A stretch of DNA of 64,000 bases from Balneicella halophila. GTDB lineage: Bacteria > Bacteroidota > Bacteroidia > Bacteroidales > Balneicellaceae. Below the pieces are notes generated by a model that was given only the letters and a program-made list of their open reading frames with translations, was not told the DNA's origin and made no database searches. The position numbers were made by a program, and so were the translations under genes. Where the stretch lies: positions 372,001 to 436,000 of the forward strand of contig NZ_QENZ01000003.1 of the NCBI RefSeq assembly GCF_003096835.1, read 5' to 3'. Shown here piece after piece: positions 1 through 64,000 of this stretch (positions are counted from its first letter, which is position 1; every line of letters begins with the position of its first letter).

Positions 1-284
1 ATGGAGATGGGGATTTACATTTTGAAGGTGAAATCGTGAAAGACTTTCTACGCCCTGTTAATATTACAAGAGACGAATATGCTGCTGCAACACGGCTGAC
101 TATTGTCGTGAAAGTAAAATACGTAAATCGTCTTGATGATAAATTTGATTATGATACGCAATTTTCTGCCTATCGAGACATGGCTGAAACACAAGATCGT
201 ACAACGGTTGGAGAATCTTTAGTAAAGGAGATTATTGAACAAATTGTTGAGGATATATATAATAAAGCTGTAGTGAATTGGTAA
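1..284 (+). CDS. lptE: LptE-family LPS assembly protein, C-terminal part (cut by window edge)
   Basis: The open frame enters from the left edge (reading from base 3) and ends at 284, so the N-terminus with its lipoprotein signal is missing. The visible 94 residues contain the features typical of the Bacteroidota LptE family: an RLTIVVKVKYVN strand, a following FSAYRDM segment and a C-terminus ending in EDIYNKAVVNW. LptE is an outer-membrane lipoprotein that plugs the LptD barrel and helps insert lipopolysaccharide. A GTG at 36 could be mistaken for a start, but the frame is open upstream of it. It is followed after 3 bases by the TPR-like gene and then secG, a gene order I know from other Bacteroidota. 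Identification is by family resemblance only. Confidence 0.82.
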   Translation, partial: GDGDLHFEGEIVKDFLRPVNITRDEYAAATRLTIVVKVKYVNRLDDKFDYDTQFSAYRDMAETQDRTTVGESLVKEIIEQIVEDIYNKAVVNW

Positions 285-287
285 AAT

Positions 288-1064
288 ATGAATAAGGATT
301 CTTTTTATAATATTTTATCTCATCCATACTCTATCACATCAGAGGATAAAGAGTTTTTGGATGAAATACTTGAAGAATATCCTTTTTTTCAAGCGGGACA
401 AACTTTGCGTCTGCAAAATGCTTATGGAACTGATAAGTATGAACGTCTTTTGCAACAAAATGGCATTCATATTCCTGATCCTAAATATTACTATCGCAAA
501 TTGATGCTGAATAAAATGTATGTCCAGACAGAGGTGTTGGATGAAGAAATATTGCCGACTGAAAAGGATGTTGTTGATGAGGGACGAAAAGATACTAAAG
601 GACGTTTTACAGAGGCAGAAAACAAAGAAAAAGATAAAAAAGAGCGTGAAACCTTACAATATGCACCTTCTTTTTATAAAATTGAGGAATCTAAAAATCC
701 ATCACCTGATCTTCAAAAGGAATCTCATAACTTTACCGATTGGTTAAATGTTCTTGATCAAAGTGCCCAAAAAGAATCAGCTATTGAAAATCCTAAGGCC
801 AAGAAAACGGCAGCTACTATTTCACAGTTTATTGATAAAGATAAAAAGCCAATAAAAAAGCCAAAGGCTACAGTAACCAAAGAGAAAGAAAAAGACTATT
901 CTCCAGAACAACTTATGAGTCAAACATTGGCGGAAATCTACGTAAAACAAAAGCTATATGATAAGGCAATTGCTATTTATGAAAAATTAGATTTGAAGAG
1001 TTCAGAAAAAAATGCTACTTTTGCCCGTCGAATTGACGAAATTAACGAATTAAAGAATAATTAA
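288..1064 (+). CDS. TPR-like conserved protein between lptE and secG
   Basis: A 258-residue protein with no signal peptide. The first 75 residues form a conserved-looking block (EEYPFFQAGQTLRLQNA), the middle (about 90-200) is charged and low in complexity, rich in Lys and Glu, and the C-terminus (LAEIYVKQKLYDKAIAIYEKL) is one clear tetratricopeptide-type helix pair. TPR units usually bind partner proteins. Its place between lptE and secG, with 3-base gaps on either side, points to a single operon concerned with the envelope. The precise function is unknown; related Bacteroidota genes are generally annotated only as tetratricopeptide proteins. Confidence 0.75.
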   Translation: MNKDSFYNILSHPYSITSEDKEFLDEILEEYPFFQAGQTLRLQNAYGTDKYERLLQQNGIHIPDPKYYYRKLMLNKMYVQTEVLDEEILPTEKDVVDEGRKDTKGRFTEAENKEKDKKERETLQYAPSFYKIEESKNPSPDLQKESHNFTDWLNVLDQSAQKESAIENPKAKKTAATISQFIDKDKKPIKKPKATVTKEKEKDYSPEQLMSQTLAEIYVKQKLYDKAIAIYEKLDLKSSEKNATFARRIDEINELKNN

Positions 1065-1067
1065 GAT

Positions 1068-1406
1068 ATGTTTACTTTTTTAGCTGTGTGCATAATTATA
1101 GTGTGTATTCTCCTTGTGATAATTGTTTTGGTACAAAACTCTAAAGGTGGAGGATTGGCTTCTACTTTTGCCGGGTCAAATCAAATAATGGGAGTGAAAA
1201 AGACAGGAGATTTCTTAGAGCGAACTACTTGGGGCCTTGCAATTATCCTGTTTGCACTTTGTTTAGCTTCAACAGCATTTATGCCTACTAGAGGTGGAGA
1301 ACAAGAAATAGAGAATATTGGTGATAAAATGCAAGAAAAAGTTGAAACACCTGTGATTCCTGCAACTCCTATTAACGAAGGAACTGCAACAAATACAGCT
1401 CAGTAA
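1068..1406 (+). CDS. secG: Preprotein translocase subunit SecG
   Basis: A 112-residue protein with two hydrophobic segments (about residues 2-22 and 52-70) and, between them, the SecG signature QNSKGGGLASTFAGS. SecG joins SecY and SecE in the inner-membrane translocon and assists SecA-driven export. The tail after residue 75 is hydrophilic, a little longer than in E. coli, as is usual in Bacteroidota. It is the last gene of the lptE-TPR-secG run (3-base spacing) and is followed by a clear terminator. Confidence 0.93.
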   Translation: MFTFLAVCIIIVCILLVIIVLVQNSKGGGLASTFAGSNQIMGVKKTGDFLERTTWGLAIILFALCLASTAFMPTRGGEQEIENIGDKMQEKVETPVIPATPINEGTATNTAQ

Positions 1407-1430
1407 GCATTCTAAAGAGAAAATGAACGA

Positions 1431-1468
1431 TAACACCTTTTCCTTAATCTGGGAGAGGTGTTTTTTTG
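1431..1468 (+). terminator. Terminator after secG
   Basis: An ACACCT...AGGTGT stem, with G-T pairs extending it inward, is followed by seven T. It ends the lptE-secG transcript. Confidence 0.8.
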
Positions 1469-1480
1469 TATAGAAATAAA

Positions 1481-1502
1481 AGAGGTTCAAATTTGAACCT
1501 CT
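1481..1502. terminator. Palindromic terminator between secG and frr
   Basis: A perfect 22-base palindrome (AGAGGTTCAAA/TTTGAACCTCT) is flanked by AAAA on the left and TTTT on the right. It can act on both strands but most likely ends the minus-strand frr message. Confidence 0.75.
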
Positions 1503-1537
1503 TTTGAGTTTTTCATAGTTTTGTATAAGATAAGGAA

Positions 1538-2104
1538 TTAAATCTTCATAATATCTTTTTCTTTTTGATCTAACAGCTCATCAATCTTTTTATTGAAATC
1601 GTCAGTTAGTTTTTGAACATCATCTTCAGCATCATGACGTAAATCTTCTGATAATCCATCTTTCTCCATCTTTTTTAATTCCTCATTTGCGTCTCTGCGT
1701 GAGTTACGAATACTGATACGAGTATTTTCTCCTTCATTTTTAGCTTGTTTTACCAACTCTTTACGACGCTCTTCAGTCAATGGAGGAACATTTACTCTTA
1801 CAACTTCCCCATTATTATCAGGATTGAAGCCTAAGTTTGCATTGAGTATGGCCTTTTCAATCAAAGGAATGGTGCTTTTATCCCATGGTTGAATAGCAAT
1901 GGTATGTGCGTCAGAAGCAATTATATTAGCCACTTGATTCAGTGGAGTTAAATTTCCATAATAATCTACTTTTACACCTTTCAGCATAGAAGGATCAGCT
2001 TTGCCAGCACGTATTTTTACTAATTCGTTCTTCAGATGCTCTACAGCCTCAGACATAGCATTTTTTACTTCTTCTAAATGACGTTTGGTATCTTGCCTAT
2101 CCAT
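1538..2104 (-). CDS. frr: Ribosome recycling factor
   Basis: At 188 residues it has the standard RRF length. The MSEAVEHLKNELVKIRAGKADP segment near the N-terminus, the LTEERRKELVKQAKNEGE block in the middle and a long charged C-terminal helix are characteristic. With EF-G it splits post-termination 70S ribosomes. It follows pyrH on the same strand (65 bases), the common bacterial pyrH-frr pairing. Confidence 0.96.
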   Translation of the reverse strand: MDRQDTKRHLEEVKNAMSEAVEHLKNELVKIRAGKADPSMLKGVKVDYYGNLTPLNQVANIIASDAHTIAIQPWDKSTIPLIEKAILNANLGFNPDNNGEVVRVNVPPLTEERRKELVKQAKNEGENTRISIRNSRRDANEELKKMEKDGLSEDLRHDAEDDVQKLTDDFNKKIDELLDQKEKDIMKI

Positions 2105-2169
2105 AATCTTGATTTTTAATGTTTGTTATTCAAAAATAATAAATAATTGTGAGAATGAGTACAAATTCT

Positions 2170-2874
2170 TTAAGAAACCACTGTGCCAATGGCTTCTCCA
2201 GCTACAACTTTTCCAAGATTCCCTTCAGTATCCATATCGAAAACGGCAATTTTTACATCATTCTCTTTACACATTGTAGTAGCAGTCATATCCATTACTT
2301 TAAGTCCTCTTTTATAGATTTCATCATAGCTTATATTTTCAAACTTTTTAGCATCAGGATTTTTTTCTGGATCACTGTCATAGATGCCATCTACGCGCGT
2401 TCCTTTCAGCATTACATCTACTTGTAACTCACAAGCACGAAGTGCTGAGGCAGTGTCAGTGGTGAAAAATGGATTCCCAGTACCGCCGGCAATTATTACA
2501 ACCTTTCCCTTGCTCATAAACTTTTTGGCCTTTTTAGCTCTATAAAGTTCTCCGATAGGTGCCATTTTAGTTGCGGTGAGCAGTTTCGAGCTACAGCCTT
2601 CTTCCTCTAGACGGGCACATAAAGCAATACTGTTAATTACAGTAGCAAGCATTCCCATACTGTCACCGGAAACTCTATCAAATCCAGCTGCACTTGCTTT
2701 CAATCCTCTAAATATATTTCCACCTCCAATTACAATGGCTATTTCAACACCTTTTTCACTAATTTTCTTGATTTGTTTTGCGTAAGATGCTAATTGTTCA
2801 GGATCAATACCTGCTTTATTTGCTCCAGCTAAGGACTCTCCACTTAGTTTTAGTAGTATACTTTTATATTTCAT
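2170..2874 (-). CDS. pyrH: UMP kinase
   Basis: This is a 234-residue amino-acid-kinase-fold enzyme that phosphorylates UMP to UDP. Key motifs are LLKLSGESLAG at the start, VIGGGNIFRG for the phosphate loop, and FFTTDTASALRA. The frame is open to 2925, but the family begins at MKYKSILLKLSGE, so the ATG at 2874 is chosen and the 17 extra upstream codons are rejected. The gene lies between tsf and frr, part of the classic rpsB-tsf-pyrH-frr order, although a terminator separates it from tsf here. Confidence 0.95.
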   Translation of the reverse strand: MKYKSILLKLSGESLAGANKAGIDPEQLASYAKQIKKISEKGVEIAIVIGGGNIFRGLKASAAGFDRVSGDSMGMLATVINSIALCARLEEEGCSSKLLTATKMAPIGELYRAKKAKKFMSKGKVVIIAGGTGNPFFTTDTASALRACELQVDVMLKGTRVDGIYDSDPEKNPDAKKFENISYDEIYKRGLKVMDMTATTMCKENDVKIAVFDMDTEGNLGKVVAGEAIGTVVS

Positions 2875-2904
2875 AATATTTGCACATTTTACGGACTTAA
2901 AGAT

Positions 2905-2940
2905 ACAAAAAAAAGAGCTCTTCAAAATATGAAGAACTCC
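2905..2940 (-). terminator. Terminator after tsf
   Basis: Read on the minus strand, a 10-bp stem (GAGTTCTTCA with TGAAGAGCTC, one G-T pair) is followed by eight T. It separates rpsB-tsf from pyrH-frr. Confidence 0.75.
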
Positions 2941-2966
2941 TTTTCTTTATAGTTGCTGTATTGATC

Positions 2967-3797
2967 TTAGTTATTCAATGAAAAACGTTTCATTACAGTT
3001 ACTGTTAAGTCTTTATCAGCAGTTTCTAAGTACTGTTTGATGTTGATTTTTGAATCTTTCACAAAAGCTTGATTCAATAAAGTATTTTCTTTGTAGAATT
3101 TATTCAAGTTACCTTGTGCAATTTTATCTAACATATTTTCAGGCTTACCTTCCAATCTGTATTTTTCTTTTGCAATTTCTAACTCTTTATTCACAACTTC
3201 TTCAGGTACATCATCTTTATCAATTCCAGCAGGTGACATTGCAGCTACTTGCATAGCTACATCTTTAGCCATTTGTTGATCAATATTTTCTTTATTGAAA
3301 CCTACTAATGTTGCCAATTTGTTTCCTGCATGGATATATGAAATACAGTATGGAGCTTCGATTTTATCGTAAAAACCTAATTCGAGCTTTTCTCCAATAA
3401 TACCTGTTTGCTCACTTACATGAGTTTCAACCGTACGTCCACCCTCTAATTCTAGGCCTTTTAGCTCTTCTAAGTCTGCAGGTTGCTGTTCTAGTGCTAC
3501 ATTTAATATTTTAGTAGCAAACTCAACAAATCCTTCATTCTTTGCTACGAAATCTGTTTCGCAGTTTAGTGAAATGATAGCACCTTTTTTGTTGTCATCA
3601 CTTACTTTTGAAAGCACCACACCCTCAGATGCTTCTCTGTCTGCACGCTTATTAGCGATAGCCATACCTTTTTTACGGATGATTTCGATTGCTTTTTCTA
3701 AATCACCATCAGCTTCTTGAAGTGCCTTTTTACAATCCATCATACCTGCTCCGGTTGCGGTACGTAATTTTTTTACATCGGCTGCTGTTATTGCCAT
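2967..3797 (-). CDS. tsf: Elongation factor Ts
   Basis: A 276-residue EF-Ts with both family signatures, TGAGMMDCKKAL near the N-terminus (residues 16-27) and CETDFVAKNEGF in the core. It exchanges GDP for GTP on EF-Tu. It lies 68 bases downstream of rpsB on the same strand, the near-universal rpsB-tsf operon, and its terminator is directly downstream. Confidence 0.97.
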   Translation of the reverse strand: MAITAADVKKLRTATGAGMMDCKKALQEADGDLEKAIEIIRKKGMAIANKRADREASEGVVLSKVSDDNKKGAIISLNCETDFVAKNEGFVEFATKILNVALEQQPADLEELKGLELEGGRTVETHVSEQTGIIGEKLELGFYDKIEAPYCISYIHAGNKLATLVGFNKENIDQQMAKDVAMQVAAMSPAGIDKDDVPEEVVNKELEIAKEKYRLEGKPENMLDKIAQGNLNKFYKENTLLNQAFVKDSKINIKQYLETADKDLTVTVMKRFSLNN

Positions 3798-3865
3798 AAT
3801 TTTCTTTTTTTCTGGAGTTATGTTAAAAAATATATACTATTTCTTTCGGTTTAATATTTCTCCTA

Positions 3866-4612
3866 CTACTCTTCCTTACTTTCTTTGTTTTCTTTAGTAT
3901 CTTTTGCTTCTTTCTCACGGCTTGCTTTGCGCTCAGTCAATCCTTCTTTTACAGCATCAGTTACTTTTCCAACAATAAAATCAATTGATGTACTTGCATC
4001 ATCATTTGCAGGAATTACAAAATCAATATCTTGAGGATTTGAGTTTGTATCTACAATACCAAATACTGGTATACCTAAACGATTTGCTTCACGTACTGCG
4101 ATGTATTCTTTCATCACATCTACAATGAAAAGTGCTGCAGGCAATCGTGTCATGTCTGCAATACTTCCTAATGTTTTTTCAAGTTTTGCACGCTGACGAC
4201 CTATTTGTAATTTTTCTCTCTTAGAAAGGTGATCAAAAGTTCCATCGCTTGACATTTTATCAATTGATGTCATTTTCTTTACAGCCTTTCTTATTGTAGG
4301 AAAGTTAGTAAGCATACCTCCTGGCCAACGTTCCACGACATATGGCATATTCGTTGGACCCACTTTAGTTTCAATAATATCTTTAGCTTGTTTCTTTGTT
4401 GCCACAAAAAGGATTTTACGACCAGACTTTGCAATTTGCTTCATTGCAGCCGCAGCTTCATCAAGTTTCACCGCTGTTTTGTGTAGGTCTATGATGTGGA
4501 TACCGTTTTTCTCCATAAATACATAAGGAGCCATTTTAGGATTCCACTTTCTTTTCATGTGTCCGAAGTGACAACCTGCTTCTAATAAATCTTCGAATTT
4601 TGTTTGTTCCAT
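3866..4612 (-). CDS. rpsB: 30S ribosomal protein S2
   Basis: A 248-residue S2 with the N-terminal signature EAGCHFGHMKRKWNPKMAPY and the helix-rich middle containing RWPGGMLTNFPTIRKA. The C-terminal 25 residues are Lys/Glu-rich (from about KASREKEAKDTKEN onward), a lineage-type acidic/basic tail. It binds the 30S platform with S1. The 140 bases between rpsI and rpsB can form two stem-loops that may be an autoregulatory leader. Confidence 0.97.
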   Translation of the reverse strand: MEQTKFEDLLEAGCHFGHMKRKWNPKMAPYVFMEKNGIHIIDLHKTAVKLDEAAAAMKQIAKSGRKILFVATKKQAKDIIETKVGPTNMPYVVERWPGGMLTNFPTIRKAVKKMTSIDKMSSDGTFDHLSKREKLQIGRQRAKLEKTLGSIADMTRLPAALFIVDVMKEYIAVREANRLGIPVFGIVDTNSNPQDIDFVIPANDDASTSIDFIVGKVTDAVKEGLTERKASREKEAKDTKENKESKEE

Positions 4613-4648
4613 AATTTTTTTTAATTGTTTACGTTCTTTTTACCTTTT

Positions 4649-4728
4649 GTCATTTTCTAGCAAAATGACTTTTTTCAAAATTTTTCGGCAATCACTAAGT
4701 AGTTCCTTCGTAGGAAGTCTTAATGATT
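4649..4728 (-). ncRNA. Candidate structured leader of rpsB-tsf
   Basis: The rpsI-rpsB gap holds two stem-loops. Bases 4690-4728 form a long interrupted stem (AATCA/TGATT outside, TTCCT/AGGAA around a TCGT loop). Bases 4649-4669 form a perfect 8-bp stem (GTCATTTT/AAAATGAC, 5-base loop). The second is not followed by T on the minus strand, so it is not a terminator in the direction of transcription. S2 leaders with autoregulation are known in other phyla; the role here is inferred. Confidence 0.4.
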
Positions 4729-4752
4729 TAGATGCTAAACTTGCCAAAAATA

Positions 4753-5139
4753 TTAACGCTTGCTGAATTGGAAACGCTTACGAGCCTTAGGCTGTCCTGG
4801 TTTCTTACGTTCAACAGCACGAGGGTCACGAGTCATAAATCCTTCAGCTTTCAACTGAGGTTTTACTTCTGCGTCTAATTCTACCAAAGCACGAGCAATA
4901 CCTAAACGAACTGCCTCTGCCTGTCCTTTAGTACCTCCTCCGTTAATATTTACTTTGATATCGTATTTATCTGCAACACCCAATGTATGTAATGGCTGTG
5001 TAACCACATAGCGATGGATAGGTACAGAAAAGTACTCATTCACGTCTCTTTTGTTGATGGTAATATTTCCTTTGCCCGGCTTCAAGTAAACACGAGCTAC
5101 AGCTGACTTTCTACGTCCTAATGTGTTTATCACTTCCAT
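4753..5139 (-). CDS. rpsI: 30S ribosomal protein S9
   Basis: A 128-residue S9 with the family signature [19 protein letters not shown] and the basic C-terminal tail ending [11 protein letters not shown], whose last residues reach the P-site tRNA. It follows rplM with a 3-base gap, the universal L13-S9 pair. Confidence 0.97.
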
Positions 5140-5142
5140 CTG

Positions 5143-5601
5143 TTATAATTTGATATTGTTTAAATCGATTTTTTCAGGTTTTTGAGCTACTTCTTTGTAG
5201 TCTTCACCCACATATACTCTCAAGTTTGTCAACAATTGTTTTCCTAGTCTATTTTTAGGTAACATACCTTTTACGGCATTCATTACCATTCTGTCTGGGA
5301 ATTTTGTCATCATTTCAGTAGCAGTACGTACACGTTGTCCACCAGGATATCCTGTATGGCGAATGTAGGTTTTGTCTGCCCACTTATTACCTGAAAGGTT
5401 TATTTTCTCTGCATTGATGATAATAACATTATCACCACAATCTACATGAGGTGTAAAACATGGTTTGTTTTTTCCTCTGAGTATTTTGGCTGTGTTAGAA
5501 GCTAAGCGCCCCAATACAGCATCTTTGGCATCGATAAGTACCCATTTTTTATCAACGCTTTCTTTGTTTGCGGATACAGTTTTATAACTTTGATCACTCA
5601 C
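5143..5601 (-). CDS. rplM: 50S ribosomal protein L13
   Basis: A 152-residue L13 with the signature GMLPKNRLGKQLLTNLRVYVG toward the C-terminus and KPCFTPHVDCGDNVIIIN in the core. It is the first gene of a run that continues through rpsI and probably rpsB-tsf. A good promoter lies about 200 bases upstream, so the transcript has a long leader with predicted hairpins. Confidence 0.97.
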   Translation of the reverse strand: MSDQSYKTVSANKESVDKKWVLIDAKDAVLGRLASNTAKILRGKNKPCFTPHVDCGDNVIIINAEKINLSGNKWADKTYIRHTGYPGGQRVRTATEMMTKFPDRMVMNAVKGMLPKNRLGKQLLTNLRVYVGEDYKEVAQKPEKIDLNNIKL

Positions 5602-5792
5602 TGTGTTTCGTTTTTATACGTTTATACTCTATTTTTCTATTGAATTATTTACCCTCACCTAAAGCATATAAGAAGCAAACCTGCAAAAACTTTTCTTGTC
5701 GGGCAAACCATCAAAGCTTTTGGTAATCAGTTGCTAACATCCTTCTAAGGGGATGTCTTTTTCATATACACTTTTGATAAATCTTCAAATAG
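5602..5792 (-). ncRNA. Candidate structured 5' leader of rplM-rpsI
   Basis: From the predicted start site to rplM the leader is about 190 bases. Read on the minus strand it folds as ACATCC/GGATGT (plus coordinates about 5738-5757) followed by a second arm GCAA...TTGC enclosing ACCA...TGGT (about 5703-5735). Leaders that bind L13 or S9 products are described for several phyla; whether this belongs to one of those families was not tested. Confidence 0.4.
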
Positions 5793-5798
5793 TGGGTG

Positions 5799-5831
5799 CA
5801 AAGGTAAAAATAATTTTGTTAGTAACACAAT
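5799..5831 (-). promoter_or_regulatory. Promoter of the rplM operon
   Basis: On the minus strand a TACCTTTG -7 box (5799-5806) lies 21 bases from an ATTG -33 element (5828-5831). This matches the Bacteroidota sigma-ABfr pattern. Confidence 0.65.
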
Positions 5832-6041
5832 AATATTTTATCTAAAACAACTAATTTTCAACGAGAAAGGATAGGAAATGATTGTTGATAACTTTAAAAA
5901 TAACTATAAAAGTTGATGGATTCGCTTAAATTGATGATTGCAATATTAAGATAATATTAATAAATAACACTTTAGCTTGGTAATATTTCAGTTGAGAGTG
6001 AATGTTCAGTATCTTCGTAGCGTCTAACTAAATATTTAAAT
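5832..6041. other. Intergenic region between rplM and the TonB receptor
   Basis: This is AT-rich spacer upstream of the receptor gene. A TATCTTCG (6010-6017) resembles a -7 box for the receptor, but I see no well-placed -33 element. No further gene or RNA was recognised. Confidence 0.4.
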
Positions 6042-8846
6042 ATGAAAGCAAATTTTAAATTTTTAATGAGCTTTGCACTTATGGTTTTAGTAACCACTAC
6101 ACTATGGGCACAAAGCACATTCACAGGAAAAGTAGTAGATGCTGAGACAGGTGAAACAATACCTGGAGCTAGCGTTTTACAACAAGGTACAACCAACGGT
6201 ACATCAACTGATATTGATGGTAACTTTTCTTTACAACTTTCAGGAAAAGGGCGATTGGTAATCACATTCGTAGGTTATGCAGATAAGGTTATAACATTTG
6301 ATGCAGCTAGATCAACAAGTCTAGGAACTATCGTACTTTCACAAGATGCACTTGGCCTAGATGAGGTTGTTGTTATAGGTGTGGCTGATATTGCTAAAGA
6401 TAGAGAAACTCCAGTAGCTGTTTCTACGATCAAGGCAGAGGAAATTATGGAGAAATTGGGAACTAAAGAATTCCCTGAAATTTTAAAAACTACACCTTCT
6501 GTTTATGCAACAAAGCAAGGTGGTGGTTTTGGTGATTCTCGTGTAAATATTCGCGGATTTGACCAACGTAATACGGCTGTTATGGTTAATGGTATGCCTG
6601 TAAACGACATGGAGAATGGCTGGGTATATTGGAGTAACTGGGCAGGTCTTTCTGACGTTACCTCTGCAATGCAAGTACAAAGGGGATTAGGTTCTTCTAA
6701 ATTAGCAATTTCTTCAGTTGGTGGTACCATTAACGTACTCACCAGAGCAGCACAAAAAAACAAAGGTGGCTCTATTTCTGTTAGAGCTGGTAATGATAAT
6801 TATTTGAAAACATTAGGTTCTTACAATTCAGGAATGATGGATAATGGCTTTTCTGTTTCTGCCCTTATCGGAAGAACTTCAGGTGACGGTTTTGTTGATG
6901 GAACAAAATTCGAAGGATATAATTATTTCTTAGCTTTAGGTTTTAAGCCTAATGAAAATCATGACTTGCAATTTACAGTAACTGGAGCACCTCAGTGGCA
7001 CCACCAAAGAAGTTATGCACCTAGTTTGGGTGACTATCTTGAATATGGTGAGGATGGTGATCCTAACATAAAGTACAATAGTGATTGGGGTTATTTGAAT
7101 GGAGAAGAATATTCATTTAGAAGAAACTTTTATCACAAGCCAATCGCTTCTTTAAACTGGGATTGGAATCTTTCTGAAAAAAGTAAAATAGCGACAGTTC
7201 TATACGCTTCAGTTGGTAGAGGTGGAGGAACCGGAGAAATCGGTCATTTGAATGGTACAAGACAGTATGCTTTACCAAAAACCAGTCGTGGTTTAGTGCC
7301 TGTTGATGTAATTCAGCAGTGGAATATGGGGCAACAAGTGCCTTCAGCTTTCGCTAATCCTAAATATAATCAGCCAAGAGTTCGTTCATTATATGATGGA
7401 GGACGCTACAATACAGGAAACAATGGACATCCAAATGGCGGTGGAAAATATGGAAGTGATAACGGTATTTCAAGAAGAGCATCTATGAACTCTCACAACT
7501 GGTATGGTGTTATTTCTAATTTTAATACAGAATTGAGTGAAACACTTACTTTAGATTTTGGTATCGATTTAAGATCTTATAAAGGAATACATTATAGAAG
7601 AGTTGAAGATCTTTTAGGCGCTGATGCTTATATTGATTATGATAATGTAAATTATCCTAACGGAAGAAAAATCACTGAAACTTATCCTGCGGATTTCTCA
7701 TCTATGATGAATGTATTTGAGAGCGTTGATGATGAGCAAAAAATTGACTACCACAATGACGGTAAAGTTCGTTGGTATGGTGGATTCGGACAATTAGAAT
7801 ATAAAAAAGATGCAATTTCAATGTTCATTCAAGGTGCCGTGTCTAGCCAAGGATATAAGCGAATTGATTATTTCAATTATTTAGATAGTGACCCTGAGCA
7901 AGAGTCTGACTGGGAGTCATTAGTTGGAGGTAATGTTAAAGGAGGTATGAACTGGAACATTAATGATAATCACAATTTGTTCTTTAACGCAGGTTTCTAT
8001 TCTAGACAACCTAACTTTGATGCTGTATTCCCTAATTATAATGATAACTATATCAATGATGACTTGATTAACGAAAAAGTAATTGGTCTTGAATTGGGGT
8101 ACGGTTTCCGTAGCGAAAATGCTAGATTTAATGTAAACCTTTATAGAACATCTTGGGCAGACCGTTATACTAGATTTTCTAGTACTTTCGATGTAAATAA
8201 TACTCCTGATAATAATAGAGATGATGTTAGAGGTATTGCAAACCTAGAAGGTGTAGAACAAATACATATGGGTGTTGAGTTTGATGGTAATGTTAGATTA
8301 TCTGATAACTTTAGTCTTAATGCGATGGTTTCTTATGGTAACTGGGAATATGGTTCTGATGTTACCGCGGCTTACTATGATGAGGCTAACAATCCTATTC
8401 AAGTTAATGGACAAAATCAAGAAGAAACACTTTACTTAGATGGAGTTAAAGTTGGTGATGCTGCACAGTTTACAGCACGCTTAGGATTTGACTTAAAATT
8501 ACCAAAAGGATTCAAATTGGATATGAATTATCTATATGCAGATAAGTTGTATGCAGATATTGATCATGAGTCATTTAATTATAAAGGTCATAAAGGTTCT
8601 TTAGAGTTGCCAAGCTATGGACTTTTAGAAGGAGGAATCTCTTTCAAAGAGGAATTTGGAAACAATAATTCAATTACTATCCGTTTTAATATGGATAACA
8701 TTTTAGATGAAACTTACATCTCTGAGTCAGAAACAAATATTTTCCCTGAAGCAGGAGACCGCACTTGGGATGGTATCAGTACAAAGAACAGAGTGTTTTT
8801 TGGATGGGGACGTACTTGGAACGTAAGTGCAACTTATAGATTCTAA
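6042..8846 (+). CDS. TonB-dependent outer-membrane receptor
   Basis: A 934-residue receptor. Residues 1-24 are a signal peptide ending TTLWAQ; about 25-105 is a carboxypeptidase-D-like regulatory domain (FTGKVVDAETGETIPGASV); then a TonB-box-like stretch (GLDEVVVIG), a plug domain (about 110-235, with RNIRGFDQRN-type and SVGGTINVLT motifs), and a beta-barrel ending in the aromatic SATYRF. Such receptors import a ligand across the outer membrane using TonB energy. No SusD-like lipoprotein follows, so this is not a glycan-utilisation pair, and the ligand cannot be told from sequence. A strong terminator follows. Confidence 0.92.
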   Translation: MKANFKFLMSFALMVLVTTTLWAQSTFTGKVVDAETGETIPGASVLQQGTTNGTSTDIDGNFSLQLSGKGRLVITFVGYADKVITFDAARSTSLGTIVLSQDALGLDEVVVIGVADIAKDRETPVAVSTIKAEEIMEKLGTKEFPEILKTTPSVYATKQGGGFGDSRVNIRGFDQRNTAVMVNGMPVNDMENGWVYWSNWAGLSDVTSAMQVQRGLGSSKLAISSVGGTINVLTRAAQKNKGGSISVRAGNDNYLKTLGSYNSGMMDNGFSVSALIGRTSGDGFVDGTKFEGYNYFLALGFKPNENHDLQFTVTGAPQWHHQRSYAPSLGDYLEYGEDGDPNIKYNSDWGYLNGEEYSFRRNFYHKPIASLNWDWNLSEKSKIATVLYASVGRGGGTGEIGHLNGTRQYALPKTSRGLVPVDVIQQWNMGQQVPSAFANPKYNQPRVRSLYDGGRYNTGNNGHPNGGGKYGSDNGISRRASMNSHNWYGVISNFNTELSETLTLDFGIDLRSYKGIHYRRVEDLLGADAYIDYDNVNYPNGRKITETYPADFSSMMNVFESVDDEQKIDYHNDGKVRWYGGFGQLEYKKDAISMFIQGAVSSQGYKRIDYFNYLDSDPEQESDWESLVGGNVKGGMNWNINDNHNLFFNAGFYSRQPNFDAVFPNYNDNYINDDLINEKVIGLELGYGFRSENARFNVNLYRTSWADRYTRFSSTFDVNNTPDNNRDDVRGIANLEGVEQIHMGVEFDGNVRLSDNFSLNAMVSYGNWEYGSDVTAAYYDEANNPIQVNGQNQEETLYLDGVKVGDAAQFTARLGFDLKLPKGFKLDMNYLYADKLYADIDHESFNYKGHKGSLELPSYGLLEGGISFKEEFGNNNSITIRFNMDNILDETYISESETNIFPEAGDRTWDGISTKNRVFFGWGRTWNVSATYRF

Positions 8847-8877
8847 TAACAACCCTATTTTCTAATAATTACAAGAA

Positions 8878-8912
8878 AGCCTCTTTCCTTTGCTGGGAAA
8901 GAGGCTTTTTTC
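8878..8912 (+). terminator. Terminator after the TonB receptor
   Basis: A perfect 11-bp stem (AGCCTCTTTCC/GGAAAGAGGCT) with a 7-base loop is followed by a T run. It lies tail-to-tail between the receptor and the OmpA-like gene and may serve both. Confidence 0.9.
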
Positions 8913-8937
8913 GTTAGTTAAATGCTATTTATAATTA

Positions 8938-9627
8938 TTATTCTGCGTTGGCAGCAGCTTCTTTTTTCAATTCTTCACTTGCAATAATTGCTAGCTCAAC
9001 GCGACGGTTTTTAGCCATACCTTCCTTAGTATTGTTATCATATTTCGGTTGTGTTTCTCCATACCATTTTGTACTAATTCTAGAAGAAGAAATTCCTTTA
9101 CTCATTAAAAATGAACTAACTGATTTAGCTCTCTTCTCAGATAAGTTGTAGTTGTAGCTTGCAGGACCTGAACTATCAGTATGTCCTTCTACTAAGATTT
9201 CCGTTTTTGGATAATCGTTTAGAATATTTGCCAATTTATTTAAAGTAGCTGCTGATGAAGCATTGATATCGTGTTTTTCTAGCTCAAAATAAACACCGCT
9301 TGTTTCATCAAAAGTTACATTAATACCTTCCCCTACACGCGTTACTTCAGCCCCAGGTACCTCCTGTTCTATTTCCTCAGCTTGTCTATCCATGCGGTCT
9401 CCAATGTAAGCTCCTGTAGCTCCGCCTACTACTGCACCAATAATAGCACCCAGTGCTGTATTTCCATCTCCCACTTGGCTTCCAATGGCAGCACCTGCAG
9501 CTGCACCACCAGCAGTTCCTATTACAGTGCCACGTTGTTTTTTATTAGATTGCTGAATGGTATCACACCCAACTATAAAAAAGATAGTGGTAATCACACT
9601 TAATAAAATAATTGAAATTTTTTTCAT
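8938..9627 (-). CDS. OmpA-family lipoprotein with glycine zipper
   Basis: A 229-residue protein. The N-terminus is a lipoprotein signal with lipobox FIVGC (Cys21). Residues about 33-75 are a glycine-zipper segment (AAAGAAIGSQVGDG, AIIGAVVGGATGAYIG), which inserts in or associates with membrane. Residues about 110-215 are an OmpA C-terminal domain with the peptidoglycan-binding motif EGHTDSSGPASYNYNLSEKR. It probably anchors the outer membrane to the cell wall. The lipocalin-like gene is 24 bases upstream on the same strand. Confidence 0.9.
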   Translation of the reverse strand: MKKISIILLSVITTIFFIVGCDTIQQSNKKQRGTVIGTAGGAAAGAAIGSQVGDGNTALGAIIGAVVGGATGAYIGDRMDRQAEEIEQEVPGAEVTRVGEGINVTFDETSGVYFELEKHDINASSAATLNKLANILNDYPKTEILVEGHTDSSGPASYNYNLSEKRAKSVSSFLMSKGISSSRISTKWYGETQPKYDNNTKEGMAKNRRVELAIIASEELKKEAAANAE

Positions 9628-9651
9628 GATTTTTTGAATTTTAAAATATAA

Positions 9652-10137
9652 TTATTGATTTATCTTCTGAAATTTATAAATAACATTTACTGGTTCTCCA
9701 TCTACACTTACACTAGAGCGTAGCGTCATTGAGGTATCATCTAAATAATCAATCGTTAAGCGGAAACCATACCCAGTTATATCTTTTTTCTTTTCGTCAA
9801 TAAATTTGAATTGCAATTGCTGAATACCATTTTGGTCAAGAATTGACCATCTAATGTCTCGTTGTCCACCCACACAATCTAATCCTTGGGGAATGTCGTA
9901 ATATCCTGTGCTGTTGATGTGATTGAAATACCATGTACTTCCTCCGAAACATTTTGCATCAGCATCTTTAAATAGTACAGAACTAAATTGACCTTGTGCA
10001 CCCGTATAGTCTACATTGGTAAGTTGCCATGTGCCGTCAACAGTTGTACGATATAGTTTATCTTCCTTACTAAGCGAGCACGAAATGCCTAGGAATGCTA
10101 CGATTACAGATAACATAATTATTCTTTTCATTTGCAT
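9652..10137 (-). CDS. Lipocalin-like lipoprotein
   Basis: A 161-residue protein with a lipobox at FLGISC (Cys20), so it is probably lipidated and exported. The mature part begins with a GTWQLTNVDY motif and has alternating strand-like segments with a WYFN and a final VIYKFQKI strand, as in the small lipocalin-like family of Bacteroidota. Ligand unknown. The start may be the third codon (MKRI) rather than the first ATG. It is likely co-transcribed with the OmpA-like gene. Confidence 0.65.
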   Translation of the reverse strand: MQMKRIIMLSVIVAFLGISCSLSKEDKLYRTTVDGTWQLTNVDYTGAQGQFSSVLFKDADAKCFGGSTWYFNHINSTGYYDIPQGLDCVGGQRDIRWSILDQNGIQQLQFKFIDEKKKDITGYGFRLTIDYLDDTSMTLRSSVSVDGEPVNVIYKFQKINQ

Positions 10138-10298
10138 AATATTTTTTAAGGTTAAAGTGATTTATTATTTAATACTCCAATATGTATGCCAAATATTATC
10201 TAACAAGATAGAAACTTGTGAAACCTACTTTTGTGGATAAAGTTTTATTATTCAGTAAAAACTCGTTATTTTGTAAAAGATTCTAAGTTAAGGATATT

Positions 10299-11639
10299 AT
10301 GAAAATAGTAATCGCCGGTGCAGGTGAGGTTGGAGTGTATTTGGCTCGCATGCTAAGCCATGAGAAACATGACATTACACTTATGGACATCAAGGAAGAA
10401 AACCTTGCCTATGCAAATGCACATTATGAAATATTGACTCAAGTTGGGTCTTCGTCTTCTATTGCAGATTTGCGTGCGGCTGGGGTAAGCAAAGCTAGAC
10501 TTTTCATAGCTGTTACTGAATCAGAAGAGATCAACATTACCTCATGCGTTCTTGCAAAAAAGTTGGGAGCTAAGCGTGTTGTTGCCCGTGTCGATAATAA
10601 AGAATACATACAAAAATCAAATCAGGATATTTTACAAAGTATGAGTATCGATGAGTTTGTATATCCTGAAGCTTTGGCCGCTGAGGAAATCGTAGCATCT
10701 CTAAAGATGACAGGCGCACATTTAATTCACGAATTTATCGATACCGGCATGGTCTTTTTCAGCGTAGATCTAAAAGGGAAATCTCCATTAATAGACAATA
10801 CCCTTGGCGATGTACGTAAATTGTATCCTAGTCGTTCCTATAAAGCTGTTGCAATAAAGAGAGAAGGGAAAACAATTATTTTGAAAGAACATAATCGTTT
10901 TAGAAAAGGAGATTTAATCTTTATAATCAGTAAAAAAGATGCTATCGACGAAGCACTCAAGATTTGCGGTACTGAGGAATTTGCATTAAAAAATATAATG
11001 ATATTAGGAGGTAGCCGTATTGGTCAGCGCACTGCTTCCCTACTTCAACATAAATACAATGTTAAGCTTTTAGAAATAGATAAAGAAAAAAGTTTTGAAA
11101 TTGCAGACTCTATTTCTGATACCCTTGTGGTTTGTGGCGATGGTCGTAATGTTGACTTACTAAGAGAAGAGGGCGTTGGATCAATGGATGTTTTTATTGC
11201 AGTTACAGGGAATTCTGAAACAAATATCTTTTCTTGTCTTTTGGCTAAAAAATTAGGCGTAAAAGCGACGATTGCTGAGGTTGAACATACAGATTTTATA
11301 GATTTAGCAGAGACAGTAGGGGTAGGTACTATGATTAACAAGAAGCTCATTGCAGCAGGGACGATATACAAACATACTACAGATACAGAGATTACACATT
11401 TTAAACAAATAACCGATGCTGAGGCTGATATATTAGAGTTGGTGGCAAAAAAGAATTCACGAATTACAAAAGAACCTTTGGCTGATATCCTTTTCCTTGA
11501 AGAGGCTACAATTGGTGCTATTATTAGAGATGGTGTGAATATTATTGCTTACGGAGATGTACAGATACAAGAAGGGGATAGAGCAGTTGTTTTTTCTATG
11601 CCACATCTGATAAAGAAAGTAGAAAAGTACTTTAATTAA
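10299..11639 (+). CDS. trkA: Trk potassium uptake regulatory subunit TrkA
   Basis: A 446-residue cytoplasmic protein with two copies of an NAD-binding Rossmann domain plus C-terminal domain. The first begins MKIVIAGAGEVGVYLARML, the second at about residue 232 with IMILGGSRIGQRTA. Each is followed by a TrkA_C ligand-binding domain. TrkA gates the TrkH channel in response to nucleotides. It lies 7 bases upstream of trkH, an obvious operon. Confidence 0.95.
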   Translation: MKIVIAGAGEVGVYLARMLSHEKHDITLMDIKEENLAYANAHYEILTQVGSSSSIADLRAAGVSKARLFIAVTESEEINITSCVLAKKLGAKRVVARVDNKEYIQKSNQDILQSMSIDEFVYPEALAAEEIVASLKMTGAHLIHEFIDTGMVFFSVDLKGKSPLIDNTLGDVRKLYPSRSYKAVAIKREGKTIILKEHNRFRKGDLIFIISKKDAIDEALKICGTEEFALKNIMILGGSRIGQRTASLLQHKYNVKLLEIDKEKSFEIADSISDTLVVCGDGRNVDLLREEGVGSMDVFIAVTGNSETNIFSCLLAKKLGVKATIAEVEHTDFIDLAETVGVGTMINKKLIAAGTIYKHTTDTEITHFKQITDAEADILELVAKKNSRITKEPLADILFLEEATIGAIIRDGVNIIAYGDVQIQEGDRAVVFSMPHLIKKVEKYFN

Positions 11640-11646
11640 TGGTATT

Positions 11647-13101
11647 ATGGTAATAAATTGGAAGCTTATCATCAATACTATTGGTCGATTTTTGCTTTTC
11701 GAGACAATATTTCTTCTAATATCCTTGGTTGTAGCTATAGGTTATGGAGAGCATGATGTTTATGCATTTTTATGGACGGCGATAATTACGCTGGTATTAG
11801 GTCTCATTTCATATTATTCTACGAAAAATTCGAATATAAATTTAGGCAAAAGAGAAGGTTATGTTGTGGTAAGCATAGCATGGGTTATATTTTCTTTCTT
11901 TGGTTGCTTACCTTATCTTTTTAGTGGGGCTATTCCCTCTTTTACAGATGCCTTTTTTGAAACGATGAGTGGTTTTACAACCACCGGTTCTTCTATACTT
12001 AACAATATTGAAGAATTGCCACACGGCATTTTATTTTGGCGTTCGTTGACACAATGGCTCGGTGGTATGGGTATCATTGTTTTATTTTTAGCTGTTTTAC
12101 CAAGGTTGGGCGTTGGAGGTAGAGAACTTTTTATTGCTGAGGTGCCAGGACCCTCACCCGATAAGTTAAAACCAAGCATAAAAGCAACAGCAAGACGCCT
12201 TTGGGGGCTTTATCTTGGATTTACAGTGGCTGAGGCTACCTTGTTAACAATAGGAGGCATGGAGATATTTGATGCAGTAAATCATTCTCTTACGACACTT
12301 GCTACAGGGGGATACTCAACAAAACAGGCGAGTATCGGAGCTTATCCATCGCCCTTTATTCAATATGTCATTACTTTATTCATGTTCATCGCTGGAGTTA
12401 ATTTTACCCTATCCTATGCTACTGTAACAGGGAAAGTAAAAAAGTTATGGAAAGATGAAGAGTTTAGATGGTACTTAGGTATTACGGTGCTTTTTACTAT
12501 GCTGGTTGCTTTTGGTTTAACTTTTACAATTGGTGTTAATGGCTTTGAGCAAAATTTTAGGGATTCTTTATTTACTGTTGTATCAATTCTTACGACTACC
12601 GGATATGCAACTGCAGATTATATCCTTTGGGCTCCACACATTGCATTGCTTGTTTTTGTACTTATGTTTTTTGGTGGCTCCGGAGGCTCAACCAGTGGAG
12701 GAGTTAAAATTGTAAGAGTAGTACTTCTGATTAAGAATAGCTACTACGAAATTGTGCGTTTATTGCATCCAAATGCTGTGATTCCTGTGAGATTTAATAA
12801 GCAGAGTGTGAAAAATTCTACGATTGACAATATAATGGCATTTGTCATTCTTTACGCAATTGTTTTTGTTGTCTCTATAGTTATTTTGTCCTTTTGGATG
12901 AGTGGTTTAGACTCTACCTTGAGTGCAGTCGCAACTAGTTTGGGCAATATCGGTCCTGGTTTTGGTCATATCGGTCCAACTGAAAACTTTAGTAATCTAG
13001 CTGATGGTGCTAAGTGGTTCTTGTCATTCCTCATGCTTTTAGGACGCCTAGAATTATTTACTGTTTTAGTCCTATTCACCCCTGCATTTTGGAAACGTTA
13101 G
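11647..13101 (+). CDS. trkH: Trk potassium transporter membrane subunit TrkH
   Basis: A 484-residue membrane protein with about ten hydrophobic segments and the four pore-loop filter regions of the Trk/Ktr family: SGFTTTGSS, TLATGGYST, STTTGYATA-type (ILTTTGYATA) and LGNIGPGFG. It moves K+ across the inner membrane with TrkA as the gating partner. VanZ-like gene follows with a 1-base gap. Confidence 0.95.
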   Translation: MVINWKLIINTIGRFLLFETIFLLISLVVAIGYGEHDVYAFLWTAIITLVLGLISYYSTKNSNINLGKREGYVVVSIAWVIFSFFGCLPYLFSGAIPSFTDAFFETMSGFTTTGSSILNNIEELPHGILFWRSLTQWLGGMGIIVLFLAVLPRLGVGGRELFIAEVPGPSPDKLKPSIKATARRLWGLYLGFTVAEATLLTIGGMEIFDAVNHSLTTLATGGYSTKQASIGAYPSPFIQYVITLFMFIAGVNFTLSYATVTGKVKKLWKDEEFRWYLGITVLFTMLVAFGLTFTIGVNGFEQNFRDSLFTVVSILTTTGYATADYILWAPHIALLVFVLMFFGGSGGSTSGGVKIVRVVLLIKNSYYEIVRLLHPNAVIPVRFNKQSVKNSTIDNIMAFVILYAIVFVVSIVILSFWMSGLDSTLSAVATSLGNIGPGFGHIGPTENFSNLADGAKWFLSFLMLLGRLELFTVLVLFTPAFWKR

Positions 13102-13102
13102 T

Positions 13103-13480
13103 ATGAAATATAGGTTGGTTTGGAATATTGGGCTAATCTGTTGGGCAATTCTTATTTTTGTACTCTGTACAATGCCCGCACCTAAAGTTGATGAGAAAGT
13201 ATTGATTCCTCATTTAGATAAGATTGCACACTTCGGATTATTTTTTGTTTTTAGTATCCTTTTCTTAAGATTCCTAGAAATATCTAGAGGAGTTTCCAGA
13301 ACTCTTTATACTGGCATCGTTTTAATCATTGTAGCGATTTATGGAGGTATTATAGAGTGGTTACAAGAGAGCTATTTTCACCGCTCTGCTGATATTTTTG
13401 ACTGGGGAGCCGATATGATAGGAGCCATAGCTGGCATTGTATTTTACTTTCTGATGTATAAATACTTAGTGAAAAGCTGA
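13103..13480 (+). CDS. VanZ-like membrane protein
   Basis: A 125-residue protein with four hydrophobic segments, a conserved-looking PHLDKIAHFGLFFVF and a late ESYFHRSADIFDWGADMIGAI motif, both hallmarks of the VanZ-like family. Function in most bacteria is unknown; teicoplanin resistance applies to only a few members and should not be assumed. Its last 15 bases overlap the 3' end of the Rrf2 gene on the other strand. Confidence 0.8.
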   Translation: MKYRLVWNIGLICWAILIFVLCTMPAPKVDEKVLIPHLDKIAHFGLFFVFSILFLRFLEISRGVSRTLYTGIVLIIVAIYGGIIEWLQESYFHRSADIFDWGADMIGAIAGIVFYFLMYKYLVKS

Positions 13481-13939
13481 TGAATTCTCTTCATCTAGAA
13501 TGCTGTTTAGGCTTTCATTATTTTCTTCGTTATTTAAAAAGTCTGCAACCGTTCTTGTTCTGAGTGATTCTAAAAGTTTTTCTCTTGCGGGTGCAATCTC
13601 TTCATGAATCCGGCAGTGTTCCCCATGCTCCTCAATGTGGTCTTTACAATTGCATGAGTATAATAGACATTCTTTGAAAACATTTTCTCCTTCAAAAATC
13701 TGAATGATATTAAGCAAAGGAAGTTCATTGGGTTCCGAAGCCAGAACAAAACCTCCATGTGGTCCTTTCGTAGATTTTACAATACCACTATGTGCTAATG
13801 GTTGTAAAACTTTTCCTACAAAAGGTGCAGAGAGTTGTAAATCTTCTGCAATTTTTTTCCCTCCTATCTTTCCGCTCTTCTTATTTTTGGCAAGATAAAT
13901 AACAATTTTCAAAGCATATTTTGAAGCACTTGCTAACAT
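13466..13939 (-). CDS. Rrf2-family transcription regulator
   Basis: A 157-residue protein with an N-terminal winged helix (MLASASKYALKIVIYLAKNK; ...APFVGKVLQPLAHSGIVKSTKGPHGGF) typical of the Rrf2/IscR family. A Cys cluster, ECLLYSCNCKDHIEEHGEHC, lies where IscR-type proteins hold an iron-sulfur cluster; here there are four Cys instead of three. It may sense iron-sulfur status, redox or nitric oxide. Targets are not evident; it stands alone between vanZ-like and buk. Confidence 0.88.
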   Translation of the reverse strand: MLASASKYALKIVIYLAKNKKSGKIGGKKIAEDLQLSAPFVGKVLQPLAHSGIVKSTKGPHGGFVLASEPNELPLLNIIQIFEGENVFKECLLYSCNCKDHIEEHGEHCRIHEEIAPAREKLLESLRTRTVADFLNNEENNESLNSILDEENSSAFH

Positions 13940-13987
13940 TGTATTATAGTTCTTTTCTGAATTTTACAAAGTTAGGAAAATGTTTTC

Positions 13988-14027
13988 AAAAAAAAAGAAG
14001 TTGGAGTCTTTTATTGAACCAACTTCT
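13988..14027 (-). terminator. Terminator after buk
   Basis: On the minus strand a perfect 9-bp stem (AGAAGTTGG/CCAACTTCT) runs into nine T. Confidence 0.88.
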
Positions 14028-14052
14028 AATTTATGTAGTCTCTAAATAATTA

Positions 14053-15123
14053 TTAACTATAAACTTTGGTTTCTACTTCATTTTTTAAGGCTGCCAGACC
14101 ATTAAGCGCTAAAGCTGACATTTCATCTTCTCCTGGTTCCACATGCACTTTTGATATATGCGATACATGCTCTTCTATAAATTTAGTAAGGTGCTTACTA
14201 TATGCTAAACCACCGGTTATAATGATAGCATCAACATCCCCTTTTAGCACTGCACTCATTGCACCTATTTCTTTGGCTGTTTGATATCCCATTGCTTCAA
14301 AGATAAGCATGGCTTCGCTATCACCATCTAATGCGCGGTTTTCCACTTCAAGTCCGCTGTTAGTCCCTAGATAAGAAACAAAACCACCTTCACCGACCAA
14401 TTGTTTTTGCATTTGCTCAATAGTCAGTTCACCACTATAGCAAAGTTGAACTAAAGAACCAGTGGGTAACCCCCCGGAACGTTCAGGAGAGAAAGGACCA
14501 TCTCCGTCCAATCCGTTGTTTACATCTATCACTCTGCCTCTTTTGTGAGCACCTACTGTGACACCACCGCCCATATGTGCAATTATAAGATTTAAATCCT
14601 CGTACTTTTTATTTATCTTTTTTGCATAGGCACGACCTACTGCCTTATGATTTAGCGCATGAAAAATAGATATTCTTTCAAAATAAACATGTCCCGAGAT
14701 GCGTGCAATTTCTTGAAGTTCATCTACTACCACAGGATCTGCGATATAGGCTTTAGCATTATCTATGTTATTAGCAATATCCATAGCAATAAGGGCACCT
14801 AGATTACTTGCATGCTCTTTGACGCCAACTCGGGTTAGATCTTTTACCATAGCATCATTTACCTCATAGACACCAGAGCTTATTGGCTTTATCAAACCTC
14901 CGCGACCTACAATAGCTTTAAAACTTTTAACATCTACACCAGCATGTGCTAATTCTTTTAAGATAATCTCTTTACGAAAGCTGAACTGGTTGCTTATTCT
15001 CTTGAACTTAGCAAGTTCTTCATTAGAATGATGTATGTTTTTTACAAACTGCTCTTTATCATCATGATATATCGCTATCTTGGTAGATGTAGAGCCTGGA
15101 TTAATTGCTAATATTTTATACAT
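14053..15123 (-). CDS. buk: Butyrate kinase
   Basis: A 356-residue acetokinase-family enzyme of the butyrate-kinase subgroup: INPGSTSTKIAIY at the N-terminus, VGRGGLIKPISSG, IAHMGGGVTVGAH and VIDVNNGLDGDGPFSPERSG. It interconverts butyryl phosphate (or a related branched-chain acyl phosphate) and the acid with ATP. No phosphotransbutyrylase (ptb) is adjacent, so the partner must be elsewhere or absent. It is divergent from the acyltransferase gene and has its own terminator. It hints at fermentative metabolism. Confidence 0.93.
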   Translation of the reverse strand: MYKILAINPGSTSTKIAIYHDDKEQFVKNIHHSNEELAKFKRISNQFSFRKEIILKELAHAGVDVKSFKAIVGRGGLIKPISSGVYEVNDAMVKDLTRVGVKEHASNLGALIAMDIANNIDNAKAYIADPVVVDELQEIARISGHVYFERISIFHALNHKAVGRAYAKKINKKYEDLNLIIAHMGGGVTVGAHKRGRVIDVNNGLDGDGPFSPERSGGLPTGSLVQLCYSGELTIEQMQKQLVGEGGFVSYLGTNSGLEVENRALDGDSEAMLIFEAMGYQTAKEIGAMSAVLKGDVDAIIITGGLAYSKHLTKFIEEHVSHISKVHVEPGEDEMSALALNGLAALKNEVETKVYS

Positions 15124-15212
15124 AATTGTTTATATATTGTATGAGAATTTAATTAATATGCAAAAGTAACGAATGCAAGCTATCGTTCAAACTAAAATGC
15201 TTAATCTTTTAT

Positions 15213-15220
15213 TACCTTTG
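15213..15220 (+). promoter_or_regulatory. -7 box upstream of the acyltransferase gene
   Basis: TACCTTTG matches the Bacteroidota -7 element and lies only 11 bases before the ATG, implying a very short or absent leader. No clear -33 element was seen. Confidence 0.5.
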
Positions 15221-15231
15221 CAACATATTTT

Positions 15232-16113
15232 ATGATTGGTAAATTTTTTTCATACATAGTTGTAGGCTTCCTAGTTTTAGTAAGCTATCTTCCTTTATCT
15301 TTGCTGTATATTATTTCAGATATTTTTTACCTCATTCTTTATTATGTAATTGGTTATCGGAAGAATATTGTAAGAGAAAATCTAAACAATTCATTTCCTG
15401 ATAAAAGTAAAGAGGAATTATTAAGAATAGAAAAGGAATATTATAAGCATTTGGCTGATATCTTTGTTGAGGTCATAAAATATCGCACTATTAGTAAGAG
15501 AGAACTGAATAAACGCTGTAAGGTTATCAATCATGAGCTAATTACTCAAGGTAGTATTGCTTATAGAAGTTTTATATGTGTTCAGGCACATTATGCTAAC
15601 TGGGAATGGGTTACACACATTGATGATTTGTGGAAACAAAAAGTACTTTCTGTTTATAAACCATTGCACAATAAAGCAGAAGATAAGTTTATGTTGAAAA
15701 TAAGAGAGCGATTTGGAGCTATTGGAGTTCCCAAAAATCATATCATTAGAGTGTTGGCTAGAAGAAAAAAAGCTGGCGAACTTTCTGCTGTAGGATTGTT
15801 GAGTGACCAGATGCCACACATAAACAAAGCGACACATTGGATGACATTTTTGAACCAAAATACTCCCGTATTTCTCGGAGCAGAAAAGATGGCAAAGATG
15901 TTTGATATACCTGTAGTCTATGCTTATAACAGGAAAATAAAACGGGGATATTATGAAATAGAGTTTAGGCTTATAACAGATAACCCCAAAGATACTGCTC
16001 CGCATGAAATTACAGAAAAGCACATGAGGCTTACAGAGCAGATGATTAAAGAAAAGCCACAATACTGGATGTGGTCTCATAGAAGGTGGAAGATAAAACG
16101 TAGTGATGTCTAA
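15232..16113 (+). CDS. LpxL/HtrB-like acyltransferase
   Basis: A 293-residue protein with an N-terminal membrane segment (about residues 5-40) and the lysophospholipid acyltransferase motif QAHYANWEW, in which His and Glu four residues apart form the catalytic pair. The C-terminus has the WMWSHRRWK motif found in LpxL-type enzymes. It probably adds a secondary acyl chain to lipid A. The stop overlaps the start of the glycosyltransferase gene by 11 bases, so the two are coupled. Confidence 0.88.
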   Translation: MIGKFFSYIVVGFLVLVSYLPLSLLYIISDIFYLILYYVIGYRKNIVRENLNNSFPDKSKEELLRIEKEYYKHLADIFVEVIKYRTISKRELNKRCKVINHELITQGSIAYRSFICVQAHYANWEWVTHIDDLWKQKVLSVYKPLHNKAEDKFMLKIRERFGAIGVPKNHIIRVLARRKKAGELSAVGLLSDQMPHINKATHWMTFLNQNTPVFLGAEKMAKMFDIPVVYAYNRKIKRGYYEIEFRLITDNPKDTAPHEITEKHMRLTEQMIKEKPQYWMWSHRRWKIKRSDV

Positions 16114-17119
16114 GGTTGTAATTGCTATACTTAACTGGAATGGGGAAAAGTTTTTAGAGCGATTTTTACCTTCTGTAGTAAGATTTGCTTCTGATGCTGA
16201 AATTGTTGTTATAGATAATGCATCCACTGATCGTTCTATTAAGTTTTTAAAAAAGAATTTTCCTGAAATCCGAATCGTTTCTTTAGATAAAAATTACGGT
16301 TTTGCAGAAGGATATAATAGAGGTTTGAAATGTATTGATTCCACGTACTATATTTTGTTGAATTCGGATGTAGAGGTAACAAAAAACTGGTGGCAGCCTT
16401 TAATAAATTTATTAGAAGCAGATTCAAATATTGGTGCAGTGCAGCCCAAAATAGTTTCCTATAATGCAAAGAATAAGTTTGAGTATGCGGGTGCTAGTGG
16501 TGGCTTTTTAGATAAATATGGCTATCCTTTTTGCCGAGGACGTATTCTAGACACTATTGAGGAAGACTCAGGACAATATGATCGTTTAATACAAGTTTTT
16601 TGGGCATCAGGTGCTGCGATGGCAATAAAGGCTGAGGTATTTCATAAGCTGAATGGCTTTGATGGAGAATTTTTTGCTCATATGGAAGAAATAGACCTGT
16701 GTTGGCGTATGCAACATGCTGGTTACTCGATTTATTGTGAGCCTAAAAGTGTTGTTTATCATGTTGGTGGTGGTACATTGCCCAATGAAAGCCCATTTAA
16801 GTTGTACCTCAACTTTCGTAACAACCTATTTATGCTTTACAAAAACCTCCCTTCGAATGAATTTATCCCCATTTTATTCATAAGGATATGTTTGGATGGG
16901 GTTGCTGCTTTGCAGTATCTCATCAAAAACAATCTTAATGCAGTAAAAAGCGTTTGGAAAGCACATATGCAATTTTATAAAAATTTACCAAGGTTGAATA
17001 AACAACGAAAAGTATTGCAAAAAGCAAAGCAATTTACTGCAAAGCGCTATACTAAGAGTATACTTTGGGAATATTTTATGAGAGGAAATAGAACGTTTTC
17101 GCAGTTAAATAGAGATTAA
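16103..17119 (+). CDS. Family 2 glycosyltransferase
   Basis: A 338-residue GT-A glycosyltransferase: SKVVIAILNWNGEKFL at the start, VIDNASTDRS for nucleotide-sugar binding, ILLNSDVEV for the metal-binding region, and EIDLCWRMQHAGY for the acceptor/catalytic base area. It transfers a sugar to a lipid- or polysaccharide-type acceptor at the inner face of the membrane. The substrate cannot be inferred. The 11-base overlap with the acyltransferase suggests a shared role in surface glycolipid synthesis. Confidence 0.9.
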   Translation: MMSKVVIAILNWNGEKFLERFLPSVVRFASDAEIVVIDNASTDRSIKFLKKNFPEIRIVSLDKNYGFAEGYNRGLKCIDSTYYILLNSDVEVTKNWWQPLINLLEADSNIGAVQPKIVSYNAKNKFEYAGASGGFLDKYGYPFCRGRILDTIEEDSGQYDRLIQVFWASGAAMAIKAEVFHKLNGFDGEFFAHMEEIDLCWRMQHAGYSIYCEPKSVVYHVGGGTLPNESPFKLYLNFRNNLFMLYKNLPSNEFIPILFIRICLDGVAALQYLIKNNLNAVKSVWKAHMQFYKNLPRLNKQRKVLQKAKQFTAKRYTKSILWEYFMRGNRTFSQLNRD

Positions 17120-17145
17120 AGTCATTAAAAAGTTTAATGAAATCG

Positions 17146-17176
17146 CTTGTAATATCAAATAGTATAATTATATTTG
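17146..17176 (+). promoter_or_regulatory. Promoter of tRNA-Ser
   Basis: TTG at 17147-17149 and TATATTTG at 17169-17176, 19 bases apart, 12 bases before the tRNA. Confidence 0.7.
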
Positions 17177-17188
17177 CACCGCATTATT

Positions 17189-17277
17189 GGAGAGGTGGGT
17201 GAGTGGCTGAAACCACCGGTTTGCTAAACCGGCATACGAGTAACATTGTATCGGGGGTTCGAATCCCCCTCTCTCCG
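17189..17277 (+). tRNA. tRNA-Ser (anticodon GCU)
   Basis: An 89-base tRNA with a 7-bp acceptor stem (GGAGAGG with TCTCTCC, one G-T), anticodon loop TTGCTAA, a long serine-type variable arm and T arm GGGGG-TTCGAAT-CCCCC. Discriminator base is G. The CCA end is not encoded. Confidence 0.97.
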
Positions 17278-17280
17278 CTA

Positions 17281-17315
17281 AAACCTCATAGAGTTGACAA
17301 CTGTATGAGGTTTTT
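17281..17315 (+). terminator. Terminator after tRNA-Ser
   Basis: A 10-bp outer stem (AAACCTCATA/TATGAGGTTT) continues inward through AGTT-GAC-AACT and is followed by T residues. Confidence 0.85.
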
Positions 17316-17336
17316 AGTTTCGGAAGAGAAAATTTA

Positions 17337-17368
17337 TTTGGTGGAGAATATAAAAATACATACTTTTG
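17337..17368 (+). promoter_or_regulatory. Promoter of tRNA-Pro
   Basis: TTTG at 17337-17340 and TACTTTTG at 17361-17368, 20 bases apart: a full match to the Bacteroidota consensus. Confidence 0.8.
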
Positions 17369-17410
17369 TCTCCGCAAAGAACAAAGAGGTTTTTTCAATC
17401 AAGAAAAAAT

Positions 17411-17485
17411 CGGGGTGTAGCGTAGCCCGGTCATCGCGCCTGCTTTGGGAGCAGGAGGTCGCAGGTTCGAATCCTGCCACCCCGA
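17411..17485 (+). tRNA. tRNA-Pro (anticodon UGG)
   Basis: A 75-base tRNA with acceptor stem CGGGGTG/CACCCCG, anticodon loop TTTGGGA flanked by CCTGC/GCAGG, and T arm GCAGG-TTCGAAT-CCTGC. Discriminator base is A. The CCA end is not encoded. Confidence 0.97.
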
Positions 17486-17508
17486 CTACAACAAATAATG
17501 ACCAATAT

Positions 17509-17546
17509 AAAACCAATGACTAATTCTAGTTGTTGGTTTTTGTTTT
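17509..17546 (+). terminator. Terminator after tRNA-Pro
   Basis: A long stem, AAAACCAATGACTA with TAGTTGTTGGTTTT (G-T pairs included) around a 4-base loop, followed by T-rich sequence. Confidence 0.75.
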
Positions 17547-17648
17547 AAATCATCTGCCTGTAATTCAATGCATCAATACTTCTTTTTCTTATTTAGAATC
17601 TATTTATACTAGATAAGATTAAGGAAAGTTTTATGTTTGTATTCGAAT

Positions 17649-17960
17649 ATGAAGTTTCTTTATTGCATATTATTTGTTTACATTTTAGCCCTAGGTTTAT
17701 CGCCATGTGGAGATTACCTATAGCATCAAGATAAAGATAATCTTGAAATACCTGCTCACTCTCATGATGAGGGTCGCATCGATTTATGTTCACCTTTTTG
17801 TACTTGCCAATGTTGTCATGTAGGAGCTACAAATTTTAAGTTTAATAAATTTAAAGTAGTGGCACCTTTAATAAATTCTATTTTAATAGCTAATTTCTTC
17901 TATTTGGTTGGGAGTGGTATTGATTGCTACAATAAAATATTGCAACCCCCTAGAGCCTAG
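17649..17960 (+). pseudogene. DUF6660-like small secreted Cys-rich protein, interrupted by a TAG codon
   Basis: A 103-codon frame from ATG 17649 to TAG 17958 is complete except for one in-frame TAG at codon 25 (17721-17723). The first 20 codons read as a signal peptide (ILFVYILALGLSPCGDY); after the stop come a His/Asp stretch (AHSHDEGRID), the Cys cluster LCSPFCTCQCC, a hydrophobic stretch and the ending NKILQPPRA. Small proteins of this type (I recall them as DUF6660) sit beside CzcA/CusA-type metal pumps in Bacteroidota, and a czcA-type gene starts 108 bases downstream. The frame has no other lesion, so decay is recent, or the stop is a sequence error or is read through. The family name is from memory. 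Confidence 0.7.
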
Positions 17961-18068
17961 TTTGGTTAACCATAGGATAATTCTATCCTTTCACTGAGAT
18001 GTCATAATCTTTCTTTCTTAGAATTGATTCTGATTTATACACATATAACTAAACTAATAGCATTTCAA

Positions 18069-21000
18069 ATGATTAATAAAATAATTGATTTTTCAATCAA
18101 TAATAAATTTATGGTAGGCTTGTTTACGCTATCCATAATTATAGCAGGAATATGGTGCATGCTCAGAGTTCCCATAGATGCCGTTCCTGATATAACGAAC
18201 AATCAGGTTCAGGTCATTACTCAAGCACCTAATTTAGGCACTGAAGATATCGAGCAATTTGTTACCTACCCTGTAGAAGTTGCTATGAGCAACTTGCCGG
18301 AGGTTGAAGAGATTCGGTCCATTTCACGCTTTGGGTTGTCAGTAGTAACCATAGTTTTCAATGACAAAATGGGAACCTATCTGCCTCGTCAATTAGTTTC
18401 TGAGAAACTGGATGAAGTACGTGAGGAAATACCAAGTGGTTTTGGTAAACCAGCGATGGGACCAATTTCTTCAGGTCTTGGTGAGATCTATCAATATACT
18501 TTAAAGGTAGAACCAGATTTTAAAGATAAATACTCCATAGCTGATTTACGTACTATGCAAGATTGGATTATTGAACGGCAAATGGCTATGGTAGAAGGAA
18601 TCGTGGAGGTGAATGCTGTCGGAGGTAAAATAAAACAATATGAAGTTGCTGTTGACCCTAATGAATTAAAAGCAATCGGTCTTACTATTACCGATGTTTT
18701 TGAGGCATTGGAAGCCAATAATCAAAACACTGGTGGAGCCTATATTGAAAAAAATCATCAAGCGAACTTTATTCGAGGAGAAGGATTAGTGAGAACTTTA
18801 GAGGATTTGAAAAAAATCGTAGTAACTAACAAAAATAATATCCCTGTAACCATAGGGGATATAGCGCAGGTGCAGTACGGCTCTGCAATTCGGTATGGTG
18901 CATTAACACAAGATGGAGAGGGAGAAGTGGTTGGTGGTTTAGTAATGATGCTTAAAGGTGAAAATTCGAACAACGTTATCCAAACGGTAAAAGAAAGAAT
19001 GGCACAAATTGAGAAATCATTACCTGCAGGAGTTAGTATAGAACCATTGCTAGATAGAAGCAAACTGATTGCTAACACCACTTCCACAGTGGCAACAAAT
19101 TTAATAGAAGGAGCACTGATAGTTATTTTTGTTTTAATATTTTTACTTGGTAATTGGCGAGGCGGTCTTATTGTAGCTTCCACTATACCTCTGTCTTTAC
19201 TTTTTGCCTTTATCCTAATGTACGTATTTGATGTTTGGGCAAATTTGATGAGTCTTGGTGCTATTGATTTTGGAATTATAGTGGATGGAGCAGTTATAAT
19301 TGTGGAAAGCACAGTTTTTATGATTGTTTCTAAGACTAAAAAAGATAAACCTTTGACGACTAAAGATCGAGATAGAATTACGGCTAATTCTTCTAAGAAA
19401 ATGATGAACGCTGCATTTTTCGGACAGTTAATCATACTTATTGTTTTTCTGCCAATATTAGCTTTAGAAGGTGTTGAAGGGAAAATGTTTATTCCTATGG
19501 CATTGACATTTATCTTTGCAATGATAGGTGCTATGGTTCTTTGTCTTACTTATGTACCCATGATGTCTGCACTTATTCTTAAAGCCCCTAAATCAATCAA
19601 AGTATCCTATGGTGATAAGTTTGTGCATTGGGTAGAGCATAGGTACCAATTTTTATTATCAAAAGCCTTAGGAAAGGGGAAATTCATTGTAGGAATTGCA
19701 GTAGTTTTATTTGCCGTATCAACATTTTTATTTTCTAGAATGGGGGGAGAATTTATTCCTCAATTAGACGAAGGTAATATAGCATTCCATGCTATTCTAA
19801 AACCTGGAAGCTCCCTTACAGAAGCTGTTGAAACCACAACAAAAATAGAGCAGATCGTAAAATCACAATTTCCTGAGGTGCAAAAAATAGTAAGTAGAAT
19901 TGGCGTAGCTGAGATTCCGACTGATCCTATGCCGATGGATATTGCAGATGTTTTCGTAATTCTTAAACCAAAAAGTGAATGGACAACAGTAACAACGAAA
20001 GATGAACTCATTGAAAAGATGAAAAAAGCAGTTCAAATCATTCCAGGTGTTAATTATGAATTTACTCAACCTATTGAGATGCGATTCAATGAACTTCTTG
20101 AGGGTATTCGTGAGGATATCGCGATCAAAATCTATGGAGAAGACATACAAGTGCTCTCGAAAAAAGCTGAGGAAATTTCAAAAATTATTGCTGGTACTGA
20201 GGGTATCGGAGATATGACCGTTGAAGCGACTACCGGGCTACCACAAATGACGATTACCTATAAGCGAGATAAATTAGCTCAATATGGCTTGAAAATAGAT
20301 GATTTGAATAAGATAGTACAAACAGCCTTTGCAGGAGGACAAGCTGGGACTATATTCGAAGGAGAAAAAAGGTTTGATTTAGTCGTTCGTTTAAAATCTC
20401 AGTATCGGAAAGATATTTCTGACATTCAGAACCTGTTTGTCAATTTACCATCGGGAAGCCAAATACCGCTACAGGAAGTTGCTGCTATCAGCTATAAGTC
20501 AGGCCCTATGCAGATAGGTCGAGATAATACCAATCGGAGGACATATGTGGGAATTAATGTGCGCGGTAGAGATGTAAAATCATTAGTGGATGATATTAAA
20601 GAACAGCTAGATGCCAACTTTGACTTACCACCAGGATATTTCATACGATATGGCGGTGCATTTGAGAATTTAGAAAGAGCAAGCAACAGGTTAAAAACAT
20701 TGGTACCACTAGCGTTGTTGCTTATCTTCGTGCTCATATACTTTGCGCTAAAATCCTTGCCACAAACATTGATGATTTACATTGCGATACCAATGGCAAC
20801 TATTGGCGGAGTGGTGGCTTTATGGTTACGAGACATGCCTTTTAGTATATCTGCAGGTATTGGATTTATCGTCTTATTTGGTGTTGCTGTACTCAATGGT
20901 CTTGTAATGATCAGCGGACTTAACGAGTTAAAGGCTGAACGGGTTACCAATTTAAAAGACAGGCTCATAGCAGGAACAAAACGTAGAATAAGACCCATTA

Positions 21001-22403
21001 TGCTTACTGCTTTTACTGATATTCTAGGATTTCTGCCAATGGCTATTTCTTCCTCTGCTGGTGCTGAAGTACAACGTCCTCTTGCAACAGTAGTGATAGG
21101 AGGTTTGTTTACTTCAACACTCCTCACATTATTTGTGTTGCCTATTTTGTATCAATGGGTTGAGAATAATTCATTCAGAATAAAAAGAAGACAACAACCC
21201 ATTGTTGGGCTGAGTGTGGTTGCTCTATTTTGTTTATCACCTTTTATGAGCTATGGGCAACAAGTAGCTGAGAAGCTACCCGTACTATCTTTAGATGAGG
21301 CTGTGGAGATGTCAAAAGATAATTTTCCGTTATTAAGACAGCAAAAATTAAACATTGAGAAACAACAAAGACTGAAAGGAGCTGCCTACGCCTTAGGGAC
21401 TACAGAAATCTTTACTGGAGGAGAGGAAGTTAAGAATGGTTCTGGCACTTATACTATGTTGGGTCTTAGTCAATCAGAAATTGATATTTTCGGACTTGCC
21501 TCAAAGAAAAGATTACAAGAACAACGAATAGCACTTGCCGAAGTTGCCTACGAACTAACCGAACTAGACTTAGAATTGAAAGTGAAGAAAGCTTGGCTCA
21601 CTGCTTTTCAAACTCAACAAAAATACTGTTTATATAAGCAACTAGATTCTATTTATTTAAAATTGAAAGAGTCGGTAACATTAAATTATGAAGTTGAAAA
21701 TATTTCGAAACTAGAATATTCAGCTACGCTAAATCAAGTTTTCCAAATTCGAAATCAGAAGGACAAGGCTCAGAGTGAATATTTTATGGCCCTAAATGCA
21801 TTAAATTTTTGGCTGGTATCGGATGAACTCTACTCTGTTCCCATGGAATATGAGAACCTCGAAATTAAAGAATATGAAAGTCATTCTGTGGAAGCACATC
21901 CATTGTTTCATCAGTCTGAAATTAAGCTGAGTGAGGCAGAAGCTCAATATAAGGCTATGAGGAATGATAATCTTCCTAAGCTAAGTTTGGAAGGTGGTAT
22001 GCAAAGAGCTGATGGAGAATCAGGTTATTATTCTTTCCAAGTGGGAATATCCATTCCTTTTTTATCTGGTGCTACGAACTCCCAACTTAAAGCCGCAAAG
22101 ATTGATAAACTTATTAGCCAATCAATCTATGAACAGGAAAAGGGCGAAATTAAATTACAATATGCTCAAGCTCTAGAAACTTATAGACAGAGGAAGAGTA
22201 CCTGGGGATTTTATAAAGATGAGTTGATTCCATTAATCAAAGAACAAAAAACAGGAGCTCTTTTTGCTTATCAAGAAGGAGAAATTGATTATACAACATT
22301 TACACAGCTAATGAAGGAAGCTGTCCAATCAGAAATAGAGGCGCAAGATGCTTATGTAAGCTATATGGAAAGCATTTTCGAATTACAATACTTTAAAAAC
22401 TAA
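18069..22403 (+). CDS. czcA: CzcA/CusA heavy-metal RND pump fused to a TolC-type outer-membrane channel
   Basis: A 1444-residue fusion. Residues 1 to about 1040 are a heavy-metal RND pump; TM4 carries GAIDFGIIVDGAVIIVE, whose two Asp and final Glu match the proton-relay residues of CzcA (Zn/Co/Cd) rather than a drug pump. Residues about 1065-1444 are a CzcC/TolC-type outer-membrane factor (LPVLSLDEAVEMSKDNFPLL...), with long helical repeats. The join (about 1043-1064) is a hydrophobic stretch ending SYGQQ that resembles a signal peptide. Fusions of this kind are widespread in Bacteroidota. ATG 18069 (MINKIIDFS) is preferred to a TTG at 18024. The adaptor gene follows after 5 bases. Confidence 0.92.
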   Translation: MINKIIDFSINNKFMVGLFTLSIIIAGIWCMLRVPIDAVPDITNNQVQVITQAPNLGTEDIEQFVTYPVEVAMSNLPEVEEIRSISRFGLSVVTIVFNDKMGTYLPRQLVSEKLDEVREEIPSGFGKPAMGPISSGLGEIYQYTLKVEPDFKDKYSIADLRTMQDWIIERQMAMVEGIVEVNAVGGKIKQYEVAVDPNELKAIGLTITDVFEALEANNQNTGGAYIEKNHQANFIRGEGLVRTLEDLKKIVVTNKNNIPVTIGDIAQVQYGSAIRYGALTQDGEGEVVGGLVMMLKGENSNNVIQTVKERMAQIEKSLPAGVSIEPLLDRSKLIANTTSTVATNLIEGALIVIFVLIFLLGNWRGGLIVASTIPLSLLFAFILMYVFDVWANLMSLGAIDFGIIVDGAVIIVESTVFMIVSKTKKDKPLTTKDRDRITANSSKKMMNAAFFGQLIILIVFLPILALEGVEGKMFIPMALTFIFAMIGAMVLCLTYVPMMSALILKAPKSIKVSYGDKFVHWVEHRYQFLLSKALGKGKFIVGIAVVLFAVSTFLFSRMGGEFIPQLDEGNIAFHAILKPGSSLTEAVETTTKIEQIVKSQFPEVQKIVSRIGVAEIPTDPMPMDIADVFVILKPKSEWTTVTTKDELIEKMKKAVQIIPGVNYEFTQPIEMRFNELLEGIREDIAIKIYGEDIQVLSKKAEEISKIIAGTEGIGDMTVEATTGLPQMTITYKRDKLAQYGLKIDDLNKIVQTAFAGGQAGTIFEGEKRFDLVVRLKSQYRKDISDIQNLFVNLPSGSQIPLQEVAAISYKSGPMQIGRDNTNRRTYVGINVRGRDVKSLVDDIKEQLDANFDLPPGYFIRYGGAFENLERASNRLKTLVPLALLLIFVLIYFALKSLPQTLMIYIAIPMATIGGVVALWLRDMPFSISAGIGFIVLFGVAVLNGLVMISGLNELKAERVTNLKDRLIAGTKRRIRPIMLTAFTDILGFLPMAISSSAGAEVQRPLATVVIGGLFTSTLLTLFVLPILYQWVENNSFRIKRRQQPIVGLSVVALFCLSPFMSYGQQVAEKLPVLSLDEAVEMSKDNFPLLRQQKLNIEKQQRLKGAAYALGTTEIFTGGEEVKNGSGTYTMLGLSQSEIDIFGLASKKRLQEQRIALAEVAYELTELDLELKVKKAWLTAFQTQQKYCLYKQLDSIYLKLKESVTLNYEVENISKLEYSATLNQVFQIRNQKDKAQSEYFMALNALNFWLVSDELYSVPMEYENLEIKEYESHSVEAHPLFHQSEIKLSEAEAQYKAMRNDNLPKLSLEGGMQRADGESGYYSFQVGISIPFLSGATNSQLKAAKIDKLISQSIYEQEKGEIKLQYAQALETYRQRKSTWGFYKDELIPLIKEQKTGALFAYQEGEIDYTTFTQLMKEAVQSEIEAQDAYVSYMESIFELQYFKN

Positions 22404-22408
22404 CTATA

Positions 22409-23626
22409 ATGAGAAATAAAATATACATCACATTTACAATACTTGCATTGTCATTACAATTGACTTCATGTAGTACAAAAGATAGCAAAGCTACTAATAA
22501 TGGAGCTATTCATAAGGGCGAAGACCAAAATCAAACTCCTGAAATGAACAATCTTGAAGAACATGTTCATGAAGAAGTGCATCTATCACAACAACAATTT
22601 GTAGCTTTAAAAATGAAGATAGATACGCTTAAAATGCGTAATATGGGTGGTTATGTGAAGGCAAATGGGATGCTCTCTGTGCCTCCTCAAAGTAAAGCCA
22701 CTGTAACATCACTAGTGGAGGCGAATGTGGTACACATACAGGTAACTGAAGGTGATGAAGTGCGTAAAGGTCAGGTTCTTGCTTATTTGTCACATCCAAA
22801 TATTGTCAAAACACAAACTGATTATTTAAATGCATATACGAATAATGTCTTTTTGGAGAAGAACTATCAACGACAAAAGCGACTGTATGATGCTGGAGTT
22901 GGCTCAGGTGCTAATTTTCAAAAAGCAGAATCAGAATATGAAACTTCAAAAGCTGCTTTAAGTGGCTTAGAGGCTCAGCTCAAGCTACTAAATGTAGACA
23001 TTAATGCTACAAAAAAAGGTAATATAGTGCAAAAGATAGCACTAAGAGCTCCAATAAATGGATTCGTTCAAAAGGTTGATGTGAATATTGGGCAGTACGT
23101 AAGCGCTCAAACTGAAATGTTTCAAATAGTGAATACTAAACATATTCATGCCGACTTAATGGTATTTGAAAAAGATGCGTTTAAGATAAAACGTGGTCAA
23201 AAGGTGAGCTTTGAAGATGTTGCAATAGACGGTGAAGAATTGGTTGGGGAAATTCATTCTGTAGGAAAATCGTTTGAAACCAATCCCAAGGCTATAAGGG
23301 TACATGTAGATGTTGAGAATAAGAAAAACAATCTTATTCCCGGAGTCTATGTAAAAGGAAAGATTAGGGTTGAAAATGATCTTTTATTGGCAATTCCACA
23401 AAGTGCAGTAATCAAAGAAGATGACAAATTTTATATTTTTTCTGTAGAAAAAGAAGAGGAAGAGTGGGCATTTAAACCTGTAGAAATAGTTGTAGGAGCT
23501 AACGATGGCGAATGGGTGGAAATTGAATTGTTAGATGATGAACATGCAAATGATATGTTTGCATTCAATAATGCATACTACCTCATTGCAGAGATGAAAA
23601 AAAGCGAGGCAGGTCATTCACATTAA
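22409..23626 (+). CDS. czcB: Periplasmic adaptor of the metal efflux pump (CzcB/CusB)
   Basis: A 405-residue membrane-fusion lipoprotein (lipobox LQLTSC, Cys22). It has a biotinyl-lipoyl-like domain (VEANVVHIQVTEGDEVRKGQVLAYLSHP and later RAPINGFVQKVDVNIGQYV) flanking a helical hairpin, then a beta-barrel domain. His-rich stretches near the N-terminus (EEHVHEEVHLS) and at the very end (AGHSH) suggest metal binding. It links the inner-membrane pump to the channel, which here is fused to the pump itself. Confidence 0.92.
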   Translation: MRNKIYITFTILALSLQLTSCSTKDSKATNNGAIHKGEDQNQTPEMNNLEEHVHEEVHLSQQQFVALKMKIDTLKMRNMGGYVKANGMLSVPPQSKATVTSLVEANVVHIQVTEGDEVRKGQVLAYLSHPNIVKTQTDYLNAYTNNVFLEKNYQRQKRLYDAGVGSGANFQKAESEYETSKAALSGLEAQLKLLNVDINATKKGNIVQKIALRAPINGFVQKVDVNIGQYVSAQTEMFQIVNTKHIHADLMVFEKDAFKIKRGQKVSFEDVAIDGEELVGEIHSVGKSFETNPKAIRVHVDVENKKNNLIPGVYVKGKIRVENDLLLAIPQSAVIKEDDKFYIFSVEKEEEEWAFKPVEIVVGANDGEWVEIELLDDEHANDMFAFNNAYYLIAEMKKSEAGHSH

Positions 23627-23648
23627 TTTTCTAGATATTTTACATACA

Positions 23649-23682
23649 GAAACCTTGCCTTTACTAAAGGATGTGAGGTTTC
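23649..23682 (+). other. Stem-loop after czcB
   Basis: GAAACCT/AGGTTTC encloses an inner CCTTT/AAAGG stem. There is no T run, so it may be a weak terminator or only a stabilising 3' structure. Confidence 0.35.
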
Positions 23683-23776
23683 CTAGAGTAAAACCTTACC
23701 TAGGATTGATATAAATATATGAGTTCAGCACAGTTAATTTCTGCTAGGATTCATTTATTTTAAAAAAGGCATAGAT

Positions 23777-23808
23777 TTTGTTCAATACCTTGATAGTTGC
23801 TATCTTAG
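23777..23808 (+). promoter_or_regulatory. Promoter of the fasciclin lipoprotein gene
   Basis: TTTG at 23777-23780 and TATCTTAG at 23801-23808, 20 bases apart. Confidence 0.6.
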
Positions 23809-23853
23809 CCTCGTAAAACTCAGTTTTAATAATTTAACTATAACTAATACGAT

Positions 23854-24807
23854 ATGAGTAAAAAATTTATAGTCAGTTTTTTGTTAGGTTTATCATTATT
23901 TTCTTTACTTCTTATTGCATGTAATGATGATGACAAATCTGACGATATTCAAGAACCTAACGTATATGAGATCGTTAAACTTTCTCCTAGCCTCAGTTCA
24001 TTTTATGAAGCACTACGTTTAGCCAACCTAGATGGAACATTAGCTAATAATAATTCATTGACGGTTCTCGCACCTACCAATGATGCATTTAAAAAATTGT
24101 TTACAGCGTTAGATGTAGATTCTTTGAATGATATAGAGTCTGATTTGCTAAAGACAACTTTGTTAAATCACATGTTGAACACAACTATGACATCAGCAGA
24201 CTTTACGAATGCTTACGAAAATACATCAGCTTTGGGACCTGATGATTTGCCTCTATCCTTACAAGTTGAGGTTGCAGATGAAATTATTTTTAATAAAGTA
24301 GCTAAAGTAACTAAAGCTGATGTGATAGGCACCAATGGCGTGGTTCATGTAATTGATAATGTATTATTGCCTAATAATTTAGATTCATTAATAGCTAATA
24401 ATGAGGATTTTTCTATTTTAAATGAAGCTTTGCGAGATAGTCGTCATTCTTTTGACTTTACTTCTGTTTTGTCAGGTAGCGGACCTTTTACATTCTTTGC
24501 TCCAACGAATGAGGCTTTCGACGCTTTATTTGAGGCAAATGCTGATTGGAATTCAATAGGTGATATTCCTATAGATGTTTTAGAATCATTTTTGATTTAC
24601 CATATTGTTCAAGGTGATAATATTCAAGAAGGTGAATTTCAAAATGGTCGTGAGTTAATAACATTAAACGGTGGAACTATAATCGTAAGTTTGACTGAGG
24701 GAGCACAACTAAAAACGACAACTAATCAAACTGTCAATATTACTTATACAGATATTCAAGGAATTAATGGTGTTGTTCATGCTATTGGTTCAGTTCTTGT
24801 TCCTTAA
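23854..24807 (+). CDS. Lipoprotein with two fasciclin (FAS1) domains
   Basis: A 317-residue protein with a lipobox at LLLIAC (Cys23), so it is exported and lipid-anchored. Two FAS1 repeats follow (about 38-172 and 176-317). Each has the paired motifs of the family: LTVLAPTNDAFKKL and NGVVHVIDNVLLP in the first, FTFFAPTNEAFDALF and NGVVHAIGSVLVP in the second. FAS1 domains mediate adhesion to cells, matrix or polysaccharide. It has its own promoter and terminator and seems to be a single-gene unit. Confidence 0.92.
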   Translation: MSKKFIVSFLLGLSLFSLLLIACNDDDKSDDIQEPNVYEIVKLSPSLSSFYEALRLANLDGTLANNNSLTVLAPTNDAFKKLFTALDVDSLNDIESDLLKTTLLNHMLNTTMTSADFTNAYENTSALGPDDLPLSLQVEVADEIIFNKVAKVTKADVIGTNGVVHVIDNVLLPNNLDSLIANNEDFSILNEALRDSRHSFDFTSVLSGSGPFTFFAPTNEAFDALFEANADWNSIGDIPIDVLESFLIYHIVQGDNIQEGEFQNGRELITLNGGTIIVSLTEGAQLKTTTNQTVNITYTDIQGINGVVHAIGSVLVP

Positions 24808-24832
24808 GACCAACAAATTCCCTAAGAATTAT

Positions 24833-24862
24833 AAAGCTGTGATGAAAATCATGGCTTTTTTT
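24833..24862 (+). terminator. Terminator after the fasciclin gene
   Basis: AAAGCTGTGAT and ATCATGGCTTT pair (with G-T pairs) around a GAAA tetraloop, followed by T residues. Confidence 0.8.
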
Positions 24863-24873
24863 AGCTTCGTTCA

Positions 24874-24927
24874 TCGATTGAATTTCGACTTTCGTCTATA
24901 AGTTTAATTTATAAGTCGATTGTATTT
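24874..24927. repeat. Direct repeat upstream of the EF-hand gene
   Basis: TCGATTGAATTT at 24874-24885 and TCGATTGTATTT at 24916-24927 match at 11 of 12 bases and start 42 bases apart, about four helical turns. They could be regulator-binding half-sites; chance is not excluded. Confidence 0.35.
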
Positions 24928-24948
24928 TAATTATTCTCATCAATAATA

Positions 24949-24956
24949 TAGCTTTG
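24949..24956 (+). promoter_or_regulatory. -7 box upstream of the EF-hand gene
   Basis: TAGCTTTG fits TAnnTTTG. A TTG at 24920-24922 is the nearest upstream element but is 26 bases away, longer than usual. Confidence 0.4.
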
Positions 24957-24997
24957 TTACTGAAAATCAAAATATTAATTATTAAAAAGAGAATAAA

Positions 24998-25558
24998 ATG
25001 AAAAAGGTAAAATTATTTTTAATAGCATTAGGACTAGGAGCTATGACAATCTCTGTAGCTCAACAACCAACTAAAAACCTAAAAGAGCAACAGCTGGATT
25101 TATTCCACCAATTAGATGAGAATAAAGATGATAAATTAAGTCTGGGTGAGTTTAAAAATATGAGCGAGGTGACAAAGCTTCATCGAGAGGAACTGCGAAA
25201 AAGTAACTTTGAGCTACTGGATGCCAATGGGGATGGTAAAGTAACTTTAGAGGAGTTTCAAGCAATAAAACATGAGCCCAAACATAAGCGCAGAAGAGCT
25301 ACTAAGGACAAAAAAGAAATTTTTGAAATGAAGGATACAAATAAGGATGGTGCAATTACACTTGAGGAGTTCCAAAAAACACCGAGAACGAGAATGGGTG
25401 ACTCTGAACGCAGAATGTCTAATCCGGAGCGGAAATTTGAACGCTTAGATACTGACAATGATGGATTCTTAACAATAAAAGAATTTACTGACAGAAAGAT
25501 GCAACCTAAAAGAGAACACCGAAACTTTAAAAAAGGAAAACGAAGAATGCGCAACTAA
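24998..25558 (+). CDS. Secreted protein with four EF-hands
   Basis: A 186-residue exported protein (signal peptide about 1-22, ending SVAQQ). Four calcium-binding EF-hand loops are intact, each with acidic residues at positions 1, 3 or 5 and 12: DENKDDKLSLGE, DANGDGKVTLEE, DTNKDGAITLEE and DTDNDGFLTIKE. The C-terminal 20 residues are strongly basic. It likely binds Ca2+ in the periplasm. It lies upstream of a sensor kinase, a response regulator and an outer-membrane receptor in the same direction, which may form one functional unit. Confidence 0.9.
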   Translation: MKKVKLFLIALGLGAMTISVAQQPTKNLKEQQLDLFHQLDENKDDKLSLGEFKNMSEVTKLHREELRKSNFELLDANGDGKVTLEEFQAIKHEPKHKRRRATKDKKEIFEMKDTNKDGAITLEEFQKTPRTRMGDSERRMSNPERKFERLDTDNDGFLTIKEFTDRKMQPKREHRNFKKGKRRMRN

Positions 25559-25582
25559 TTTATTCCTTAGCTTTGTCTGTAT

Positions 25583-25622
25583 GAAAGAGGCTAAGACCAT
25601 GTGTCTTAGACTTTCTTTTTTT
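25583..25622 (+). terminator. Terminator after the EF-hand gene
   Basis: CTAAGAC/GTCTTAG with outer GAAAG/CTTTC around a 5-base loop, followed by seven T. It separates the EF-hand gene from the kinase gene. Confidence 0.8.
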
Positions 25623-25634
25623 AATTTGTAAACA

Positions 25635-26633
25635 ATGAATAAAAATTTGCAGCATAAAATACTAACTCATATCATCGTATGGCTGTGTTTTCTTAGCTTT
25701 ATTGTGTTAATCTTTTTCATTCAACATGGCAGAGTTCACTTGTCATTGTTTGAGCGCTTAGTATGGGGAGTTGTGTTGTTTTATATAAACTACCTTATTT
25801 TAATTCCTAAGCTACTCTTCAAGGAAAAGAGGTTTTTATACATTCTAATATCCATCGTAGTTATATTTTTGTTAGTAGCCTTTCCTTCTATAATAAAGCT
25901 CCTAGATGATAAGAAAATTACCCTACATAGGCTTTTTAGACTGCGTTTCTTCTTTTTCCTTTTTATGCAACTTTTCTTTTTCGTTGCAGCCATCGCAATA
26001 CGATTTTATGAAAAATGGTATGAGAATGAAAAACGAACTCAAAAAATGAGAACAGAGCAGGTTGCTAGCGAATTGTATTATTTAAAAAATCAAATCAATC
26101 CCCATTTTTTATTTAATTCACTGAACAGCATCTATGCACTTACCGTAAAAAAATCTGATCAAGCACCTGAGGCAGTTATCACACTTTCAGAATTGATGCG
26201 ATATATGCTGTATGAGACTGACCATCACTTTGTACCTGTTGAAAAGGAGTTGCAATATATTGAAAACTACATAAAGTTGCAGCGTTTGAGAATGGCTGAC
26301 AGCAGTAATGTTACCCTAAAAGTGAAAGGAGATATTACGAATAAGAAAATAAGCCCGCTAATCCTAATCTCCTTTATTGAAAATGCCTTTAAGTACGGAG
26401 TCAACAGCTCCGGGAAAACAAAAATAAATATTGTATTAACGCTATCAAATGATCAAATTTCTTTTCATTGTGACAACGCAATCAGCAATACTCAAAAGGA
26501 TAAAAACACACCAGAAGGTATTGGGTTGAAAAATACGAAAGAGCGCTTAGACCTTTTGTACTCTAATAAATACTCATTGGAAATCGTACATACAGAAGAT
26601 AACTATTCTGTTGACTTAAAACTAGATATATGA
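25635..26633 (+). CDS. LytS/AlgZ-type sensor histidine kinase
   Basis: A 332-residue kinase with four hydrophobic segments in the first 125 residues, a short linker, and a HisKA_7TM-independent kinase core of the LytS type: KNQINPHFLFNSLNSIYAL carries the phosphorylated His, and an ATPase domain follows (LILISFIENAFKYGV; EGIGLKNTKERLDLLY). No sizeable periplasmic domain is present, so it senses within the membrane or through a partner. The gene overlaps the response regulator by 4 bases. Confidence 0.92.
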   Translation: MNKNLQHKILTHIIVWLCFLSFIVLIFFIQHGRVHLSLFERLVWGVVLFYINYLILIPKLLFKEKRFLYILISIVVIFLLVAFPSIIKLLDDKKITLHRLFRLRFFFFLFMQLFFFVAAIAIRFYEKWYENEKRTQKMRTEQVASELYYLKNQINPHFLFNSLNSIYALTVKKSDQAPEAVITLSELMRYMLYETDHHFVPVEKELQYIENYIKLQRLRMADSSNVTLKVKGDITNKKISPLILISFIENAFKYGVNSSGKTKINIVLTLSNDQISFHCDNAISNTQKDKNTPEGIGLKNTKERLDLLYSNKYSLEIVHTEDNYSVDLKLDI

Positions 26634-27325
26634 AATGTGTAATAGTAGATGATGAGCCTTTGGCACTAGAAATTATAGAGTCATATTTGGATAAGGTAGA
26701 TGCATTAGAATTAGTTGCTAAGTTCTATAACCCAGTTGAAGCTATAGAATTTTTAAGTACCAATGAGGTCGATTTGGTCTTTTTAGACATTCAGATGCCT
26801 AATCTTACAGGTATTGAGCTGATAAAAACGATAGCTGTAAAACCCAAATTCATCTTTACAACGGCTTATCCTCAATATGCACTGGAGGGATTTGATTTAG
26901 ATGCAGTAGATTATTTAGTAAAACCCATTCCTTTTTCTCGTTTTCTGAAAGCTGTTCAAAAGGCTCGGAAGCTTTATGACTTAGAACGAAATGGTAGTTT
27001 AGAAGAAGAAGCCTTTGTTTTTGTACGATCAGATTATGAAGATATAAAAATTACAGTCAAAGATATCCTCTATATCGAAGGTCTGAAAGATTATTTGAAA
27101 ATATACATGAAAGATATCAAAACCCCAATACTAACCTTGATGAGTTTTTCTCAAATGATGACTAAGCTTGACAATCCCAATTTTTTGAGAGTCCATCGTT
27201 CATTTATGGTGAATAAACAACATATTGAAGGGGTAAAGAGAAACAAATTAGTAATTGCCGATAGATATATTCCTGTTGGTAATACTTATAAAGCGGAAGT
27301 GCTCGATGAATTAGGACTAAAATAA
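26630..27325 (+). CDS. LytTR-family response regulator
   Basis: A 231-residue regulator. Residues 1-115 are a receiver (MKCVIVDDEPLALEI, phosphoacceptor Asp in LVFLDIQMP, Lys in YLVKPIPFSR). About residues 130-231 are a LytTR DNA-binding domain (ILYIEGLKDYLKIYM; FLRVHRSFMVNKQHI). It is the partner of the kinase encoded just upstream and probably controls the outer-membrane receptor downstream. Confidence 0.95.
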   Translation: MKCVIVDDEPLALEIIESYLDKVDALELVAKFYNPVEAIEFLSTNEVDLVFLDIQMPNLTGIELIKTIAVKPKFIFTTAYPQYALEGFDLDAVDYLVKPIPFSRFLKAVQKARKLYDLERNGSLEEEAFVFVRSDYEDIKITVKDILYIEGLKDYLKIYMKDIKTPILTLMSFSQMMTKLDNPNFLRVHRSFMVNKQHIEGVKRNKLVIADRYIPVGNTYKAEVLDELGLK

Positions 27326-27387
27326 TTCGTTTGTCGAGAAAAATCCCCTGTTCATATATTCCAATCAAGTTTACACAACTAAAATGA

Positions 27388-27395
27388 TATATTTG
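27388..27395 (+). promoter_or_regulatory. -7 box upstream of the receptor gene
   Basis: TATATTTG fits TAnnTTTG and lies 20 bases before the ATG. The -33 element is not convincing, as would be expected for a regulated promoter. Confidence 0.45.
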
Positions 27396-27415
27396 CACCA
27401 AGAAAAAAATAAAAA

Positions 27416-29896
27416 ATGATGAAGAATAGAGTATTTGTTTTATTAATGTTTTTAATCAGCAGTGTTTCGCTGTTAATTGCTAACCCTACTGCTAAAAGGG
27501 ATATCACTATTTCAGGACAAGTTTTGCATAAAAGTACGGGATTGCCCTTAGAATATGCAACCGTAGCTTTCTTGTATAAAGATGGTCAAGTAGCAGGTGG
27601 AGGTATTACCAATGAAAAAGGGCGATTTTCTATAGATATTCCCAAAGGAACATATGACGTTTCTGTCGAGTTTATAGGTTTTAAACCACAATTGGTAGAA
27701 GATCAGAGGTTGAATAACTCAGTTGACTTGGGCGTGATGCGACTTGCAGAAGATGCAACAATGCTTGACGAAGTTGAGGTTATAGCTGAAAAAACTACAG
27801 TGGAGTTGAAGTTAGATAAAAAGATTTATAACGTAGGTAAAGACCTTACGGTAAGCGGGGGAAGCGTTAGCGATGTTTTAGATAACGTGCCATCAGTATC
27901 TGTTGATGTGGAAGGGAATGTAGCCCTGCGTGGTAACGATAATGTACGTATCCTCATTAATGGTAAACCTTCGGGCTTGGTTGGTTTAAATTCTACAGAA
28001 GCGTTGCGTCAGTTACCTGCAGAAGCTATCGAAAAGGTGGAGGTCATCACTTCACCATCAGCTCGTTATGATGCTGAGGGAACAGCAGGAATCCTAAATA
28101 TCATCTTAAGAAGGAGTAAAATGCAAGGTTTTAATGGTGCTATTACAACAAGTATAGGCTATCCATTAAGCGGAGGAATATCAGCTAATCTTAACTACAG
28201 AGTTGGAGACTTTAACTTTTTTACGACTTCTGGATATCGATACAGAGAAAATGAGGGTTACTCAGACTCAAAATCTCAATACTATAATATAAAAGAGGAT
28301 CCAATTACAGGAGAAACTGTTGATTTGCCTGATACTTACATGAATGAGCATAGCGATAATGAAAGAGAAAGAAGAAGCTACAATACCAATTTGGGTGTAG
28401 AATGGTATTTAAATAAATCTACTTCATTGACGGTGTCTGCATTATTAAGAGACTCAGACGGAGACAGTAAGAGAGAGAATCATATACAGCAGTTTGACAC
28501 ATCCAAGAATTTGATTGCTGAAAGTTTTCGTGTAGAGGATGAGGAAAGAGACGATAAAGTAGTAGAATATGCTTTGAATTTTACGAAGAATTTTAATGAT
28601 GATGGTCATAAACTGACTATAGATGCTAGTTATGAAGATGATAAGGAGCTAGAAGATGGGGTTATAGTAATGGATGGTTTTAATGATGAAACCGTATTGA
28701 CTGATGAAACTCAAGAACGCTTTTTAGTACAAGCCGATTATATATATCCATTTAGTGATACAGGAAATTTTGAGTTTGGTTATAGAGGAAACTTTAATGA
28801 TCGAAATACTGATTATCAGGTTGCGCTTTGGGACGCTTCAGTAAACGATTTTGTATTAGATCAAAATGTTTCAAATATTTTAGGATACAAAGAGCAGGTA
28901 AATGCACTATATACTCAATATGGAAATATGATTGGAGAGAAGTTCTCGTATCTATTAGGTTTGCGTTTTGAGCATACCTCTGTGGATATTGAGCAAAAAA
29001 CGAGTGCAGATTTTAGAGAGAAAGATTATAATGACCTCTTCCCTACTATGAATCTTAGCTACAAAATGTCAGATAAGCAGAGCGTTACATTAGGCTATGC
29101 TCGCAGAATTAGAAGACCACGCTCAAGAATGATTAATCCTTTCCCTTCACGAGCAAGTTTGACCAGTATATTCCAAGGAAATCCCGATATTGACCCTAGT
29201 TATTCTAATACGTTTGATGTGGGCTACCTAAATAGATTCGGAAAGTTGAATTTAAGCTCATCTTTATACTACACACATGCCACGGATGTTTTCAATATGG
29301 TAAGTTTTGATACCGGTAATACAGTTGTTGTAAATGGGAAAGAGGTTCCTGTAGTTCGCCGTAGCCCTATTAATTTAGCAACTCAAGACCGTCTAGGGTT
29401 TGAAGCAACATTGAGTTATAACCCTTCTAGAAAATGGAGGATGAATGGTAATATTAACCTTTTTCATTCTAAAATAGAAGGTAGTTATAATGGTACTTCC
29501 TATGATGCCGACAACTTCAGCTGGTTTGCCCGAATATCGAATAAGCTTACGCTCCCAGGGAAAATTGATTGGCAAACTCGTCTTACCTACATCGGTCCTA
29601 GAGAGAATTCACAGAACAAGTATGATGGTATGTTGTTTACAAATATGGCACTTAGCAAAGATTTCTTTGATGACAAAGCTTCTGTAACATTTAATGTAAG
29701 TGATATTTTTGGGACACACAACCACACTATGGAAACTACAACTCCTACCTATTTTAACGAGTCAGAATTTCAATGGAGAGGACGTACTTTTAATCTGTCT
29801 TTCACCTATAGATTTAATCAATCTAAGAGGCAGAGCATGAAAAATAGAAGAATGATGAATGATGAAGATGGTGGAGAAGAACAAGGATTTTTTTAG
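27416..29896 (+). CDS. Outer-membrane beta-barrel receptor of the TonB-dependent type
   Basis: An 826-residue protein with a signal peptide (about 1-22), a carboxypeptidase-D-like domain (about 28-105, ITISGQVLHKSTGLPLEYA), a plug-like domain (VALRGNDNVRILINGKPSG; ASARYDAEGTAGILNI) and a large barrel of the kind found in OMP_b-brl_3 proteins. It differs from the 6-8.8 kb receptor in lacking a typical TonB-box. After the barrel comes a polar, Met/Arg-rich tail (KRQSMKNRRMMNDEDGGEEQGFF). Encoded 90 bases after the LytTR regulator, it is a likely target of that system. Ligand unknown. Confidence 0.88.
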   Translation: MMKNRVFVLLMFLISSVSLLIANPTAKRDITISGQVLHKSTGLPLEYATVAFLYKDGQVAGGGITNEKGRFSIDIPKGTYDVSVEFIGFKPQLVEDQRLNNSVDLGVMRLAEDATMLDEVEVIAEKTTVELKLDKKIYNVGKDLTVSGGSVSDVLDNVPSVSVDVEGNVALRGNDNVRILINGKPSGLVGLNSTEALRQLPAEAIEKVEVITSPSARYDAEGTAGILNIILRRSKMQGFNGAITTSIGYPLSGGISANLNYRVGDFNFFTTSGYRYRENEGYSDSKSQYYNIKEDPITGETVDLPDTYMNEHSDNERERRSYNTNLGVEWYLNKSTSLTVSALLRDSDGDSKRENHIQQFDTSKNLIAESFRVEDEERDDKVVEYALNFTKNFNDDGHKLTIDASYEDDKELEDGVIVMDGFNDETVLTDETQERFLVQADYIYPFSDTGNFEFGYRGNFNDRNTDYQVALWDASVNDFVLDQNVSNILGYKEQVNALYTQYGNMIGEKFSYLLGLRFEHTSVDIEQKTSADFREKDYNDLFPTMNLSYKMSDKQSVTLGYARRIRRPRSRMINPFPSRASLTSIFQGNPDIDPSYSNTFDVGYLNRFGKLNLSSSLYYTHATDVFNMVSFDTGNTVVVNGKEVPVVRRSPINLATQDRLGFEATLSYNPSRKWRMNGNINLFHSKIEGSYNGTSYDADNFSWFARISNKLTLPGKIDWQTRLTYIGPRENSQNKYDGMLFTNMALSKDFFDDKASVTFNVSDIFGTHNHTMETTTPTYFNESEFQWRGRTFNLSFTYRFNQSKRQSMKNRRMMNDEDGGEEQGFF

Positions 29897-29922
29897 GTCG
29901 TGAATTCTTGATTAATTAGTGT

Positions 29923-29955
29923 GAGGCTGGCAAGTTTTTGTCAGCCTCTTTTATC
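29923..29955. terminator. Terminator between the receptor gene and radA
   Basis: GAGGCTGGCAA/TTGTCAGCCTC (one G-T pair) with a 5-base loop, followed by CTTTT. It lies tail-to-tail between the receptor and radA and may act on both strands. Confidence 0.75.
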
Positions 29956-31314
29956 TTAATCAAACACCAGCTTTGCTAGTTGTTGAATTTTCCCTACACC
30001 AATTATCTCTATTTTTGTAGAGGTTTTTATGTTTTTCTTGTTTCCTTGTGGTATAAAAATCTTTGTAAAGCCCAATTTCTCAGCTTCCTTTATCCGTTGT
30101 TCTATTTTACTAACCGGGCGTATTTCACCTGAAAGTCCCACCTCACCACAAAAACAATAGGATTTGGAGACCGGTATATCTACACTTGACGATAAGATAG
30201 AAATGATTACAGATAGGTCAATAGCTGGGTCATATACTTTAAGACCACCAGCAATATTTATAAATACATCCTTTGTAAGCGTTTTGAATTGCATGCGTTT
30301 TTCTAAAACAGCTAAGAGCATATTTAACCGGCGAGTGTCAAAGCCTGTAGAAGTACGTTGAGGCGTACCATAAGCGGCACTGCTTACCAAAGCTTGTATC
30401 TCAACTAAAAGAGCTCTGTCCCCTTCCATAGATGCTGTTACGCTACTGCCACTTAGTTCTTCTTGTGACTGTGAAAGCAGAATTTCTGAGGGATTGAGGA
30501 TTTCTCGTAAGCCTTCTTGCCTCATTTCATAGATTCCCAATTCTGATGTAGAACCAAACCGGTTTTTTGTGGCACGAAGTATTCTAAACTCATTATGTCT
30601 GTCTCCTTCAAATTGCAGAACCGTATCTACCATATGTTCTAAGGTTTTTGGTCCAGCGATATAGCCATCTTTCGTAACATGACCAATAATTAAAATGGGA
30701 ATATTTTTAGCTTTAGCCAATTGCATTAGCATAGAAGCACAGGTTCGTACCTGTGTTACACTTCCCTGTACCGCATCTATGGTCTCACTAAAGAGCGTTT
30801 GTATAGAGTCTATTACGACTAGTTCTGCATTGGTGTCAGAGACTTGGGGTATAATGTTTTCAATGCAAGTTTCAGCTAGAACCAAGCAATTATCATTTTT
30901 ATGTTTCAGACGATTAGCTCTTAATGCTAATTGCTGTAAACTTTCCTCACCTGATACATATAAGATTTTTAACTCCTCCAACTGCAATGCTACTTGCAAG
31001 GCTAAAGTTGATTTTCCAATACCCGGCTCTCCTCCCAGTAAAACTAAGGAACCAATGACCAGTCCACCACCAAGGACTCTGTTGAGTTCTTGTGACTTCA
31101 TGTCAATCCGTTCGGTGGTTTCACTTGGGGTTTGTGAAAGCGGTACGGCTTTATTTTGTATTTGGTTATTCTCTATTCTGCCTTTTGTTTTTGTAGGAGC
31201 TACTGTGTGTTCTTTGAAGCTGTTCCATTCGCCACAGGCAGGACATCTTCCCTCCCACTTTGGTGATTCGTTGCCACAATTCGTACAGAAAAATACGGTT
31301 TTCTTTTTAGCCAT
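29956..31314 (-). CDS. radA: DNA repair protein RadA
   Basis: A 452-residue protein. The N-terminal zinc finger has Cys pairs in FFCTNCGNESPKWEGRCPACG; the RecA-like core has Walker A GGEPGIGKSTL and the RadA-specific TKNRFGSTSELGIYEM; the C-terminal 160 residues are a Lon-protease-like domain without its catalytic pair. It helps branch migration in recombination repair. It is 3 bases downstream of rfaE2 on the same strand. Confidence 0.96.
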   Translation of the reverse strand: MAKKKTVFFCTNCGNESPKWEGRCPACGEWNSFKEHTVAPTKTKGRIENNQIQNKAVPLSQTPSETTERIDMKSQELNRVLGGGLVIGSLVLLGGEPGIGKSTLALQVALQLEELKILYVSGEESLQQLALRANRLKHKNDNCLVLAETCIENIIPQVSDTNAELVVIDSIQTLFSETIDAVQGSVTQVRTCASMLMQLAKAKNIPILIIGHVTKDGYIAGPKTLEHMVDTVLQFEGDRHNEFRILRATKNRFGSTSELGIYEMRQEGLREILNPSEILLSQSQEELSGSSVTASMEGDRALLVEIQALVSSAAYGTPQRTSTGFDTRRLNMLLAVLEKRMQFKTLTKDVFINIAGGLKVYDPAIDLSVIISILSSSVDIPVSKSYCFCGEVGLSGEIRPVSKIEQRIKEAEKLGFTKIFIPQGNKKNIKTSTKIEIIGVGKIQQLAKLVFD

Positions 31315-31317
31315 CTT

Positions 31318-31818
31318 TTAGAGCGTTTTACGAATTTTCTCAATAATATTTGTGGTTGAAAATCCTTCTTCTAATGCTATTGTTTCAACACTGCCCCCGT
31401 TCTCCATCACAATATCATACCCGACAATATTCTTCGGATTATAATCAGCACCTTTGGTTAAAATGTTTGGCTTTAATTCTTTTATTAGTTCATAGGGTGT
31501 ATCATCTTCAAAAAATACGACTAAATCCACAAAACCGAGAGCTGCTAAGATAATAGCTCGTTCCCTTTCCCCGTTTAGAGGTCTATTCTCTCCTTTTAGT
31601 CGCTTCACAGAGGCATCGGTATTGAGGCCTACGATTAGTTTATCGCCTAGACTGGCGGCTTTTGCAAGATATACAACATGCCCTTGATGCAAGATATCAA
31701 AACATCCGTTAGTAAATACAATTTTTTTGTCATTAGATTTCCAGCCTTTTACAATTGATTTTGCTGATTCTGACGAGTCAAATATCTTAGCTTGAAGTTT
31801 AGTTAAAGGAGTTTTCAT
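31318..31818 (-). CDS. rfaE2: D-glycero-beta-D-manno-heptose-1-phosphate adenylyltransferase
   Basis: A 166-residue nucleotidyltransferase with the HxGH-type motif in [20 protein letters not shown]. It equals the C-terminal half of HldE; the kinase half is not here, the usual split in Bacteroidota. It makes ADP-heptose for the lipopolysaccharide core. It is transcribed with radA (3-base gap). Confidence 0.93.
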
Positions 31819-31957
31819 AAATTGGGACTTAATCGTTGTATAGCTACAAAAATACGAATATCTAAAGGATTTCTACCACTTTGTTAAAAAGTGTTGTTTT
31901 TCAATCATTTACGTTAGGTGGCATTACTTTTGTTTTTTTTAATTGAAAAAAGATAAA

Positions 31958-32968
31958 ATGGAGAAAGAGAAAATACTCATAACTGGAGCATCAGGAACAG
32001 TTGGATCGCAGGTTTTGGATCAATTAGTTGCTAAAAATCAATATGCAATTACGGTGTTTGATGTAAACTCTGCCAAGGCTGAAAAACGTTTTGCACCTTA
32101 CTCTGATAAGATTGAAATTATTTATGGTGATATCAGAAACAAAGCGGATGTTGCTAAAGCCACTAAGGGGAGAAAGAAGATTATTCACTTAGCGGCGATT
32201 ATACCTCCATTGGCTGATGAAAAACCAGAATTGGCTCAGGCAGTCAATGTTCATGGAACAAAGAATATTTTAGAAACAATGGATAAAGATGCTTTCTTCC
32301 TCTATTCATCATCAATTTCAGTGTATGGCGATAGGATTGAAACTCCTTATATTACAATCGAAGATCCATTACTCCCCTCTCCACACGACGAGTATGCTGT
32401 CACTAAAATTGCTACAGAGAAATTGATAAGAGAGAGCAATTTAAATTGGACGATTTTCCGTTTAGCAGCAATTATGGGCTATGGTAATCATAAAATTTCT
32501 GCCTTAATGTTTCATATGCCACTAAATACTCCCATGGAGGTTTGCACTCCCGAAGATACAGCAAGAGCGTTTGTGAATGGAATAGAACATCAGGAGGAGT
32601 TGTTGCATAAAACGTTTAACTTAGGAGGCGGAAAGCAAAATAGAATACTTTATAAAGACTTTTTACAACGTTCTTTTGATGCATATGGCTTAGGAAGTGT
32701 TGATGTTTTTCCTGACCATTCCTTTGCTGAGAAAAATTTTCATTGCGGTTATTATGCCGACGGTGATAAATTAGAGAATATTGTACACTTTAGAAAAGAA
32801 ACACTCGACACTTATTTTGCAAAAGTTAGGGCTGGAATTTCTCCGATAAAGCGTTTTTTTGCCAGTTTATTTAAAGGAATAGTAAAAAGAGTGCTTTTAA
32901 AGAAATCAGAGCCTTATGAGGCTTATAAGAAACAAGATGCAGCCTTAATGGTTCGCTTTTTTAAATAA
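31958..32968 (+). CDS. NAD-dependent epimerase/dehydratase family protein
   Basis: A 336-residue extended short-chain dehydrogenase. The nucleotide-binding motif is GASGTVGSQVLD at the start, and the catalytic YxxxK is YAVTKIATEKL. The C-terminal 60 residues are basic and hydrophobic (KRFFASLFKGIVKRVLLKK), possibly membrane-associated. Substrate unknown, likely a nucleotide sugar or other hydroxyl-bearing compound. ATG 31958 (MEKEKILITG) is chosen over a TTG at 31943. Confidence 0.82.
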   Translation: MEKEKILITGASGTVGSQVLDQLVAKNQYAITVFDVNSAKAEKRFAPYSDKIEIIYGDIRNKADVAKATKGRKKIIHLAAIIPPLADEKPELAQAVNVHGTKNILETMDKDAFFLYSSSISVYGDRIETPYITIEDPLLPSPHDEYAVTKIATEKLIRESNLNWTIFRLAAIMGYGNHKISALMFHMPLNTPMEVCTPEDTARAFVNGIEHQEELLHKTFNLGGGKQNRILYKDFLQRSFDAYGLGSVDVFPDHSFAEKNFHCGYYADGDKLENIVHFRKETLDTYFAKVRAGISPIKRFFASLFKGIVKRVLLKKSEPYEAYKKQDAALMVRFFK

Positions 32969-32988
32969 TTAATTAGGAAATAGATACA

Positions 32989-33414
32989 ATGAAAATTAAA
33001 TTAATAACATTTTTTATTTTTTGTGCACTGGGCTTTACTGTGCAAACACAAAATCATAAAATTACGCTAAAAATAACCAATATAGAGTCAACCGAGGGAA
33101 AAGTTTTTGTCTCTTTATTTAATAAAGAAAAAGGCTTTCTTGAAGATGGTGGTTCTATAAGTAAAGAACTCATCAATATTAATGGTAGCAAAGCATCACA
33201 TGTTTTTGAAAATCTACCTGACGGTGATTATGCCATTGCTATATATCATGATGAAAACATGGATGGTAAATGTAACAAAAACTGGATGGGAATTCCTAAA
33301 GAGGGTTATGGTTTTTCAACGAATTTTAAGCCAAAGTTAGCCGCCCCTTCATTTGATCAGATAAAAGTAAAAGTTGTTGGTGACACTGTTGTTGAAATAA
33401 AAATGTTAAATTAA
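32989..33414 (+). CDS. DUF2141 secreted protein
   Basis: A 141-residue protein with a signal peptide (about 1-21). The mature part has the family features ITNIESTEGKVFVSLFN, LPDGDYAIAIYHDENMDGKC and a glycine-rich segment with EGYGFSTNF. DUF2141 proteins are small exported beta-proteins of unknown function, frequent in Bacteroidota. It is 20 bases after the epimerase gene and 18 bases before the DUF4349 gene, all in one direction. Confidence 0.85.
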   Translation: MKIKLITFFIFCALGFTVQTQNHKITLKITNIESTEGKVFVSLFNKEKGFLEDGGSISKELININGSKASHVFENLPDGDYAIAIYHDENMDGKCNKNWMGIPKEGYGFSTNFKPKLAAPSFDQIKVKVVGDTVVEIKMLN

Positions 33415-33432
33415 CAGCTTAAAATCGAATCT

Positions 33433-34272
33433 ATGAAGCCCATTATCTTATCATTTTTAGTGAGTTGCTTAGCCATGTGCAGTAACCCAAAATCAGAATT
33501 CATATCTGTTGAGGATAAAGAAGTCTATGAAACAAGTGTTGCTGAAGCTGATCAATCATATCCTGAAAGTAGTGTAGATGCTGAGGTGCAACCTAGCAAC
33601 CAGAAGCTAATTAAGAACGGAGATCTTTATCTGGAAACAGATGCTCTTGATAATACAAAATCACATTTAGACAGTTTAGTCAAAAAGTTTGATGGTTATT
33701 CTTCTAATGAGGATTTTAAAGATACAGATTATCAATCTTCACTCAACTATACGGTGCGTATTCCTTCCGCAACTTTTGATAATTTTCTTCGTAGCCTTGA
33801 TAAAATTGAAGCCACAGTAGTTCGTAAACAAATCAATACACAAGATGTAACCGCTAAGTTTGTTGATTTAGAGATGCGCCTGGCAAATAAGGAACGCTAT
33901 CTTGAACGGTATAAAGAACTGCTGAATAGGGCAAATTCAATTAAAGATATTTTAGAGATTGAAAATCATATTAGAACCATTGAAGAGGAGCTTGAAAGCA
34001 CAAAAGGACAGTTGAAGTATTTGTCAAGCCAAGTGAATTACAGTACTTTAAATATCCACATAACACAAGATAAAAATTATCAGTACACACCGAAAAGAGA
34101 TAGCTTTGTAAAGCGTCTTTTTAACTCTATAAGTAAAGGGTGGTATGTTTTTGTTGAGTTCCTTTTAGCCATTATTGTATTATGGCCTTTTTGGATTGTT
34201 TTAATCGTGTTTCTTTATTTTCTTATTAGGCATAATAGACGTAGAAGACGTAAAAGAGTTCAAAATTATTAA
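33433..34272 (+). CDS. DUF4349 membrane-anchored coiled-coil protein
   Basis: A 279-residue protein with an N-terminal lipobox-like region (SCLAMC), a globular part (about 58-140, beginning LIKNGDLYLETD), a coiled coil (about 150-200, DLEMRLANKERYLERYKEL...), and a C-terminal membrane segment (about 235-262) followed by a very basic tail (RHNRRRRRKRVQNY). The layout is that of DUF4349 proteins, of unknown function. Confidence 0.8.
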   Translation: MKPIILSFLVSCLAMCSNPKSEFISVEDKEVYETSVAEADQSYPESSVDAEVQPSNQKLIKNGDLYLETDALDNTKSHLDSLVKKFDGYSSNEDFKDTDYQSSLNYTVRIPSATFDNFLRSLDKIEATVVRKQINTQDVTAKFVDLEMRLANKERYLERYKELLNRANSIKDILEIENHIRTIEEELESTKGQLKYLSSQVNYSTLNIHITQDKNYQYTPKRDSFVKRLFNSISKGWYVFVEFLLAIIVLWPFWIVLIVFLYFLIRHNRRRRRKRVQNY

Positions 34273-34283
34273 TCATTTAGCTT

Positions 34284-34305
34284 TTAGGAAGAATTTTCTT
34301 CCTAA
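34284..34305 (+). terminator. Possible terminator after the DUF4349 gene
   Basis: A perfect 8-bp stem (TTAGGAAG/CTTCCTAA) with a 6-base loop, but no clear T run follows. Confidence 0.4.
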
Positions 34306-34364
34306 CTTAAATGCTTAAAGTCAGTGAAATGTTTTGTACTTTTGGATTTAGAAAGCAGATACTA

Positions 34365-34703
34365 ATGGAATCAAATAGACAAGAAAAAATATCAAGATTA
34401 TTGCAAAGAGAGCTTAGTGAATTATTTCGTAAGGATGGATATGTTTATGCCCCAGGACGAATGATTACGGTTTCTAAGGTGAATGTATCACCTGATTTAG
34501 GTTTAGCAAAAGCTTATTTGAGTATTTTCCCTTCACAGACTTCCGAAGAAGATTTGAAGAAAATTCAGGAAAATACGAAGACTATACGCTACAATTTAGG
34601 AAAAATAGTCGGTAAGCAGTTGCGTATTGTTCCTGATTTGGCTTTCTACTTAGATGATACCTTAGATTATTTAGAAAATATCGATTCGCTTTTAAAAGAA
34701 TAA
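34365..34703 (+). CDS. rbfA: Ribosome-binding factor A
   Basis: A 112-residue RbfA matching the family from MESNRQEKISRLLQRELSELF to the KH-like strand (VSPDLGLAKAYLSIFP) and the FYLDDTLDYLENIDSLL tail. It helps mature the 30S subunit. The frame is open to 34311, but the ATG at 34365 gives the normal family start. A permease gene follows 13 bases later. Confidence 0.93.
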   Translation: MESNRQEKISRLLQRELSELFRKDGYVYAPGRMITVSKVNVSPDLGLAKAYLSIFPSQTSEEDLKKIQENTKTIRYNLGKIVGKQLRIVPDLAFYLDDTLDYLENIDSLLKE

Positions 34704-34716
34704 TTAGACTCTTGAA

Positions 34717-35937
34717 TTGAAACTTCCTTTACAAATCGCCAAGCGTTATTTGTTTTCCGAGAAGAAGACGAATGTTATCAATATTTTATCCTTATTATCG
34801 GTGATTGGAGTATTGCTGAGTACTGCGGCGCTCGTTATTGTCTTATCAGTTTTTAATGGCTTTGAAGAGCAGATTTTAGATGCTTACAATCCTGTAAGTC
34901 CAGACGTACGAATAACTCCGAAAGAGGGAAAAAGATTTATACCTTCGCAGGAATTACTCCAAAAAATTAAATATACCGAAGGGGTTGAATTGGTAGTCCC
35001 CATAATTACAGAACGGGGTGTTTTGCAATTAGAAGAGCGCACGGCTATTGCTACATTTATCGGTTTGCCTGATGAAGGTACTGCTATTTACAATTTTGAT
35101 ACACTGATGGTTGCAGGAAGTTTTTATACCCAACACGACGAACAAGAATTTATTGTTTTGGGTTATCCTATCGCAGCACAGTTACAAGCTAACTTATTTT
35201 CTTTAGAGCCTATTGGCATTTATGCAACGAAAAGGGGAAGACGTTCTACCACACAACTTTCTCAATCATTCAAAAAGGAGCTCATTCGCCCGGCGGGTAT
35301 CTATGAGGGGATTGCAAAATTCAGTTCAGAGTACGTGATTGTAAGTTATGATTTTGCGAAGGAGCTGTTTTCCATGGGGGAAAGTGTTTCCATGTTAGAG
35401 ATTAAAACCTCAGCCAATGAGTCCCACACAAAAGTACGTGATCGTTTACAACGTTTATTGGGAGATGCATTTGTCGTAAAAGGGCGCTATCAATTAGATG
35501 ATACTTTATTCAAAATGCTAAAGATGGAGAAGTTTTTCGTCTTTGCGACTTTGGCTATTATCCTTTTAATCGCGGCATTTAATATTGTGGGGTCGCTTTC
35601 CATGATCATCATCGACAAAAAAGAGGATATCGCAGTTCTTAAGAGCATGGGAGCTACAAGAACACTCATAAAGCGAATATTTGTCTTAGAATCGCTGATG
35701 ATTAGTCTATTTGGTGCATTCATTGGACTTTTGATAGGGCTAGGTGTCAGTTGGCTACAATGGCAATACGGTTTGGTGCGTATGCAAGGCAGTTATGGAT
35801 CTATCCCATTCCCAATTTCGGTTCAATGGAAGGATATCGGATTGATTGCTCTCGTAGTGCTCGTTATCGGTTTTCTTATTGCAATGTTTACCGTACGCAG
35901 TATTCCCAAAGAGCTTAGGATTGAGAATATGCATTAA
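34717..35937 (+). CDS. ABC transporter permease of the LolC/FtsX type
   Basis: A 406-residue permease: one N-terminal membrane helix (about 20-45), a large periplasmic domain, then three helices at the C-terminus (about 270-400), the standard LolC/E layout. The LGMxGLKxxG-like segment is IAVLKSMGATRTLIKRIF. It probably helps release lipoproteins or another exported substrate. It starts with TTG (no ATG in a suitable place). No ATPase gene is adjacent. It ends one base before the PNPOx gene on the other strand. Confidence 0.85.
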   Translation: MKLPLQIAKRYLFSEKKTNVINILSLLSVIGVLLSTAALVIVLSVFNGFEEQILDAYNPVSPDVRITPKEGKRFIPSQELLQKIKYTEGVELVVPIITERGVLQLEERTAIATFIGLPDEGTAIYNFDTLMVAGSFYTQHDEQEFIVLGYPIAAQLQANLFSLEPIGIYATKRGRRSTTQLSQSFKKELIRPAGIYEGIAKFSSEYVIVSYDFAKELFSMGESVSMLEIKTSANESHTKVRDRLQRLLGDAFVVKGRYQLDDTLFKMLKMEKFFVFATLAIILLIAAFNIVGSLSMIIIDKKEDIAVLKSMGATRTLIKRIFVLESLMISLFGAFIGLLIGLGVSWLQWQYGLVRMQGSYGSIPFPISVQWKDIGLIALVVLVIGFLIAMFTVRSIPKELRIENMH

Positions 35938-35938
35938 A

Positions 35939-36511
35939 TTATTTTTCGAATAATACCGATGGAGGTTCCCAAGTAGTCGTTTCACCTAATAGTTTATGTG
36001 GATAACTTACGACTTCCATTTTCTTGGGAGTTACTTTTATCAATAAATAGTCCTCTTTTTGGTTTGGATAAAAGTCTGTCCATTCTTCTTTCCAATATTT
36101 CTGTTTCAAATCCTCGTCGTTAATAAGTTCTGCAACACCTTGTAGCGATACATATCCCTCATTATTCTTAGCCACATAATACAATGTTACATTAGCGTTA
36201 TTCCTTATTTGGCTCACTTTTCTGCTGTTAGGATTTGTCCCAAACCATACCGTAAAATCTTTTTCAGGTTCAAAAGCATCCATTTCCCTTACTCTTGGTT
36301 GATTATATCCATCTACAGTTATCAATGCACAATTAGGTGCTTTACGCATGATGTCTCTAGCAACTTCATAGATAAGTGAATCATTTTCTGGAGACCTCTT
36401 GTCAATATTTTCATTTAGAGTATCCTTAGTTTGATTGGTACAAGCCATTAGAAAAACAATTGAGATTATACTGTATCGAAATAGTTTCTTTAGTTGCATT
36501 TTAATACTCAT
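35939..36511 (-). CDS. Lipoprotein with a pyridoxamine 5'-phosphate oxidase-like domain
   Basis: A 190-residue protein with a lipobox near the N-terminus (IVFLMAC, Cys24) and a PNPOx-like flavin-binding split barrel (DGYNQPRVREMDAFEP; FTVWFGTNPNSRKVSQIRNN; GYVSLQGVAELI). General-stress relatives are normally cytoplasmic; an exported lipidated form is unusual. Function unknown. It runs convergent with the LolC-like gene (1 base apart). Confidence 0.85.
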   Translation of the reverse strand: MSIKMQLKKLFRYSIISIVFLMACTNQTKDTLNENIDKRSPENDSLIYEVARDIMRKAPNCALITVDGYNQPRVREMDAFEPEKDFTVWFGTNPNSRKVSQIRNNANVTLYYVAKNNEGYVSLQGVAELINDEDLKQKYWKEEWTDFYPNQKEDYLLIKVTPKKMEVVSYPHKLLGETTTWEPPSVLFEK

Positions 36512-36532
36512 TTATAGTGTTGGTTGTAAGTA

Positions 36533-36563
36533 CAAAAATCCCCTTACTCTGATAAGCAAGGGG
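36533..36563 (-). terminator. Terminator after the flavin reductase gene
   Basis: On the minus strand CCCCTTGC/GTAAGGGG (8 bp, one G-T) is followed by ATTTTTG. Confidence 0.8.
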
Positions 36564-36587
36564 AGCTATATTTAAAATTGAAATTTA

Positions 36588-37388
36588 TTAGAAAGATTCA
36601 ATATGGATTTGACCAGGAGTTTTCGGCTTATGTTTTACAAATCCTTCACCCTCTAAGATACCTTGCATGGTTTCTATCATTTTAGGATTACCGCAGATGA
36701 AAACGTGCGTATTTTCAGGCGTTGGCTTATATCCCATTTTCTTTTCAATAGTCCGATCTGTCCATAAGTCTTGAATGAATTTTGTTTCGCCTTTCCATTC
36801 GACAGGTTCCTTGTCTGGCTCCGTAATCGTTGGAATATAAGTAAGCTTTCCGGTAACACTTTCCAATAAACGCAACTCGGATGAGTAGCCCAAGTCCCAG
36901 GAGTTTGCCGCACCATGGATTACAGTGATTTTTCCTTTACGAGTAAGCGCATCAGTACGAAGCATACTCATATAAGGAGCTACACCTGTACCTGTCGCTA
37001 TCAATATAATATTTTGGTCAGGAGAGATAGAATCTAAAGTAAACATACCTACAAAACGCTTTCCTACTTGGATAGAGTCTCCTACATTTAGATTAAACAA
37101 ACGTGGTGTTAATGCACCAGAGTGTACTAAAGTGATATAAAACTCTAACTCATCAGCAGATGTAGCTGAAGCAATAGAATATGCTCTTTTTAACATTTTG
37201 TCTGGAGCAAATTCTTCATAGTCTTCAGTAGAATCTGCACATCGTGGACTAGATGCAGGTAAGCCTAATGCACAAAACTGACCTGGTTTAAATTCTGGAA
37301 GTTCCCAACCCACAGGCTTTATTTTAAAGATTTTCATAATAGGAGAAATCTGTTGTACCTGTGTTATTATTCCATTCATTTCATTCAT
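36588..37388 (-). CDS. fpr: Ferredoxin-NADP reductase-like flavoprotein
   Basis: A 266-residue FNR: FAD-binding RAYSIASATSADEL, NAD(P)-binding LIATGTGVAPYMSML and the C-terminal HVFICGNPKMIETM. It passes electrons between NAD(P)H and a ferredoxin or flavodoxin. It lies 11 bases downstream of the DHOD-like gene, so the two may exchange electrons. The start could also be the second ATG (MNGIITQV). Confidence 0.9.
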   Translation of the reverse strand: MNEMNGIITQVQQISPIMKIFKIKPVGWELPEFKPGQFCALGLPASSPRCADSTEDYEEFAPDKMLKRAYSIASATSADELEFYITLVHSGALTPRLFNLNVGDSIQVGKRFVGMFTLDSISPDQNIILIATGTGVAPYMSMLRTDALTRKGKITVIHGAANSWDLGYSSELRLLESVTGKLTYIPTITEPDKEPVEWKGETKFIQDLWTDRTIEKKMGYKPTPENTHVFICGNPKMIETMQGILEGEGFVKHKPKTPGQIHIESF

Positions 37389-37399
37389 GTTATAAAATT

Positions 37400-38395
37400 T
37401 TATATGTTTTTGTTGTCGCTAAAATATTTCAAGAACTGAAGACGCTCAAAAACCGTAGCGTCATATGATTTTGTGTAATGCAATTTGCCTCTAAACTGAT
37501 CTACTGATTCAAAATTATGGCGTTTCATCCAATCTTTCAGACCATCTAAAACTTCTGTTAAGTAATCAGGACCTTTTTTATACAATGCTGAAACCATTTG
37601 GACAGCCTGTGCACCCACCCAGAGTTGTTTGATGACAGCAGCGCTATCATGTATTCCTGTAGAGGCAACAATTGGAACTTCAACTTGTGGAGCCATTATA
37701 GTCACCCATCGCAAAGATGTGCCAAACTCATCAGGTGTGCTTAAAACATTCGTAGATAGCGGTTTCCCGGTTTCAATATCAAAATCAGGACTATAAAATC
37801 GATTGAATAAAACAAGACCAGCCACCTTTTCTGTCCAAGCAATGCGCTGTATAAGATTTGCCAGTGAAGCTGAATATTGCCCTAATTTAATAATTAGTGG
37901 CAATTCAACAGTTTTGCTAACAGCATCAATGATTTTAAAATAATTCTGTTCAATCTCCTCGCTTGTGCGTTGCATATCTGAGGCGAGTAGCGCAATGTTC
38001 AACTCAAGAGCATCAGCACCAGCATCTTCAATTTGATTTGCAAAATTCGTCCACTCGTTAGCATCAATACAGTTAATACTTGCTATCACAGGAATATCTA
38101 CCGCAGCTTTAGCATCTTTTATTAGCTTTAGATACTTAGCTATGGAGTTCTGTTTCGTATAGTTTCTCACATACTCATCCAGCTCGGGTGCATCCATAGA
38201 GTTCTGTGAATGAGTCTCACGAATATCCTCTAGGATCTGCTCTTCGAAGAGAGATTTTAATACTACGGCTCCCGCCCCATTGGCTGCAAGTTGCTTGATT
38301 TTGCTCACTGAGTCTGTAAGTCCGGAACTTCCAACAATTATTGGCGTTTTTAGCTGTAAACCTGCAAAGGTAGTTTCTAATCGTATCATACTCAT
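37400..38395 (-). CDS. Dihydroorotate-dehydrogenase-like flavoprotein
   Basis: A 331-residue TIM-barrel with the DHOD-family layout (MIRLETTFAGLQLKTPIIVGSSGL; PVIASINC; IIKLGQYS; VPIVASTGI). At the position of the catalytic Cys/Ser loop (LNLSCPN in class 1 DHODs) it reads LELNIALLASD, with no Cys. This group is usually annotated DHOD-like and may not make orotate. It is coupled to the FNR-like gene. Confidence 0.82.
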   Translation of the reverse strand: MSMIRLETTFAGLQLKTPIIVGSSGLTDSVSKIKQLAANGAGAVVLKSLFEEQILEDIRETHSQNSMDAPELDEYVRNYTKQNSIAKYLKLIKDAKAAVDIPVIASINCIDANEWTNFANQIEDAGADALELNIALLASDMQRTSEEIEQNYFKIIDAVSKTVELPLIIKLGQYSASLANLIQRIAWTEKVAGLVLFNRFYSPDFDIETGKPLSTNVLSTPDEFGTSLRWVTIMAPQVEVPIVASTGIHDSAAVIKQLWVGAQAVQMVSALYKKGPDYLTEVLDGLKDWMKRHNFESVDQFRGKLHYTKSYDATVFERLQFLKYFSDNKNI

Positions 38396-38603
38396 AACGT
38401 TAAACTTAGCAGTATATTTTAGTAGATAGCAAATGTACTAATTATCACAATTATCATAAGAATTTTCGCAACTTCTAAAACTATTTGCTTGTTCCTAATG
38501 CTTTGATTAGTAGAATGTTTGCGTGTATTTTGAGAGTTGTATAAATTTGTAATTTAGAATGATTTTTAATAATTTATATAATGAACTACTTAGTCTTTTT
38601 TTA

Positions 38604-38630
38604 TTGTACTCTAATTCTTTAGTATCTTTG
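38604..38630 (+). promoter_or_regulatory. Promoter of the S41 peptidase gene
   Basis: TATCTTTG at 38623-38630 with an ATTG-type -33 element about 17 bases upstream. The 283 bases from 38396 to the start codon contain no other feature I could support. Confidence 0.5.
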
Positions 38631-38678
38631 TAGCCTATTTAGGCTATATCTGCCTAGGGATATATAAAAATAAAGAAG

Positions 38679-40313
38679 ATGAATACAAAGACGAAGATAT
38701 GGCTTCCTTTAATAATTGCCATAGCTATATTGGGAGGATATGCATTACATTATTTTACAGCATCTCCAAGAAAAAACTACATGGTTTTTCCTCAAAAAGA
38801 TGAGGTCTCAGGTAAATTAAATGCAATTCTTCAGCGTTTAGATAATTCCTATTATAAGCCTTTAGCTATTGACTCTATCGAGGAGGCTGTAATCAATGAT
38901 ATGCTCAAAGGCTTGGATCCGCATACAGCCTATATTTCTGCAGAGTATATGCAACAGGTTCGTGAGGATATGCAAGGACATTTTAGTGGTATTGGAGTAC
39001 AGTTTATTGAATATGAAGATACCGTGATGGTTGTACGACCTATCCCTGGAGGACCTTCTGAGCGAGTAGGGATTATGGCAGGTGACCGTATTGTCACTGT
39101 AGATGGTGATACTATTGCAGGCCGACAAGATGTGAGCACCGACAGTATTATGAAACTGCTCAAAGGAAAAGCAGGTACATTGGTAGATCTAGGAATCAAG
39201 AAACCCACTAGCGATGAATTAAAAGTAGTACAGGTTACCCGAGGCGATGTGAATGTTTCTACTATTGATGTTGCTTATATGCTCGATGAACAAACAGGAT
39301 ATATTAAAATTAATCAATTTGGAGGGCAAACTTATAATGAATTTTTAGCTGCTTTGTCTGAACTTAAAGACCAACATGCTGATCGGTTTATTATTGATTT
39401 AAGAGGCAATGCAGGCGGTTTACTAGATGTATGCGTAGGTATGGTGAATGAGTTTTTGGATAAAAATGATTTAATTGTTTATACGAAAGGATATAACACC
39501 TCCCGACTAGATCGAAGAGCCAATGGGAAAGGCAATTTTAAGGATGTTCCTTTAGTGATATTGATAGATTCTTATTCAGCCTCTGCAAGTGAGATTTTTG
39601 CAGGAGCTATTCAAGACCACGATAGAGGAATTGTGGTTGGGCGTCGTTCTTTTGGAAAAGGCTTAGTACAGGAACAAGTAGAGTATGGAGATGGTTCTGC
39701 ACTTCGATTAACTGTGGCGGAATATTTCACACCCTCTGGTAGAAATATTCAAAAGCCTTTCAAAATGGGCGATAGAGATGCTTATGACCAAGATTTAAAT
39801 GACCGCTGGGAGCATGGTGAATTTGCTATTGCTGACAGTATCCAATTTGTGGACTCGCTAAAATATGAGACAGACAACGGACGTACTGTTTACGGAGGTG
39901 GAGGAATTATGCCTGATGTTTTCGTTCCTTTAGACACTACGGCTTACAGTACTTATTTTGAAGAGTTGCAACGAAAAGCTGTTGTTCGTGATTTTGCTTA
40001 CTATTTCACAGATCATCATCGGGCAGAATTAGCAGCCTTAGCAAACTACAAAGCGATGGCAGAATACATTGAAAACCAAAACTATATGGAACAATTTGTA
40101 GATTATGCTGTAAAAAAGGGAGTTGCAAAGGATGCTAAAGGTTACGAAGTGTCAAAGAAAATTTTAGCCAATTCTGTCAAAGCACTCATTGTACGAAACA
40201 TGATAGATAACGAGGGATTTTACCCTATTTATCATCAAAATGATGAAATATTGAAGGCTGGTCTTAAGGCTTTTGATAAGGAATACAAAGAACTAACGAC
40301 ACAATTAAGATAG
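38679..40313 (+). CDS. S41-family C-terminal processing peptidase
   Basis: A 544-residue protease. Residues 1-25 form a signal anchor, about 85-170 are a PDZ domain (GIMAGDRIVTVDGDTI), then comes the S41 core: the structural Gly-rich loop IDLRGNAGG, the catalytic Ser in DSYSASASEIFAGA and the Lys in GRRSFGKGLVQEQ. It probably processes or degrades periplasmic proteins. A 5-base gap separates it from the U32 gene. Confidence 0.92.
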   Translation: MNTKTKIWLPLIIAIAILGGYALHYFTASPRKNYMVFPQKDEVSGKLNAILQRLDNSYYKPLAIDSIEEAVINDMLKGLDPHTAYISAEYMQQVREDMQGHFSGIGVQFIEYEDTVMVVRPIPGGPSERVGIMAGDRIVTVDGDTIAGRQDVSTDSIMKLLKGKAGTLVDLGIKKPTSDELKVVQVTRGDVNVSTIDVAYMLDEQTGYIKINQFGGQTYNEFLAALSELKDQHADRFIIDLRGNAGGLLDVCVGMVNEFLDKNDLIVYTKGYNTSRLDRRANGKGNFKDVPLVILIDSYSASASEIFAGAIQDHDRGIVVGRRSFGKGLVQEQVEYGDGSALRLTVAEYFTPSGRNIQKPFKMGDRDAYDQDLNDRWEHGEFAIADSIQFVDSLKYETDNGRTVYGGGGIMPDVFVPLDTTAYSTYFEELQRKAVVRDFAYYFTDHHRAELAALANYKAMAEYIENQNYMEQFVDYAVKKGVAKDAKGYEVSKKILANSVKALIVRNMIDNEGFYPIYHQNDEILKAGLKAFDKEYKELTTQLR

Positions 40314-40318
40314 CAAAG

Positions 40319-41590
40319 ATGAGCGATGTAAACTTTACACGAGAAGATATAGAAATAATGGCGCCGGTAGGCTCTTACGAGTCTCTGATGGCTGCTGTAA
40401 ATGCTGGCGCTAATTCTATTTATTTTGGAGCTTCCAATTTAAATATGCGTGCCCGCTCTGCCAATAATTTCGACTTGGATGATGTCCGAAAAATAGTTGG
40501 TATTTGCAATGAGAATAATGTGAAAAGTTATCTTACCGTCAATACGATATTATATGATAATGACTTGAATAAAATTCATAAATTAATAGATGTAGCTAAA
40601 GAGGCAGGAATTACTGCTATTATTGCATCAGACATTAGTCCTATTCTATATGCTCGGCAGAATGATGTAGAAGTACATATATCTACACAATGCAATATCA
40701 GCAATATCGGTGCTGTAAAGTTCTATGCGCAATATGCTGATGTTATTGTTTTAGCCAGAGAGTTAACGATGCGACAAGTCGCAAAGATTTATCGACAAAT
40801 TCAAGAGGAAGACATCCGCGGACCCAAGGGAGATTTGATTAAGATTGAAATGTTTTGCCACGGTGCTCTATGTATGGCAGTTTCCGGGAAATGCTATATC
40901 AGTTTACACGAGCAAAATTCTTCAGCCAATCGGGGGGCTTGCTTACAATCGTGCCGTAAAGCCTACACCGTTACTGAAAAGGAATCAGGCAATCAACTTG
41001 AAGTAGATAATGAATATATCATGTCACCAAAAGACTTATGCACGATCGACTTCTTAGATTTGTTGTTGAAATCAGGTGTCAGGGTGCTTAAGATTGAAGG
41101 TAGAGCGAGACCTGCTGAGTATGTAAAAACAGTTGTTGAGGCTTATGATAAAGCAGTACACGCTGTTATAGACGGAACCTACAATGAAGAGTTTGCTTTA
41201 GCTCAGAAAGTAAAATTAGAGAATGTATTCAATCGTGGCTTTTGGGATGGTTATTATCTTGGAAGACGTGCAGGAGAATGGGCTACAGCCTATGGTTCAC
41301 AAGCGAAGAAGCGTAAAGTATATATTGGAAAAGGCACGAATTATTTCTCAAAATTGAAAGTCGCGGAGTTTTTGGTAGAAAGTCATGATTTGTCGGTAGG
41401 TGATGAGATTCTTATCACTGGTCCTACCACGGGGGCAGTACAAACTACTGTTAAGGAAATTCGGGTTGATTTGAAACCTGTACAAACCGCAGTAAAAGGA
41501 GAGTCCTTTTCAATGCCTTTAGATATCGTCGTCAGACGTTCAGATAAACTGTATAAACTAGTAAAAGCGACACCAGATTTCTTACAATAG
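40319..41590 (+). CDS. U32-family peptidase/hydroxylase-like protein
   Basis: A 423-residue protein with the U32 signature EMFCHGALCMAVSGKCYIS and a second conserved pair of Cys (NRGACLQSCRKAY); these four Cys could bind an iron-sulfur cluster. Well-studied relatives (RlhA, TrhP) modify RNA rather than cleave protein, so the peptidase label is doubtful. It is likely co-transcribed with the S41 gene. Confidence 0.88.
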   Translation: MSDVNFTREDIEIMAPVGSYESLMAAVNAGANSIYFGASNLNMRARSANNFDLDDVRKIVGICNENNVKSYLTVNTILYDNDLNKIHKLIDVAKEAGITAIIASDISPILYARQNDVEVHISTQCNISNIGAVKFYAQYADVIVLARELTMRQVAKIYRQIQEEDIRGPKGDLIKIEMFCHGALCMAVSGKCYISLHEQNSSANRGACLQSCRKAYTVTEKESGNQLEVDNEYIMSPKDLCTIDFLDLLLKSGVRVLKIEGRARPAEYVKTVVEAYDKAVHAVIDGTYNEEFALAQKVKLENVFNRGFWDGYYLGRRAGEWATAYGSQAKKRKVYIGKGTNYFSKLKVAEFLVESHDLSVGDEILITGPTTGAVQTTVKEIRVDLKPVQTAVKGESFSMPLDIVVRRSDKLYKLVKATPDFLQ

Positions 41591-41604
41591 TTTTCTTTTT
41601 TGAA

Positions 41605-41638
41605 TTTGATAATGGTTTCATAGATATTTTTAACTTTG
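41605..41638 (+). promoter_or_regulatory. Promoter of the receiver/PPDK-like gene
   Basis: TTTG at 41605-41608, 22 bases, then TAACTTTG at 41631-41638. Confidence 0.5.
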
Positions 41639-41654
41639 TTGTACTGATAAAACA

Positions 41655-44639
41655 ATGTCTATGAACCGAATCGAACTTTCTAAGCTCTATAAAAGAACAA
41701 AGAGCGACCGTGATATCTTTCATGAGTTAATGCCTTATAAAGTAAAAGATATCTTATTGGTCGCCACCTATTACGATGCCTATTCTATTGTACGTGAAGG
41801 ACAATTTTCTGATAAAATTAACGGTGAATACCTCCAGTTAAATCTATATTCAGCACCTCGTTTTGTAAATGCAACGACAAATGAAGAGGCAATGGAACTC
41901 TTAAAAGAACGCCATTTTGATATGATTATCATAATGACAGGGATGGATAAAGAGCAACCACTATCACTAAGCCAAAAAATTCGTAAATTCAAGCCTGAGA
42001 TTCCACTTGTTCTTCTGGTTAATAATAATAGCGATTTAGCATACTTCTCTCAAGCATCAGATATTGTCAAAAATAATATTGATCAGGTATTCGTGTGGAA
42101 TGGATCTACACGTATTTTCATGGCAATGATAAAGTATATTGAAGATAAAATGAATATCGAAGCAGATGTAAAGCTGGGTGACGTGAGAGTTATCCTTCTT
42201 GTTGAAGATTCTGTTAGGTATTACTCTAGATACTTACCGATGCTTTACACGATGATTATGAAACAAACACAAAATATTATCGATGATGAGGATGATAATA
42301 TTAGTGAAACCCAAAAAATCATCAAAGTACGAGCACGACCAAAGATTATACTCGTAAGCAATTATGAAGCTGCTCAAGAAGTCATTGATAAATACGATGA
42401 AAATTTACTTTGTCTTATTTCAGATGTTCGTTTCCCTCACAATGGAGTAGAGGACGACCAGGCTGGCGTGAAGTTGATAGAATATCTAAGGGAGCAACAA
42501 GTTGATGTACCTGTAATGATGCAGTCAACAGAAGTTGCTAATGCACTAAAAGCCAGTAAACTAAATGCACATTTTATCAATAAAAATTCTGACACATTAG
42601 CGACAGATGTTACCAACTTTTTAATTGATAATTTGGGTTTTGGAAATTTTATTTTTAGAAACCCAAGTGGTACTAAGATAGCTGAAGCTCATTCTATTGA
42701 GGAGTTTGAAGAGATGCTGAGAACGATACCTGATGAATCATTGATATATCATGCTCAGAAAAATGCGCTATCCACGTGGTTGATGGTAAGGGGTGAAGTC
42801 TATGCCGCGAAACTATTGCGTAAACATAACGTGGAGGATTATAAGACGGTAGCTGAAATGAGACAATATATCATGGCGGTTTTCGAAAGATCACGATTGA
42901 AGCAGCTGAATGGACGTATTATTCCCTTTAGAAAAAACTTGATACCTTCCAATCATTATATTCTCCGCTTGGGTAAAGGCTCTTTGGGTGGCAAAGGGAG
43001 AGGTTTAGCTTTTATATCAAATTTTATTTCCAATGTCAATTTCAGCAATCTAATTCCTGAGATGAAAGTAAGAATCCCTAGAACTGCAGTTATTGGGATC
43101 GAAGAATTTAGGAACTTTCTAGAAATTAATGATTTTGAAGCTAAGGTGTATTTAGAACAGAGCTATGAAGAAATTGAGGAATTATTTTTAGCAGCACCCC
43201 TTCCAGAAAAACTGAGTAGCAAGCTTTATCATTTCTTGGAAACTACAAAAGTTCCCATTGCTGTTCGTTCTAGCGGTTTGTTTGAGGATTCCCTTAAACA
43301 ACCTTTTGCAGGAGTCTATCGCACTTATCTGCTTTCCAATAACCAGATGATGATAGAAGAACGTTTGGAGAAACTGGAAGAAGCCATTAAGTTGGTCTAT
43401 GCGTCTATATTTACTGATACTGCTCGCTCTTACTTTAAAGCGGTTGATTACAAAATTGAAGAAGAGCAAATGGCTGTTGTTATTCAGGAGGTAGTTGGTA
43501 ATAACTATAATGGAAAATTTTATCCAACTATCAGCGGTGTTGCTCAATCTTACAATTACTATCCATTTTCCTATATGAAACCTGACGATGGTTTTGCTGT
43601 GATGGCAGTAGGTCTTGGTATGGCTGTAGTGGGGGGTGAGCCTGCTCATCGTTTTTGTCCTAAATATCCTAAGCTTGATAATAAATCTCTGAAGGATCAG
43701 ATAAGAGACTCTCAAAAGTATTTTTATGCAATAGATATGAACAGAACTTCTTTTAATCTAGAAAGAGATGGAGAAAATGCCTGTATTGGTAAATATACGA
43801 TCAAAGAAGCTGAGGAAGATGGAAATTTGAGATTAATCGCCTCGACTTATGACGCACAAAATGATAGATTAGAGCCTGGTATTACAGCTAAATATGGTCC
43901 TAGAGTTATCGATTTTGCTAATATCTTGAAATATAATGCTCTTCCTGTAGCTAAATCGCTTGAACTGTTGTTGCATATCTTTAAACAGGCTATGGGAACA
44001 CCTATCGAGATAGAGTTTTCTATTGATTTGGATACAAAAGATAGACCTACTATTTACTTGCTACAGATAAAACCGCTATTGAGACAGAATGATATTCTTG
44101 AGATAGATTTAGATAGCGTCAGTAGGGATAATATTATGATGCATGCTTCTAATGGTATGGGTAATGGTGAGATCGAAGACATAAAAGACGTTATTTATGT
44201 GGATTTAGCTAAATTTGATAAGTTAAAAACTGAGGATATGGCTCAAGAAATTAGCCAGCTCAATGATAAGATGAAAAAGTTGGATAGAAATTACATCCTT
44301 GTCGGTCCAGGACGTTGGGGTACCCGTGACAAAACCACGGGGATTCCTGTAAGCTGGGCTTCTATTTCCAATGCCAAAGTTATCGTAGAGCAAGGTCTCG
44401 AAAACTTTCCACTAGATGCATCTTTAGGTTCACATTTTTTTCATAATGTTATCTCAATGAATGTTGGTTACTATTCTATGCAACCCAATTCCGACGAAGG
44501 CGATTTCGATTATGACACTTTAGATAATATGCAGGCTGAGGAAACAATAACTTATTTTAGACATATTCACTTTGATAAACCATTGCGTGTATTGATGGAC
44601 GGCAGATCACAAAAAATGCTGGTAACTTATCCTGATTAA
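41655..44639 (+). CDS. Receiver-domain protein with a pyruvate phosphate dikinase-like nucleotide-binding domain
   Basis: A 994-residue protein. Residues about 1-170 look like a degenerate receiver; about 175-330 is a second receiver with the acidic pair (LLVEDS), the phosphoacceptor Asp in LISDVRFP and Lys in HFINKNS. About 430-830 is a PPDK/PEP-synthase ATP-binding region: GKGSLGGKGRGLAF, PIAVRSSGLFEDS and LLQIKPL. The C-terminus (VGPGRWGTRD) is conserved. I see no PEP-utiliser phosphohistidine domain and no pyruvate-type TIM barrel, so it is probably not a true PEP synthase. Such proteins are annotated as PEP/pyruvate-binding in Bacteroidota. Function unknown. Confidence 0.75.
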   Translation: MSMNRIELSKLYKRTKSDRDIFHELMPYKVKDILLVATYYDAYSIVREGQFSDKINGEYLQLNLYSAPRFVNATTNEEAMELLKERHFDMIIIMTGMDKEQPLSLSQKIRKFKPEIPLVLLVNNNSDLAYFSQASDIVKNNIDQVFVWNGSTRIFMAMIKYIEDKMNIEADVKLGDVRVILLVEDSVRYYSRYLPMLYTMIMKQTQNIIDDEDDNISETQKIIKVRARPKIILVSNYEAAQEVIDKYDENLLCLISDVRFPHNGVEDDQAGVKLIEYLREQQVDVPVMMQSTEVANALKASKLNAHFINKNSDTLATDVTNFLIDNLGFGNFIFRNPSGTKIAEAHSIEEFEEMLRTIPDESLIYHAQKNALSTWLMVRGEVYAAKLLRKHNVEDYKTVAEMRQYIMAVFERSRLKQLNGRIIPFRKNLIPSNHYILRLGKGSLGGKGRGLAFISNFISNVNFSNLIPEMKVRIPRTAVIGIEEFRNFLEINDFEAKVYLEQSYEEIEELFLAAPLPEKLSSKLYHFLETTKVPIAVRSSGLFEDSLKQPFAGVYRTYLLSNNQMMIEERLEKLEEAIKLVYASIFTDTARSYFKAVDYKIEEEQMAVVIQEVVGNNYNGKFYPTISGVAQSYNYYPFSYMKPDDGFAVMAVGLGMAVVGGEPAHRFCPKYPKLDNKSLKDQIRDSQKYFYAIDMNRTSFNLERDGENACIGKYTIKEAEEDGNLRLIASTYDAQNDRLEPGITAKYGPRVIDFANILKYNALPVAKSLELLLHIFKQAMGTPIEIEFSIDLDTKDRPTIYLLQIKPLLRQNDILEIDLDSVSRDNIMMHASNGMGNGEIEDIKDVIYVDLAKFDKLKTEDMAQEISQLNDKMKKLDRNYILVGPGRWGTRDKTTGIPVSWASISNAKVIVEQGLENFPLDASLGSHFFHNVISMNVGYYSMQPNSDEGDFDYDTLDNMQAEETITYFRHIHFDKPLRVLMDGRSQKMLVTYPD

Positions 44640-44751
44640 AGTGTTACTTAAAGATTTTACCATAACTTTATGTTATGGTTTATAATTATTTCGTATTTGG
44701 TTTGGTTATGCTGGAGTCTTATTTTTGTCACCAAATTTAATTGGTACGATA

Positions 44752-45687
44752 ATGAAACACAGATTGGCAGTAAATCAAAAACAGTTGGGCTTTATTTATG
44801 GAGCATTAATGGTCTTCTGTATGTTCCCATTTATTTCTCCCGCCATTGCTTTATTTATAGGTATTGGCTTATCTTTAGTTGGACTTAAGCATAAGAAAAT
44901 AACCAATTACACATCATTTGCATTGAAAGCTTCCATTGTTTTGATGGGTTTTGGGATGAGCCTTACTCAAGTAGTCAGTGTATCAAAAACAGGCTTTATT
45001 GATACGGCAATTTCAGTAATCAGTGTAATGATTGTTGGCTATTTTTTAGCCAGGTTAATGCGCATTGAAGGTAAGATAGGTACGCTTATCTCTGCAGGAA
45101 CTGCTATATGTGGAGGTAGTGCTATAGCGGCTGTTGCATCAATAGTTAATCCCAAAAACTACCAAATTTCTTTTTCTTTGATTGTTATTTTTATTCTAAA
45201 TGCATTGGCCCTTGTGTTATTCCCACTAATCGGTCACTATTTCAATTTAAGCCAAGAGATTTTTGGACAATGGGCTGCCATTGCCATTCATGATACGAGT
45301 TCTGTCGTAGGTGCTGGCGCTACATACGGACCGGAGGCTCTACAAGTTGCTACTACCGTAAAACTAATTCGTGCGTTGTGGATTATTCCCTTATCTCTTT
45401 TAATTGCTTTTGTGCAAACCGATAAATCTCAAGGAAAGGTTAAGATACCTTGGTTTATTCTCTTTTTTGTAGTGAGCATTATTATAGCCTATTTATTCCC
45501 TGCTGGTGAGACTTTGTATTCAGGACTTAGCTGGATGGGAAAGAAAGGAATGGTTATAGCACTATTTCTTATTGGATCTAATATTTCCGTCAAAGAAGCT
45601 CAAGAAGCAGGCTTAAAAAGCTTTATTTACGGTATTTTGCTATGGATATTCATTGGAGTTAGCTCTTTTCAACTCCTTACGATGTGA
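44752..45687 (+). CDS. YeiH-family putative sulfate exporter
   Basis: A 311-residue protein with about ten hydrophobic segments and the family motifs GTAICGGSAIAAVASIV and AIAIHDTSSVVGAGATYG. The substrate is only predicted (sulfate or related anion). ATG 44752 (MKHRLAV) is preferred to a TTG at 44725. It is followed by a strong terminator. Confidence 0.87.
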   Translation: MKHRLAVNQKQLGFIYGALMVFCMFPFISPAIALFIGIGLSLVGLKHKKITNYTSFALKASIVLMGFGMSLTQVVSVSKTGFIDTAISVISVMIVGYFLARLMRIEGKIGTLISAGTAICGGSAIAAVASIVNPKNYQISFSLIVIFILNALALVLFPLIGHYFNLSQEIFGQWAAIAIHDTSSVVGAGATYGPEALQVATTVKLIRALWIIPLSLLIAFVQTDKSQGKVKIPWFILFFVVSIIIAYLFPAGETLYSGLSWMGKKGMVIALFLIGSNISVKEAQEAGLKSFIYGILLWIFIGVSSFQLLTM

Positions 45688-45720
45688 TATTGAACCAGAG
45701 TTTAAGAATCTGGTAGAACC

Positions 45721-45758
45721 AAAAGTCCCGAAAGGAAATTAATCCTTTCGGGACTTTT
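45721..45758. terminator. Bidirectional terminator between yeiH-like gene and tRNA-Cys
   Basis: A perfect 16-bp stem (AAAAGTCCCGAAAGGA/TCCTTTCGGGACTTTT) with a 6-base loop. It carries T on both sides, so it can act for the transporter gene and for the tRNA on the other strand. Confidence 0.92.
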
Positions 45759-45762
45759 AATT

Positions 45763-45836
45763 TGGAGGTCTCGAGCGGATTCGAACCGCTGTACAAGGTT
45801 TTGCAGACCTCTGCCTAACCGCTCGGCCACGAGACC
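45763..45836 (-). tRNA. tRNA-Cys (anticodon GCA)
   Basis: A 71-base tRNA on the minus strand: acceptor GGTCTCG/CGAGACC, anticodon loop CTGCAAA, T arm ending at the acceptor, discriminator T as expected for tRNA-Cys. The CCA end is encoded (45763-45765), unlike the tRNA-Ser and tRNA-Pro in this window. Confidence 0.95.
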
Positions 45837-45857
45837 ATCTCTTGAGCTTTGCGGTTG

Positions 45858-45865
45858 CAAATATA
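45858..45865 (-). promoter_or_regulatory. -7 box of tRNA-Cys
   Basis: TATATTTG on the minus strand, 21 bases before the tRNA. No good -33 element was seen. Confidence 0.5.
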
Positions 45866-45907
45866 CATCATTTATTTTAAAATTCTAAAATCTTAAGCTA
45901 TTTCCTG

Positions 45908-47362
45908 TTAATAATGGTGAAAGCGACGCACCTTACCTATATATTTTGCTAAGCGGATAACTTGTTGTGTATAACCATATTCATTATCATACCATACATA
46001 CAGTATTGCATCCTCACCATCTTCGGTAACGATGCTTGCATTGCTATCGAAGATAGAAGCTGCAGAAACCCCAACAATATCTGACGATACTAGTTCATTG
46101 CTCACGGCATATTTTATTTGCTCTACGAGTTTACCATTTAGTGCAGCTTGTTTTACTGTATCTTTCAAATGTTCTAGATCAGTCTTTTTCTTAAGCTTGA
46201 TATTTAAGATTACTAAAGACCCATTGGGGACTGGTACACGAATGGCATTTGAAGTAAATTTTCCTGCTAACTCAGGTATTGCTTTTGCAACGGCTTTGCC
46301 CGCTCCAGTTTCTGTAATTACCATATTCGTTGCAGCTCCTCTACCTCTACGATATTTCTTATGATAATTATCCACTAAATTTTGATCATTCGTATAGGCA
46401 TGTATGGTTTCTATATGTCCTTTTTCAACCCCATAGGCGTCTTCTATGACTCTAAGAATAGGGATGATGGCATTGGTGGTACAGGAAGCTGCTGAAAAGA
46501 TATCTGTATCATCAGGAGAGAAGTCTAAGTGGTTTACTCCATATACGATATTAGGAATGCTGTCTTTTCCTGGAGCAGTTAATATGACTTTAGCTACACC
46601 TTTCGATTTTAGATGTTGTGAAAGTCCCGTAGTATCTCTCCATACTCCAGTATTATCAATTACTATGGCATCATTAATTCCATACTCAGTATAGTCCACT
46701 TCATCAGGACTGTTAGCATTAATCAAATATACTGTCATACCATTGATAATCAATGCTCTTTGTTCTGGTACAGCGACAACAGTTCCTCTGAAATCACCAT
46801 GAACGGAGTCATTTCTTAATAATGAGGCTCTTTTATGAATATTTTCGGGAGTTAATTCTCCTCGTATCACAATAGCACGCAGGCGCAGTTGATTTTGATT
46901 GTCAACTTTACTTGCTAAAATTCGGGCAGCTAAGCGACCGATACGTCCAAAACCGTACAATACGACATCTCTGGGAGTGGGCTTTGGGGTATCATGAATT
47001 CCTCTTAGCTCTTTTTTCACAAAATCAGCCATTTTTTCACCTCCTTTTTCTTGTTGCTCAAGATATTCGTAAGTGAGTTTTCCCACATCCAATCTTGCAG
47101 AAGGTAGGTTTAATTCTTTAATGGTCTTTGCCATATCCAACACATCTTGGATAGTAATTGGTTTACCAATGAATTTTGTGGAATAATCAATAAGTCCGTG
47201 GATTTCTGCAACACTCTTATCTATTAATTGGTTGCGAAAAAGGATGAGCTCCGTAGAGTCCTCGTACCATAAATCATTCACAATTTTAATAAACTCAACA
47301 GCTGCTTGGTTTTTCTTGCGCTGTGACTGAATCTCATTTTGTAACAGGTCTTTATCCATCAT
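45908..47362 (-). CDS. gap: Glyceraldehyde-3-phosphate dehydrogenase, long form
   Basis: A GAPDH of about 484 residues, about 150 longer than the common form. The NAD-binding Rossmann start (VVLYGFGRIGRLAARIL) comes only after a helical N-terminal region (about 1-130). The catalytic loop is FSAASCTTNAIIP. The dehydrogenase interconverts glyceraldehyde-3-phosphate and 1,3-bisphosphoglycerate. The frame is open to 47404, but a double ATG at 47362/47359 (MMDKDLLQNE) looks like the true start. Long GAPDHs are known in Bacteroidota. Confidence 0.9.
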   Translation of the reverse strand: MMDKDLLQNEIQSQRKKNQAAVEFIKIVNDLWYEDSTELILFRNQLIDKSVAEIHGLIDYSTKFIGKPITIQDVLDMAKTIKELNLPSARLDVGKLTYEYLEQQEKGGEKMADFVKKELRGIHDTPKPTPRDVVLYGFGRIGRLAARILASKVDNQNQLRLRAIVIRGELTPENIHKRASLLRNDSVHGDFRGTVVAVPEQRALIINGMTVYLINANSPDEVDYTEYGINDAIVIDNTGVWRDTTGLSQHLKSKGVAKVILTAPGKDSIPNIVYGVNHLDFSPDDTDIFSAASCTTNAIIPILRVIEDAYGVEKGHIETIHAYTNDQNLVDNYHKKYRRGRGAATNMVITETGAGKAVAKAIPELAGKFTSNAIRVPVPNGSLVILNIKLKKKTDLEHLKDTVKQAALNGKLVEQIKYAVSNELVSSDIVGVSAASIFDSNASIVTEDGEDAILYVWYDNEYGYTQQVIRLAKYIGKVRRFHHY

Positions 47363-47441
47363 GATATTTGAGGTTTTTTGAAAACTATACAAATATAGCT
47401 TCATTTCGATGAGAATAGTAATTTTACTCGTTAAATTTTAA

Positions 47442-48677
47442 TTATTCAAAACGAATAACCTTTGCGGGTGCTATACGAGTGATAAGTATAGTTGGAAAAA
47501 TCATAATGCAGGTTGTTACTACCAAAACACCTATGTTAAGGAATAACCATGCAAAGAGGTCTATTTTAATCGGTACAGAAGTCAAATAATAGGTCTCAGG
47601 ATTTAATCTGATAAAACCGAATTTTTGTTGTAAAACAGCTAAGCTGATACCGATAATATTTCCCCAAAACAATCCTTTCCCAATAATATAGGCGGCTTTA
47701 TAAAGAAAAATCTTCCGAAGCATGTTATTATCTGTACCGAGAGCTTTTAAAACTCCTATATGTCTTGTTTTTTCTAAAATAATTACCAATAAAGCCGATA
47801 TCATATTAAAAGCTGAAACTATGACAATCAAAAACAATACAATTTTCACATTCATATTCATTATATCTAACCAATCAAAAATATGAGCAAAACGTCTTTT
47901 GGCACTCACAGCTTTTAGATGGCTCTCATTTTTACTCAAAGCTATAGTAGCTTTTTGCTGTAATTTATTGGTAATTTCTTGCTGTTGGTCAAAATCTTTG
48001 AGCGTAAGGCTCACTCCCGAATATTGATTTTCATCCCATTTATTGAGTTTTTGCACATGCTTAATATCTCCCAAAATAAAAAGCTTATCGAAATCAGCAA
48101 CTCCGGTATTATAGACACCTGCAATTTTAAAAGCTCTGGAGCGTGGTGGCTGTTGCAAGTAGTGTGTATAAAGTTTGTCGCCAACTGATAACTTTAATCT
48201 GTTGGCAAGTGTTTGTGAAATAAGAATTTCATTAGATTTTTTTTCGGAAATAAAATTAGGAGTAACACCTTCAACGATATGTTCTCTCATAAAAGTCCAG
48301 TCGTAGTTTTCATTAACACCTTTTAATACGATGGCTTCAGTTTCCTCGTCAGTACTTGCTACACCGCCAATGATGGCATAGGGTTCCTGTTTCATTATAG
48401 CTTTTATATTTTTGGTGATTGATTTTACATCGGTTGCTTTCACCGGTGTCGTTTGATAACTGGAATTATTATCAAAATTTACGATATCAATATGGCGATT
48501 AAACCCTAAAATTTTTGTATAAATGGCTTGCCGATAACCTAAGACGATAAAAATTGATAAGAGCATAATGCAAGTTCCTAAAATAATTCCGCCCGTTGCA
48601 ATATCCACAATAGGAAGTTTCTTATGCTTTGAAGAGGATACCGATAATCGCTTAGCAATAAAATGTGGAAAACTCAT
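47442..48677 (-). CDS. ABC transporter permease of the LolC/FtsX type (second copy)
   Basis: A 411-residue permease with one N-terminal helix (about 24-50), a periplasmic domain (about 55-270) and three C-terminal helices. The segment RHIGVLKALGTDNNMLRKIF corresponds to the conserved cytoplasmic loop of the other permease at 34.7-35.9 kb. No ATPase gene is adjacent. It is likely a Lol-type or related exporter subunit. Confidence 0.85.
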   Translation of the reverse strand: MSFPHFIAKRLSVSSSKHKKLPIVDIATGGIILGTCIMLLSIFIVLGYRQAIYTKILGFNRHIDIVNFDNNSSYQTTPVKATDVKSITKNIKAIMKQEPYAIIGGVASTDEETEAIVLKGVNENYDWTFMREHIVEGVTPNFISEKKSNEILISQTLANRLKLSVGDKLYTHYLQQPPRSRAFKIAGVYNTGVADFDKLFILGDIKHVQKLNKWDENQYSGVSLTLKDFDQQQEITNKLQQKATIALSKNESHLKAVSAKRRFAHIFDWLDIMNMNVKIVLFLIVIVSAFNMISALLVIILEKTRHIGVLKALGTDNNMLRKIFLYKAAYIIGKGLFWGNIIGISLAVLQQKFGFIRLNPETYYLTSVPIKIDLFAWLFLNIGVLVVTTCIMIFPTILITRIAPAKVIRFE

Positions 48678-48766
48678 AAAATGTAAAATTTAGGATAAAG
48701 ATACGATATTTATAAACTGTAACTGCTCATTGTTAAATGTTGCTTTATTATTGTCTATAATCTTTG

Positions 48767-48774
48767 TATTTTTG
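48767..48774 (+). promoter_or_regulatory. -7 box upstream of ybeY
   Basis: TATTTTTG fits TAnnTTTG and implies a leader of about 130 bases; the -33 element is uncertain. Downstream, CTTAAA/TTTAAG at about 48837-48859 can form a small hairpin. Confidence 0.35.
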
Positions 48775-48910
48775 CAAGCAAATATCTGTTAGGCTTTTCA
48801 ATAAGTAAAGAAATCTCTAGATATTATGTTAAATTCTGCTTAAAAGCACTGGTATTTAAGCTATTATGAGTTTTGTTATGTATATCCTTTAAAAATGAAG
48901 TAGAACGAAA

Positions 48911-49342
48911 ATGATAACATTTGAGCAAATAAATACTACAAATCCTCTTCAAAGTCCTAAATTGATTGAAATTTGGCTTACAGAGTTAGTTGAGTCAAGA
49001 AATCTTAAAATTGGAGAATTAACATATTATTTTTGTGATGATGAAAAAATTTTAGAGGCGAATCGTAAATATTTGTCACATGATTATTTCACAGATGTAA
49101 TTACATTTGATGCTACTGTTGGAGAGATTATTGCAGCAGACATATTGATAAGTTTAGATACTGTAGAGTCCAATGCTAAAAAGTTTAATGTCTCATTTCA
49201 GGAAGAACTTTTCCGAGTAATGGCACATGCCGTTTTACATCTTATTGGATATAACGATAAAGATGACGAAGAGCAAAAAATGATGAGAGAGGCAGAGAAT
49301 GAAGCATTAGCTTTATTGAAAAAAATTGAAAACGATGCGTAA
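48911..49342 (+). CDS. ybeY: Endoribonuclease YbeY
   Basis: A 143-residue rRNA-maturation RNase. The metal motif reads HAVLHLIGYND: two of the three expected His are present, and the third (normally GYDH) is Asp. I believe this substitution is common in Bacteroidota. It processes rRNA 3' ends. It overlaps mnmG by 8 bases; ybeY-mnmG adjacency is common in the phylum. Confidence 0.9.
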   Translation: MITFEQINTTNPLQSPKLIEIWLTELVESRNLKIGELTYYFCDDEKILEANRKYLSHDYFTDVITFDATVGEIIAADILISLDTVESNAKKFNVSFQEELFRVMAHAVLHLIGYNDKDDEEQKMMREAENEALALLKKIENDA

Positions 49343-51206
49343 AGAATATGATATTATAGTAGTTGGTGCAGGACATGCCGGGTGTGAAGCAAGTATGGTG
49401 GCTGCGAATTTAGGCTCTAAAGTTTTGTTAATCACTTTAGACCTAAATCGTATAGCACAGATGTCATGTAATCCTGCTGTGGGGGGTATTGCTAAAGGTC
49501 AAATTGTACGAGAAATTGATGCTCTCGGGGGTGAGATGGCTAAGATAACTGATGCATCTACTATTCAATTTAGAATGCTAAATCGTTCTAAGGGACCGGC
49601 AATGTGGAGTCCTAGAGCACAGTGCGATCGCTTTGTGTTCTCAACAAAGTGGCGTAAGGCTTTAGAAGACAATTCAAATGTCTCTCTATGGCAAGATAAT
49701 GTAGTTTCATTACTTATTAATGAAACTGAAGTGGAAGGTGTTAAAACACAACTAGGGCTTGATTTTTTTGCACCAAAAGTTATTTTAACGACGGGGACTT
49801 TCTTGGATGGACTTATCCATATTGGTCAGCAAAAATACAAAGGAGGGCGTCTGGCTGAACCAATGTCCTTGGGCATTACAGGGCAACTTAGTGATCTTGG
49901 TTTTACGACAGGGAGGATGAAGACAGGGACTCCTCCACGTATTGATGCCCGTTCTGTAGATTTTTCACGATTGCAAAAGCAAGACGGAGATGCTGAAGAA
50001 CGCAGTTTTTCGTTCGAGAAATCACAAGATAATGATTTGAAACGTCTGCCATGTTATATTTTGTACACAAATCAGGAAGCTCACGATGTGTTGATAAAGA
50101 GTTTTGATGCATCGCCTATGCATAATGGAACTATTGATTCTATAGGACCCCGATATTGCCCTAGTATTGAATCCAAATTGACGACTTTCCCTGATAAGGA
50201 CTCGCATCTTTTGTTTTTAGAACCTGAGGGAGAAGACACTATTGAATATTATTTAAATGGTTTCTCATCAGCCCTGCCAGTAGAAGCACAATTTGGAGCT
50301 CTAAAAAAACTCCCGGGTTTTGAGAATGTTCAATTATTAAGACCTGGTTATGCTATCGAATATGACTTTTTTCAACCTACGCAGTTGCATCATACATTAG
50401 AAACAAAAAGGATTAATGGCTTGTTTTTGGCCGGACAGATTAATGGAACTACAGGTTATGAAGAAGCGGCTGCACAAGGAATTGTTGCTGCTATAAATGC
50501 ACACCACCAATTAAATGACAAACCTGAATTTATTTTGAAAAGAGATGAAGCATATATTGGTGTTTTAATTGACGATTTGGTAACAAAAGGAACGGATGAA
50601 CCCTATAGAATGTTTACTTCCCGTGCAGAATATCGTATTCTATTGCGTCAAGACAATGCCGATGAGCGTCTAACTCCCAAAGCTAGAGAATTGGGTTTGA
50701 TTGATGATGATCGATGGAGTGCTTATTTACAAAAGTATGAGCGCATTAGTGAATTGATCTCTTTTTGTGAGCGCTTTAGTGTTAAGCCAAAACAATTAGA
50801 GTCATTCTTATTGTCTGTAAATTCTACCCCGATGAAACAAGGTGCTAAGCTTAAAGATGTTTTGGTTCGACCTCGTGTTTCGCTTCGTGCTTTGTCTGAA
50901 CATTTAACCGGATTGGCTGATTTTTTGTACGAACATAATTACACTGATGTGGAAATTGAAGCCACTGAAATTCGTATTAAGTATTCTGGATACATTTTAC
51001 GCGAACGTGAACTTGCTGATAAAATGAAGCGTTTAGAAGATTTGGTTATTGCTGATAAATTTAATTATGAAGACTTGTCATCGTTAACCATCGAAGCTCG
51101 TCAAAAACTAACTGCAATTCAGCCTCGAACTATCGGTCAAGCCTCTCGTATAGCTGGTGTTTCACCAGCCGATATAAACGTTCTTTTGGTACTTATGGGG
51201 CGTTAA
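49335..51206 (+). CDS. mnmG: tRNA uridine 5-carboxymethylaminomethyl synthesis protein MnmG (GidA)
   Basis: A 623-residue FAD protein with the dinucleotide motif VVGAGHAGCEASMVAA at the N-terminus, GTPPRIDARS in the middle and NGTTGYEEAAAQG later, all hallmarks of MnmG. With MnmE it modifies the wobble uridine of tRNA. ATG 49335 (MRKEYDIIVV) is preferred to TTG 49326. A parS-like palindrome begins at the base after the stop codon. Confidence 0.97.
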   Translation: MRKEYDIIVVGAGHAGCEASMVAANLGSKVLLITLDLNRIAQMSCNPAVGGIAKGQIVREIDALGGEMAKITDASTIQFRMLNRSKGPAMWSPRAQCDRFVFSTKWRKALEDNSNVSLWQDNVVSLLINETEVEGVKTQLGLDFFAPKVILTTGTFLDGLIHIGQQKYKGGRLAEPMSLGITGQLSDLGFTTGRMKTGTPPRIDARSVDFSRLQKQDGDAEERSFSFEKSQDNDLKRLPCYILYTNQEAHDVLIKSFDASPMHNGTIDSIGPRYCPSIESKLTTFPDKDSHLLFLEPEGEDTIEYYLNGFSSALPVEAQFGALKKLPGFENVQLLRPGYAIEYDFFQPTQLHHTLETKRINGLFLAGQINGTTGYEEAAAQGIVAAINAHHQLNDKPEFILKRDEAYIGVLIDDLVTKGTDEPYRMFTSRAEYRILLRQDNADERLTPKARELGLIDDDRWSAYLQKYERISELISFCERFSVKPKQLESFLLSVNSTPMKQGAKLKDVLVRPRVSLRALSEHLTGLADFLYEHNYTDVEIEATEIRIKYSGYILRERELADKMKRLEDLVIADKFNYEDLSSLTIEARQKLTAIQPRTIGQASRIAGVSPADINVLLVLMGR

Positions 51207-51222
51207 TGTTTCACGTGGAACA
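51207..51222. promoter_or_regulatory. parS-like ParB-binding site (1)
   Basis: TGTTTCACGTGGAACA matches the ParB (Spo0J) consensus TGTTTCACGTGAAACA at 15 of 16 positions. It lies directly after the mnmG stop, between mnmG and uvrC. ParB binds such sites near the replication origin. Confidence 0.78.
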
Positions 51223-51233
51223 AAAGGGATTTT

Positions 51234-53045
51234 ATGAGCACATCTGAAATTAATTTATCGCCAAAAGAACAAGCTAGACAGTTGCCGTTGTCTCCTGGAG
51301 TATATCAATTTTATGATGCCAAAGATATAATTATTTATGTCGGAAAGGCGAAAAGTCTTAGAAAGCGTGTCTTATCATATTTCACTAAAAAACCTGATAG
51401 TGGAAAGTTGCGTGTGCTTGTTTCAAAAATTGTTCAAATACAACATATAGTTGTGCAGTCCGAACAGGACGCGCTTCTGCTGGAAAATAGCTTAATTAAG
51501 GAGTATCAGCCACGTTATAATATTCAACTGCGTGATGATAAAACCTATCCGTGGATATGCATAAAAAATGAGCATTTCCCAAGGGTATTTATGACACGTA
51601 GAAAGGTCAATGATGGGTCGATCTATTATGGACCCTATACTTCGGTGAAAATGGTTCGTTCTATTATGGATGTGGTTCGTTCGCTATATAAATTGCGTAC
51701 ATGTAAGTTGGATTTGTCGCCACGTAAGATTGAACAAGGTCGCTACAAGGTTTGTTTGGAGTATCATATTGAAAACTGTAAAGGACCTTGCGTTGGTTTA
51801 CAGTCTGAAGCTGATTACTTGAGTGCTATAGATGAAATTAAAAAGTTGCTTTCGGGAAATCTGCATAGTTTAATGTTAGAGGTGAAGCAACGTATGCTAA
51901 ATTATGCTGAGAATTTCGACTTTGAGAAAGCACAATTGATGAAAGACAAATTAGACTTTTTAGAACGTTATCAAAGCAAGTCTGTAGTGGTAAGTTCACG
52001 ATTGACCAATCTAGAAGTATATGCAATTGTAGATGATGAAAAGGTTGCTTACGTGAACAGACTTTTTGTTGTTGAAGGTCGGGTTTTGAGTTCTCATACT
52101 TTAGAGATAAAGAAAAAGTTAGATGAAACTAAGGAAGACTTGCTCATTTCTGCTATTGTTGAGTTTCGCTCACAAGCACAGCAAACTATGTCGGAAATTG
52201 TTTTGCCTTATCCAGTAGAGTACGAGTTGGACAATGTTAATATTACTGTTCCGCAAAGAGGAGAGAAAGTTAAGCTTTTAGAGTTTTCCAAAAGAAATGC
52301 ACTCTATTTTAGAAGAGAAAAGTTAGAACAAGCAACAAAAAGGAGAGAAAATACACGGGATAATGCTCTTATGAAAAAGATGAAGCGGGACTTAAGGCTA
52401 CCGGTTCAGCCAAGACATATTGAGTGTTTTGACAATTCAAATATTCATGGTACTAATCCTGTTGCTTCTTGTGTTGTATTCAAAAATGGGCGTCCATCGA
52501 AAAAGGATTATAGAAAGTTTCATATAAAAACTGTAGTAGGTGCTGATGATTTTGCATCTATGAATGAGGTTCTAAATAGAAGATATGGGAGAATGATTCA
52601 GGAGGGTGATGACTTGCCAGATTTGATAGTCGTAGATGGGGGTAAGGGGCAGTTGTCTTCTGCAGTTGAAGCGCTGAAAGCACTTGGAATCTTTGAAAAG
52701 GTTAGTGTAATTGGGATAGCAAAACGATTAGAAGAATTGTATTATCCTGGTGATAAAACACCGCTCTATTTAGATAAGAGATCAGAAACGTTACGCGTTT
52801 TGCAACATATGAGAAATGAAGCACATCGCTTTGCAATTTCTTTTCACCGTGATGTGAGGTCAAAGAATTCTGTGGGCTCAGAATTGGAGTCCATTGATGG
52901 AATTGGGTCGAAATCTGTGCAGGCATTGTTAGGGCGTTTTCATTCCGTGGAGGGTGTTAAGAGTGCATCATTAGAGTTGCTTGTAGATACGATTGGGAGA
53001 TCAAGAGCTCTAAAAGTTCATGATTATTTTAAAAAAAGAAACTAA
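51234..53045 (+). CDS. uvrC: Excinuclease ABC subunit C
   Basis: A 603-residue UvrC: GIY-YIG nuclease domain (about 18-95, SPGVYQFYDAKDIIIYVGKA), a UVR motif (about 215-250), the C-terminal RNase-H-like nuclease core (IECFDNSNIHGTNPVAS; LIVVDGGKGQLSSA), and a helix-hairpin-helix tail (IDGIGSKSVQALLG). It makes the dual incision in nucleotide excision repair. Its 3' end overlaps that of lplA by 17 bases on the opposite strand. Confidence 0.96.
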   Translation: MSTSEINLSPKEQARQLPLSPGVYQFYDAKDIIIYVGKAKSLRKRVLSYFTKKPDSGKLRVLVSKIVQIQHIVVQSEQDALLLENSLIKEYQPRYNIQLRDDKTYPWICIKNEHFPRVFMTRRKVNDGSIYYGPYTSVKMVRSIMDVVRSLYKLRTCKLDLSPRKIEQGRYKVCLEYHIENCKGPCVGLQSEADYLSAIDEIKKLLSGNLHSLMLEVKQRMLNYAENFDFEKAQLMKDKLDFLERYQSKSVVVSSRLTNLEVYAIVDDEKVAYVNRLFVVEGRVLSSHTLEIKKKLDETKEDLLISAIVEFRSQAQQTMSEIVLPYPVEYELDNVNITVPQRGEKVKLLEFSKRNALYFRREKLEQATKRRENTRDNALMKKMKRDLRLPVQPRHIECFDNSNIHGTNPVASCVVFKNGRPSKKDYRKFHIKTVVGADDFASMNEVLNRRYGRMIQEGDDLPDLIVVDGGKGQLSSAVEALKALGIFEKVSVIGIAKRLEELYYPGDKTPLYLDKRSETLRVLQHMRNEAHRFAISFHRDVRSKNSVGSELESIDGIGSKSVQALLGRFHSVEGVKSASLELLVDTIGRSRALKVHDYFKKRN

Positions 53046-53967
53046 GGATTTCTCTACTGCTAAAATACGGTGATAGTGCTTTCGTGAAAGAAAATGTTTC
53101 ATGTGGAACATTTTGTATAACTCTCTCAATATCTTTACATAAAGTGTGGTTTGTTTTTGCTGTTTCACAAACTCCTTTTTTAATTTCCAGTGTGATGTTT
53201 ACTATTTTTCCGTTATGCAAAAATGAATTTGTGAAAGTGTAATTTGCGTTATAGCCCACGTTCCATTCTACTGACGAATATTTTTCTAATGCAAGATTTT
53301 GGATTGCACAGGTTGCTTCATCTGATAGTTCTTCTGAAGAGTTGATTGAGCCGAACTCATAGAGGTATTCAATAAATTTTTGAGTAAAATCACTGAAAGA
53401 AATAGCTGAATTTAGGTGTGTTTTTATATTGGTGACAATGCTACGTCGTGAGTTTACTACTTTCTTTTTATAACATGTCGGTCTGTTTTTTAAACAACTA
53501 GTAAGCTCATCTAGGGCAGTAGCAAAAAGAATGCTTCCATGATGCATCACTCTACTTTTAAAAATATGGGAAGCGTTTCCACTGATTTTTTTACCTGCCA
53601 AGCGAACGTCGCTCTTACTGCGAAGTTCTGGATGCAGATCTAAACTTTTCAAGAAATGAATAAATGGCTTGGTAAATTCATCAAAATTTACCCAAGCCTT
53701 ATTTTCTGAGGTTATGATGCTATAGTTTAAATTCTGTTCATCATGATAAACACTGCCACCACCAGATATTCTTCGAATTACAGGGATGTTTTTTTCAACA
53801 ATATGCGGAATATTTACCTCTAAATGATGGATTTGGTGTTTCCCAATAATAACTGAAGGAGCATTTTTATAAAGAAAGAGAATGTTTTCTTCTCTGTTTT
53901 TGAGTAAGTATTCTTCAGTAGCTATATTAAAATAAGGGTTTGTAGTTTTACTTTCAATCAGTAGCAT
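53029..53967 (-). CDS. lplA: Lipoate-protein ligase A
   Basis: A 312-residue ligase with the signature RRISGGGSVYHDEQNLNYSI and KISGNASHIFKSRVMHHGSILF. It attaches lipoate to E2 and H-protein domains using ATP. The frame is open to 53994, but ATG 53967 (MLLIESKTTNPYFNIATEEY) begins the normal fold. A second parS-like site lies inside the gene near its 3' end. The gene runs convergent with uvrC. Confidence 0.9.
   Translation of the reverse strand: MLLIESKTTNPYFNIATEEYLLKNREENILFLYKNAPSVIIGKHQIHHLEVNIPHIVEKNIPVIRRISGGGSVYHDEQNLNYSIITSENKAWVNFDEFTKPFIHFLKSLDLHPELRSKSDVRLAGKKISGNASHIFKSRVMHHGSILFATALDELTSCLKNRPTCYKKKVVNSRRSIVTNIKTHLNSAISFSDFTQKFIEYLYEFGSINSSEELSDEATCAIQNLALEKYSSVEWNVGYNANYTFTNSFLHNGKIVNITLEIKKGVCETAKTNHTLCKDIERVIQNVPHETFSFTKALSPYFSSREILSFFF
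53095..53110. promoter_or_regulatory. parS-like ParB-binding site (2)
   Basis: TGTTTCATGTGGAACA matches the ParB consensus at 14 of 16 positions and differs from site 1 by one base. It lies inside the lplA coding region, 1888 bases from site 1. Confidence 0.65.
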
Positions 53968-54036
53968 AATGCAAAGAAATAAAAAGTTTAGCATAGTTCA
54001 CTCAGGTCTAAATAATAAAGTGTAGTTAAAAACAAA

Positions 54037-54068
54037 TTTGCTCATTGCATTTTTAATCTATTACTTTG
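54037..54068 (+). promoter_or_regulatory. Promoter of topA
   Basis: TTTG at 54037-54040, 20 bases, then TTACTTTG at 54061-54068 (one mismatch to TAnnTTTG). Confidence 0.5.
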
Positions 54069-54090
54069 CATCAAATTTTTATAAAAAGAT

Positions 54091-56376
54091 ATGGCAAAGA
54101 ACCTGCTCATTGTAGAGTCTCCTGCGAAAGCAAAAACGATAGAGAAAATTCTTGGAAAAGATTTTATTGTAAAATCTAGTTTTGGTCACGTGCGTGACTT
54201 AGCAAAGAAGAACTTAGGAATTGATACTGAAAATGCATTTGAACCGAACTATGAAGTCTCAGCAGATAAAAAGAAGGTCGTTTCCGAATTGAAGAAGTTA
54301 GTAAAAGATGCAGAAGTTGTATGGCTTGCTACTGATGAAGACCGTGAAGGAGAAGCCATTGCCTGGCATTTGTACGAAGTGTTAAACCTACAGAAGAAAG
54401 AAACTAAGCGAATCGTATTTCATGAAATTACGAAAAATGCTATTCTAAATGCAGTAGAAAATCCTCGTGAAATAGATATAGATTTAGTTAACGCTCAACA
54501 AGCACGTCGGGTACTCGATCGCTTGGTGGGTTTCGAAGTTTCCCCAGTTCTTTGGAAAAAAGTAAAACCATCCCTGTCAGCTGGGAGGGTGCAGTCAGTA
54601 GCTGTGCGCCTTATTGTAGAGCGAGAGGAGGAAATAAAGAAATTCGAAAGAGAAGCATTTTATAAAGTATCAGGTGTTTTTGAAGTCGATGGTGAAAAAA
54701 TTAATGCGACTTTAAACAGTAGATTAAACGATGAAAAAGAAGCTAAAAAATTCTTAGAGGCGTGTATAGGGAAGAGTTTTACTGTTGATGCAGTCACTAA
54801 AAAACCATTAAAGAGAAGTCCATCTGCACCGTTTACTACTTCTACATTGCAACAGGAGGCAAGTAGAAAGTTAGGATTTTCTGTTTCTAGAACAATGTCC
54901 GTAGCGCAGAAGCTTTATGAAGCTGGTCATATTACTTATATGAGAACTGACTCTGTGAACCTTTCTAATGATGCTTTGTCTGAGATTGCCAATACCATTA
55001 AGTCCACAAAAGGTGAAGAATATCTTAAAGTAAGAAAATTCAAAACAAAAGATAAGTCTGCACAGGAAGCTCATGAAGCTATTCGTCCTACGAGTATCCA
55101 AAAAGAGAGCGTTGGTGGAGATGCTGGCCAGAAGCGATTGTATGATTTAATTTGGAAGCGTACCCTTGCAAGTCAGATGGCAGAGGCAAAGTTAGAAAAG
55201 ACTACTATAAATATAGAAGCTCCTGATAATAAGAAGTTTATAGCTACAGGAGAGGTGGTTTTATTTGATGGTTTCCTTTCTGTATATCGTGAATCTTCTG
55301 ATGATGAAACACCAAAAGAAATTGATGGATTGCTCCCCCCAGTAAAGCAGGGGATGGTATTGCCTCTACTAAAGGCAGAAGCTCTGCAAGGATTTACATT
55401 GCATCCACCTCGCTACAATGAAGCTTCGCTAGTTCGAAAGCTAGAGGAATTAGGGATTGGTCGTCCGTCAACCTATGCCCCAACGATTACTACAGTACAG
55501 ACTCGTGGCTATGTTGTTAAAGAAACGAGAGAAGGTGAGAAGGTAAAAACAGCTGTATTTACACTAGAAGATGAACATGTTAAAGAGTCATCGAAGACGA
55601 TAAATGTAGGGGCTGAGAAAAATAAATTATTCCCAACAGATATTGGTAAAGTTGTAACTGAATTTCTTTCGGAGAATTTTAATCAGATTATGGATTATAA
55701 TTTTACTGCAAAAGCTGAACAGGATTTTGATGAAATAGCAGAAGGAAAGATTGAATGGCAAAAAATGTTAGCTGATTTTTATAAACCATTTCATGAAAAT
55801 GTAGAAAATACTTTAGAACATGCTGAAAGAACTACTGGAGAACGAATGTTGGGCGAAGACCCTAAGACAGGAAAGCCTGTGAGTGCGCGTATTGGTCGTT
55901 ATGGACCTATGGTGCAATTAGGTTCAGCAGACGATGAAGAAAAGCCTAAGTTTGCAAGCTTGAAAAAAGGACAACAACTTGAGGATATAACTTTAGAAGA
56001 AGCTTTGGATTTGTTCAAATTGCCTCGAACATTAGGAGAGTACGAAGGGAAAGTTGTTACTGCAAATATTGGTCGTTTTGGCCCCTATGTTCGTCATGAT
56101 AGCAAATTTGTCTCTTTGAAAAAGGAACAAGACCCTATGGATATAAATCTAGAAGAATCCATAGAATTAATAGAGGCGAAGCGAAAAGCTGATAAAGAAA
56201 AAATCGTTAAAACTTTTGAAGAGGATAAAGACCTGCAAATCTTGAAAGGTCGTTATGGCATATATATTGCTTACAAAAAAAAGAATTACCGTATTCCTAA
56301 GGGTGTTGATGGAGCTAAACTAACCTATGAAGAATCTAAAGAAATTGTAGATAAGGCAGTTGCGAAGAAGAAATAG
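54091..56376 (+). CDS. topA: DNA topoisomerase I
   Basis: A 761-residue type IA topoisomerase: Toprim start NLLIVESPAKAKTIEKILG, metal-binding ATDEDREGEAIAWHL, and the active-site Tyr in ITYMRTDSVNLS. Classic zinc ribbons are absent; instead the C-terminus has three Topo-C repeats (SARIGRYGPMVQLG; TANIGRFGPYVRHD; ILKGRYGIYIAYKKKNYRI) and ends in basic residues. It relaxes negative supercoils. It stands alone, upstream of the gldKLMN operon on the same strand. Confidence 0.96.
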   Translation: MAKNLLIVESPAKAKTIEKILGKDFIVKSSFGHVRDLAKKNLGIDTENAFEPNYEVSADKKKVVSELKKLVKDAEVVWLATDEDREGEAIAWHLYEVLNLQKKETKRIVFHEITKNAILNAVENPREIDIDLVNAQQARRVLDRLVGFEVSPVLWKKVKPSLSAGRVQSVAVRLIVEREEEIKKFEREAFYKVSGVFEVDGEKINATLNSRLNDEKEAKKFLEACIGKSFTVDAVTKKPLKRSPSAPFTTSTLQQEASRKLGFSVSRTMSVAQKLYEAGHITYMRTDSVNLSNDALSEIANTIKSTKGEEYLKVRKFKTKDKSAQEAHEAIRPTSIQKESVGGDAGQKRLYDLIWKRTLASQMAEAKLEKTTINIEAPDNKKFIATGEVVLFDGFLSVYRESSDDETPKEIDGLLPPVKQGMVLPLLKAEALQGFTLHPPRYNEASLVRKLEELGIGRPSTYAPTITTVQTRGYVVKETREGEKVKTAVFTLEDEHVKESSKTINVGAEKNKLFPTDIGKVVTEFLSENFNQIMDYNFTAKAEQDFDEIAEGKIEWQKMLADFYKPFHENVENTLEHAERTTGERMLGEDPKTGKPVSARIGRYGPMVQLGSADDEEKPKFASLKKGQQLEDITLEEALDLFKLPRTLGEYEGKVVTANIGRFGPYVRHDSKFVSLKKEQDPMDINLEESIELIEAKRKADKEKIVKTFEEDKDLQILKGRYGIYIAYKKKNYRIPKGVDGAKLTYEESKEIVDKAVAKKK

Positions 56377-56424
56377 GAATTTTTGATTTTTATTTTTTAT
56401 GAAATGATATCCAAATAAATTTTG

Positions 56425-56432
56425 TAGTTTTG
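56425..56432 (+). promoter_or_regulatory. -7 box upstream of gldK
   Basis: TAGTTTTG fits TAnnTTTG and is 43 bases before the gldK ATG. No convincing -33 element. Confidence 0.45.
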
Positions 56433-56475
56433 CCTTATAATATGGCTTTTACTAAACTGAAGACACATTTTTAAT

Positions 56476-57828
56476 ATGAAATTTCGACATATTTTATTCA
56501 TTTTTTTATCACTTAGTTTATTCATCAGTTCTTGTGGTGGATTTGGAAGTAATAAGAGCGGGGAACTAAGAGGACAACGCAATAAAAAAAGAGGATGGGC
56601 AGAAAGCAAGCCCTACGGAATGGTAAAGGTAAAGGGAGCAAGTTTTGCAATGGGAATGAATGACGAAGACCCTTTTGGCGGACTGAATGCTAATACAATT
56701 CCTATTTCAGTAGAATCTTTTTGGATGGATGAAACTGAAATTACAAACGATGAATATAGACAATTCGTGCATTGGGTGATAGATTCTACAGCACGTACAA
56801 TGTTAGCAGAAACTGATGATCGCTTTCTTATTATGGAAGATGATAATGGCAATCCTATCGATCCACCAATTCTTAATTGGGATGAGGATATAGACTATGG
56901 AGACCCTGAAGTTCAGAGTGCTTTAGAGGAACTCTATTATCCACCGCAAGAGCGATTTGACGGCAAACGCAAAATTGATGTTCGTAAACTAAAATATGGC
57001 TGGGCTGATGTGGATTTACTTCAGGCAGCTTTTGTCAATTATAATGCAGAAGAAGGTAAATACGAAGGGTTTATATACGATAATGAGGGAAATTATCGAG
57101 AAGTAGAAGATCGTTCGGACTTTATTCTTTCAAGCGGTACCTATATCTATCCAGATACTTTAGTGTGGCTTAGAGATTTCACATACTCCTATAATGAGCC
57201 TATGGCTAAGCGGTATTTTTCACATCCAGGTTATGATGACTATCCTGTAGTTGGAGTAACGTGGAAACAAGCAGAAGCATTTTGTAAGTGGAGAACACAA
57301 TTACTTCAAAATTCAATAAAAGGAACAAAACGTCAAGATGTTTTTGAAGTCCAAGAGTTTCGTTTGCCTACTGAAGCAGAATGGGAATTGGCCGCAAGAG
57401 GTAAAATCAATTTAGGTATGTATCCTTGGGGAGGACCTTATACACGAAGCAATAAAGGTTGCTTTATGGCAAATTTTAAACCCTTGCGAGGCAACTACGC
57501 TGCTGATGGATTTACAATGACAGCGCCGGTCGGCTCATACAAACCCAATGATTATGGGCTAAATGATATGGCAGGGAATGTTGCAGAGTGGACATCTTCA
57601 GCCTACAGCGAAGTGGCTTATGATGTTGTTCATGATTTGAATCCAAACTATCAATACAATGCGATAGAAGGTGAAGACGATGCCATGAAAATGAAGGTGG
57701 TAAGAGGAGGTTCATGGAAAGATGTGAAAACATATCTGCAAGTAGGAACACGAACATACGAATATCAAGACGAACCCCGTTCGTACATAGGATTTAGATG
57801 TGTAAAAACTTATATTGGAAAAAATTAA
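56476..57828 (+). CDS. gldK: Type IX secretion lipoprotein GldK (PorK)
   Basis: A 450-residue lipoprotein (lipobox LFISSC, Cys20) with an FGE/SUMF1-type fold: MVKVKGASFAMGMNDED, VESFWMDETEITNDEYRQFV, FRLPTEAEWELAARG, MAGNVAEWTSSAY and VRGGSWKDV. In the type IX system GldK forms the periplasmic ring with GldN under the outer membrane and does not act as a formylglycine enzyme. First gene of the four-gene operon, 12 bases before gldL. Confidence 0.96.
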   Translation: MKFRHILFIFLSLSLFISSCGGFGSNKSGELRGQRNKKRGWAESKPYGMVKVKGASFAMGMNDEDPFGGLNANTIPISVESFWMDETEITNDEYRQFVHWVIDSTARTMLAETDDRFLIMEDDNGNPIDPPILNWDEDIDYGDPEVQSALEELYYPPQERFDGKRKIDVRKLKYGWADVDLLQAAFVNYNAEEGKYEGFIYDNEGNYREVEDRSDFILSSGTYIYPDTLVWLRDFTYSYNEPMAKRYFSHPGYDDYPVVGVTWKQAEAFCKWRTQLLQNSIKGTKRQDVFEVQEFRLPTEAEWELAARGKINLGMYPWGGPYTRSNKGCFMANFKPLRGNYAADGFTMTAPVGSYKPNDYGLNDMAGNVAEWTSSAYSEVAYDVVHDLNPNYQYNAIEGEDDAMKMKVVRGGSWKDVKTYLQVGTRTYEYQDEPRSYIGFRCVKTYIGKN

Positions 57829-57840
57829 TACTTTAAAAAT

Positions 57841-58671
57841 ATGACAGGTTTCTTTGGAACAAAAAAATGGAAGCGCCTATCACACATTATTTATAGTGTT
57901 GGAGCAGCAATCGTTATTTTAGGTGCTTTATTTAAACTGAATCACTATAGTTTTGGACCTTTTACTGGGGAAACAATGCTATTAGTAGGACTTGGAACAG
58001 AGGCAATTATTTTCTTTATCTCAGCATTTGAAACCCCACATAAAGAATATGATTGGAGTTTAGTATATCCTGAATTAGTTGGCTTAGAAGCTGGATCAGC
58101 GAGACCAAAATTGCAAACAAACACTGATGGTTTTGCGCAATTGAATGAACTTTTTGCCAGTGCCAATATAGACTCAGGCGTCATGGAAAAGCTGGGTGCC
58201 GGAATTAATAAACTGGAAGTAACAGCGTCTAGACTCAATGATATGTCTGATGCCTCTATTGCAACAAATAATTATGTTCAAAGCATGAATACTGCAACGG
58301 AAGCAGTTAAGTCTCTAGCAGAGAATCACAATTTAAATTTGGAGTCTTACAAAAAGATGTCTGAAACTTTTAATACTTCAATTTCTAAGATGGAGGAGAA
58401 CAGTGGAGAATATAACAACCAAATGAACTCATTCAATAAAAATCTGTCTTCACTCAACTCGATGTATGAGATACAATTAAAAGCTACTAAAGAGCGGTTA
58501 GACAACCAAGAAAGAGTAGGTAAAGGAATGAATGATGTGATGGAGAATCTTTCTGTAAGTCTTGAGAACTCTAAGAAATTCAAAGAACAATCAGATGAAT
58601 TAGCACAAAACCTAACCGCACTAAATAAAGTGTATGGAAATATGTTGAGTGCAATGAATGTAAGCAAGTAA
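57841..58671 (+). CDS. gldL: Type IX secretion motor membrane protein GldL (PorL)
   Basis: A 276-residue protein with two transmembrane helices in the first 65 residues and a long cytoplasmic coiled-coil tail. The helices hold charged residues Lys32, Glu54 and Glu64. Their spacing equals that of Lys27, Glu49 and Glu59 of Flavobacterium GldL, as I recall those positions, which are thought to carry protons. With GldM it converts the proton gradient into motion. 4 bases before gldM. Confidence 0.95.
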   Translation: MTGFFGTKKWKRLSHIIYSVGAAIVILGALFKLNHYSFGPFTGETMLLVGLGTEAIIFFISAFETPHKEYDWSLVYPELVGLEAGSARPKLQTNTDGFAQLNELFASANIDSGVMEKLGAGINKLEVTASRLNDMSDASIATNNYVQSMNTATEAVKSLAENHNLNLESYKKMSETFNTSISKMEENSGEYNNQMNSFNKNLSSLNSMYEIQLKATKERLDNQERVGKGMNDVMENLSVSLENSKKFKEQSDELAQNLTALNKVYGNMLSAMNVSK

Positions 58672-58675
58672 TAAT

Positions 58676-60202
58676 ATGGCAACAAGTAATTGTCCCGAAA
58701 CTCCTAGGCAGAAGATGATAGGTATGATGTACCTGGTATTGACTGCGATGTTAGCACTCAATGTTTCCAGCGAAGTACTTGACGCTTTTGCTAAAGTAGA
58801 TAAGGGATTACACAAGACCAATCAGGTCACAAAATTAAAGAATAAAGAAATCATTATGGCTTTGGAAAAAGCCTATAGTGACAATCCTGTTAAGGTAAAA
58901 CCTTTTCTAGAAAAGGCAAACCAAGTTACACGTGTTACGAGTGATATTATTGAAAATATTCGAAAAAATAAAGAAGATATAGTTAAATATAAAGACGGAG
59001 AAGATTTCGATATCCTGAATATTGAAAACAAGGGAAATAGAGAAGCTGCCGCTTTGGTTATGCTAAACAGTGGAAAAGCTACTGCATTAAAGAATGATGT
59101 GCATGACTATAGAGACCAATTACTTAATATGCTTACTAATGCACCTACATCTTTAAGAAACTCTATTGATGAGAATTTGACACTTTCTGATGTGAAGAAG
59201 AACGGTAAAACAATCTCTTGGGAGAAAGCAACCTTTGAAGAAATGCCTTTGATAAGCTCTGTGACTTTATTATCACAATTAGAGGCAAATGTTCGTAATG
59301 CTGAAACAGATGTACTGAATTATCTATCGCGCCAAGTTGATGCAGATTCATATAAAGTAACTGATGTCATTGCATCTATTACGGGACCTACAAATACCAT
59401 TTCTGGCAGTAATGTTACTTTTCAAATTTTTCCAACAGCCATAGATGCTACTCAAGAATTTGAAGGAGAAGTAAATGGAAAACCATTTAAATTGGAAGGT
59501 GGAAAATATGAATATTCATTCCCTGCTAATAGAGTAGGAACAACTTTAATTAAAGGGTTTATCAATATCCTGAGTCCATCTGGAGAGATTGAGAAGAAGG
59601 AATTTGAACATAAGTTAGAAGTATCCTCACCAAGTGCGGTGGTTTCTCCATCAGCAATGAATGTGTTTTATGCGGGAATTAAGAACCCGATTACTGTAAC
59701 AGCTGCAGGAGTTAAGCAATCAGATATCAGTATTAGCGTGGCTGGTGCTAGACATCAGCGGACTAATGATGGTTACGACATCACACCCACTGTGGCGCCA
59801 GGACAGAAAGTTAATATCACTGTTACTGTGAATGGAAAGAATATGGGGACTTCAGAATTTCGTGTGAAAAGTGTTCCCCCACCTACACCAATGGTAGGTA
59901 GTAAAAGAGGTGGTCGTGTCTCCATAGCCGAATTGAAAGCTAATGGCGGTGTTGATGCTATTTTAGAAAACTTTCCTTTTGATGGGTTGAAATATAAAAT
60001 CTCAGGATTTACTGTAACAACAACGGGTAAAGGAGGATTTTCCAATGAAATGAGAAGTAATAGTAGAAATTTTACTTCTGCCCAATTGAATGCGATTTCT
60101 TCAATGCGACAAGGCAGCCGTGTTATTATCGATGATATTGTTGCCGTTGGACCTGATGGAAAATCAAGGACACTGCCTTCTTTGGTTTTTAGAATTAGAT
60201 AA
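58676..60202 (+). CDS. gldM: Type IX secretion motor protein GldM (PorM)
   Basis: A 508-residue protein, the normal length for GldM. One transmembrane helix lies near the N-terminus (KMIGMMYLVLTAMLALNV), followed by a long periplasmic part of helical and beta-sandwich domains that spans the periplasm and contacts the GldKN ring. It couples the inner-membrane motor to the outer ring. 18 bases before gldN. Confidence 0.95.
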   Translation: MATSNCPETPRQKMIGMMYLVLTAMLALNVSSEVLDAFAKVDKGLHKTNQVTKLKNKEIIMALEKAYSDNPVKVKPFLEKANQVTRVTSDIIENIRKNKEDIVKYKDGEDFDILNIENKGNREAAALVMLNSGKATALKNDVHDYRDQLLNMLTNAPTSLRNSIDENLTLSDVKKNGKTISWEKATFEEMPLISSVTLLSQLEANVRNAETDVLNYLSRQVDADSYKVTDVIASITGPTNTISGSNVTFQIFPTAIDATQEFEGEVNGKPFKLEGGKYEYSFPANRVGTTLIKGFINILSPSGEIEKKEFEHKLEVSSPSAVVSPSAMNVFYAGIKNPITVTAAGVKQSDISISVAGARHQRTNDGYDITPTVAPGQKVNITVTVNGKNMGTSEFRVKSVPPPTPMVGSKRGGRVSIAELKANGGVDAILENFPFDGLKYKISGFTVTTTGKGGFSNEMRSNSRNFTSAQLNAISSMRQGSRVIIDDIVAVGPDGKSRTLPSLVFRIR

Positions 60203-60220
60203 TTTGAAAATAAAATTTGT

Positions 60221-61159
60221 ATGAAAAAGATATTAGCTGTTATATTATTCTTTGGAGTTGCCACTTCTATGCTGAGTGCGCAAGCAAATGCTCCATGGAA
60301 TACTAATAACTATAAAAAACTAATTCTTAATCCTAATAGTGCTTATACTAAAGATAATATTAAGAAGCGTAAGCCAGTAGTACTACCCCCTATTCGTGAG
60401 GCAGATGCTGTTTGGAGTAAGTTAGTTTGGCGTGTAATAGATGTAAGAGAAAAAATGAATCAGCATTTTTATTTTCCTCAATCGCCGACTACACAGCGTA
60501 AAAATTTGATGAATATCCTTTTAGAAGGCATTCAAAATCAAGGTTTAACTGCCTATGATGTCAATGATGATGAGTTTACCACGCCTATTTCTTATCAAGA
60601 TATTATGAAGAAGTTAGATGCTGGTGAGCAAACCATTCAGGTACGTAATCAGCTAACTGGTGAATTGGAAGAGCAGACTGTTGCTAGTCAAGGGACTGGA
60701 ACCTCAGAAGTACTTCAGTTTATGTTGAAAGAGCAGTGGTATTTTGATAAAAACAGTTCAAGACTACAAGTTAGAATTATCGGGATTTGCCCAATTCGTG
60801 TTTATGAGAAGCAAGCAGACTATGTACAACCGCTTGATGAAGATCCTGAATCAACGATTGCCTACGAGGACGAACTGCAAGATGCGAAGCTGAGGCAACA
60901 ATTATTCTGGGTGTATTTCAATGAAGCACGTCCGATTTTAGCTACGCAGGAAGCCTTTAATAGGAAGAATGATTCACATCGCTTATCTTATGATGATATA
61001 TTTATAAAACGTTATTTCAGCAGTTTTATTACGCAGTATAGTAATGTATATGATAATAGAGCTATTGCTGATTATACAACAGGTATAGATCAGATTATAG
61101 AATCAGAACGAATCAAAGAAGAAATTTTGAGATTTGAAAATGATCTCTGGGAGTACTAA
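60221..61159 (+). CDS. gldN: Type IX secretion ring protein GldN (PorN)
   Basis: A 312-residue periplasmic protein with a signal peptide (about 1-22, ending MLSAQ). The ADAVWSKLVWRVIDVREKMNQ and ICPIRVYEKQ segments are characteristic of GldN. It binds GldK to form the ring. It is the last gene of the operon and is followed by a terminator. Confidence 0.95.
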   Translation: MKKILAVILFFGVATSMLSAQANAPWNTNNYKKLILNPNSAYTKDNIKKRKPVVLPPIREADAVWSKLVWRVIDVREKMNQHFYFPQSPTTQRKNLMNILLEGIQNQGLTAYDVNDDEFTTPISYQDIMKKLDAGEQTIQVRNQLTGELEEQTVASQGTGTSEVLQFMLKEQWYFDKNSSRLQVRIIGICPIRVYEKQADYVQPLDEDPESTIAYEDELQDAKLRQQLFWVYFNEARPILATQEAFNRKNDSHRLSYDDIFIKRYFSSFITQYSNVYDNRAIADYTTGIDQIIESERIKEEILRFENDLWEY

Positions 61160-61185
61160 AAGACTTTTAACTATTAGAAAATCAG

Positions 61186-61217
61186 AATAGCGACTAGGCA
61201 GGTCGCTATTTTTTTTA
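61186..61217 (+). terminator. Terminator after gldN
   Basis: AATAGCGAC/GTCGCTATT (9 bp, 7-base loop) followed by eight T. Its T run runs directly into the ispG -7 box. Confidence 0.88.
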
Positions 61218-61223
61218 TCTTTG
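61216..61223 (+). promoter_or_regulatory. -7 box of ispG
   Basis: TATCTTTG fits TAnnTTTG, 20 bases before the ispG ATG. It begins inside the T tract of the gldN terminator. No -33 element is clear because that position lies in the hairpin. Confidence 0.5.
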
Positions 61224-61243
61224 CTTTGCATCAATGATTACTT

Positions 61244-63040
61244 ATGAAATACACAACTACACAAACTAAAGTCGGAGATATTCTTATTGGGGGAGACTCC
61301 CCTATCGTGATCCAATCTATGACTACCACCACTACCACTGATGTAGATGCTACTGTTGATGAAGCCATCCGTATTCACAAAGCAGGAGCCAAATTGGTAA
61401 GGATAACTGCTCAAGGTGTGAAAGAAGCAGAAGCTTTGAAAGATATTAAAGAAAAGCTGAAAGAAAGAGGCTACAATTTTCCGATTTCAGCTGATATTCA
61501 TTTTAATTATAAAGCCGCTTATACTGCAGCAAAATATGTGGATAAAGTGCGAATCAATCCAGGAAACTTTATCAAACATGGAAAAACTGAAAGTTTTGAG
61601 GAAGGAGTGGACAAGATCAAAGAGCGCTTTATTCCACTTTTGGATTTATTAAAAGAAAATCATGTAGCTCTACGTATTGGCGTCAATCATGGTTCTCTTT
61701 CTGAAAGGATGATGGTGAAATATGGGGATACCCCAAAAGGTATCGTTGCTTCATGTATGGAATATCTTAACATTTGCCGGGAGGAGAATTTTCACAATTT
61801 GGTGATTTCCATCAAATCGAGCAATACTGTTTTAATGATTAAAGCTGTTCGTCTATTAGTCACAGAGATGCGTAAAGCAGATATGGCTTATCCGTTACAC
61901 TTAGGCGTTACAGAAGCGGGAGAAGGTGAAGACGGTAGATTGAAATCAGCCGTTGGGACAGGTACTTTGCTCAACCAAGGAATAGGGGATACTATACGGG
62001 TGTCATTGACTGAGGATCCTGAATGCGAACCACCTGTAGCACAAAAATTAATCGACTTTACAGAGAAAGGCGACCTCTCAGAGAACCTCAAATTAGATTT
62101 TGAACCTAGAAAAATCCTAAAAAGAGGCGATTTTAGCAATGCTAATGCTCCTAGGGTGCTAGTTGATGCAAGAGGGAAGAAAAGCTTCTCTACAGAGGAT
62201 TTAGGCTATAAACATGGAGAAAAAGGAATTCGTGCCTGCGATTACGTTATCGTAGAAAAGTATAGTGATGACCTGCCAAAGACATTGAAACAAATAATTC
62301 CTATTGAGGAGTATGAAGAAGGTAAAGGATTTGCATTATATAATGAGGGAAATTACCAAAAAACTTCAGAAACTGAAGACCTATTCTTTATAGAAGTTGA
62401 TGTAGTAGAAAGCCTCGATATGGTCAACAAGCTAAACAATGATGATAGTATTGTGCTTATAGCAAAATTGAATGAGAACAAACCATTTCAAAAAATAGAA
62501 AATTTCTTTAAAGTGCTAAATAATCTTAATCTGCAATTACCAGTAGTTGTAAACTTACAGAGTACTGCAGATAGTTTAGAAGACCTACAAATACAGGCTG
62601 CAGCTAACTTAGGTAACAGCTTTGTTGATGGTTTAGCATCAGGAATTCTTTTAACAAATAGCAACTTGCCTCTGTCACACGTAAGGGAAACAGCATTTGG
62701 GGTGCTTCAAGCCTCACGTGCTCGCACAACTAAGACAGAGTTTATTTCCTGCCCTGGGTGCGGACGTACCTTGTTTAGTCTTCAAGAAGTTACGGCAAAA
62801 GTAAAAGCACACTTCAATCATCTGAATCATCTAAAAATCGGGGTGATGGGATGTATTGTGAATGGACCCGGGGAGATGGGTGATGCACACTATGGATACG
62901 TGGGAGCAGGACCAGGAAAAATAAATCTCTACAAAGGGACAGAGGTAATGAAACGAAACATCCCTTCAGGGAATGCTATTGAAGCACTAGAGGAATTAAT
63001 TAAAGAACATGGAGATTGGGTAGAGCCAAATGAATCTTAA
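61244..63040 (+). CDS. ispG: 4-hydroxy-3-methylbut-2-enyl diphosphate synthase (large IspG)
   Basis: A 598-residue IspG, of the long type with an extra domain between the TIM barrel (MTTTTTTDVDATV; ISADIHFNYKAA; GVTEAGEGEDG) and the cluster-binding domain. The iron-sulfur Cys are in SCPGCGRTLF and GVMGCIVNGPGEM. It carries out the next-to-last step of the non-mevalonate isoprenoid pathway. The stop overlaps the following gene by 11 bases. Confidence 0.96.
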   Translation: MKYTTTQTKVGDILIGGDSPIVIQSMTTTTTTDVDATVDEAIRIHKAGAKLVRITAQGVKEAEALKDIKEKLKERGYNFPISADIHFNYKAAYTAAKYVDKVRINPGNFIKHGKTESFEEGVDKIKERFIPLLDLLKENHVALRIGVNHGSLSERMMVKYGDTPKGIVASCMEYLNICREENFHNLVISIKSSNTVLMIKAVRLLVTEMRKADMAYPLHLGVTEAGEGEDGRLKSAVGTGTLLNQGIGDTIRVSLTEDPECEPPVAQKLIDFTEKGDLSENLKLDFEPRKILKRGDFSNANAPRVLVDARGKKSFSTEDLGYKHGEKGIRACDYVIVEKYSDDLPKTLKQIIPIEEYEEGKGFALYNEGNYQKTSETEDLFFIEVDVVESLDMVNKLNNDDSIVLIAKLNENKPFQKIENFFKVLNNLNLQLPVVVNLQSTADSLEDLQIQAAANLGNSFVDGLASGILLTNSNLPLSHVRETAFGVLQASRARTTKTEFISCPGCGRTLFSLQEVTAKVKAHFNHLNHLKIGVMGCIVNGPGEMGDAHYGYVGAGPGKINLYKGTEVMKRNIPSGNAIEALEELIKEHGDWVEPNES

Positions 63041-63734
63041 ACCGCATCAATATTGGGCTATTAATGTTACATTGTTTTTCCATGTAATTCTATTTTGGTT
63101 TCTTTTTTTTGTAGAAATGAGGAAGTCTGCAGAAAGATTAGAATATGAACTTGAATTGGCTCCAGAACCCAACAAAGAATCAGAGCTTGAAGAAAAAATT
63201 AAAATTGAAGAAAGAGCAGATGCTGAACTTAAAGAAATGATGACAAGTGAAGCATCGAAAAGACTAGTACGAGGAGAGCAAACGCACGAAGAAGTTACGA
63301 CAGAAGTCTTACAAGAAGAATTTGCAGAGCTCAAAAAAGAACAATTAAAAGTCTCGAAAGAGGAGAAACCCCAACTAACGTTTGAGAAAACACAAGATAC
63401 GATAGAGCGTAAAACAGAACAAAAGGAAGAAAGACAAACGATATTCTATGTTGGAAAAAGTCGGGTAGAATATTTTTTAGCAGAACGATATCGGGTCAAA
63501 TTACCTATACCTGTATATCAGTGTGAAGGAGGAGGTACGGTAGAGGTTGCTATTGCTGTAAATAGAAAGGGAGTAGTTGTAGGTGCTGAAGTCGTTAAAC
63601 ATCGTTCTCGTTCAGCATCTGATTGTATGCATGCAGCGGCGTTGCATGCAGCTTTGGCATCAGTATTTAGTGAACGACCAGAAGCTCCAGTATCACAACA
63701 AGGCAGAATTGTTTATAAATTCGCACCTCAATAA
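63030..63734 (+). CDS. TonB-like membrane-anchored protein
   Basis: A 234-residue protein with one membrane helix near the N-terminus (about 8-28, VTLFFHVILFWFLFFVEM), then about 120 residues of highly charged Glu/Lys sequence, then a compact C-terminal domain (about 150-234, GGTVEVAIAVNRKGVVVGAEVVKHRS) resembling TonB_C. The usual proline-rich linker is absent, so it is only a candidate energy transducer. It is coupled to ispG by overlap. Confidence 0.6.
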   Translation: MNLKPHQYWAINVTLFFHVILFWFLFFVEMRKSAERLEYELELAPEPNKESELEEKIKIEERADAELKEMMTSEASKRLVRGEQTHEEVTTEVLQEEFAELKKEQLKVSKEEKPQLTFEKTQDTIERKTEQKEERQTIFYVGKSRVEYFLAERYRVKLPIPVYQCEGGGTVEVAIAVNRKGVVVGAEVVKHRSRSASDCMHAAALHAALASVFSERPEAPVSQQGRIVYKFAPQ

Positions 63735-63806
63735 TGTTTTTTATAAATATCTTATAGGCAAGGTTTTTGTTTTACTTATAAAAGTTACATTTAAAAAATT
63801 TCAGAT

Positions 63807-64000
63807 ATGATAAAAAATACTAGATTGTTTGGAATTGCAACTATTGTCTCACTTTTGTTTCTAATTGTTGCATGTACGCCAGAGGAAAAAACAGAAACCT
63901 TTTGGGTAAATAGTTACAAAACGACTGTAGATAATGATGATAATTATCAGTTATTAGTTTCCGAGAGTGATAATTTGGAAGATGCTAACTGGGATAAATT
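63807..64000 (+). CDS. Lipoprotein, N-terminal part (cut by window edge)
   Basis: An ATG at 63807 opens a frame that runs to the end of the window. The first residues are a lipoprotein signal with lipobox LIVAC (Cys24), followed by FWVNSYKTTVDNDDNYQLLV. I do not recognise the family from 64 residues; a DUF4377/META-type protein is possible. The stretch 63735-63806 upstream holds no other feature. Confidence 0.6.
   Translation, partial: MIKNTRLFGIATIVSLLFLIVACTPEEKTETFWVNSYKTTVDNDDNYQLLVSESDNLEDANWDK

Follow-up and report, generated by a model that had tools for sequence, protein, structure and literature searches.

What does a cell do with a protein that carries response-regulator receivers in front of a pyruvate phosphate dikinase (PPDK)-like core? 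The question is raised by a single gene of Balneicella halophila, lying within the 64,000-nucleotide stretch of contig NZ_QENZ01000003.1 that was analysed (hereafter, the window), from a genome assembly of 2.09 Mb that is 98% complete. The nearest named relatives of the encoded 994-aa protein (Table 1) belong to Marinifilum and Labilibaculum, with 61–65% identity in the best segment. The original prediction placed the gene in isolation behind its own promoter, neither of which is borne out: the ORF begins 64 bp downstream of the end of a co-directional gene at 40319–41590, a promoter scan of this gap, itself a weak test in this phylum, returned no sigma-70-like promoter, and a U32-type gene also precedes a relative in locus L065. 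From their sequences, we take the upstream neighbours to be this U32-type gene and an S41-type protease gene. The terminator-like hairpin on the 3' side is weak evidence for a transcript end, because five such hairpins were observed in the region against 3.2 expected from the consensus scan. The minus strand at 45908–47404 carries a 498-aa ORF, presumably glyceraldehyde-3-phosphate dehydrogenase-like, with an N-terminal extension of more than 100 residues.

Table 1. Features of the receiver–PPDK-like gene, with positions in the window
Feature	Position	Strand	Basis
Receiver–PPDK-like protein CDS, 994 aa	41655..44639	+	Single ORF, conserved full length in relatives
Degenerate (pseudo-)receiver, residues ~30–172	41742..42170	+	Receiver-like strand/helix order in model; weak second Response_reg stretch; lacks acidic pair
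Intact receiver, residues ~176–330	42180..42644	+	PF00072; VIA Z 11–15 to many receiver domains; conserved residues
Asp257 codon, presumed phospho-acceptor	42423..42425	+	Invariant in 56 sequences; role presumed from receiver anatomy
Helical linker, residues ~333–420, weakly DUF5752-like	42651..42914	+	PF19027, E 0.03
PPDK_N ATP-grasp domain, residues ~434–813	42954..44093	+	PF01326; VIA Z 22–24 to rifampin phosphotransferase ATP domain; ATP-site residues
Lys447 codon, ATP-site lysine (GGK)	42993..42995	+	Invariant in 56; same in 8/8 PEP synthases aligned
Swivel-like C-terminal domain, residues 815–994	44097..44636	+	Model pLDDT 90.3; VIA ranks phosphohistidine swivel domains highest (Z 5–6)
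His927 codon, candidate phosphohistidine	44433..44435	+	His in 90/90 C-terminal sequences; putative role
Terminator-like hairpin 3' of the ORF	44659..44679	+	Consensus scan

One good and one degenerate receiver had been predicted, and the good one is the second. Pfam reports a Response_reg match (PF00072, E = 6.3 × 10−12) with its best stretch at residues 208–310, and the acidic pair, Asp, Ser/Thr and Lys of a receiver are all present: across an alignment of 56 sequences, Glu184, Asp185, Asp257, Ser291 and Lys310 are invariant or at least 90% conserved. The degenerate one is the first. Neither HisKA nor HATPase_c was matched by the protein in Pfam at E 1, such that it does not have the make-up of a sensor histidine kinase; the genome itself contains 12 HATPase_c matches. 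The linker that follows the receivers is more readily recognized in the relative L007, where PF19027 reaches 23.8 bits, just over its cut-off of 23.

After residue 430, the only Pfam match is to PPDK_N (PF01326; residues 443–813, E = 1.2 × 10−42, 146.8 bits against a cut-off of 27), the ATP-grasp of the PEP-synthase kind that had been expected. When every third row of the 56-sequence family alignment (19 of 56) was aligned with eight PEP synthases, Gly445, Gly446, Lys447, Arg538, Ser539, Ser540, Glu544, Asp545, Glu787, Gln804 and Pro807 proved common to both groups. The exceptions are position 785, which is Glu in the family and Asp in PEP synthase, and position 806, which is Arg in PEP synthase and, within the family, Arg in 10 rows and Lys in nine, including the window protein. 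Apart from these two positions, the domain has the ATP-site residues of PPDK and PEP synthase and, judged by its sequence, the ATP site looks competent. The pyruvate barrel, which the original prediction could not discern, is absent: the last 181 aa match no Pfam family, even at E 10, and the protein ends after the swivel-like domain. A standard PPDK layout was considered and rejected, since there is no PEP/pyruvate barrel. All NCBIfam matches of the protein are far below their respective cut-offs (for NF041857, 30.3 bits against a cut-off of 999).

The original prediction also held that no phosphohistidine domain was recognizable, and this is correct at the level of sequence, but not of predicted structure, where a swivel-like domain occupies the expected place. 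Profile–profile comparison of the C-terminal domain with the His domains of PPDK, PEP synthase and Enzyme I gave a probability of 0.1; phosphohistidine HMMs scored directly against it did no better than against shuffles, and a TSHA-type His motif was undetectable by sequence or HMM comparison. The AlphaFold2 model, built from the alignment of 56 relatives (mean pLDDT 86.5, pTM 0.75), was compared with solved structures: as a single unit, residues 420–994 match PEP synthase (2ols, residues 10–467; Z 26.4, 357 residues, 4.8 Å), rifampin phosphotransferase (5hv3, residues 7–866; Z 25.5, 384 residues) and PPDK (1dik, residues 6–511; Z 18.9, 353 residues). Matches confined to the ATP-grasp cover only 221–287 residues; the one-unit alignments are longer and, therefore, the C-terminal domain adds residues at the position of the phosphohistidine swivel. 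Folded alone, this domain (pLDDT 90.3) has residues 755–867 of rifampin phosphotransferase as its top VIA row (Z 6.1, 113 residues, 3.7 Å), together with PPDK residues 381–510 (Z 5.9), the pyruvate kinase C-terminal extension (Z 5.8 and 5.6) and Enzyme I (Z 5.0). Because other proteins, namely, chaperonin apical domains, glutamate carboxypeptidase II and LD-carboxypeptidases, also appear at Z 4–5, the swivel match is only suggestive; Z values below 8, taken alone, could reflect a common arrangement, and Foldseek with this domain returned nothing at E 0.001 or better. Among 56 relatives, the domain has a dense run of invariant residues: Gly884, Gly886, Arg887, Trp888, Gly889, Asp892, Gly896, Trp901, Glu912, Ser923, Gly925, His927, Phe928 and Phe929. 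In the model, His927 lies at the start of a predicted helix (residues 926–934), presumably as does the His of the TSHA motif in PPDK. Given the weak structural match, the missing profile match and the invariant His927, we therefore label the domain swivel-like in position, a suggested similarity that is seen in the predicted structure and is absent from sequence profiles, and we infer a phosphohistidine role for His927.

The protein belongs to a family that is present in 29 of the 31 genomes of a sample of the order, including that of the window, which has one family gene, and, across the phylum, in 69 of 395 sampled genomes. A core is common to its four kinds: a (the window clade), b (a paralogous receiver clade), c (the core alone, ~580 aa) and d (1065 aa, differing at the N-terminus and, in the case of L049, ending in an NTP_transf_2 domain). 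Many clade-a relatives have one to several copies of an N-terminal module of ~130 aa, which the window protein lacks; a search with this module reached three proteins identified by Pfam as sensor histidine kinases (L221, L227 and L230). The module, present in L007 (943–1440) and L017, has no Pfam name and is repeated in some family members. In two Aminicenantes loci (L070:111–3219 and L071:411–3525), the family core and the receiver part are encoded by two distinct ORFs that overlap and stand in reverse order. A conserved signalling role, as had been predicted, fits a core that in relatives carries a sensor module also found in histidine kinases, and is probably correct.

The main clue to function, which lay beyond the view of the original prediction, is the gene neighbourhood of the family. 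By Pfam and NCBIfam, the conserved neighbour is glutamate dehydrogenase (GDH), of two classes: one scoring above the NADP-GDH cut-off and a remote one below all cut-offs. A first sample of 62 genomes contains 98 family genes; a PF00208 GDH gene is found no more than 5 kb from 64 of them, spread over 38 of the genomes (kind a, 7/15; b, 36/56; c, 8/9; d, 13/18). This count leaves out G006:C327 and G012:C179:2653-2973, both fragments, as well as ten short matches that are weak (E 1e-7 or worse) and that by their coverage are receivers and other PPDK_N proteins. The linkage rate is uncertain, because many of the unlinked cases are on contigs without any GDH gene; within the window clade, eight of the 15 members are unlinked, several of them on short contigs. 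As controls, we took the non-family PPDK_N genes of the first-sample genomes: among the matches listed, none of 54 is within 10 kb of GDH. A second sample, of 35 genomes (32 genera) not used before, gave 49 of 58 family genes, in 30 of 35 genomes, within 5 kb of GDH, with gene ends set by a fixed-length extension from the C-terminal match; 43 of these 49 are on the GDH strand, and all five genomes of the same order are linked. In both samples, PF00208 rows weaker than ~E 1e-30 were excluded; both come from one phylum, and their genomes are not independent.

The pairing is, moreover, recurrent. Family–GDH pairs occur both on the same strand and divergently, and a GDH tree of 48 rows has at least six changes between linked and unlinked labels on well-supported branches; thus, the link was gained or lost several times. 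Each of the loci L074, L075, L078 and L079 has two family genes next to GDH genes and, in two of these loci, L074 and L079, the interval between the family genes contains a histidine kinase and a LuxR-type regulator. Kinds c and d are found after the remote GDH class in one gene row, without receivers, in L049:454–3663, L073:3109–9562 and L077:6597–12834. In L065, a cluster at 8895–14781 surrounds a second family gene with genes for a protein with an NTP_transf_2-like domain, a calcineurin-like phosphoesterase and a cNMP-binding protein with a Crp-type HTH; in L073 and L077, the neighbours of kinds c and d likewise include relatives of the phosphoesterase. At 10 of 20 relative loci, the upstream pair encodes a 2-oxoacid:acceptor oxidoreductase with an alpha subunit above the TIGR03710 cut-off (substrate putative). 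The sources of all ten are Marinifilum, Labilibaculum and a Marinifilaceae MAG, close relatives that count as approximately one event; L076 has such a pair as well, close to GDH and to two family genes. In the genome of the window, a GDH gene was looked for near the family gene and is absent: the only clear one is 621 kb away and belongs to a GDH clade most of whose members are unlinked. The linkage is, therefore, a property of the family only, and any role involving GDH is carried over to the window protein from its relatives.

Our preferred reading, held tentatively and at somewhat below an even chance, is that the 994-aa protein is a phosphotransferase or regulator under receiver control whose target is GDH or the 2-oxoglutarate/glutamate node. 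It would be a signalling protein and not a metabolic PPDK: a histidine kinase would phosphorylate Asp257 of the receiver, an input place that other modules may take or share in relatives, and the ATP-grasp of a truncated PPDK-type machine would move a phosphoryl group from ATP to His927 of the swivel-like domain. The phosphoryl group, or the loaded state, would then go to a partner protein instead of to pyruvate. In the family, this partner would most likely be GDH, and the protein would therefore switch the 2-oxoglutarate/glutamate node through GDH activity or, in Marinifilum-type relatives, perhaps through the neighbouring 2-oxoacid oxidoreductase. Such a reading draws on the linkage counts of the two samples, on the recurrence of the link with two GDH classes and several GDH clades, on the core-attached module shared with sensor histidine kinases and the histidine kinase gene in the L074 and L079 clusters, and on the intact receiver, the ATP-site residues shared with PEP synthase, the unvarying His927 (90/90) and a swivel-like fold at the right place. 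It is opposed by the 621 kb between the two genes in the window genome, by swivel matches that are weak (Z ~6) and not found by Foldseek at E 0.001, by the lack of sequence similarity to phosphohistidine domains, and by Lys in place of the PEP synthase Arg at position 806. The regulatory phosphotransfer enzyme under receiver control of the original prediction likewise fits the intact receiver and the ATP-site residues, with catalysis and phosphorylation as predictions.

The same linkage would be expected of a non-catalytic regulator, in which the ATP-grasp and swivel-like domains would sense adenine nucleotides (energy) and bind GDH allosterically, with the receiver tuning them. GDH is classically under nucleotide control, and the swivel is divergent and lacks the usual motif, but Lys447, Arg538, Glu787, Gln804 and His927 are kept without exception, beyond the needs of mere binding, and we regard this explanation as unlikely. 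Somewhat less probable again is a small-molecule phosphotransferase resembling rifampin phosphotransferase, which, controlled by its receiver, would phosphorylate a metabolite from the glutamate/2-oxoglutarate pool: rifampin phosphotransferase is among the best structural matches and both GDH and 2-oxoacid oxidoreductase, found next to family genes, are enzymes of metabolism, yet between the ATP-grasp and swivel-like domains there is no domain to hold an acceptor.

The presence of a His and a receiver in one chain, and of the two halves as overlapping ORFs in Aminicenantes, would suit a self-contained phosphorelay, whereby the PPDK-type core replaces the histidine kinase by phosphorylating its own receiver (His927 to Asp257), which relays the signal. 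Kinds c and d, however, have no receivers and yet retain the core and the linkage to GDH, and some clusters contain ordinary histidine kinase genes, making this improbable. Marginally less credible still is that GDH marks only a functionally meaningless housekeeping neighbourhood of these lineages and that the target of the protein lies elsewhere. Some family genes, that of the window among them, are not linked to GDH, and other lineages have U32-type and 2-oxoacid oxidoreductase neighbours; the pairing is nevertheless repeated with different GDH clades, on the same strand and divergently, and none of the 54 controls among the matches listed is linked.

Returning to receiver-controlled action on GDH or its node, the adjacency of family and GDH genes suggests an undescribed switch on nitrogen metabolism, although gene neighbourhood does not demonstrate physical interaction with GDH. 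A bolder form of the idea, which we consider doubtful, is that the family represents signalling kinases of a new class, in which PPDK-type chemistry would have been moved off pyruvate to give a protein phosphotransferase that covalently switches GDH, with exchangeable receivers, histidine-kinase-type sensor modules or nucleotidyltransferase domains, and would serve Bacteroidota nitrogen control in the way that uridylylation/adenylylation cascades do elsewhere. From its sequence and model, we rate the 994-aa protein as an enzyme of the PEP-utilizing kind turned into a putative signal-controlled regulator. A widespread, unexplained Bacteroidota family gains a testable partner, and the adjacent family–GDH gene pairs lend themselves directly to co-expression and assay. 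Were GDH to be controlled in this way, the family would reveal the means by which these bacteria gate the ammonium/glutamate node, and PPDK-type phosphotransfer would here be directed at a protein. A search of the open-access literature found no report of a link between the family and GDH.

Among known systems, PEP synthase and PPDK share with the 994-aa protein a PPDK_N ATP-grasp with ATP-site residues, directly after which the 994-aa protein has a predicted swivel-like domain; it differs in having no barrel, no detectable TSHA-type His motif, and receivers in front. Rifampin phosphotransferase from Listeria (5hv1/5hv3) provides the best structural match to the ATP-grasp, and its His domain heads the VIA rows for the C-terminal domain, but the 994-aa protein lacks the antibiotic-binding domain between the two and, again, has receivers in front. 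Tandem-receiver response regulators such as PleD, which is among the Foldseek rows, likewise have two receivers in a row, one of them degenerate, but there the output is a GGDEF domain and here a PPDK-like core. PknG is a protein kinase that acts on an inhibitor protein and is not known to have a PPDK core or a receiver. As a works-like comparison only, the PknG–OdhI pair of Corynebacterium is reported to act as a phosphorylation switch dedicated to the 2-oxoglutarate node (PMC9769921). Pyruvate phosphate dikinases are mentioned among the effector domains of Asp-less receivers in PMC4395418. The closest precedent is a census (PMC5847659) that gives REC with pyruvate phosphate dikinase in two passages, one as a 'Bacteroides-like combination', with three Heimdallarchaeota members. 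These presumably have the same architecture as the 994-aa protein, and the two passages mention them as census entries only, giving no GDH link, C-terminal domain or function. The REC–PPDK combination is already known from the census, and the link to GDH is the new result presented here.
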